From a virus, in the IMG/VR virus record IMGVR_UViG_3300010883_000279, positions 1 through 29,778 of that record: DNA of 29,778 nucleotides; one strand, given 5' to 3'. Shown in pieces: positions 1-29,778 of the stretch. Position numbers and translations under genes: made by a program. Position 1 is the first letter of the stretch; each line of letters begins with the position of its first letter. The notes beneath the pieces are model-generated. The model did not search any database. It was not told where the DNA came from and worked only from the letters and a program-made list of their open reading frames with translations.

Positions 1-36
1 CGACTGAACTAATTAGCCTATAGAGGCAGAAAAGAC

Positions 37-65
37 TTGACTTCCTCTGTAAAGTATGCTATACT
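37..65 (+). promoter_or_regulatory. Sigma70 promoter P1 for the packaging genes
   Basis: TTGACT (37-42) and TATACT (60-65) are separated by exactly 17 bases, close to the bacterial sigma70 consensus. The block CTTGACTTCCTCTG at 36-49 recurs with one change at the second rightward promoter (4259-4272), so the two promoters form a matched pair. An inverted repeat ACTATA-4-TATAGT (63-78) overlaps the -10 and the expected start of transcription and could be an operator. It faces the gene starting at 232. Confidence 0.85.
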
Positions 66-138
66 ATACCTATATAGTGTCTGAAAAGGAACTGAGCATC
101 CTTAGACGTTTCAGGTCTATATACTACCCATAAGATTA

Positions 139-167
139 TTTATTCCCTTCTAGGTATTGTATATAAT
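139..167 (+). promoter_or_regulatory. Possible second promoter close to the first gene
   Basis: A perfect TATAAT lies at 162-167, but its -35 (TTTATT, 139-144, 17-base spacing) is weak. The ten bases TATAATACTA (162-171) are identical to the -10 region of the leftward promoter near 26040, which supports a real element. A GTATT-6-AATAC inverted repeat (154-169) overlaps it. It may be a promoter that needs an activator, or only an AT-rich stretch. Confidence 0.35.
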
Positions 168-231
168 ACTAAACAGGCGTTAACGTCTGAATAGCTTGAA
201 GAGACTAAAGAGCCCCTAAGAGGACAACTCA

Positions 232-696
232 GTGACTGAAACAATTACCACAAAGATCTCTATACCAAGTGTAAACAACACCAACGCTACACAGCCTATA
301 GAGGACAGTGTTAAAGAAGACGTCCCAGCTCCTAAGAAGAGACGAGGCAGGCCGCCAAAGAAAGACATAATAAAGAACAGCTCTAAAGGAGCTAGGCCGC
401 CAGGACGTCCTAAAGGCGACGCAGCTAAGATGAATGAGTATAAAGCTCGTATGCTGGCGTCTCCAAAGAGTGCTAAGGTGTTAGAGAGTATTATGAATGC
501 AGCTCTCGATGACGATCATAAGAATCAAGCAGCGGCTTGGAAGATCATGGTAGATAGAATGATTCCAGTGAGTATGTTTGAGAAGGACGTTACAAAAGGA
601 AGTGGTAGAGGTGGTATTACAGTTAACATCACTGGTATTGGTCAAGCCTCTGTAGAAAGCGAAGCAGTTGACGCAGACTTTGAGGAAATAGAATAG
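232..696 (+). CDS. Probable terminase small subunit (AT-hook protein)
   Basis: This 154-residue protein has two AT-hook-like motifs, RRGRPPKK (about 37-44) and PPGRPKGD (about 56-63), in a basic, disordered N-terminal half. A helical segment follows (about 64-115, rich in A, K and M), then a short acidic tail. AT hooks bind the minor groove of AT-rich DNA. The position at the head of the packaging block, one gene before the large terminase, suggests it recognises viral DNA for packaging. The start is GTG at 232, chosen because AGAGGA lies 7 bases upstream. The stop abuts the ATG of the next gene. Small terminases diverge strongly, so the assignment rests on position and DNA-binding motifs rather than a family signature. 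A transcription or chromatin-like DNA-binding protein is the alternative. Confidence 0.6.
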   Translation: MTETITTKISIPSVNNTNATQPIEDSVKEDVPAPKKRRGRPPKKDIIKNSSKGARPPGRPKGDAAKMNEYKARMLASPKSAKVLESIMNAALDDDHKNQAAAWKIMVDRMIPVSMFEKDVTKGSGRGGITVNITGIGQASVESEAVDADFEEIE

Positions 697-1041
697 ATGT
701 ATAAGCACTTTGATCTCTCTGAGTTTGATTGTTCCCACACAGGAACTAACGAGATGAGCGAGAACTTCCTCTACGACTTAGACGAGCTACGCAAACGCTG
801 TGGTTTTCCTTTTAAGATTACGTCAGGGTATAGAGACCCTTCACACCCCGCAGAGGCCTCTAAAGCGTCTCCAGGGCAACACAGCAAAGGAGTTGCTGCA
901 GACATTGCAGTGAACGGCGGAGCACAGAGATATGCCATAGTTGCTGAAGCTCTCAACATGGGCTTTGAAGGAATCGGTGTAGCTAAAGGATTTGTACATG
1001 TTGATGCTAGAAAGACCACACCAGTTCTGTGGAGATATTGA
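697..1041 (+). CDS. M15-family zinc peptidase, probable endolysin
   Basis: This 114-residue single-domain protein matches the peptidase M15 (VanX/D-Ala-D-Ala carboxypeptidase-like, M15_3) pattern. ITSGYRDP (41-48) comes first, then QHSKGVAADI (61-70), which supplies ligands H62 and D69, and then HVDAR (101-105), which supplies H101. Family members cleave peptidoglycan stem peptides, and in phages they act as endolysins or virion-associated wall peptidases. There is no signal peptide or membrane segment, so export would depend on a holin; a 3-TM holin candidate lies about 10 kb downstream. The ATG directly follows the stop of the small-terminase gene, and the 3' end overlaps the start of the large-terminase gene. 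The family call is strong. Endolysin rather than entry peptidase is inferred. Confidence 0.85.
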   Translation: MYKHFDLSEFDCSHTGTNEMSENFLYDLDELRKRCGFPFKITSGYRDPSHPAEASKASPGQHSKGVAADIAVNGGAQRYAIVAEALNMGFEGIGVAKGFVHVDARKTTPVLWRY

Positions 1042-2303
1042 GCTTGACTGACGCTACAACCTTAGACGTTGAGTTGCTTCCTTGGCAGACTGAAGTATTC
1101 AACGACCCTACTAGGTTTAAGATAGTTGCTGCAGGACGACGCTGTGGTAAGACTAGGTTAGCTATATGGACGTTGCTCATCAACGCTCTACAGGCCGCTA
1201 AGGGTCATGTGTTCTATGTAGCTCCTACACAGGGACAGGCTAGAGACATCCTCTGGAACGACTTACTAGAACTAGGGACTGATATAATTGTGTCGTCCCA
1301 CATAAACAACTTGCAAGTAAAGCTCATTAACGGCGCTACTATCTCGCTAAAGGGCGCTGACAGACCTGAGACGATGCGTGGAGTATCTCTGAAGTACCTT
1401 GTACTTGATGAGTATGCTGACATGAAGCCAGGGGTTTTTGAACAAATACTACGACCTGCACTGACAGATCAGAAAGGAGGAGCTCTCTTTATTGGTACTC
1501 CGATGGGACGTAACCACTTTTACGACCTCTACATAGAAGCCTCTTTAGGCAAAGACGACACGTTTAAGGCTTGGCACTTTACAAGCTATGACAACCCTCT
1601 CTTAGATTCTGCAGAGATCGACGTAGCTAAGCTCAACATGTCTTCCTACAGTTTTAGACAGGAATACATGGCTTCCTTTGAAGCAGCGGGTTCTGAGATG
1701 TTTAAAGAGGAATGGCTAAGATTCTCTGAAGACGAGCCAGAGGAAGGAGACTATTACATCACTGTCGATTTAGCAGGCTTTGAGGACAAGACGCAAACTC
1801 TTAAAAACAAGAGATTAGATGACACAGCCATCTCCATAGTTAAAGTTAACGAAAACGGTTGGTGGGTTAAAGAGATCATTTATGGTCGCTGGGACTTAAA
1901 CGAAACAGCTATGAAGATCTTTAAAGCTGTTAAACACAATAGGCCTATAGCAGTTGGAATAGAGAAAGGTATAGCTAAGCAGGCTGTAATCAGTCCCTTA
2001 ACAGACCTTATGAAACAGCACCAGACTTACTTCAGAGTTGAAGAACTAACTCATGGTAATAAGAAAAAGACCGATAGAGTTATGTGGGCTTTACAAGGCC
2101 GCTTTGAGAATAAAAGAATTACATTGAATGTTGGAGAATGGAACCCTACTTTCCTAGACCAACTGTTCCAGTTTCCTAATAAGTTAGTGCATGACGATTT
2201 AATTGATAGCTTGGCCTACATAGACCAAATAGCAACAATAGCATATAACGTAGACTTTGATGAAGAAGCCTACTTACCCCTTGACGCAATCTCAGGATTT
2301 TAA
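1029..2303 (+). CDS. terL: Terminase large subunit (packaging ATPase and nuclease)
   Basis: This protein cuts concatemeric DNA and pumps it into the prohead through the portal. The ATPase domain shows Walker A AGRRCGKT (35-42) and Walker B YLVLDEY (123-129), followed by a coupling-type segment GTPMG (156-160). The nuclease domain has the expected acidic residues: D247 in ITVDLAG, E312 in GIEKG, and D389/D390 with D393 in HDDLIDSLAY. At 424 residues it is short but complete. The given start is GTG at 1029, which has no visible ribosome binding site. TTG at 1044 has GGAG nine bases upstream and may be the true start, giving 419 residues and no overlap with the peptidase gene. Three bases separate its stop codon from the portal start. 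Confidence 0.95.
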   Translation: MEILSLTDATTLDVELLPWQTEVFNDPTRFKIVAAGRRCGKTRLAIWTLLINALQAAKGHVFYVAPTQGQARDILWNDLLELGTDIIVSSHINNLQVKLINGATISLKGADRPETMRGVSLKYLVLDEYADMKPGVFEQILRPALTDQKGGALFIGTPMGRNHFYDLYIEASLGKDDTFKAWHFTSYDNPLLDSAEIDVAKLNMSSYSFRQEYMASFEAAGSEMFKEEWLRFSEDEPEEGDYYITVDLAGFEDKTQTLKNKRLDDTAISIVKVNENGWWVKEIIYGRWDLNETAMKIFKAVKHNRPIAVGIEKGIAKQAVISPLTDLMKQHQTYFRVEELTHGNKKKTDRVMWALQGRFENKRITLNVGEWNPTFLDQLFQFPNKLVHDDLIDSLAYIDQIATIAYNVDFDEEAYLPLDAISGF

Positions 2304-2305
2304 TA

Positions 2306-4240
2306 ATGCCTACCGAAACCTCCATAGACCCCTTCCGTCCTGAATCACTTGAGTCGTGGGTGATGAACAATTGTGAAAGCTGGCGCGACCACTACACAGC
2401 CAACTACGAACAGAAGTTTGACGAATACTATAGGACATGGAGAGGAATCTGGTCAGCCGCTGATAAGACTCGTGATAGCGAAAGAAGCAGACTTATTAGC
2501 CCTGCTACGCAACAAGCTGTTGAAAGTTCTGTAGCAGAGATTGAAGAAGCTACGTTTGGTCGTGGTAGGTGGTTTGACATTCAAGACGACGATCCTGATA
2601 ACATTGAGATAGTAAAGCTACGTGAGCAGCTCTACAACGATGCTAAAAAGAATAAGATTAGAAAGAACGTAGGCGAGTGTTTAATTAACGCTGCTGTGTT
2701 CGGCACAGGAATTGCAGAGATTGTATTAGACGAAACACGCGAGCGCTCTCCAGCTTCAGAGCCTCTCTTAGATGGCGAGTTAACCGCTGTAGGCGTTAAC
2801 ATACAAGATAGGACTATTGCTAAGACTGTTCCTGTTATGCCTCAGAACTTCCTCATAGACCCTGCAGCGACCTCTATAGAAGACGCGCTAGGAGTCGCTA
2901 TAGATCATTATGTTCCTACACATTCTGTAGAGCAGCTACAAACTAAGGGAACATATAAGAACGGGCCACTAGATAGCTATGCCTCTGAATTGGACATACA
3001 GGCTGACAAAGAACTAACTAGCATACACACTGAAGGCCAGACTAGAATAACTAAATACTTTGGTTTAGTTCCTAAGTACTTGCTAGACGCCTACATGGAA
3101 GAGGAGTCTGAAGGTGAGTTTGAAGAGATTGTAGACTCTGATGACAGTGAAACTGCTTCAGAGTACGTAGAAGCTATTGTAGTGATTGCTAATAAGTCTG
3201 TAGTTCTTAAGGCTGAAGAAAATCCTTATATGATGCAAGACAGGCCTGTAGTGGCTTTTCCATGGGATGTAGTACCTGGTAGGTTCTGGGGAAGAGGAGT
3301 ATGTGAAAAAGCATACAACTCTCAGAAGGCCTTAGACGCTGAGTTAAGAGGACGTACAGACGCTCTAGCCCTTACCATACACCCTATGATTGCAATGGAC
3401 GCTACAAGGCTTCCTAGGGGCTCTAGGCCTGAAGTTAGACCTGGTAAGGTGTTGCTGACTAACGGTAACCCTGCAGAGATTATACAGCCCTTTAACTTTG
3501 GCAACGTCTCACAGATTACCTTTGCACAGGCAGACGCTCTACAACGCATGGTACAGACTGCCACAGGTGCTGTAGACTCTGCAGGTATCGCAGGCAGCAT
3601 CAACGGAGAAGCTACTGCTGCAGGCATCTCTATGTCACTGGGTGCTATAATTAAAAGACAGAAACGTACATTGATTAATTTCCAAGAGAGTTTCTTAATT
3701 CCGATGGTAACTAAGATTGCTCACAGATACATGCAGTTTGAGCCTGAGCTATATCCCGCACAGGACTATACCTTTAACGCTACCAGCTCTCTAGGTATTA
3801 TTGCTCGTGAGTACGAAGTAACACAGCTTGTACAACTCCTTCAGACTATGGATCGAGAAAGTCCTGCTTACTTAGCGCTGACTAAGAGCATTGTAGACAA
3901 CATGAACTTGTCTAACAGAGAAGAGTTAATAAGCATTATAGACCAAGCCTCTCAAACGTCTCCAGAGCAGCAAGAAGCTATGGCGGCTCAACAGCAAGCT
4001 GCATTAGCTTTCCAAACTAGCCAGACTGCCGCACTCAACGCCACCGCTGCAGAGAGCGAAGCAAGAGCTGATAAGTATCGAACAGAAGCTGCTGCAATAC
4101 CTGTAGAACTACAACAATCAGCTATTAAGATTGCAACTTCAGACATTGATGGAGCCTCTAACAAGGAATTTAAAGAGCGTGCTGCTATTGGTAAGCTGAT
4201 GCTAGAAGAGCGTAAAGTGGCCTCTGGAGAGCGTAAGTAG
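2306..4240 (+). CDS. Portal protein (P22-type head-to-tail connector)
   Basis: This 644-residue protein sits immediately after the large terminase and matches the portal family of short-tailed phages. The N-terminal part has the usual LISPATQQAVESSVAEIEE segment and the GRGRWFDI motif. The central core includes AVFGTGIAEI and the FPWDVVPGRFWGRG segment. The C-terminal 130 residues are Q/A-rich and helical, fitting a barrel or crown. Twelve copies would form the ring at one capsid vertex through which DNA is packaged and ejected. The protein is somewhat shorter than P22 gp1 (725 residues) and longer than T7 gp8 (536). Family assignment is from recognised sequence pattern and gene order; I cannot separate P22-like from T7-like portals with certainty. 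Confidence 0.88.
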   Translation: MPTETSIDPFRPESLESWVMNNCESWRDHYTANYEQKFDEYYRTWRGIWSAADKTRDSERSRLISPATQQAVESSVAEIEEATFGRGRWFDIQDDDPDNIEIVKLREQLYNDAKKNKIRKNVGECLINAAVFGTGIAEIVLDETRERSPASEPLLDGELTAVGVNIQDRTIAKTVPVMPQNFLIDPAATSIEDALGVAIDHYVPTHSVEQLQTKGTYKNGPLDSYASELDIQADKELTSIHTEGQTRITKYFGLVPKYLLDAYMEEESEGEFEEIVDSDDSETASEYVEAIVVIANKSVVLKAEENPYMMQDRPVVAFPWDVVPGRFWGRGVCEKAYNSQKALDAELRGRTDALALTIHPMIAMDATRLPRGSRPEVRPGKVLLTNGNPAEIIQPFNFGNVSQITFAQADALQRMVQTATGAVDSAGIAGSINGEATAAGISMSLGAIIKRQKRTLINFQESFLIPMVTKIAHRYMQFEPELYPAQDYTFNATSSLGIIAREYEVTQLVQLLQTMDRESPAYLALTKSIVDNMNLSNREELISIIDQASQTSPEQQEAMAAQQQAALAFQTSQTAALNATAAESEARADKYRTEAAAIPVELQQSAIKIATSDIDGASNKEFKERAAIGKLMLEERKVASGERK

Positions 4241-4259
4241 AAATAAACAAAGAAAAGGC

Positions 4260-4288
4260 TTGACTTCCCCTGCCTAGTGTGTTATACT
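4260..4288 (+). promoter_or_regulatory. Sigma70 promoter P2 upstream of the basic-protein/head cluster
   Basis: TTGACT (4260-4265) and TATACT (4283-4288) are spaced by 17 bases. The -35 block matches promoter P1 at 13 of 14 positions. A perfect inverted repeat CCTAGT-7-ACTAGG (4273-4291) covers the spacer and -10, a typical place for an operator. It lies in the only sizeable gap between portal and capsid genes and would give extra transcription of the small basic proteins, scaffold and capsid. Confidence 0.85.
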
Positions 4289-4291
4289 AGG
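4273..4291. promoter_or_regulatory. Candidate operator overlapping promoter P2
   Basis: Six-base arms CCTAGT and ACTAGG flank a seven-base spacer and overlap the -10 hexamer at 4283-4288. A protein bound here would block or modulate RNA polymerase. No repressor gene is visible in the window, so the binding partner is unknown. The octamer CTAGTGTG (4274-4281) also occurs in the spacer of the leftward promoter, read on the plus strand at 26053-26060. Confidence 0.4.
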
Positions 4292-4321
4292 TATATAACT
4301 AGAAAGAATAATAAAAGGCGT

Positions 4322-4495
4322 ATGAAAGGCGTTAAACACTATAAAAGAGACGGCACTGCGTATACAGGCAACAGTCATAAGATGTCTGACGGCACTGTAC
4401 ACACAAACAAGTCTCACACTAAAACAAGCGTAAAGCTGTTCCACTTAAACGAACTATCAGCTAACGCTCAGAAGAAAGCTAAAAAGAAAAAGTAA
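4322..4495 (+). CDS. Small basic protein 1, conserved phage hypothetical
   Basis: This 57-residue lysine- and histidine-rich protein contains a repeated THK/SHK-type pattern: GNSHKMSDGTVHTNKSHTKT. It ends in a cluster of lysines. An upstream ATG at 4277 is in frame but lies inside the promoter, before the expected transcription start, so the ATG at 4322 was chosen. The AAAGG upstream is a weak ribosome binding site. It is the first of three very basic proteins produced from promoter P2, and its stop overlaps the start of the next by one base. Similar small proteins occur near head genes of other podoviruses as far as I recall, but no function is established. Nucleic-acid or capsid-interior binding is a guess from charge. 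Confidence 0.75.
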   Translation: MKGVKHYKRDGTAYTGNSHKMSDGTVHTNKSHTKTSVKLFHLNELSANAQKKAKKKK

Positions 4496-4806
4496 TGGCT
4501 AAAGCAAAAGACTCAAGACTAGCTAAAGCAGGCGTCAGTGGTTATAACAAACCAAAACGGACTCCTTCTCATCCTACAAAGTCTCACGTTGTCGTAGCTA
4601 AAGAAGGTGACAAGGTTAAGACCATTCGATTTGGGCAACCTGGTGTAAAGACTAACCAGACGGTAGGTCAACGAAAAGCGTTTGAGAGTCGTCACGCTAA
4701 GAATATAGCGAAAGGTAAAATGTCTGGTGCTTACTGGTCAGCAAAAACTAAATGGGCACCTTCTAAAACTATGTCACCTTCAACTAAGTGGAAGAAAGGG
4801 AGCTAA
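4495..4806 (+). CDS. Small basic protein 2, conserved phage hypothetical
   Basis: This 103-residue protein is rich in lysine and serine and nearly free of acidic residues. A recognisable core runs KRTPSHPTKSHVVVAKEG (about 21-38), then KTIRFGQPGV, then a RHAKNIAKGKMSGAYWSAK segment (about 66-84) that recurs in many phage genomes in my experience. There is no membrane segment and no catalytic motif. It overlaps the preceding stop by one base (TAATG) and is followed two bases later by a third basic protein. Virion-associated DNA-binding or structural roles would fit charge and position, but this is inference. Confidence 0.8.
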   Translation: MAKAKDSRLAKAGVSGYNKPKRTPSHPTKSHVVVAKEGDKVKTIRFGQPGVKTNQTVGQRKAFESRHAKNIAKGKMSGAYWSAKTKWAPSKTMSPSTKWKKGS

Positions 4807-4808
4807 TT

Positions 4809-4928
4809 ATGCCAAACGTCAAGGGTAAAAAATACGCATACACAACAGCTGGAAAAGCTAAAGCTAAAACAGCTGCTAAGAAACCAAGAACCAAGAGCAA
4901 GCCTAAGCCAAAATCAAGATCTTATTAA
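4809..4928 (+). CDS. Tiny lysine-rich protein 3 (39 residues)
   Basis: This open frame has 12 lysines, 2 arginines and no acidic residues in 39 positions. The second half (AAKKPRTKSKPKPKSRSY) has the alternating K-P/A pattern of histone H1 tails. It begins at ATG 4809, two bases after the preceding stop, whose end supplies GGGAGCTAATT as a ribosome binding site. It is below the usual ORF size cutoff. Spacing, ribosome binding site and compositional match to its two neighbours support it as a gene. The function is unknown; DNA condensation or a capsid-internal role is speculative. Confidence 0.7.
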   Translation: MPNVKGKKYAYTTAGKAKAKTAAKKPRTKSKPKPKSRSY

Positions 4929-4958
4929 AATTAAATCTGTCCAATTGGAGAAACAGAA

Positions 4959-5219
4959 ATGACGAAAGAAGAAGAAGTAGTTTTTAACAACTTGTTTGAG
5001 ATGTTTAACACAGAAGGCTGGCAACAGCTCGTGAGAGACTTTACAGACAGTGGAAACAATATAAACGTAGCAGAGCTTGTTAAAGACGAGAAAGACCTTC
5101 TCTTCAAGAAAGGGCAGCTTAATGTTATAGCTCAAGTAGTTAACCTTAAAGAGATAACGACTACTACCTATGACGGAATCATTGCAGACGAATTAGAAAC
5201 TGACAATGAGAATACTTAA
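4959..5219 (+). CDS. Conserved hypothetical protein near the head genes
   Basis: This acidic 86-residue protein is mostly helical in appearance (FNNLFEMFNTEGWQQLVRDF, then a charged segment, then LKDEKDLLFKKGQLNVIAQVVNL-like heptads). GGAG about ten bases before ATG 4959 is a good ribosome binding site. Its C-terminal codons overlap the next gene by 14 bases, which suggests translational coupling. Short proteins with the same GW...L and LVNLEE pattern are common beside capsid genes of podoviruses, but I know of no established function. A virion-assembly accessory role is inferred from position only. Confidence 0.75.
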   Translation: MTKEEEVVFNNLFEMFNTEGWQQLVRDFTDSGNNINVAELVKDEKDLLFKKGQLNVIAQVVNLKEITTTTYDGIIADELETDNENT

Positions 5220-5442
5220 TGACTTTAAATGCGCGAATGGACACGTTAGCGAGCTTTACAGAGAATCTCTTTGTAAGGCGGTTGATTGTCCTATCTGCGG
5301 ATTAGAAGCGGTACGTTTGATACCGGCAGTAAGAACCTATCTAGACCCCATCTCTGGTGACTTTCCAGGCGCTACCATGAAGTGGGCAAAGAATAGACAG
5401 GAGCAAATCAAGCAAGAGCGTAAGGATAGCGGAGAAAGCTAA
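5206..5442 (+). CDS. Zinc-ribbon-like small protein
   Basis: This 78-residue protein starts with an FmdB-like pattern: DFKCANGHVSE (6-16) with C9, then a CPIC knuckle (28-31), followed by RLIPAVRTYLD and SGDFPGATMKWAKNR. The cysteines could bind one zinc ion. The C-terminal third is a charged helix. The start overlaps the end of the preceding gene by 14 bases. Related small zinc-ribbon proteins are frequent in phage head regions with no known function. The domain call is reasonable, and any role in regulation or assembly is unproven. Confidence 0.75.
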   Translation: MRILNDFKCANGHVSELYRESLCKAVDCPICGLEAVRLIPAVRTYLDPISGDFPGATMKWAKNRQEQIKQERKDSGES

Positions 5443-5499
5443 TAAGCAAATCCGTCCTTTTAAAATTCCTCCACAATACGATAAGTACGGAGTTTAATA

Positions 5500-6282
5500 A
5501 TGGCAACATTAATTGACGAGCCAGTAATAGAGACAAATGAAAACATCACAGACCTGTCTAAAGAGACGCAGGAAACTGCTAAATCTCTAGAGACCCAAGA
5601 AGCACAGGTTGACGAACTTCCTGAGAAGTATCAAGGAAAGAGTCAAGCAGAAATCGTTAGAATGCACCAGGAAGCTGAAAAGCTAATTGGTAAGCAGTCT
5701 GGTGAGGTTGGCGAGCTTCGTAGAGTTGTAGATGATTTTATTCTCCAGAGCAAGTCACCAACACAAGCGCAGGAACCAGCTAAAGAAATTGACTTCTTTG
5801 AGAATCCCAAAGACGCAGTTAACCAAGCGGTACAGAATCATCCAGACGTAGTAGAAGCGCGTAATGCTGCACAGAGCTTTAAAAAGCAAACAGCTATCGC
5901 TCAACTTCAAACACGCCACCCAGACATGGCAGACATCTTACAAGACTCTAAGTTTCAAGAGTGGGTTAAGGGATCTAAAGTGAGACAGGAGATGCTTCGC
6001 CAAGCAGACATAGCAATGGACTACGAAATTGCTGACGAGATATTCACTAGTTGGAAAGAACGTCAGAACCTAGTTAAACAAACAGTCCGAAGTGAAACTG
6101 CAAGCCGTAAGAAAACTGTCAACCAAGCCTCCACAGGGAGTGCTAATGGTAGTGCGGAACAATCAAATAAGAAAGTCTATCGAAGAGCTGACATTATTAA
6201 ACTAATGCAAACCGACCCAGACAGATACGAAGCCTTGCAACCAGAACTTATGCAGGCCTACTCAGATGGGAGGGTTCGATAA
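5500..6282 (+). CDS. Probable scaffolding protein
   Basis: This 260-residue, highly charged, mostly helical protein lies directly before the major capsid gene, the classic place of a scaffold. The N-terminal 50 residues are acidic and Q/T-rich. Residues 50-80 contain a YQGKSQAEIVRMHQEAEKLI helix seen in podovirus scaffolds. The middle has LQTRHPDMADILQDSKFQEWV, and the C-terminus is basic (KVYRRADIIKLMQ...). Scaffolds guide assembly of the HK97-fold coat into proheads and leave before DNA entry. CGGAG upstream of ATG 5500 is a good ribosome binding site. There is no protease domain. Confidence is high from order and composition. Confidence 0.85.
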   Translation: MATLIDEPVIETNENITDLSKETQETAKSLETQEAQVDELPEKYQGKSQAEIVRMHQEAEKLIGKQSGEVGELRRVVDDFILQSKSPTQAQEPAKEIDFFENPKDAVNQAVQNHPDVVEARNAAQSFKKQTAIAQLQTRHPDMADILQDSKFQEWVKGSKVRQEMLRQADIAMDYEIADEIFTSWKERQNLVKQTVRSETASRKKTVNQASTGSANGSAEQSNKKVYRRADIIKLMQTDPDRYEALQPELMQAYSDGRVR

Positions 6283-6304
6283 CTAACTATATTGGAGTTT
6301 TAAA

Positions 6305-7258
6305 ATGACTGATTCAACTTATCCCGCAACAGGTGGCTTTACAGGCACTACAGAAGCCGCCAGCTTTATTCCAGAGATCTGGAGTGATGAGATTATAGCA
6401 GCCTATAAGAGCAATCTTGTACAAGCTAACCTTGTTAAGAAAATGTCTATGGTAGGAAAGAAAGGCGATACAATTTATATCCCTACTCCTACTCGTGGCG
6501 ATGCTCACGCTAAGACACAGAACGGTGCTGTAACTGTACAAGGAAATGCCGAAGCAACTACTACAGTTCTTGTAGACAAGCACTATGAATACTCTAAATT
6601 GATTGAAGACCTTGCTGATATTCAAGCTCTTTCATCTATGCGTCAGTTCTACACTAGCGACGCAGGCTATGCTTTAGGTAAGCAAGTTGATAGCGACTTG
6701 TTCCAGCTAGGGCTAGACTTTGGAGACAGCAACGGAGCTGATTGGGTTCACTCTAACAGCTACTTCGTTGACGCTTCTAACGGTCTCTCAGCTTACGCTA
6801 TTGACACTGTTGTTGCTGCAGACGTTGTAACCGACGCAGCTTTCAGAGGCTTGATTAAGCTAATGGACGACCAAGACGTGCCTATGGATAACCGATCATG
6901 GACTATCCCACCTTCAGTACGACAAACCCTAATGGGCATTGACCGATATGTAAGCTCCGACTTCGTATCTGGACAACCTGTCTCTAACGGGCTAATCGGT
7001 AACTTGTACGGTGTAGACATCTATGTATCGTCTAATGTGCCTATAATCGAAACTGCTTCTGATAACTCAGCTGGCGGTGCTGTTCGTGGTTCTATCTTCC
7101 AACATAAAGATACCAGTGTACTTGTAGAGCAAAGCGGCATTAGATCGCAAACTCAGTACAAGCAAGAATGGTTAGGTGACCTGTTCACCGCTGATACCAT
7201 CTACGGTGTTAAGAATGTTCGCCCTGAAAGCGGCTTCGTTCTCGCTGTAAATACGTAA
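6305..7258 (+). CDS. Major capsid protein
   Basis: This 317-residue protein builds the icosahedral shell. It carries the usual coat-protein opening, FIPEIWSDEIIAAYKSNLVQ (about residues 21-40), then GKKGDTIYIPTP, a KHYEYSKLIED segment typical of the spine/E-loop region, and a final KNVRPESGFVLAV strand. These are patterns of HK97-fold coat proteins of short-tailed phages. There is no apparent N-terminal delta domain or protease cleavage extension. TTGGAG precedes ATG 6305, and a strong intrinsic terminator follows 9 bases after the stop, as expected for the most abundant virion protein. Confidence 0.92.
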   Translation: MTDSTYPATGGFTGTTEAASFIPEIWSDEIIAAYKSNLVQANLVKKMSMVGKKGDTIYIPTPTRGDAHAKTQNGAVTVQGNAEATTTVLVDKHYEYSKLIEDLADIQALSSMRQFYTSDAGYALGKQVDSDLFQLGLDFGDSNGADWVHSNSYFVDASNGLSAYAIDTVVAADVVTDAAFRGLIKLMDDQDVPMDNRSWTIPPSVRQTLMGIDRYVSSDFVSGQPVSNGLIGNLYGVDIYVSSNVPIIETASDNSAGGAVRGSIFQHKDTSVLVEQSGIRSQTQYKQEWLGDLFTADTIYGVKNVRPESGFVLAVNT

Positions 7259-7267
7259 GACCTAAGA

Positions 7268-7301
7268 GCTAGGGAGTCTTCACAGGCTCCCTAGCCTTTT
7301 T
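7268..7301 (+). terminator. Intrinsic terminator after the capsid gene
   Basis: A perfect nine-base-pair stem, GCTAGGGAG (7268-7276) and CTCCCTAGC (7287-7295), encloses a ten-base loop and is followed by CTTTTT. This is a textbook Rho-independent terminator on the plus strand. It separates the head genes from the fibre/tail genes, so those need read-through or a separate promoter. Confidence 0.93.
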
Positions 7302-7360
7302 ATTCATGCTTATTTAATGTAGGTATCAATAAAAACCCCTTTCCTCTCTTCAGGTGTAAT

Positions 7361-10144
7361 ATGTCCTCATATTCTAAAACGGTAGACTTTGCCGCTAAAG
7401 ACTCTCTCCCGTCTGGGAACGCTTCTAAAGTTGTAAGTGGTACAGAGCTTAATACCGAATTCTCTAACATTGAAACTGCAGTAAACTCTAAAGCTAACAC
7501 AGCTTCGCCAACCTTTACAGGCACTGCTACAATCCCCGCTGTAGACATTAACGCAGGTAATATAGACGGCACAGCTATAGGAGCTAGTTCGGCTTCTACA
7601 GCCTTATTTACTACTGTAGATGCTACAGGGGTTATTTCAGGATCTACTATTGAGGCTGATGGGGACACCTCTGCAGGCGACAACGCTGCAATGGGCTACA
7701 CAGCCGCAGAAGGCTTAATCCTAACTGGTCAAGGCTCTACTAACGATGTTACTATTAAGAATGACGCTGACGCTGATGTTCTAAAGATTCCTACTGGGAC
7801 TACTAATGTTAATGTTGTAGGCGCTGTTGGAGCAGGGACATTAACGGCTGGTTCAGGATCTATTACAGACTCTTCAGGGGCTATTAGCTTTGGTAATGAA
7901 AACCTAAGCACTTCAGGTACGTTGGGCGCTGGAGCCATTACAGGAACTTCGCTTGTCATAGGAAGCGCAACGGTCAATGAGGCGGCCCTTGAGATACTAG
8001 ACGGCGCTACAATTACCACAGCAGAGCTAAACATCTTAGATGGTGTTACCTCTACAGCGGCTGAGATAAACATCTTAGACGGCGTTACAGCGACGGCCTC
8101 AGAGCTTAATGCTTTAGACGGAATTACAGCTACCGTGGCTGAACTTAACATTCTAGACGGAGTAACCGCTACAGCGACTGAGCTGAACTTAATAGATGGT
8201 GTGACGTCTACAACTGATGAACTAAACATCCTTGATGGTGTAACGTCTACAGCTGCAGAGCTAAACATCTTAGATGGTGTGACGTCTACAGCTGCAGAAC
8301 TAAACATCCTCGACGGCGTAACGTCTACAGCTGCAGAACTAAACATCCTCGATGGTGTTACTTCTACAGCGACTGAGCTAAACTTATTAGACGGCGTTAC
8401 TTCTACAACTGATGAACTAAACATCTTAGATGGTGTGACGTCTACAGCGACTGAGTTGAACTTATTAGACGGCGTTACTTCCACAACTGCAGAGCTAAAC
8501 TTATTAGACGGTGTTACTTCTACAACCGCAGAGCTTAATTACACAGACGGCGTGACCAGTGCTATACAGACTCAGCTTAACACTAAGGCTCCCCTGGCTG
8601 ATCCTAACTTTACAGGAACTCTAGAAGTAGGTACTTTAGACGCCGCTTCAGGCTCAATTACCGACTCCTCTGGGGCTATATCATTCGGTAATGAGAATCT
8701 GAGTACTACAGGCACTTTAGACGCTGGATCACTACAAACAGCAACCGCTGGAACCTCTAATTTCCGCGCAGGAGTCAACGCAGGTAATAGCATTGCCAGC
8801 GGCGGTACTTATAATACTGTGGTGGGGGATGAGGCGGGAACTGCGATTAGTACTGGCGATAGGAACGTAGCAGTAGGTTATGACGCAGGTAAAGAAATAA
8901 CCACCGCCGCAAGTAATACTTTGGTGGGCGCGCATTCCGGCGATGCATTAAACACAGGAAACAATAACGTTGCTCTGGGCTATGCTACTTTAAGTGCTGA
9001 CACTAAAGGCGATAGAAACGTAGCCGTTGGCTCGCTCGCCCTACAAAATCAAAACTTTACTTCAACTGAGGATAGTTACAATATAGCGGTAGGGTATGGC
9101 GCAGGGAATGCTATCACTACAGGCACAAATAATACTTTGGTAGGGGGTCTTGCAGGTGATGTTCTTACTACAGGAAACAGCAACGTTGCTGTGGGTCTTC
9201 ATACTTTAGGTACTGACACTAACGGCGATAGAAACGTAGCCGTTGGCGTACTCGCCCTACAAAATCAAAACTTTACTTCAAGTACCGATAGTTATAACGT
9301 CGGGGTAGGGTATAACGCAGGGAATGATCTCACCACAGGCCTTAACAATACCCTTGTTGGCGGCCTCGCAGGCGATGCTCTTACAGACGCTGATTCTAAT
9401 GTTGCCGTAGGTTATGGTACTTTAAGTTCTGACACTTTAGGGAGCAGAAGCGTAGCTATAGGGAGGAGTGCTTTAGCAGCTCAAAACCTCACTTCTGCTA
9501 CCAATGTTTATAACACTGCAATGGGTTATAACGCAGGAACTGCAGTCTCGACAGGCCTTCATAATACCCTTGTTGGTGGCCGTACAGCTGATGCACTTAC
9601 CACGGGAAGTTTTAATGTCATTTTTGGAGGCCTAAGCGATTCCACGGCTGTCGATTCTGAAAAAGCGCAAGGCTTTGGCTATAATGTTTCATGTGCAGCA
9701 GGTTATACAACAATAGGTAGTGGTGCTGATGACATTAGAGCGGCACATGGCAATGTTACATGGGCAACAGTCTCTGATGAACGCTACAAGAAAGACATTG
9801 TAGATTCTACAGCAGGTTTAAGCTTTATTAATGCTTTGCAGCCTCGCACTTGGCAGTACAAAACCCTTGGCGAACTGCCTGAAACCTTTAACGCCTATGA
9901 AGCCGACTCGACCAAGGTCTTTAAAAACTCGGATACGAACCACGGGTTTATAGCTCAAGAAGTCAAAGCGGCTATAGATGCTGACAGTAGCATTAAAGAT
10001 GGCTTTAGACTTTGGGACGATAGAGATGATGGCTCTCAGGAAGTAGCAGAGGCCGCATTAATACCTGTACTAACCAAAGCAATTCAAGAGCTATCTGCAC
10101 AAGTAGAAGCATTAACCGCAAGAATAGAAACCTTAGAAGGGTAA
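7361..10144 (+). CDS. Tail fibre/spike with repeat shaft and S74 chaperone domain
   Basis: This 927-residue receptor-binding protein is modular. Residues 1-60 (YSKTVDFAAKDSLPSGNA) form a virion-attachment-like domain. About 15 thirteen-residue repeats of the ELNILDGVTSTTA type fill residues 208-400. GSITDSSGAISFGNENLS occurs on both sides of that array. Residues 480-770 hold NVAVG/NTLVGG repeats like the beta-roll of YadA-type heads. The C-terminus from S805 (SDERYKKDI) is a peptidase S74 intramolecular chaperone, with LQPRTWQYK and HGFIAQEV motifs and a final coiled coil. S74 domains trimerise the fibre and then usually cleave themselves off at the conserved serine. AGGTG before ATG 7361 is the ribosome binding site. 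Confidence 0.9.
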   Translation: MSSYSKTVDFAAKDSLPSGNASKVVSGTELNTEFSNIETAVNSKANTASPTFTGTATIPAVDINAGNIDGTAIGASSASTALFTTVDATGVISGSTIEADGDTSAGDNAAMGYTAAEGLILTGQGSTNDVTIKNDADADVLKIPTGTTNVNVVGAVGAGTLTAGSGSITDSSGAISFGNENLSTSGTLGAGAITGTSLVIGSATVNEAALEILDGATITTAELNILDGVTSTAAEINILDGVTATASELNALDGITATVAELNILDGVTATATELNLIDGVTSTTDELNILDGVTSTAAELNILDGVTSTAAELNILDGVTSTAAELNILDGVTSTATELNLLDGVTSTTDELNILDGVTSTATELNLLDGVTSTTAELNLLDGVTSTTAELNYTDGVTSAIQTQLNTKAPLADPNFTGTLEVGTLDAASGSITDSSGAISFGNENLSTTGTLDAGSLQTATAGTSNFRAGVNAGNSIASGGTYNTVVGDEAGTAISTGDRNVAVGYDAGKEITTAASNTLVGAHSGDALNTGNNNVALGYATLSADTKGDRNVAVGSLALQNQNFTSTEDSYNIAVGYGAGNAITTGTNNTLVGGLAGDVLTTGNSNVAVGLHTLGTDTNGDRNVAVGVLALQNQNFTSSTDSYNVGVGYNAGNDLTTGLNNTLVGGLAGDALTDADSNVAVGYGTLSSDTLGSRSVAIGRSALAAQNLTSATNVYNTAMGYNAGTAVSTGLHNTLVGGRTADALTTGSFNVIFGGLSDSTAVDSEKAQGFGYNVSCAAGYTTIGSGADDIRAAHGNVTWATVSDERYKKDIVDSTAGLSFINALQPRTWQYKTLGELPETFNAYEADSTKVFKNSDTNHGFIAQEVKAAIDADSSIKDGFRLWDDRDDGSQEVAEAALIPVLTKAIQELSAQVEALTARIETLEG
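7985..8561 (+). repeat. Tandem 39-bp coding repeat in the fibre gene (about 15 units)
   Basis: Consecutive 39-base units encode thirteen-residue repeats of the form ELN(I/L)LDGVTST(A/T)(A/T/D). Central units (about 8215-8350) are nearly identical in DNA, for example GTCTACAGCTGCAGA recurring, while outer units differ. The array stays in frame, so changes in unit number lengthen or shorten the fibre shaft without a frameshift. Confidence 0.9.
8911..9620 (+). repeat. Long 216-220-bp coding repeats in the fibre beta-roll region
   Basis: Units of roughly 72 residues begin with NTLVG and contain two NVAVG strands and a LALQNQNFTS segment. The two middle copies share long, almost identical DNA from about 9008 and about 9224 (216 bases apart), while the first and last copies are more diverged. 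This suggests recent duplication or homogenisation of that part of the fibre. Confidence 0.8.
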
Positions 10145-10150
10145 CTGATT

Positions 10151-10531
10151 ATGAATAAAGATTATGAAGAAGCTCTAGCGGAAGAAGAAGAAGCTCTAGC
10201 GGAAGAAGAAGAAGCTGTAGTGGAAGAAGAAGAAGCTGTAGTGGAAGAAGAAGCTCTAGCGGAAGAAGAAGCTGTAGTGGAACTCACAATAAAAGAACGT
10301 ACAGAAGAAGAAAAAGCAGAAATGTATTCAGCCATGCTGGGCAGTGTTAGCGTTATTACAAGTGCCCTAGATGGTGACAATGATTTCTGTTCTGAGATGA
10401 CAGTTGAAGAAGTTAAAGAACGTGTTATGAGAAGTTCAGGATACCTATCAAGTGGCGTAGCACTGGATGATTGGGGTAGTGAAGATATGTCCACCATCAT
10501 TGCCGCTATTACAGAAGCAGAAGGCGCATGA
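10151..10531 (+). CDS. Acidic repeat protein of unknown function
   Basis: This 126-residue protein begins with about 40 residues made almost only of E, A, L and V, in heptad then hexad units (EALAEEE, EAVVEEE, EAVVEE). It continues with a folded-looking acidic domain (TEEEKAEMYSAMLGS... MTVEEVKERVMRSSGYLSS... DMSTIIAAITEAEGA). The net charge is strongly negative. The start ATG 10151 lies six bases after the fibre stop, with GAAGGG just upstream. The end overlaps the next gene by four bases (ATGA). The C-terminal part may be the functional domain, with the repeat as a spacer or coil. Possible roles include fibre assembly, DNA mimicry or a lysis accessory; none is supported directly. Confidence 0.75.
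   Translation: MNKDYEEALAEEEEALAEEEEAVVEEEEAVVEEEALAEEEAVVELTIKERTEEEKAEMYSAMLGSVSVITSALDGDNDFCSEMTVEEVKERVMRSSGYLSSGVALDDWGSEDMSTIIAAITEAEGA
10166..10282 (+). repeat. Acidic heptad/hexad coding repeat
   Basis: Units of 21 and then 18 bases, GAAGCTCTAGCGGAAGAAGA or the variant with GTAGTG, encode EALAEE(E) or EAVVEE(E). Unit lengths are 21, 21, 21, 18, 18, then a partial copy. The GAA runs make it prone to slippage while remaining in frame. Confidence 0.85.
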
Positions 10532-10827
10532 GTACAATAAACCTGCCGCTATGGAGCGTACCACTTGGAGTGGCTTTTGTAACGCTGGCGGTCTCATGGG
10601 GTGTGCTGCAGGCTAATACCAGCTTTGCCTCTGAGGAACGTGACCGTATCGCTACCATTGCCAATGAAGCAGCAAGGAAAGCACAGGATAATGGACAAGC
10701 GCAAGCAGTAACTGAAGCGAAGGTTCAGGCAATTGTGGAAAGCCTAGCGCGCCAAGAAAAGATTCAAGAGCAGACAAACGAGCAGATCCAGGCGCTCGTG
10801 ACTACATTGTTGGCGCAGCAGAATTAA
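10528..10827 (+). CDS. Membrane-anchored coiled-coil protein, possible spanin or holin partner
   Basis: This 99-residue protein has a single hydrophobic segment at about 8-28 (WSVPLGVAFVTLAVSWGVL) followed by an alanine/glutamine-rich helix to the end with coiled-coil character. The layout, a short N-terminus, one membrane span and a long helical domain, is that of an inner-membrane spanin or of accessory proteins beside phage holins. It starts with ATGA overlap from the acidic repeat gene and precedes the 3-TM holin by 33 bases. No separate outer-membrane lipoprotein gene was found nearby, so the spanin call is weak. Confidence 0.7.
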   Translation: MSTINLPLWSVPLGVAFVTLAVSWGVLQANTSFASEERDRIATIANEAARKAQDNGQAQAVTEAKVQAIVESLARQEKIQEQTNEQIQALVTTLLAQQN

Positions 10828-10860
10828 GACGCTAAAGTTAATTTCTAAGAAGATTAATAA

Positions 10861-11262
10861 ATGAATATACTGCCCTTCCTCGGCCCCGTTATAGACCGTC
10901 TTACAGGCCTCATCCCCGATCCTGCAGCTCGTGCAAAGGCTAGAGAGGCTATAGAACAAGACTTAGTAACAGCAGCTAACGCAGCCCTACAAGGGCAACT
11001 TGAGATTAATAAAGTAGAGGCAGCTCACAAGAGCCTCTTTGTAGCTGGTTGGAGACCCTTTATAGGCTGGGCCTGTGGTGTTGGCCTAGCTTGGGCATTC
11101 GTTGTAGCGCCTTTGCTGGCTTCTACATTAGCGGCTTTTGGAGTCTCTGCAGAATTACCTGCAATAGAGACAGAGAATTTAATGGAACTTGTTATGGGTA
11201 TGTTAGGATTAGCAGGGCTACGTACCTTTGAGAAGTTTAAAGACGTATCGAGAGAACAATAA
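10861..11262 (+). CDS. Holin (3-TM, gene-transfer-agent type)
   Basis: This 133-residue protein resembles the 'holin of 3TMs' family. An amphipathic N-terminal helix (about 20-58) leads to the hallmark WRPFIGWACG (64-73), a long hydrophobic stretch to about 95 and a last hydrophobic helix (about 108-122, ELVMGMLGLAGL) followed by RTFEKFK. Holins collect in the inner membrane and open at a set time to release the endolysin or trigger lysis. The likely partner is the M15 peptidase at 697. It overlaps the next gene by one base (TAATG). Only two to three spans can be drawn by eye. Confidence 0.8.
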   Translation: MNILPFLGPVIDRLTGLIPDPAARAKAREAIEQDLVTAANAALQGQLEINKVEAAHKSLFVAGWRPFIGWACGVGLAWAFVVAPLLASTLAAFGVSAELPAIETENLMELVMGMLGLAGLRTFEKFKDVSREQ

Positions 11263-12923
11263 TGGCTTTTGATATAGAAGCTTTCCAAGCTCTTAATGCC
11301 CAGACTGCGGCAGCTCTGTTTGATGCGTTACCTGCTGACCCTACCGCAGTCCTAACGCCCGCTCCCGTAGCAAACAATTACTACACTTCAGACGAGTACA
11401 ACGCACAAATAACAGCAGCGTTACAGGCCCGTGAAGCGGAAGGTAAGGCTCCTTTACTAGATCTAGGCTTAGGAGATGGTTCAGCTCTTGCTAACGGCCT
11501 AGGCTACGGAGACGTCTCTACAGTTGGGGATGGTTTTGGTATAACAGCTCCAGAGCCTATAGAGCTTCTCACGCAAGAAGAAGCAGCAGCGTTGCACTTA
11601 TCAGACGAAGACTTCAAAGATAAGATGCTGGAAGAGGCTGTCACAGCGCGTGGTGTTCTGTATGATCAAGTCAATAATGACCCTTCTTCTCTAGAGGGAA
11701 TGAGCTTATCTCAACAGCTCACCTTCCTTTATGAGAGCAATCAAAGAAACGGAGGCTCTGAAGCTGCATACTTAACAGCCGCTAATGAGATAGTGGATGC
11801 CTTGGGAGCTCCTAGAGAACGCATTACTGACATCTCGGCAAGGAATTCGGATGTTTCCCATATTAGGACTGATGAGCTAAGCCTGCTCCCTAACGAGTCA
11901 GGTCAAATAGGTGTTTATGGGACTACTAATGATACTATAACACATCCTACAAACACAGGCGGTGTGTTTGATACATTAATGAGAGTGGCTTCGTTTATAC
12001 CCAGCCCTTTCCAACCCTTTGCACAGGGCTATGTAGCCATTACAGGTGTTTCTGACGGCGACGTAACTCTATCAGACGCTTTAGCCTTAGCTGGCGTAGC
12101 TAATTTCAATCCATTAGCAGGCTTAGATAACCCCTTAGAAGGCTTCACAGACGGTGTAAACTCTGCCCTCGGTATTGATGCAGAGAGTGCCTTTGCCCTA
12201 ACAGACGATGTTTTACTTAATTTAGCCGAAGGAGACTTAAAAGGAGCTGCTTTATCCTATGCCGACGCTGATATGCTTCCTGACCTAGACGGTGATAGCG
12301 CTATAGGAGATATCCTAGCTTCCTTCGATGATAATGTACTGCAGCCTGTAAGAGCTGCCCTAGGCCCAGTAGGAGACGCTATAGGGGCCGTAGGAAGCGC
12401 TATAGACGATGGGATTACTCAGAGGGTTATAGGAGGCGTTAAAGCCGCTGCAGAGCCTCTCACGACCCTTGTGACGGGCTTTGGCGACTCAGCTCAAGAG
12501 AACATCTTAGATCCTTTGTCAGCCTTTGCAAGCACAGTAGACGATGAAGGCACTCAGAGAGTTATAGGAGGCGTTAAAGCCGCTGGTGATGTTCTAGCTG
12601 ACGTTGGAGAACCCATTAAAGAAGCTATTATAACTGGTGGTGACGTTCTAGCTGAGATTGGAGAACCTATTAAAGAAGCTATTATAACTGGTGGTGACGC
12701 TCTAGCCGATGTTGGAGAACCCATTATAGGAGCTGTAGGAGATGGTTTAGCTGCTGCTGACGACCTTATTAGCGAAGCGCTTCCGTCCTTTAACCTAGAC
12801 TTTTCACAGATAGCAGGACTATTCGATATGCCTCAAGTGTCGTCTACGACTGCCCCAACAAGAACAACTGACAATCTCTTCGGAGACTTGTTTAAGTATA
12901 CAACAGAGATAACTAGAGCATGA
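11262..12923 (+). CDS. Large acidic virion-like protein of unknown function
   Basis: This 553-residue acidic protein is rich in A, G, D and L, with no cysteine and no enzyme motif that I recognise. Residues 130-180 look helical (SLEGMSLSQQLTFLYESN). The 240-300 region has FIPSPFQPFAQGYVAITG, like membrane-active or ejection proteins. Residues 385-500 contain repeated segments: RVIGGVKAA twice, and three units of DVLADVGEPIKEAIITGG (54-base DNA period). It lies between the holin and the tail adaptor, overlapping both by one to four bases, so a virion or tail-tip component is likely. This is inferred from place only. Confidence 0.7.
   Translation: MAFDIEAFQALNAQTAAALFDALPADPTAVLTPAPVANNYYTSDEYNAQITAALQAREAEGKAPLLDLGLGDGSALANGLGYGDVSTVGDGFGITAPEPIELLTQEEAAALHLSDEDFKDKMLEEAVTARGVLYDQVNNDPSSLEGMSLSQQLTFLYESNQRNGGSEAAYLTAANEIVDALGAPRERITDISARNSDVSHIRTDELSLLPNESGQIGVYGTTNDTITHPTNTGGVFDTLMRVASFIPSPFQPFAQGYVAITGVSDGDVTLSDALALAGVANFNPLAGLDNPLEGFTDGVNSALGIDAESAFALTDDVLLNLAEGDLKGAALSYADADMLPDLDGDSAIGDILASFDDNVLQPVRAALGPVGDAIGAVGSAIDDGITQRVIGGVKAAAEPLTTLVTGFGDSAQENILDPLSAFASTVDDEGTQRVIGGVKAAGDVLADVGEPIKEAIITGGDVLAEIGEPIKEAIITGGDALADVGEPIIGAVGDGLAAADDLISEALPSFNLDFSQIAGLFDMPQVSSTTAPTRTTDNLFGDLFKYTTEITRA
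12591..12740 (+). repeat. 54-bp tandem coding repeat
   Basis: Copies start at 12591, 12645 and 12699 (the last partial). Each begins G(T/C)TCTAGC and encodes (V/A)LA(D/E)(V/I)GEPI, with the first two continuing KEAIITGG. The first two are nearly identical, pointing to recent duplication in the C-terminal region of the 553-residue virion-like protein. Confidence 0.85.
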
Positions 12924-13564
12924 CACACCTCCAAGTAATTAATCAAGTACTACGTAGACTTCGAGAGACTGAAGTCACTGCAGTAGGAGAGTCAGACTAC
13001 TCCACTTTAGTAAGCGATTTAGTTAACGACGCTAAGAAGTTTGTAGAGCAGAGTCACGATTGGACAGGGCTACGTCAGACCATTACAGTATCTACGACAG
13101 CCTCAGACTACCAGTATGTTTTACCAGGCTCAGGAGTAGACTTTAAACTCCTCAATGCCATTAATCAGACTTCAAACACTCTGATGCACTACCGTCCTGC
13201 TACTTACTTTGATAGAATGTATATGACGTCTTCTTCTGAGGGAGTCCCTATTGACTTTACATACAGAGGCGCAGACAGTTCACAAAACACTAACATAGAA
13301 ATCTACCCTTCTCCAGACGGCGTTTATTCTCTAGAGTTTAAAGCAGTAGTACGCACAGCTGATTACTCAGATGGAACTGAAGTGTTTGTAGTACCGACAC
13401 AGCCCATCATCTACATGGCGTTGGCACTATCAGCGCGTGAGAGAGGCGAACAAGGCGGTACAAGCGCTGCGGAGCTTCTAGCCTTAGCAGACACTTATTT
13501 AGCTGACGCTATTGCTTTAGACGCTTCTAAGTATGTTGATGAGTTTGTCTGGAAGACTGTTTAA
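12920..13564 (+). CDS. Tail tubular protein A / head-tail adaptor (T7 gp11-like)
   Basis: This 214-residue protein shows the typical opening of T7 gp11-type adaptors. A helix LQVINQVLRRLRE comes first, followed by LVNDAKKFVEQSHDWTGLRQTITVSTTAS (about 33-61), a beta-rich middle (NIEIYPSPDGVYSLEF) and a final helix of ALADTYLADAIALD type. Twelve copies sit below the portal and link it to the nozzle. ATGA overlap with the preceding gene and TAATG overlap with the following one show a tightly coupled set, in the usual order adaptor then nozzle. Confidence 0.88.
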   Translation: MTHLQVINQVLRRLRETEVTAVGESDYSTLVSDLVNDAKKFVEQSHDWTGLRQTITVSTTASDYQYVLPGSGVDFKLLNAINQTSNTLMHYRPATYFDRMYMTSSSEGVPIDFTYRGADSSQNTNIEIYPSPDGVYSLEFKAVVRTADYSDGTEVFVVPTQPIIYMALALSARERGEQGGTSAAELLALADTYLADAIALDASKYVDEFVWKTV

Positions 13565-15084
13565 TGGCTAGTCAGTTACAGAACATAACGATAGCTGCTC
13601 CAGCCTTTAGTGGTCTGAATACACAGGACAGCCCTTTAGGACTAGACAGTTCGTGGGCCTCCGTAGCTGATCATTGTGTTATAGATCGTTACGGACGCAT
13701 AGGGGCTAGGAAGGGAATAGATATAGTAACTACTTCAGCGACTCCGCTAGGCTCTAGCGCTGGCATTATCAGCATGTTTGAGTTTACAGAGACCGACGGA
13801 ACAACTACGGTATTCTCTACAGGAAACAATAAGATATTCAGTGGGACTACGTCGCTTACTGATGAGACTCCTGGTAGTTACACAGTTAACGCAGACAATT
13901 GGAAGATAGTGTCTTTAGCTAATAAGTGCTATTTCTTCCAAGCTGGTCAAGAGCCTCTAGTGTACAGCACAGCTTCAGGAGACGTTGAAGCTATGACAGG
14001 TGTTTCTGGCTACGCCGGAACTGTAAAGCAAGGCAATGAAGTTTTAGCTGCTTTTGGTCGTCTCTGGGTTGCAGACATTGCAGGCGATAAGCAGAAGATA
14101 TACTGGAGTGATTTATTAGACGGTTTAACATGGTCTGGTGGTTCTTCAGGCTCTATAGATCTCTCTAACCATTGGCCTAAAGGCTATGATGAGATAGTGT
14201 CTATAGCGGCTCACAACAACTTTCTTATAGTGTTTGGTAAAGAGTCTATATTAATGTATAGCGGAGCAGGGAGTCCCGCGAGTATGGTACTATCTGACAC
14301 TACAGACTCTGTAGGCTGCTCAGCTAGAGACTCTGTACACGCTGTTGGCCCAGACCTCTTATTCCTCTCAGCAGGAGGACTACGAAGTCTTGGTAGAACT
14401 ATTCAAGAGAATAGCCTGCCTATGACTGATGTATCTAAGAATATCCGTAACGACCTTATAACAGCTATGTCAATACAGACTAGCCCTATAAAAGCTGTTT
14501 ACAGTCCTGAGAATGCTTTCTACTTACTGACTCTCTCTGACACTGAGCAAGTGTATTGCTTTGATGTTAGAGGCTTACTAGATAATCAAAGCTATAGAGT
14601 GACAAAGTGGCCTACGACAGAAATAGAGAGTTTTCTACGTGCTAAAGATGGTACGCTCTACTTAGGTGTAGAGAATGGCGTAGCTAAGTATAATGGTTAT
14701 GACGATGAAGGAGCTTTATATCTCCTCCGTTACTTTAGTCATCCTCTAGCGTTTGATGCGCCTGCTAATTTAAAGTTTGTTAAGAAAGTACAGGCCACTA
14801 TCATGGGAGGAAACGCTGTAACAGGATCTATTAAATGGTCGTATGACTATAAAGAAGATTATTTAACTAGACCCTTTGTGCTGTCTACAGACGTTGTAGC
14901 TGAATATGGTGTTGCAGAGTACGGTGTTTCTGAATACTCTATTGGAGTAGTTACAACAAGAAGAGCAATTAATGCAGGCGGCTCAGGCGCTGTAGTCACT
15001 GTAGGCGTTGAAGCCAACATTGAAGGTTCTGCGTTTTCTTTACAAGAACTTAATATACAATCTACTATTGGAAGGTTAATTTAA
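13564..15084 (+). CDS. Tail nozzle/hub protein (T7 gp12 / P22 gp10-like role)
   Basis: This 506-residue, beta-rich protein has many WxxDLLDGLTWSG-type and LFLSAGGLRSLG strands, typical of the propeller-like stabilisation or nozzle proteins of short-tailed phages. Its N-terminus (FSGLNTQDSPLGL... ADHCVIDRYGRIGARKG) is characteristic of this family: a 'no-frills' segment describing which positions are set by default, followed by propeller blades. The C-terminal segment has short AEYGVAEYGVSEYS repeats. It directly follows the adaptor gene, as gp12 follows gp11 in T7. It should close the tail channel. The similarity class (gp12 or gp10) cannot be fixed by eye. Confidence 0.8.
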   Translation: MASQLQNITIAAPAFSGLNTQDSPLGLDSSWASVADHCVIDRYGRIGARKGIDIVTTSATPLGSSAGIISMFEFTETDGTTTVFSTGNNKIFSGTTSLTDETPGSYTVNADNWKIVSLANKCYFFQAGQEPLVYSTASGDVEAMTGVSGYAGTVKQGNEVLAAFGRLWVADIAGDKQKIYWSDLLDGLTWSGGSSGSIDLSNHWPKGYDEIVSIAAHNNFLIVFGKESILMYSGAGSPASMVLSDTTDSVGCSARDSVHAVGPDLLFLSAGGLRSLGRTIQENSLPMTDVSKNIRNDLITAMSIQTSPIKAVYSPENAFYLLTLSDTEQVYCFDVRGLLDNQSYRVTKWPTTEIESFLRAKDGTLYLGVENGVAKYNGYDDEGALYLLRYFSHPLAFDAPANLKFVKKVQATIMGGNAVTGSIKWSYDYKEDYLTRPFVLSTDVVAEYGVAEYGVSEYSIGVVTTRRAINAGGSGAVVTVGVEANIEGSAFSLQELNIQSTIGRLI

Positions 15085-15085
15085 A

Positions 15086-16489
15086 ATGGCTGATTTTTCA
15101 GACTTATTCACTGGAGCTTTAAGCTCAGGAGCTGCTCTAGGATTAGGAAGCTCTATAGCTGGAGACCTTGAGCGATCAGGCCAACAGCAACAGCAAATGC
15201 TCCAAGACATTTCAAAAGACGTTAGAGGCAATTTAGAGTTTAAGCCTTTTACTGTCACTACTGGAGCAGGCAGCAACATAGCTACCGATTCTAGTGGAGG
15301 ATATGGGGTTAACCTTAGCCCTCAAGAGCAGGCACTGCAGGATCAGAGTCTCTTTGGAGCTGGTCAGTTCTTGGGAGCTGGGCAGCAATCAGACCCAGCT
15401 TTAGCACAGCAGAGAGAGATGCTTAACAGCCTCTTTGGTGGGGCAGCTAGTCAGATTAATCCAGACATCTCTGCAGTTACTCAAGACATCTTTAATCAAA
15501 TGCAGGGCATTGTAGCTCCTGAGCAAGAACGTCAGCGACTAGCTCTAGAGGAAAGGCTTTTCTCACAAGGACGCTCAGGCGTAGCTACATCAGCCTATGG
15601 CGGCACTCCAGAGCAGTTAGCCCTAGAGAAAGCTATACAGGAACAAGCAAGCGCTAACGCCTTCTCAGCACGTGGGCAGGCAATGTCAGAACAAGACAGA
15701 CTGTTTACTCAGCTTGGTGGATTGTCTCAGCAGGGCTTAGGGCTTGCTCAAGGTACTCAAGGCTTACAAGCAGGAAACGTAGGTCTAGGACAAAACTTCC
15801 TTAACGCAGCTTACAGTCCTCAACAGCAGGCTCTACAGGCTCTAGGAGCTGGAACACAACTAGCTAACATTGGCTCAAATCTGCAGAACCAAGCTGGAGT
15901 TACACAGGCTCAGTTGGCTCAATCAGGTGCTGAAGGTCTTATAGGGTCTCAGCAGCTTGGTACAGAACTACAGGGAACTATTTTAGCTAATCTGCTTAGC
16001 GGCCTAACTAACCAGACTAATGAAGACCCTAGTTCTTCTATCTTTGGAGGAATTGGCAGCGGTCTTGCTAACCTCCTAGGACTAGGGAACGAAGAAGACG
16101 CCTTAGCAGCTTTGCTTGGACAAGCAGGGAGCACTATCGGTGGTGGTTTCACTCCAGGACTGCCAAGTGACAGTGGAGGCTCTAGCTCTAGCGACTACTA
16201 CCAGGCTGAAAATGACAGAGTAGGGAATAATATGCCTGTGTTTGACCCGAGACAACCAACAGCGACTCAGGCTGAATTAGACGCAATTAGAGCTAGAGAG
16301 GCTCAGCGACCACCACTACGCGGGTTGAAGGAACAACAGCAAGCTGACGCAATTAGAGCTAGAGAGGCTCAGCGACCACCCCTTCGCGGAGCCTCTCTTC
16401 AACAGCAAGCTGCAGACCTCCGCAGCCTACTAGGACTAGGAAGTGGAAATACAGGTGGCCCAGCTATGCTTGGTAACTGGGATCGCTAA
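15086..16489 (+). CDS. Glutamine/glycine-rich probable ejection protein
   Basis: This 467-residue protein is dominated by Q, G, A and L (for example LGGLSQQGLGLAQGTQGLQAGN). A helical middle part contains QERQRLALEERLFSQGRSGVATSAYGG-like sequence, split here as RLALEERLFSQGRSG and TSAYGGTPEQLALEKAIQE. The C-terminus has two exact copies of DAIRAREAQRPPLRG. The composition and position (after the nozzle, before two further large virion proteins) fit the internal virion proteins that form the channel for DNA ejection in podoviruses. No lysozyme motif is seen. It begins one base after the previous stop; AAGG lies upstream. Confidence 0.75.
   Translation: MADFSDLFTGALSSGAALGLGSSIAGDLERSGQQQQQMLQDISKDVRGNLEFKPFTVTTGAGSNIATDSSGGYGVNLSPQEQALQDQSLFGAGQFLGAGQQSDPALAQQREMLNSLFGGAASQINPDISAVTQDIFNQMQGIVAPEQERQRLALEERLFSQGRSGVATSAYGGTPEQLALEKAIQEQASANAFSARGQAMSEQDRLFTQLGGLSQQGLGLAQGTQGLQAGNVGLGQNFLNAAYSPQQQALQALGAGTQLANIGSNLQNQAGVTQAQLAQSGAEGLIGSQQLGTELQGTILANLLSGLTNQTNEDPSSSIFGGIGSGLANLLGLGNEEDALAALLGQAGSTIGGGFTPGLPSDSGGSSSSDYYQAENDRVGNNMPVFDPRQPTATQAELDAIRAREAQRPPLRGLKEQQQADAIRAREAQRPPLRGASLQQQAADLRSLLGLGSGNTGGPAMLGNWDR
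16280..16380 (+). repeat. Exact 35-bp direct repeat within the ejection-protein gene
   Basis: Bases 16280-16314 and 16346-16380 are identical. Both begin GACGCAATTAGAGC and end GCGACCACC. The repeat offset is 66 bases (22 codons), so both copies are in the same frame and encode DAIRAREAQRPP. Recombination between them would delete 22 codons without a frameshift. Confidence 0.9.
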
Positions 16490-16551
16490 CCTACCGGCTG
16501 GCGTTCAGACTCTCTTTTAAATAGCACACTAGACCTATTAGGACTATAACA

Positions 16552-17403
16552 ATGGCTGGATTATTCGACATATTAAACGTAAGCCCTGCAGAGCGTGTAC
16601 AACCTACAATGCCCACAGGCTTACAAGGCATAGCTCAGACGCTCTCTGGAGTGGCTAATAGAGGAGTTCAGCAGGCTGCTGGGCAGGACACGAGAACTGT
16701 AGAGGCTAAGCTGAATAGCGCTATGCAGGGAGCGGATACAACGACTAAAGAGGGCTTAGTAGCTCTTGCACAGCGGTTAGACTCTATAGGCGAAGGACAA
16801 AGAGCTGCAGCAGTTAGACAAGCCGCTGCTCAGATGCAACGTGATGAAGAGGCTAAAACACAGAAAGAAGCTCTCTCAGCTTTCATAGCAGGCAAATACC
16901 CAGATCTAGCAGGCATATCAGACTCTGTAACGCTACAACAAGCGACAGCTTATGCTACTTCTCAGAAGGAGGGAGAGATTACAGAGCTTCAGCTGAGGAT
17001 GATAGACTACTTTAATAACTTAGGACAAGCAGATCTCGCCGCAGGAATTGCCGCAGGAGAACCCTACACCCCTATAGCTAGGGAGTCTAACGATAGATTG
17101 GCTGCTGCAGACGAGACAGGAAGAGTAAGACAACCTACCTCGTCTGAGCTAGGCGTGGCGAAAGACATCGTTACAGCCACAGGTGTAGGTAACGAAGAGA
17201 GGTGGTGGTTTGGAGATAAGAAGCCAACGGAAGAGGAAACCACACTTCTAGCTATGCAACTGTGGACAATAAGCCAAGACAATAAGGTATCCTTAGTAGA
17301 GGCTGGGGACTTACTAGCTCGTAGGTTAGCAGCAGCAGGTGGGGATGCAGACGAAGATGAGACGTCAGGGACTCCTGATTTTACTAATGTTGTGATTGAT
17401 TAA
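16552..17403 (+). CDS. Probable internal virion (ejection) protein, small
   Basis: This 283-residue helical protein is rich in A and Q (GLQGIAQTLSGVANRGVQQAAG; LAQRLDSIGEGQRAAAVRQAA), with a short FDILNVSPAERV opening, a central LQLRMIDYFNNLGQADLAAGIAAG segment and an acidic C-terminus. It has no recognised enzyme motif. It lies between the Q-rich ejection protein and the 966-residue protein, the typical trio of podovirus core/ejection proteins (as P22 gp7, gp20, gp16 or T7 gp14-16). AGGA precedes ATG 16552, after a 62-base gap with no clear promoter. It overlaps the next gene by one base. Confidence 0.72.
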   Translation: MAGLFDILNVSPAERVQPTMPTGLQGIAQTLSGVANRGVQQAAGQDTRTVEAKLNSAMQGADTTTKEGLVALAQRLDSIGEGQRAAAVRQAAAQMQRDEEAKTQKEALSAFIAGKYPDLAGISDSVTLQQATAYATSQKEGEITELQLRMIDYFNNLGQADLAAGIAAGEPYTPIARESNDRLAAADETGRVRQPTSSELGVAKDIVTATGVGNEERWWFGDKKPTEEETTLLAMQLWTISQDNKVSLVEAGDLLARRLAAAGGDADEDETSGTPDFTNVVID

Positions 17404-20303
17404 TGGCTGAATACCTCTTACGTCTCGCTGATATACAGAATGCCCCTAACTTACAAGACGCAGGGGCTAAGCCTGGTGATGTCATTATAGACAACAAGCT
17501 AGTACGTCGCACATCGACATCTCCCGTAGCTCCAGAGCCTGTGTCGTCTAATGACCTCTTTAATACTGATGGTTCTCTTAGAACTGTTGAGGAAATTAAT
17601 AATCCTGAGCCGCCTACAGAGGCTCCAGAGTCTCGTTATACAATAACAGCAGAAGACATAGCCAACACGCCTCGTCTACAAGACGCTGGTGCTACTGTGG
17701 GTGACTTAATAGAAGACAACAAGCTCGTTAGACGGACTGAACAGCGGTCTTTCCTGAACGACTTAGAGTTCGGTTTCGACAAAGGCGGCAGCTTTGAGCA
17801 ATATGCTGGAGAGTGGTTAGAGTCTCATGTGCCTCTAGGACGCATCACCTTTGATTGGTCTCAAGGCTTTGACTACCTGTCCCCTACTGAGTCTTATGGA
17901 GAGCAGTACATGACAGCTCCTCCTGAGCAGCGTAGAGAGATTCTATTGGCGCGTAGAGAATTAGAGCTGATGGAGGAGTACGGTCTAAACTACGAAGGCG
18001 GCGGTGCTGCTGTCGTTGGCGAAGTTGGTAAAGCTCTATTGTCTCCTACCACTGTTATTCCCTTTGGAGGCACAGCCCTCAGAGCAGGACTCACAGGCGG
18101 TACTATCGGAGGTAGCTACACAGCTTCTAAAGGACTTGCTGAAGAAGGCCGTATAGACCCTGCAGAAACATTATTATCTACTGTCGCGGGCGCTGTCCTC
18201 CCTGCAGGCATACAAGCTATAGGTAATAAAGTAGCCACTAACACTGCTATCAAGACAGTCAGTAAAATAGAAGAAGCTGCTCAGAAAGGAATAAGAGAAG
18301 GACTAGAAGGCACTGATCTAGCTAAGTTTATTAGAGACGCTACAGGGACTACAGAGACGTCGGCACTTAGAGCTATAGAGGTCTCTGGAATAAAGCCACA
18401 TGTTATGCTGTCTAAGAAGACTCCCGATGATGTCTTAGATGAGATGATAACGACTGATTCAGCTACCTCACGACTATTTAGCAAAGGCCTCGATAGGTTT
18501 CTTGGTATATTGTCTACAAGAATTAAGAACATATCAGAGCCTATCTTCGGAAGGCTACGTAAGTTTGAATTCAACTCGCACGTTAAGACATCAGAGAGCC
18601 TACACCAAGTTGCGGAGTTCTCTGCTTTGATGGGTAAACTACCTAGTCAGTTAAAGGATAAAGTAGCTCTACACCTTTTCAATGGCGAGTTTTCTGCAGC
18701 TAGGGCGTTAATGAAGTACAGTCCTAAGATGGAAGAAGCATTCAAACTAGCTCAGAAAGCGCTGGATCAGACTGGTGATGAGCTACAGAAGTTCTATAAC
18801 TTTGATAAGATCCCTAACTACTTTCCCCGCGTTGTTAAAAACCTTGAAGGGCTTCTTAACAGTATGGGGCGTGAGAAGCAGGACGCTATAACGCGAGCTT
18901 GGAATAAGCTTGCAGAGAAACAAGGCGTCCCTGTTAGCAGTTTGTCTATGGAGGATAAGACGCTCATAGCCGATAGACTTCTTAGATCAGGCGCTAGAAC
19001 AGAAGCTAAATTAGGAGCTACTAAGCAGCGATCTATAGAGTCTCTTACTCCTGAGCAACTACAGTTCTATCACACACCAGAAGAGTCAATTCAGCTTTAT
19101 GTTCGCAGAGCTGTGGACGACATGGAGACTAGAGAGTTCTTTGGCAGAGCGCTAAAGACAACCGAAGAGGGTAAGGTAGATGTTGACGCTTCTATTGGTG
19201 CTTTTGTTACCGAGGCAATAGAAAACAATAACTTAACGACTTTACAGGTTGAAGAGCTTAGTAGTCTAATATCTAGTCGCTTCAAAGGAGGGAAACAAAC
19301 CCCAGGTAGTGTCATTCAAGCTATAAAGAACTTAGGCTACTTAGGAACTATTGCTAACCCTCGTTCTGCTCTTACACAGCTTTCTGATCTGGGAAACTCT
19401 ATGGCTCTTCATGGCTTTAGAAACACTTTAGCTAGTATGTTCGGCCCTAAGTATTTGAAGATGATTGATCTCGGACTTGAGAACGTAGGCGCTGAGATGG
19501 CTAACGCTACACGCTCTAGTGCCTTGCTTGAGAAGATGATGAAAACTTCAGGCTTTAAAGCTGTTGATAGGCTTGGTAAAGAGACTGTTATCAACGCTGC
19601 CTTACGTAAGAACTTTGCAATCGCTAAAACAGCGAAGGGCAAAGAACAACTAGCGAAGAAGTGGAAAGGGGCTTACGGAGACGACTTCGATTCCTTAGTA
19701 GCTGACTTACAAGCAGGAAGAGTGTCTGAGAATGTTAAGCTCTTGGCGTTTCATGAACTAAGTGATGTTCAGCCTATCTCTCTTAGCGAGCTTCCTCAAG
19801 CATACCTAGACAATCCTAACTGGCGTATCTTGTATATGCTGAAGAGTTTTACACTAAAGCAGTATGACCTTGTTCGTCGTAACATTGTGCAAGAGTTTAA
19901 AACAGGCAACAAGATGACAGCTATCAAGAATGCAGGGCTCCTTGCAGGTTACATGACGGTAGCTAATACAGGTACAGGAGTCATTAAAGATGTAATGCTA
20001 GGTCGTGAAGTTAAGCCTGAAGACTTACCAGAGAATTCTATGTGGGCTTTGTTGGGCGTCTTTGGCGCTAACAAGTACACTGCAGAGCGTTATCTTGCTA
20101 GAGGTGATATTAAAGGAGCTGCTTATAACTTAGTAACCCCAGCAACTCCCTTAATAGATGACGCTATAGACATTGGAATGAATGCTATTAAAGGAGAAGA
20201 CTTAGAGCTTCTAGCAAACTCTGGAAGCTTACCAGTCATCGGCCCTATGGCATACAACTGGTTTGGTGGTGGTGCTGAAGCCTACAACGAGAGGAATAAG
20301 TAG
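17403..20303 (+). CDS. Large internal virion (ejection) protein
   Basis: At 966 residues this is the largest protein of the window. The N-terminus has two copies of a motif of the form DI.N.P.LQDAGA..GD.I.DNKLVRR (about 7-36 and 81-111). A glycine/alanine-rich, hydrophobic part (about 200-285, GGTALRAGLTGGTIGGSY) could insert in membrane. The rest is helical and charged, ending in WFGGGAEAYNERNK. In podoviruses the largest such protein (T7 gp16-like) spans the periplasm during DNA entry. I see no lytic transglycosylase signature, which T7 gp16 has. This is the last gene of the plus-strand block and faces the minus-strand block 40 bases away. Confidence 0.78.
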   Translation: MAEYLLRLADIQNAPNLQDAGAKPGDVIIDNKLVRRTSTSPVAPEPVSSNDLFNTDGSLRTVEEINNPEPPTEAPESRYTITAEDIANTPRLQDAGATVGDLIEDNKLVRRTEQRSFLNDLEFGFDKGGSFEQYAGEWLESHVPLGRITFDWSQGFDYLSPTESYGEQYMTAPPEQRREILLARRELELMEEYGLNYEGGGAAVVGEVGKALLSPTTVIPFGGTALRAGLTGGTIGGSYTASKGLAEEGRIDPAETLLSTVAGAVLPAGIQAIGNKVATNTAIKTVSKIEEAAQKGIREGLEGTDLAKFIRDATGTTETSALRAIEVSGIKPHVMLSKKTPDDVLDEMITTDSATSRLFSKGLDRFLGILSTRIKNISEPIFGRLRKFEFNSHVKTSESLHQVAEFSALMGKLPSQLKDKVALHLFNGEFSAARALMKYSPKMEEAFKLAQKALDQTGDELQKFYNFDKIPNYFPRVVKNLEGLLNSMGREKQDAITRAWNKLAEKQGVPVSSLSMEDKTLIADRLLRSGARTEAKLGATKQRSIESLTPEQLQFYHTPEESIQLYVRRAVDDMETREFFGRALKTTEEGKVDVDASIGAFVTEAIENNNLTTLQVEELSSLISSRFKGGKQTPGSVIQAIKNLGYLGTIANPRSALTQLSDLGNSMALHGFRNTLASMFGPKYLKMIDLGLENVGAEMANATRSSALLEKMMKTSGFKAVDRLGKETVINAALRKNFAIAKTAKGKEQLAKKWKGAYGDDFDSLVADLQAGRVSENVKLLAFHELSDVQPISLSELPQAYLDNPNWRILYMLKSFTLKQYDLVRRNIVQEFKTGNKMTAIKNAGLLAGYMTVANTGTGVIKDVMLGREVKPEDLPENSMWALLGVFGANKYTAERYLARGDIKGAAYNLVTPATPLIDDAIDIGMNAIKGEDLELLANSGSLPVIGPMAYNWFGGGAEAYNERNK

Positions 20304-20343
20304 AGCCTTTTAACGTCCAAGCTGCTCAGGACTGGAGAGATGT

Positions 20344-20850
20344 TTAGTCTCTGAATCCATAGGGCTCAGGGTCTTCAGTTTGGTAATGACACCCTAAAGG
20401 ATTGATGTCGCAGCAAGGATAGCTGAAACAACCTAAGTGTTCTTCCTCGTCTTCCCACTCTTCAGGCTCTCCTCTATAGACTTCTTGCGCGTAGTAAGCT
20501 ATAGCAGCCTCCGGAGAGGGGAAGCCAGCTAAGGTAGCATACTCCTGCTTCAGCTTAGTCTCTTTCTCTTTATCCTTCCACACATTCTCAGGAGACCTCT
20601 CGTCTTCTAACATCTTCATGTAATAGAGGCCTACCTCTTCATTCACCATAGCCTCTCCTAGGCCTTTGACGGTGAAGTGAGCGTAGTCTAACAATCCACT
20701 CATGCGAAACCTAGTGACCTTCTTAGCTAGTTGAACTTCGTAGTATGGTAGAGACACTCCCCCTCTATGTACTTCATAGCGTATTCGTCTCCCTATTCGC
20801 TTCTCTATCTTATGTATGGTTCTTATTGCGTAGCAGTCATTAATTGTCAT
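20344..20850 (-). CDS. Conserved-looking hypothetical with cysteine-rich C-terminus
   Basis: This 168-residue protein is basic at the N-terminus (RTIHKIEKRIGRRIRYEVHR) and acidic after residue 125. The last 30 residues hold C141, C146, C147, C154 and H155, which could bind a metal. It is the last gene of the leftward operon, 17 bases after the ribonucleotide reductase stop, with GGAG eight bases before ATG. I do not recognise its family. Possible roles are a nucleotide-metabolism accessory or a host-takeover protein. Both are guesses from position. Confidence 0.7.
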   Translation of the reverse strand: MTINDCYAIRTIHKIEKRIGRRIRYEVHRGGVSLPYYEVQLAKKVTRFRMSGLLDYAHFTVKGLGEAMVNEEVGLYYMKMLEDERSPENVWKDKEKETKLKQEYATLAGFPSPEAAIAYYAQEVYRGEPEEWEDEEEHLGCFSYPCCDINPLGCHYQTEDPEPYGFRD

Positions 20851-20867
20851 AACAATTCTCCATAGTT

Positions 20868-22730
20868 CTACACAAATTCACAAGAGGTTCCAACACATGC
20901 GAGGGTCTGAGCACCTTCAGTGACGTCTGAGCCTTCTACAATGTCCCAATTGAACTCTGTAGGAAACTCAGCCAGCATAGTCTCATAAGCCTCTTGCGTA
21001 ATCTCTTCGTAAGGGGCTTGTTCGTATGTGTGCTCGGAGAAGGGCAAGAAGCTTACTCCAGAGATGTCATCGAAGTTGTTGTACACCCAATCACCAATCT
21101 TGAGAAACTCATTGTCCCTATAGTACACAGTTATAGAGGGCTTGTGCTCACACCAGTGCTCCTGGTAAGTTGTCCACAGTTCTAGCTGATCCATGCCAGT
21201 CTGAGCAGACGCCATCACAGAACCTTCTGGAGCCTGTTTAGGGAAGCTAAACACTTTAGTGGTGGGCGAGGTTACATCAACTTCTACAGGAACCCCAGCG
21301 GCCTCTAAGACGGTACAGAGAGGGTCTCTGGAGTCTGCTCTAACTCTGCGTATGTAGTACGGAGCAAACCTGCCATGTATGCCAGAGGCACTATCAACCA
21401 ACTGAGACACTGTGCCGCTAGGTTTAACGCAAGTGATTGCTGTAGACTGATTCACTCCGAGCTTCTTAGCCCACAGCTTGTTAGTGTCTATAGCGACTTG
21501 CTTTAGAGCCTGTAGAGTTTCTGGTAAGTCGTCACCAGCCCCGCTCATCATCTCATTGTCTAAGATGCCTGTTAAGCTCACGCCTAATAAACATTCTTCC
21601 TTAGTGTTGTTCTCCCATATCTTACGCAGGTATCTGAAGTCTGTTAGCGTGGATTGCAGAGTGCCTAGTATGGTGGCTATTCTGACCTTCTCTTTAAGCG
21701 TTTCAAAAGTGTCTTCTGGTCTGACAACAACTTCAGAAAGGTTGCAGAACTGATATGGTCTAAGAATGATCTCGCTACAAGGGTTAGTCCCGAAGTCGTG
21801 TTCGCTGTCTCGTCTGCCGTTCTTTGCAGCCTGTCGTTGACTAGCTGGTCGTGAGAAGATTCCCCGTTCTCCGCTTCTAGACTCATACAAGCTACTCCAT
21901 TCTGACATAAAGGCTGGAAAGTCTGGCTTCTCAGTGTAACAGACAGAGTTGTTCGACAGCCCACGTTGAGGCTCGTCCAACCACCACTGCCCATGCTTAG
22001 CCCTACGGATTCTATCGTCTGTTAAGTTGGACAGACTAATTAGTGCAGAGCGTCTAACACCTCCAACGACTACTACCTGTGCAATCTTACAACACATATC
22101 GTGACATTCTAGTGAGGACAGCCTACGTCCTTGTGCTCCTTTGAACAGCTCTACAGTGAACTTAAACAGATCCAGCAAAGGCTCTGGCCCACTAGCGCGT
22201 CCTCCAAAGGTCTTCAGCGTTGCGCCAGCCTCTCTCACTTTAGAGACGTCCCATGTTGGAACCTGGCCTGTATAGAGAAGACTTACTAACTCTCTAAAGC
22301 TCTTAGCCCAGCCTATCTTACTGTCTGCAACGTGTATGGTGGTGTCAGTCTGAAACATGTCTTCAGCGACCTCTGGCAGCTTACCTACGTATTGACGCTC
22401 TACAGAAAAACCTACGCCTGTGCCACAGAGCAATATATACATAAGCTCATCAAAGCTACGTTGATTGTCTATAGGAATGTAAGAGCAATTGAAGCCTGCT
22501 ACGTTGTCACGCTCAAGAGCCTTGCCTGCTGTCATTAAGCTACGCATACTAGGCATAACTTTCATGGCTATGATGGAGCTACGTAGCTCTGCAGCTGTTT
22601 TCTTGTCTAACTTGTCGCTGAAGAAGTTGATGTAACGATCTACAGTCTCTTCCCATGTCTCTCTACGGCTTTCTTCAGGTAGGTAGCGAGCGTAACGGCT
22701 CTTATGTATGTATGCTGAGTAGTTATCCAA
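20868..22730 (-). CDS. nrdJ: Class II (B12-dependent) ribonucleotide reductase, monomeric
   Basis: This enzyme reduces ribonucleotides to deoxyribonucleotides for viral DNA using adenosylcobalamin, without a separate radical subunit. The 620-residue protein keeps all catalytic cysteines at Lactobacillus leichmannii RTPR spacing. C82 (FNCSYIP) and C329 form the redox pair. C318 in NPCSEI is the thiyl-radical site, 11 residues before C329 as in RTPR, with N316 and E320. C612 and C617 at the end (LACVGTSCEFV) form the thioredoxin-accessible pair, five apart. The CVKPSGT motif (434-440) binds substrate phosphate. The start is TTG at 22730, with AAGGA seven bases upstream, one base after the DUF3310 stop. 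It is shorter than RTPR (739 residues). Host B12 and thioredoxin are needed. Confidence 0.96.
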   Translation of the reverse strand: MDNYSAYIHKSRYARYLPEESRRETWEETVDRYINFFSDKLDKKTAAELRSSIIAMKVMPSMRSLMTAGKALERDNVAGFNCSYIPIDNQRSFDELMYILLCGTGVGFSVERQYVGKLPEVAEDMFQTDTTIHVADSKIGWAKSFRELVSLLYTGQVPTWDVSKVREAGATLKTFGGRASGPEPLLDLFKFTVELFKGAQGRRLSSLECHDMCCKIAQVVVVGGVRRSALISLSNLTDDRIRRAKHGQWWLDEPQRGLSNNSVCYTEKPDFPAFMSEWSSLYESRSGERGIFSRPASQRQAAKNGRRDSEHDFGTNPCSEIILRPYQFCNLSEVVVRPEDTFETLKEKVRIATILGTLQSTLTDFRYLRKIWENNTKEECLLGVSLTGILDNEMMSGAGDDLPETLQALKQVAIDTNKLWAKKLGVNQSTAITCVKPSGTVSQLVDSASGIHGRFAPYYIRRVRADSRDPLCTVLEAAGVPVEVDVTSPTTKVFSFPKQAPEGSVMASAQTGMDQLELWTTYQEHWCEHKPSITVYYRDNEFLKIGDWVYNNFDDISGVSFLPFSEHTYEQAPYEEITQEAYETMLAEFPTEFNWDIVEGSDVTEGAQTLACVGTSCEFV

Positions 22731-22731
22731 G

Positions 22732-22998
22732 TTAGAGTCCTTGTTTTATATAGCGAGGAGTGTTGTTGTCATAGCTTTCTAGCAGCATCTCTAGATAGTG
22801 CATAGCCTTCTCTAGATCTTCTCTGCCATTCTTAGCCTTATGACGGCACACATATTTAATAACATTAGCTTCTCTGTAGTCTATGCCATTAGCTGTAATG
22901 AACTCCACAGGCTGTATAGCCATGTCTTTGTAGTGGTTACCACCTTGTTGCCTGTTTAGCGCCTCTAGAGACGCTGTAGTTCTTCCATCATTGCTCAT
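22732..22998 (-). CDS. DUF3310 protein (T7 gp1.7-like nucleotide kinase family)
   Basis: This 88-residue protein carries the DUF3310 pattern: GGNHYKDMAIQPVEFI (19-34), then VIKYVCRHKAKNGREDLEKA (46-65) and HYLEMLLE. T7 gp1.7, a nucleoside monophosphate kinase, includes this domain, but stand-alone DUF3310 proteins have no proven activity. It overlaps the preceding gene by 11 bases and has AGGAG before ATG. It sits just ahead of ribonucleotide reductase, consistent with a part in nucleotide supply. There is no classical P-loop. Confidence 0.85.
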   Translation of the reverse strand: MSNDGRTTASLEALNRQQGGNHYKDMAIQPVEFITANGIDYREANVIKYVCRHKAKNGREDLEKAMHYLEMLLESYDNNTPRYIKQGL

Positions 22999-23185
22999 TA
23001 GTTTCTCCTGTTCCGTTCAATTCAGCGTCGTCAGCTTCAAAGTCATCTGACAGCTCTTCCAGTCTATCGCTTATACGTTCCTCAAACTTATTCACTATGT
23101 CGTCTGAGTTGATCTCTAGAGTTTCTAGTAAAGTTAGTTCGTCGAGGCGCGTTAGTTTCTCGCATACTTCGTAGAATGTTAACAC
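22988..23185 (-). CDS. Small acidic conserved hypothetical protein
   Basis: This 65-residue, leucine- and glutamate-rich protein begins with the LTFYEVCEKLTRLDELTLLE pattern, common in small podovirus proteins I recall, and continues with INSDDIVNKFEERI. It looks like a helical hairpin with an acidic tail. The start is GTG at 23185, with AAAGGA about seven bases before it. It lies between the metallophosphoesterase and DUF3310 genes, and its last codons overlap the latter. Function is unknown. Confidence 0.75.
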   Translation of the reverse strand: MLTFYEVCEKLTRLDELTLLETLEINSDDIVNKFEERISDRLEELSDDFEADDAELNGTGETNEQ

Positions 23186-23186
23186 A

Positions 23187-23954
23187 TTATAGTCCTTTGT
23201 ATTTCTTAGTTAGATAGCTCAGGCTTACAGGCAGTTCATCAAAAGCCCCATCAACCACCTCATGCAACATCCACAGTCCTCTCCAGCTTGCATTGGTCTG
23301 TGGGTTTAAGTAGTCTTCATCGTGTGGGTAGAAGATTCCTGCGAACAGTCCTGTTACAGAAGTTCCGTCGCCTCGTCGTGCGTAGGCTATGTCCCTGTCT
23401 TGAACGTGTCCCATTACACAGCTCATCATCTTCTTAGTCACCATAGCTCTAGCGCTAGATACAGGTCTGCCCATTACACCAGAGGTGAAGTAGTGTGAAT
23501 AGGCTACACCGTCAATGACAGTCACTTCTAAGAACGGTTTAACTTCCCAGCCATAACTGTCCAGGTTAAAGTCGTCATAGCTAATGATGCCATCGTACTT
23601 AGCGTCTTCTTCACAGGCTCTGACAATACGATATTCGTGGTTGCCTATGCAGAACACCATACGAGGTTTCCATACAGTCTTCTTGTTACGGCGCTGTCGC
23701 TTCTGCTCAGCCTTAATAGGAGCCATAAAAGCGTCCATACCTGCGTTGCCTGCTTCGATGTCTTTAGAGTAGCGTCGCCCCTCTGCAGACTTCTTACCTA
23801 CGTCATAGGCAGAGAGGCTGGGAAGATCCCAATGGTCGCCTATGTGAACTATTACCTCTGGCTTCTTCTCGGCAGCATAGAGACCTGCATAGCGTAGGTG
23901 GTCTGTAGAGACGCCTTCTTTCACTTGTGTGTCTGGAATGATTAGATGTTTCAT
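23187..23954 (-). CDS. Calcineurin-like metallophosphoesterase
   Basis: This 255-residue protein has the metallophosphoesterase signature: PDTQ (7-10) at the DxH position, GDHWD (39-43), GNHE (104-107), SH (153-154) and GH (182-183). These residues bind two metal ions and cleave phosphodiesters or phosphomonoesters. The first motif has Q in place of H, which is common in phage members. The basic insert at about 82-95 (KAEQKRQRRNKK) may contact nucleic acid. It overlaps the previous gene by four bases (ATGA), with AGGAG before the start. Substrate is unknown; roles in DNA processing or in nucleotide salvage are both possible. Confidence 0.88.
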   Translation of the reverse strand: MKHLIIPDTQVKEGVSTDHLRYAGLYAAEKKPEVIVHIGDHWDLPSLSAYDVGKKSAEGRRYSKDIEAGNAGMDAFMAPIKAEQKRQRRNKKTVWKPRMVFCIGNHEYRIVRACEEDAKYDGIISYDDFNLDSYGWEVKPFLEVTVIDGVAYSHYFTSGVMGRPVSSARAMVTKKMMSCVMGHVQDRDIAYARRGDGTSVTGLFAGIFYPHDEDYLNPQTNASWRGLWMLHEVVDGAFDELPVSLSYLTKKYKGL

Positions 23955-24148
23955 GTAAGTTCTCCTATATAAACTTGAAAGAACGGTAGACGTATAACAT
24001 AGCCACTCAAGATAAAGACACCATACGCCTCTATAATGTCGTCTTCCTCTTCTGCGTTAATCTTTATAGGCATATTAACCGGTAGATAGTTTACTACTTG
24101 TAGGTCAGCGCCGAAGCCTCTGCGTGTTTGAAACCATATATCTAGCAT
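23951..24148 (-). CDS. Small hypothetical protein
   Basis: This 65-residue protein has mixed hydrophobic and acidic segments (INAEEEDDIIEAYGVFIL; YVIRLPFFQVYIG). It has no clear membrane segment or catalytic motif. AAGGAG precedes ATG 24148, which directly follows the HNH stop, and its stop overlaps the phosphoesterase start. The tight packing and strong ribosome binding site support it as real. Family not recognised. Confidence 0.7.
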   Translation of the reverse strand: MLDIWFQTRRGFGADLQVVNYLPVNMPIKINAEEEDDIIEAYGVFILSGYVIRLPFFQVYIGELT

Positions 24149-24538
24149 TTATGTAGTCTCCTTAGCTTGTTTAATCGCTGCGCGTTCCTGTCCGGTCTTT
24201 AGGTCGTGACATTCCTTACACAGTAATTGTAGATTATCTAGCTCGCAGAACATTCTCTCCACTGTTTTGTCCCAATTCTCATGGCTTCCTACAGGCTCTA
24301 TATGATCTGTGAATATATTGTTCTTCCTAACACCATCGACCTTAATAGAGTTGCCTACAACGTGCGGATCTCTCTCATGTCCTGCACAGGTGTAACGTCC
24401 TCTAGCTACTCTGGCGTTCTTCTTAGTAGCCTGGTTCGGCCCCCAACGCATCCAAGCTCCTCTAAGACTGCTACGTATGAACCCTCTGTATCGGGCCTCA
24501 GTCCATTGATTGCTGTTGCGGGTCTTTGCAGGCTTCAT
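24149..24538 (-). CDS. HNH endonuclease
   Basis: This 129-residue protein has a complete HNH fold pattern: DHIEPVG (78-84) with H79, then ELDNLQLLC (99-107) with N102, and CKECHD (107-112) with H111. A second metal site is formed by C51/H54 (TCAGH) with C107/C110. HNH enzymes nick or cut DNA. In this setting (next to exonuclease and polymerase genes) it could process replication intermediates, act as a terminase partner, or be a homing endonuclease, although no intron is visible. The ATG at 24538 was chosen. An upstream in-frame GTG at 24568 overlaps the preceding small gene by 14 bases. Neither start has a strong ribosome binding site. Confidence 0.88.
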   Translation of the reverse strand: MKPAKTRNSNQWTEARYRGFIRSSLRGAWMRWGPNQATKKNARVARGRYTCAGHERDPHVVGNSIKVDGVRKNNIFTDHIEPVGSHENWDKTVERMFCELDNLQLLCKECHDLKTGQERAAIKQAKETT

Positions 24539-24554
24539 AGCTGATAGTGTACCA

Positions 24555-24731
24555 CTAGCTACCACCACAGACTACAACGTACCCAATGCAGACATAGACG
24601 AAGCCGTTGACGTTCTCAATCTCCAGCAGCGCTCTGTCGTGCTTCAGGAACGGTAGTGTGACTCGGGCTACAGCGATTCCCCACTTCGTAGGGCTGTAGT
24701 AATAGGGGCTGAATAGGTCTAGTGAAGTCAT
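24555..24731 (-). CDS. Small hypothetical protein (58 residues)
   Basis: This short gene begins at ATG 24731, preceded by AGAGGAGAACTAAC, a strong ribosome binding site. The product is MTSLDLFSPYYYSPTKWGIA... and ends with a hydrophobic stretch GFVYVCIGYVVVCGGS that could be membrane-associated. It is below common ORF cutoffs. It starts two bases after the preceding small gene stops and is followed by the HNH gene. Function is unknown; the ribosome binding site and packing are the evidence. Confidence 0.65.
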   Translation of the reverse strand: MTSLDLFSPYYYSPTKWGIAVARVTLPFLKHDRALLEIENVNGFVYVCIGYVVVCGGS

Positions 24732-24732
24732 G

Positions 24733-24897
24733 TTAGTTCTCCTCTGTTCTAATTAGTTCTTTACCGTTCTTACGCTCTCGCTTATTAAACCGCTTCTTAA
24801 TCTGCTTCAGCGTCCCTGGCTTCCAGCTATACCACTTTCTAGCACCTGTTAAGGCGTCGTATTCATCGGCTCCCTTCATAGGTATTGAGCGCTTCAT
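24733..24897 (-). CDS. Small basic hypothetical protein (54 residues)
   Basis: ATG 24897 overlaps the exonuclease stop as ATGA, an arrangement used throughout this operon. The 54-residue product MKRSIPMKGADEYDALTG... is strongly basic in its second half (KQIKKRFNKRERKNGKE) and contains WYSWKPG. DNA or RNA binding is possible from charge alone. It is too short for standard ORF scans but well packed between neighbours. Confidence 0.65.
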   Translation of the reverse strand: MKRSIPMKGADEYDALTGARKWYSWKPGTLKQIKKRFNKRERKNGKELIRTEEN

Positions 24898-25568
24898 TGT
24901 GGAGGCTGCCAAGTTTCTCCTTCATATCTACGTAGGTGTAATAGCTGTCCATTCTCTAGCGCTCTGTCGCGTCCTAGTTCATAAACCACTACGTCCCACA
25001 TCTGCGTCTCTGTTAAGTCTTCCAAGAGCTTCAGCGACTTAACTAAGCCTATGCCGTCAGCTCCTTTGATGTTGTCTATACCGTCTCCTATTAAGAATTG
25101 ACGATAGAACCACAGCTTCCCAGACTCTTCCGTCACTTCATAGAGCTTCTTATGTCTCGGATTGTAACGCCAGCCGACACACTGGTCAAAGTCTTTGTCC
25201 TGTGACACTATAACAGCTGTCTCGTCTCCTTCAGCAGCTGTGGCTATATCGTCATCAGCTTCCTGGCAGACGGACAACTGAGCGTCCCATTCCTTTAATA
25301 AGTAGTCTCGTAACCCTTGTAGATGAACAGGCTTTTCAGACGGTCTATTGCCTTTGTAGGGAGCTGTAACGGCTACGTCATGCCTAAAGTTGTCTGCAGA
25401 AGCTCCAGAGAGAAACAACGTCCATGTTGTGTCCTCTACTGTTGTCAGATCAGCTATGATGTCTCCTATCATGCTCGATAGCGTCTTGCAGGCCACCTCT
25501 AAAGGCTCTTCCTTGCAAGAAAACGCTACAGCGTAGCAAGACATATCAGCGTCAATTAAGAGCCTCAT
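24894..25568 (-). CDS. 5'-3' exonuclease (T7 gp6-like, FEN/PIN family)
   Basis: This 224-residue nuclease has the acidic metal-binding set of the FEN family: D6/D8 (LLIDADMS), E103/D105 in CQEADDD, D124/D126 in SQDKDFDQC, and GDGIDNIKGADGIG (161-174), which is the helix-two-turn-helix DNA-binding loop. YKGNRP (71-76) is the conserved arch-side motif. It removes RNA primers and degrades host DNA in T7-like phages. It is somewhat shorter than T7 gp6 (300 residues). It lies three bases after the ssDNA-binding protein gene and overlaps the next small gene by ATGA. Confidence 0.92.
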   Translation of the reverse strand: MRLLIDADMSCYAVAFSCKEEPLEVACKTLSSMIGDIIADLTTVEDTTWTLFLSGASADNFRHDVAVTAPYKGNRPSEKPVHLQGLRDYLLKEWDAQLSVCQEADDDIATAAEGDETAVIVSQDKDFDQCVGWRYNPRHKKLYEVTEESGKLWFYRQFLIGDGIDNIKGADGIGLVKSLKLLEDLTETQMWDVVVYELGRDRALENGQLLHLRRYEGETWQPPQ

Positions 25569-25571
25569 GAG

Positions 25572-25985
25572 CTAAAGAGCTTCGTCCAAGTCAATGTCTG
25601 CATCGACTACACCGTTACCCTCGTAGGCCACTAAGTCTGTAACGATCAGCTTAGCAAGGCTAAAGCTACGTCCTTTAGATCCGGTAGGACTTACCCAATC
25701 GTAAGGAGTTCCTACCACTTTAACTTTAGAGCCGTTGCCGACTAAAACGCCTGTGATGTTCTCTCCAGAGCTGTCGTAGTACCGTATCTCGTTCTCGCTT
25801 TTAGAAGTGATAAACTTATCCATTTCTGGCTTGGTCTTCACGTTAATACCTACGCTTTTGAGCTTCTCCACAGCAGCGTCTGATAAGTTTCCTAAGTCTA
25901 TCTGGTACTTCCCAGACAGTGTGTTCTTAGTTGTTAAGTTAGCCCAGTACGCTGTAGCGTTTAGTATGATGGGTTGGTTTGACAT
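25572..25985 (-). CDS. Probable single-stranded DNA-binding protein
   Basis: This 137-residue protein has a beta-rich core (LNATAYWANLTTKN, KYQIDLGNL, ITGVLVGNGSKVKVVG, FSLAKLIVTDLV) like an OB-fold, and a short acidic tail ADIDLDEAL. Such tails in T7 gp2.5-type proteins contact polymerase and helicase. T7 gp2.5 ends in phenylalanine; this one ends in leucine. It is the first gene after the leftward promoter and is followed by the exonuclease, a fitting place for a replication protein. ACGGAG lies upstream of the ATG. The fold call is by pattern, without a confirmed family. Confidence 0.78.
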   Translation of the reverse strand: MSNQPIILNATAYWANLTTKNTLSGKYQIDLGNLSDAAVEKLKSVGINVKTKPEMDKFITSKSENEIRYYDSSGENITGVLVGNGSKVKVVGTPYDWVSPTGSKGRSFSLAKLIVTDLVAYEGNGVVDADIDLDEAL

Positions 25986-26036
25986 AATGATGCTCCGTTC
26001 TAGTTAAGTTAATTAGTTTTTCGTTATCTATATAGT

Positions 26037-26065
26037 ATTATACCACACCTATCTAGTGTGTACAA
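26037..26065 (-). promoter_or_regulatory. Sigma70 promoter P3 for the leftward nucleotide/repair genes
   Basis: On the minus strand TTGTAC (26065-26060) and TATAAT (26042-26037) are 17 bases apart. The spacer holds an inverted repeat with five-base arms CACAC and GTGTG around seven bases (26044-26060). It lies between the polymerase stop and the ssDNA-binding gene and would drive the operon down to 20344. TATAATACTA here is identical to the element at 162-171. Confidence 0.85.
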
Positions 26066-26089
26066 GTTATTCTTTGCCTCCTTTTTCCG

Positions 26090-27733
26090 TTAGTGAGTCT
26101 CCGACCAGTTTAATCCTATCTTATATTCAGCACCTAGAGGACATCTCAGTCCTAACTCGACACCAGCTTGTTTAATCGCCATTACTCCACAGGCTCCTAC
26201 AGCGTCTCCAAAGTGCTGTGGAGTCTCTATCTGCCATTCATCGTGGACGTTGGCTACTAATTTATAGTCTATGTTATTATTGTACAGCATTTCTACTAAG
26301 ATTACCAGAGCTTTCTTCATTACAATAGCTCCAGCGCTCTGCAGCAGCGTATTCAATGCAGCGTGTTGGCTTCTCACTCTTAACACTCTACCGTCTAAAC
26401 CAGGCAGCAGACCATTAGCGCTGTGTCGTTCCACTTTGTCCTTCAGGCGCTCAATAGCTGGGGTGTTTTGTAGGAACTTATCTGTCATAGTCTTACCATG
26501 TTTGTAGCCTTTGCCAATGATAGAGCCTATCTTAGCTGGGCCAGCGCCATAGAGAAAGGCGTAGATAAATGTCTTTGCTTGGTCTCTATCACTCAGACCA
26601 GCCGCTTTCATATTAGCAGTGTGTACGTCGCCCTCTAAGATCTCTTTAGTGTATCCTTCGTCTCTCATATAATGAGCAAGCATACGTAGCTCTAAGCCAC
26701 TAGCATCAATACCTACTAAGACGTTACCTTGCTCAATTGTAAAGCAGGAGCGACATTGTTTACCATAAGGCGCTTTAGTCGCTGGTATCTGAGCCATATT
26801 AGGACTGTGATGTGTCATGCGCCCTGTTACAGCTCCGTTGGTTATAACTCTACCACGTATCCTACCGTCCTCCTGCTGATGCTTAAACCAGCCATTGAGC
26901 AGACCTTCTCGCTTCTGTAGCATTAGATATTCAGAGCATAACGTAGCCTCTGGCAGCTTAACAGCCAGCAGAGTACCTTCGTCAATCACTATAGTTCCTT
27001 TCTCGGTCTTCTTAGTAAAGTTAGCTCCCAGGCTCTGCAGTCTCTTAGCTATCTGTGGCCTAGACCCCATGTTGAAGACCTCTACACCGTCCTTTAGACG
27101 CTTTCCGGTCTTCTCTGACCATCTCTCAGTCACTATAGGGAGAAACTTAGTCTGGAGGATTGCCTTAATCTGCTCCATACGGCTAGTCAGTTCCATATAT
27201 AGCTCTGTAGCCGCCTGTGTGTCCATTCTAAAGCCGTTAAGCTCTTGTTGATGGGTCACTACAGCTATAGAGTGCTCAAGCTCTCTACAGGCCTCTGAGA
27301 AGCCCTCAGAGCATAGTAGCCTATCAAGGTGCTTATATAGCTTCTTAGTAATTGTTACGTCCTGTTCACAATACTGCACCATTTCTGCACACAAACCGCC
27401 GTCGTAGTCTGTGAAGTCTCCTTTAGGAAAGCCCAGCGTCTGCCCCCAGACAGCTAATGAATGCTTTAGCTCTGGGTTGTACAAGCGACTGAGAATCATA
27501 GTGTCCTCTAGCTTCTCTGTTGCAACGGTAATGTCCCACACTTTAGACAGCACAGGCGCGTCAAAACCTATGATGTTGTGGCCTATGATAGTGTCGTAAC
27601 TGTCAATGAGCTGCTGCAGTCCTTCAGGCTCCACAAAACTCCACCGCCTCTCTAGCTCAAGGTCTTCACAGCAGCACAACCAGATAGTGTTGTGGTCTGT
27701 GGTGGTTTCTATGTCGAGGATTAGCTTAGTCAT
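26090..27733 (-). CDS. Family A DNA polymerase with 3'-5' exonuclease
   Basis: This 547-residue replicative polymerase has proofreading motifs with D7/E9 (LDIETT), D58 (GFDAP) and D125 (CEQDV), then motif A GIDASGLELR (D343), motif B RDQAKTFIYAFLYG (R383, K387, Y391) and motif C VHDEW (D499). Y391 matches T7 Y526, so like T7 it would accept dideoxynucleotides. T7 polymerase has 704 residues. Here only about 22 residues lie between the thumb helix (AILQTKF, 191-197) and VFNMGS (219-224), where T7 has about 90, so the thioredoxin-binding insertion is absent. The ribosome binding site is GAGG. The gene overlaps the end of the small zinc-ribbon gene by eight bases. Confidence 0.96.
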   Translation of the reverse strand: MTKLILDIETTTDHNTIWLCCCEDLELERRWSFVEPEGLQQLIDSYDTIIGHNIIGFDAPVLSKVWDITVATEKLEDTMILSRLYNPELKHSLAVWGQTLGFPKGDFTDYDGGLCAEMVQYCEQDVTITKKLYKHLDRLLCSEGFSEACRELEHSIAVVTHQQELNGFRMDTQAATELYMELTSRMEQIKAILQTKFLPIVTERWSEKTGKRLKDGVEVFNMGSRPQIAKRLQSLGANFTKKTEKGTIVIDEGTLLAVKLPEATLCSEYLMLQKREGLLNGWFKHQQEDGRIRGRVITNGAVTGRMTHHSPNMAQIPATKAPYGKQCRSCFTIEQGNVLVGIDASGLELRMLAHYMRDEGYTKEILEGDVHTANMKAAGLSDRDQAKTFIYAFLYGAGPAKIGSIIGKGYKHGKTMTDKFLQNTPAIERLKDKVERHSANGLLPGLDGRVLRVRSQHAALNTLLQSAGAIVMKKALVILVEMLYNNNIDYKLVANVHDEWQIETPQHFGDAVGACGVMAIKQAGVELGLRCPLGAEYKIGLNWSETH

Positions 27734-27881
27734 CTATATAAACCTCTAAAGGCAGGTCTAGCTCTTCATTATCTATAGCATAATAGCAAGTGTTGCATAG
27801 GTCTGTGTACTCTTCAGAGTCTATGTACTTACGTGTGCTCTCTTGGTCGCTCAAGGCGACGTTGCAGGCTTTACATCTCAC
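27726..27881 (-). CDS. Tiny zinc-ribbon protein (51 residues)
   Basis: GTG 27881, with GGAG eight bases before it, starts a 51-residue product VRCKACNVALSD..., with C3/C6 and C30/C33 (LCNTC) forming two CxxC pairs able to hold one zinc. The acidic C-terminus ends in VYIDD. It overlaps the stop of the upstream gene by four bases and the start of the polymerase by eight. Small proteins with an identical RCKAC-type opening are common beside replication genes in T7-like phages as far as I recall. Function is unknown. Confidence 0.75.
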   Translation of the reverse strand: MRCKACNVALSDQESTRKYIDSEEYTDLCNTCYYAIDNEELDLPLEVYIDD

Positions 27882-28057
27882 GATTTAGCTCCTTTCTTCA
27901 TAGTCTTCTTAACTCGCTGATAAATAGCTCTGAAGCAACCAGGCTCCAGCACTATTTGTCCAGTGTGCTTGTTCTGAAGATAGGCAGTTGCTGTGCTAGT
28001 GTCGGCAAAGCCTTTCTTAACTAAGTAACGTATCTGTTTAGCTTTTCTATTGTTCAT
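27878..28057 (-). CDS. Tiny basic protein (59 residues)
   Basis: ATG 28057 overlaps the primase-helicase stop by four bases (ATGA), with GAGGAGG nearby as ribosome binding site. The 59-residue product MNNRKAKQIRYLVKKGF... is basic, with a TATAYLQNKHTGQIVLEPG middle and a YQRVKKTMKKGAKS tail. It has no recognised family. It lies in the same tightly packed replication operon between helicase and polymerase genes, so a DNA-associated role is possible but unproven. Confidence 0.7.
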   Translation of the reverse strand: MNNRKAKQIRYLVKKGFADTSTATAYLQNKHTGQIVLEPGCFRAIYQRVKKTMKKGAKS

Positions 28058-29757
28058 AGTGCCTCCTCTTTAACTTCCGATAGTCTACCAGATCCTTTGT
28101 CGTATTGCAAGATTCCAGCGACCCCTGTTTCACCACTGAAGCGATTCTTCAGCACCCGTACCACTGTCTGATTCTTCACTTCTACGTCATCACTCTGTCG
28201 ATTAGCCTCAAGTCCTATAGCAATGTCCGAGAGCTGTGCAATGCTGCCTGAGCCTCTAGCTTCACTAAGCTGAACTCGTCTGCCCTCTTCATGGCCTGAG
28301 CCATCACTAGGTTTGCGTAGGTGACTTATGTTAATTAAACATATCCCTGTCTCTTCCACCAAACTCCTCAGACTGTGCATCACATTGTCGATAGCTTCCC
28401 TCTCGTTAGTCTTACCGTTGCCTACTAAGCCCACCAGGATACTGATGTGGTCTAGCAGTATTACTTTGCAGTCCTGTGCCTTAGCTAAGTAACGCATCTG
28501 CGCCAGTACACTGTCCATAGTGATTGCTCCTTCGTGCTGTAGAAACATGAAGCGGTCAGCAGCTAGTACGTCTGCAAAGGCTTCTTCCTTGTCTGCTAAG
28601 CGTTGCTCTGCTGTAACGTCCTCTAGGAAGGGCTTGTCCGACACTCTGCTAGGGTCTTTTAAGATTGTCTTCATCTGTGCCACTGTCGGCAAGTGAAACG
28701 GCTTAGAGCTAGACAAGCTCATCATCTTCATAGCCGCTACGCCAGCAGTCTCCTCGAGGCTTAGTACGCCTAACTTAGTGTCAGTACCTTCGTAGACCTC
28801 GCGTAGCACTTCTTTGACCACTGTAGACTTACCAACTCCGCTTCCTGCCATAACTGTAACAATCTCTCCAAAGCGTAGACCGTACAGCATAAGATTGAGA
28901 CTGTCCCAAGGGTATGAACAGAAGGGCATCTGTAGCTCTTCCATCACCTCATCATAGAGCGCACTAGACGGTATAATGTCATCAGGCGTATAAGACTCTG
29001 CAGCCCACCAGTCTTTAGTGAACTTCTTAGCCTCTCCAGCCTTTAGATAGTCACAGGCGTCTTTGTGTGCCATCTTCATCACCTTAGACTTACCAGCGAA
29101 CAAGGCTGCAACGTCTTTAGCGGCTGCCTGGCCTGGTTCGTCCATGTCAAAGGAAATAACTACATTATCAAAGCTGTTCAGCCATTTAAACTGAGCTTGA
29201 CAGTCCTTCATAGCGCTCCCTGCTCCGTTCTTTATGCTTACTACAGGATAGAGCGAGCCAGTCATTTGAAAGGCTGCTAAGGCGTCATATTCTCCCTCCA
29301 CCAGCGTCACAAACTTACCGCCAGCACTAAATAGGCTCTGACCGTATAAGCCAACACTCTTCCACTCTCCGCAGGTCTGAAAAGCCTTACCATCCTTTCT
29401 AATCTTAGCAGCCACTACTTCAGCTCCTTCTGGGGCTGTGTAACCGAACATAATCTTGTTAGCACTGGCTAAGGCGCTATACTTCCTTGCTGTAGCGCTT
29501 GTTATACCTCTCTCTGGAATTGGGACGTAGTTAGGCTTTGAAGGAAACATAGATGCGTCTGAGCTTAACTGTCTTACTATAGGTGTCTCCTTAGTCTTTA
29601 CAGCCTCTATAGCCTCTGCCTTCGCTGCTGGTTTATAGCCTTTCCCGTCTGCATTACACTGAGCAAAGCAAAAGCCTCCTCCGTCTGCATAAACTGTTAA
29701 GCCGTCAGAGCTGCCGCAGTCTGGGCATTCTACGTGCATTTCTTTATAGTCTGTCAT
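28054..29757 (-). CDS. Primase-helicase (T7 gp4-like)
   Basis: This 567-residue two-part replication protein opens with a zinc-binding primase domain: C11/C14, then C30/C34. The last pair has three intervening residues rather than the usual two. A toprim-type primase core follows, with VEGEYDALA (153-161) and FDMDEPG (203-209). The RecA-like helicase has Walker A GSGVGKS (305-311), Walker B VILLDHIS (432-439), SHLRKP (478-483) and an arginine-finger segment KNRF (537-540). It makes primers and unwinds DNA as a ring ahead of the polymerase. GGAGAAAACG precedes the ATG; the promoter lies outside the window. Confidence 0.96.
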   Translation of the reverse strand: MTDYKEMHVECPDCGSSDGLTVYADGGGFCFAQCNADGKGYKPAAKAEAIEAVKTKETPIVRQLSSDASMFPSKPNYVPIPERGITSATARKYSALASANKIMFGYTAPEGAEVVAAKIRKDGKAFQTCGEWKSVGLYGQSLFSAGGKFVTLVEGEYDALAAFQMTGSLYPVVSIKNGAGSAMKDCQAQFKWLNSFDNVVISFDMDEPGQAAAKDVAALFAGKSKVMKMAHKDACDYLKAGEAKKFTKDWWAAESYTPDDIIPSSALYDEVMEELQMPFCSYPWDSLNLMLYGLRFGEIVTVMAGSGVGKSTVVKEVLREVYEGTDTKLGVLSLEETAGVAAMKMMSLSSSKPFHLPTVAQMKTILKDPSRVSDKPFLEDVTAEQRLADKEEAFADVLAADRFMFLQHEGAITMDSVLAQMRYLAKAQDCKVILLDHISILVGLVGNGKTNEREAIDNVMHSLRSLVEETGICLINISHLRKPSDGSGHEEGRRVQLSEARGSGSIAQLSDIAIGLEANRQSDDVEVKNQTVVRVLKNRFSGETGVAGILQYDKGSGRLSEVKEEAL

Positions 29758-29778
29758 CGTTTTCTCCAGGTTATATAC

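Follow-up and report, generated by a model that had tools for sequence, protein, structure and literature searches.

Between the portal and scaffold genes of the virus analysed here lie three small, very basic genes, gp1, gp2 and gp3, and the slot that they fill is a 'basic island' whose small proteins come from many unrelated families and replace one another, with position and positive charge conserved. What would such proteins be doing? We lean slightly towards the view that the trio are accessory proteins of the head interior, placed at or near the portal and most likely contacting packaged DNA. The head interior near the portal is proposed because slot, charge, direction and company are kept and because the gp2 domain forms part of portal, Mu-F and prohead-protease proteins, and DNA is proposed as the partner because the proteins are lysine-rich. 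Small basic ORFs in marine phages number in the hundreds, so far unnamed and without an assigned function. From the slot rule (a place between portal and scaffold/capsid, on either side of the capsid promoter), together with the fusions and the reports of virion proteins, such ORFs gain a single role that can be put to the test, that of head-interior proteins.

The trio and its transcription unit

The window, meaning the whole stretch of DNA analysed, is a viral record 29,778 bases long, and its + strand reads small terminase, endopeptidase-like ORF, large terminase, portal, gp1–gp3, o86, o78, scaffold, capsid protein and terminator (Table 1). A sequence-only reading of this DNA had described three genes of 57, 103 and 39 codons packed end to end at 4322–4928 between portal and scaffold. 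The reading frames were confirmed and the trio is so placed, with the added detail that o86 and o78 intervene before the scaffold gene. gp1 and gp2 meet at TAATG, in which one base is common to stop and start.

Table 1. Features of the window referred to in the text
Feature	Positions	Strand	Description
P1	37..65	+	Late promoter, P2's twin; upstream of the small-terminase gene
Portal protein	2306..4240	+	Upstream border of the slot; SU10_portal 1.9e-22; phrog_1216
P2	4260..4288	+	Predicted capsid-operon promoter; TTGACT-17-TATACT, sigma-70-like
gp1	4322..4495	+	57 aa, K/H-rich basic protein
gp2	4495..4806	+	103 aa, basic, phrog_7595; conserved domain at about residues 14-87 (nt 4534-4755)
gp3	4809..4928	+	39 aa, K/A/P-rich basic peptide
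o86	4959..5219	+	Acidic, pI 4.1; in relatives the first gene 3' of the promoter
o78	5206..5442	+	Possible zinc-ribbon; sub-threshold Pfam Zn_ribbon_8 (15.2 bits vs cut-off 34.4)
Scaffold protein	5500..6282	+	phrog_19777 head scaffolding, E 1.2e-4; position
Major capsid protein	6305..7258	+	Phage_capsid_2 5.2e-9; phrog_267
Intrinsic terminator	7268..7295	+	Predicted hairpin closing the capsid operon

The extreme basicity claimed for the trio holds: over the 32 listed genes of the window, gp1–gp3 are the top three in net charge per residue and they are adjacent, for which the chance probability is ~0.006. Counts of K+R against D+E are 14/3 in gp1, 25/4 in gp2 and 14/0 in gp3, with pI values of 10.3, 10.9 and 10.8, respectively. 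The 39-residue product thus has its 14 basic and no acidic residues as described, a composition (at least 14 K/R, no D/E) met in 0 of 200,000 random 39-residue draws from six head/tail proteins of the window. It had been likened to a histone H1 tail, a likeness of K/A/P composition only; homology to histone H1 or HU-like nucleoid proteins was rejected, as gp3 has no Pfam or NCBIfam match to such a family. But are such short frames real? The rate pN was below pS in 406/406 pairs for gp2, 45/45 for gp3 and 298/300 for gp1, and the median dN/dS over unsaturated pairs was 0.077 (25 pairs), 0.347 (26) and 0.105 (54) in the same order. Because this synonymous bias appears in nearly all pairs, gp1, gp2 and gp3 are genuine protein-coding genes under purifying selection. 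Elsewhere in the window, a fibre-like protein (7361–10144) has many copies of a ELNILDGVTSTA repeat and, at its C-terminus, a Peptidase_S74 chaperone domain; the gene directly 3' of it (10151–10531) codes for a strongly acidic product of 126 aa, 40 of them D/E and 7 K/R, in which EEEEALAEEEE repeats occur.

The promoter is a more complicated matter. A strong promoter ahead of the trio had been claimed, and the sigma-70-like P2 bears this out, with 10 of 12 consensus bases and TG before the -10. The pattern TTGAC-N17-19-TATAMT occurs twice in the window, at P1 and P2, against 0.15 expected; over 30 bases, the spacer among them, the two sites are nearly identical. The window ORFs inspected showed no gene for a phage RNA polymerase. 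The same reading took the promoter to be dedicated to the trio, which the relatives (14 loci, defined below) contradict: the exact pattern stands in the slot of 12 of them, always 3' of the basic island and just 5' of the acidic o86, ahead of scaffold and capsid. L072 has an 11-of-12 site at the same place, and among the 14 slots scanned only that of L039 had no match. P2-like sites also precede terS in L029, L036, L051 and L071. Because the relatives have it after the island and before o86-scaffold-capsid, P2 is, as far as sequence comparison can tell, the promoter of o86-o78-scaffold-capsid and not specific to the trio. Only in this genome does the trio lie downstream of P2, whereas in the relatives the island is upstream of the promoter and would be transcribed by read-through from portal. 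Behind the capsid gene of the window stands a terminator-like hairpin, which 10 of the 12 relatives tested also have there (L064 and L162 lack it), and none was found inside the slot of the window or of the relatives tested. From the positions of promoter and terminator, the trio of the window is predicted to join the capsid transcript. High output is likely because that transcript is shared, not because of a promoter of the trio's own.

The basic slot in relatives and beyond

Scans of viral contigs by gp2 and by gp1 gave at least 80 loci each. Relatives were taken as the 14 distinct loci with the same portal (>50% identity) and scaffold (>40%) and a readable slot; L002, L083 and L084, which are the window itself or near-identical to it, were left out. 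gp2 sits in the slot of 13/14 relatives (L072 has it after the capsid gene) and gp1 in that of 2/14 (L032, L132), a presence that is partly by construction, the relatives having been fetched with gp2 or gp1, while position and company are not. Absence of the third frame from relatives had been named as a point that would count against the trio; a gp3-like frame is found in the slot of 10/14 (not in L032, L042, L072 or L132). The rest of the slot is taken up by other small basic families: famA (GLYANIHAKRKRI...), famB (...VWPSAYASG...), DUF5872-like proteins, famD (...GQWSARKAQ...) and others, the letters being labels coined in this analysis.

How strict is the preference for charge? Among ATG-initiated ORFs of 30–120 aa, taken longest first and without overlap in the same 15 loci (window included), net charge exceeded 0.15 per residue in 44/46 slot ORFs versus 3/72 outside (Fisher 3e-26), and in 30/32 slot ORFs when gp2 is set aside; these rows are not independent (L041/L048 and L029/L051 are close) and a few ORFs may be spurious (e.g. 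L036:5298). Other kinds of gene occur there too. A PP-loop/QueC-like gene, with QueC at the Pfam cut-off, separates the basic genes from the capsid promoter at L029:5567-6244 and L051:5759-6448. Directly 3' of portal, often overlapping gp2 out of frame, a coiled-coil-like ORF of ~45–68 aa is present in L023, L028, L029, L032, L033, L036, L039, L041, L042, L048, L051, L064, L072 and L132, and absent in the window.

A neighbourhood survey of homologues, suggested in the sequence-only reading, was run beyond these relatives; gp2 recurs beside portal, scaffold and capsid genes, and counter-examples exist. The phages ICP1, P-HS2 and KBS-S-2A are not related to that of the window, and they too have the gp2 domain between portal/minor head protein and scaffold/capsid. 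The order in P-HS2 is Mu-F protein, several small basic ORFs, gp2, scaffold-like protein and capsid protein, and KBS-S-2A follows it with annotated minor head and coat proteins. Another island family lies within 2 kb of gp2 in 55 of the 80 best loci listed, where all 89 such ORFs are on the same strand and none is farther away; the other 25 of these 80 have no other island family nearby. famA together with DUF6321 is found between the scaffold and capsid genes of pelagiphage HTVC031P and directly 3' of the capsid gene in P-SCSP1d. A PHROG tally of the neighbours at 41 other loci covered 143 of 147 ORFs, leaving out L003:4358-4840:-, L003:5285-5680:+, L004:4337-4840:- and L049:4202-4801:-, which overlap gp2 or are antisense to it. 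With one ORF free to match more than one family, the commonest matches were portal (6 and 3), large terminase (6) and major head protein (5 and 4), followed by two island families (5 and 4) and tail proteins, with DNA polymerase, helicase and groEL at 2 each. The counter-examples are cobaviruses, HMO-2011-type phages, S-EIV1 and the contigs L088 and L151, where gp2 closes the late region or neighbours lysis-type genes; it also precedes terL in L071, besides its place after the capsid gene in L072. In L088 and L151 the gp1-gp2 pair, with its overlapping stop and start, recurs in an unrelated setting, and therefore moves as a unit.

The gp2 domain and its fusions

gp2 matches phrog_7595 (E 1.4e-31; residues 2-87 against 2-96 of the 96 profile positions) and differs from it by an extra C-terminal tail of ~16 residues, present in a subset of homologues. 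Across 61 sequences K29, V33, F46, G47, R66, H67, W81 and W87 are invariant. An AlphaFold2 model built on this 61-sequence alignment (pLDDT 84.2, pTM 0.73) predicts a beta-hairpin followed by three helices, with residues 14-87 well predicted and the tail lower. With 31 close homologues as input, modelling gave a low-quality result (pLDDT 66), and the PDB search based on it was uninformative. The good model had no PDB fold match at E<=0.001 and none at Z>=2 among 196 chains, a DNA-binding fold was not found in these PDB searches, and the best match of gp2 to the sequences of solved structures reached only E 0.097. Among predicted viral structures, 13 match the model at E<=0.001, including ICP1 ORF125 and XkdF-named, ChaB-named and 1393-aa proteins; a protein of the Marseillevirus group is a weaker match (probability 0.96, E 0.17). 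By Pfam, gp1 and gp3 have no family match and gp2 has nothing above the cut-off, and no effector-like domain was found in gp1–gp3 in Pfam, NCBIfam or PHROGs.

What company does the domain keep inside larger proteins? CL131 gp012 (L339:8800-12981), 1393 aa and hence of the same length as the structural match, consists of Phage_portal_3 (60-419), the gp2 domain (534-604; domain i-E 3e-13), InPase (631-752) and Phage_Mu_F (991-1103). The order portal, gp2 domain, InPase is seen again in the contigs L343, close to CL131, and L347, 59% identical over the queried stretch. The domain is attached to a Peptidase_S78_2 (XkdF) prohead protease as well, on its C-terminal side in ICP1 ORF125 and on its N-terminal side in Aeromonas phages.

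Judged by its sequence relatives, the gp2 domain is all-viral. A cellular origin was considered and rejected: the 44 relatives in genome_contigs nearly all have MAG, bin or single-cell titles and are probably phage contigs. No gp2 relatives were found on plasmids. Kinship of gp2 with DUF6321 through a common R-x-SF-x-AR motif was likewise ruled out (hhalign probability 0.8 of 100; no Pfam match).

Function, alternatives and known systems

Do proteins of this kind reach the virion? CL131 ORF012 is reported among 23 virion proteins by LC-MS/MS, a detection at the level of the fusion protein (PMC6293099). S-CREM2 gp137, which ends in DUF6321, is reported with 4 unique peptides and 4.1% coverage in the virion proteome. 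S-SCSM1_29 combines famB and DUF6321, with a DUF5872-like stretch recognised by eye only, and carries the GenBank label 'virion protein', its genome being one for which a virion proteome exists; the 45 detected proteins reported in that study suggest that the label reflects actual detection. The virion reports cover these three proteins, with gp1 and gp3 not among them. Cryo-EM of P-SCSP1u is reported to show a shell of capsid protein only, and a sibling phage has famA and DUF6321 beside its capsid gene (PMC10575957), which counts against a shell role for island proteins. The excerpts of the P-SS2 and P-SSP7 proteomics contain nothing on island-type proteins. Our literature search found no published account of small lysine-rich phage head proteins and no mention of DUF6321, and for 'GC0119' unrelated papers only.

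In the mechanism that we favour, basic-island proteins would be produced together with those of the capsid and taken up into the procapsid; their place of action would be the head interior, at or close to the portal, where they would most likely touch packaged DNA and perhaps also contact the acidic scaffold or o86, and they would help packaging, DNA organisation or ejection. For the stand-alone proteins we infer the head location, the DNA contact and the effect on packaging or ejection; gp1 and gp3 would, by association, share the role. Of the original idea of DNA-condensing or capsid-internal proteins, it is the head-interior role that gains support, indirectly, for gp2 by the protease and portal/Mu-F fusions and for the group by slot and charge.

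Could the island proteins instead serve assembly only, as basic partners of the acidic scaffold, the protease or the capsid protein, working in the procapsid and then exiting or being broken down as it matures? Fusion of the gp2 domain to prohead proteases at either end would suit this, as would the predicted transcript that the trio has in common with o86, o78, scaffold and capsid protein. However, mature particles are reported to contain the CL131 fusion protein (PMC6293099), and the module-bearing S-SCSM1_29 and S-CREM2 gp137 are labelled or reported as virion proteins, so that we regard a purely assembly-bound role as unlikely, if deserving serious thought. The slot might also be a moron hot spot that takes unrelated small genes, some of them host-takeover or nucleic-acid-binding effectors produced during infection, with no common head function. 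Families do turn over fast there, the PP-loop/QueC-like gene is inserted in L029 and L051, and SPP1 ORFs 8-10 are reported to stand between gp7 and the gene for the scaffold, interrupting the order there (PMC6316719). Yet 44/46 basic ORFs are not expected of a neutral hot spot, the same families recur in each other's company and the gp2 domain is an integral part of portal and protease proteins; we hold this explanation to be rather improbable. A highly improbable one is that the proteins are carried in the virion and ejected with the DNA, binding host nucleic acid or blocking host functions. Basic charge, small size and the link to Mu-F proteins would agree with it, and the SPP1 Mu-F protein gp7, brought inside the procapsid via the portal, is reported to aid the start of infection (PMC6316719), but the searches of Pfam, NCBIfam and PHROGs gave no effector-like domain.

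A broader proposal, which we put forward as a long shot, is that tailed phages and eukaryotic giant viruses draw on a shared pool of interchangeable small basic modules for nucleic acid in the virion interior, a counterpart of protamines, in which charge, slot and dosage would be selected and not sequence; the modules would exist as separate genes or be strung together or fused to portal, Mu-F or prohead protease. If the head-interior role of the island holds, phages carry exchangeable DNA-contacting head proteins in which charge matters above sequence, and some of the modules are common with giant viruses. The head-interior reading also offers a lead on the function of phrog_7595, the ICP1 capsid-protease domain, DUF6321 and DUF5872.

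Among known systems, SPP1 gp7 (Mu-F) is reported to be coded beside the portal gene, to be present in few copies inside the head, to be directed by the portal into the interior of the procapsid and to support the start of infection, and the title of a cited SPP1 work describes it as DNA-binding (PMC6316719). The trio genes likewise lie between portal and scaffold, and CL131 fuses the gp2 domain to portal and Mu-F; in contrast to gp7, gp1–gp3 have no Mu-F domain by Pfam and are far smaller and more basic. In ICP1 and Aeromonas phages the XkdF-type protease contains the gp2 domain and its gene stands between those of portal and scaffold/capsid, whereas gp2 is stand-alone and lacks the Peptidase_S78_2 of its fused relatives. 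T4-type internal head proteins carry a capsid-targeting sequence that is cut by the prohead protease. Cyanomyovirus proteins of the gp114 type (S-SCSM1_29, syn9 gp114) string together island-type modules, famB and DUF6321, but do so in a single protein of 440–530 aa instead of separate small genes, and are without gp1, gp2 and gp3 by profile. As to giant viruses, an island ORF of relative L032 matches DUF5872 above the cut-off (29.5 vs 27.5 bits), and the gp2 hairpin of L348:2461-4359 and L349:3344-4822 matches DUF5754 below it (21.7 and 20 vs 27.4 bits), with no Pfam match of either family to gp2 itself. Both DUF5872 and DUF5754 are listed together in the reported genome of a haptophyte virus (PMC12085832).
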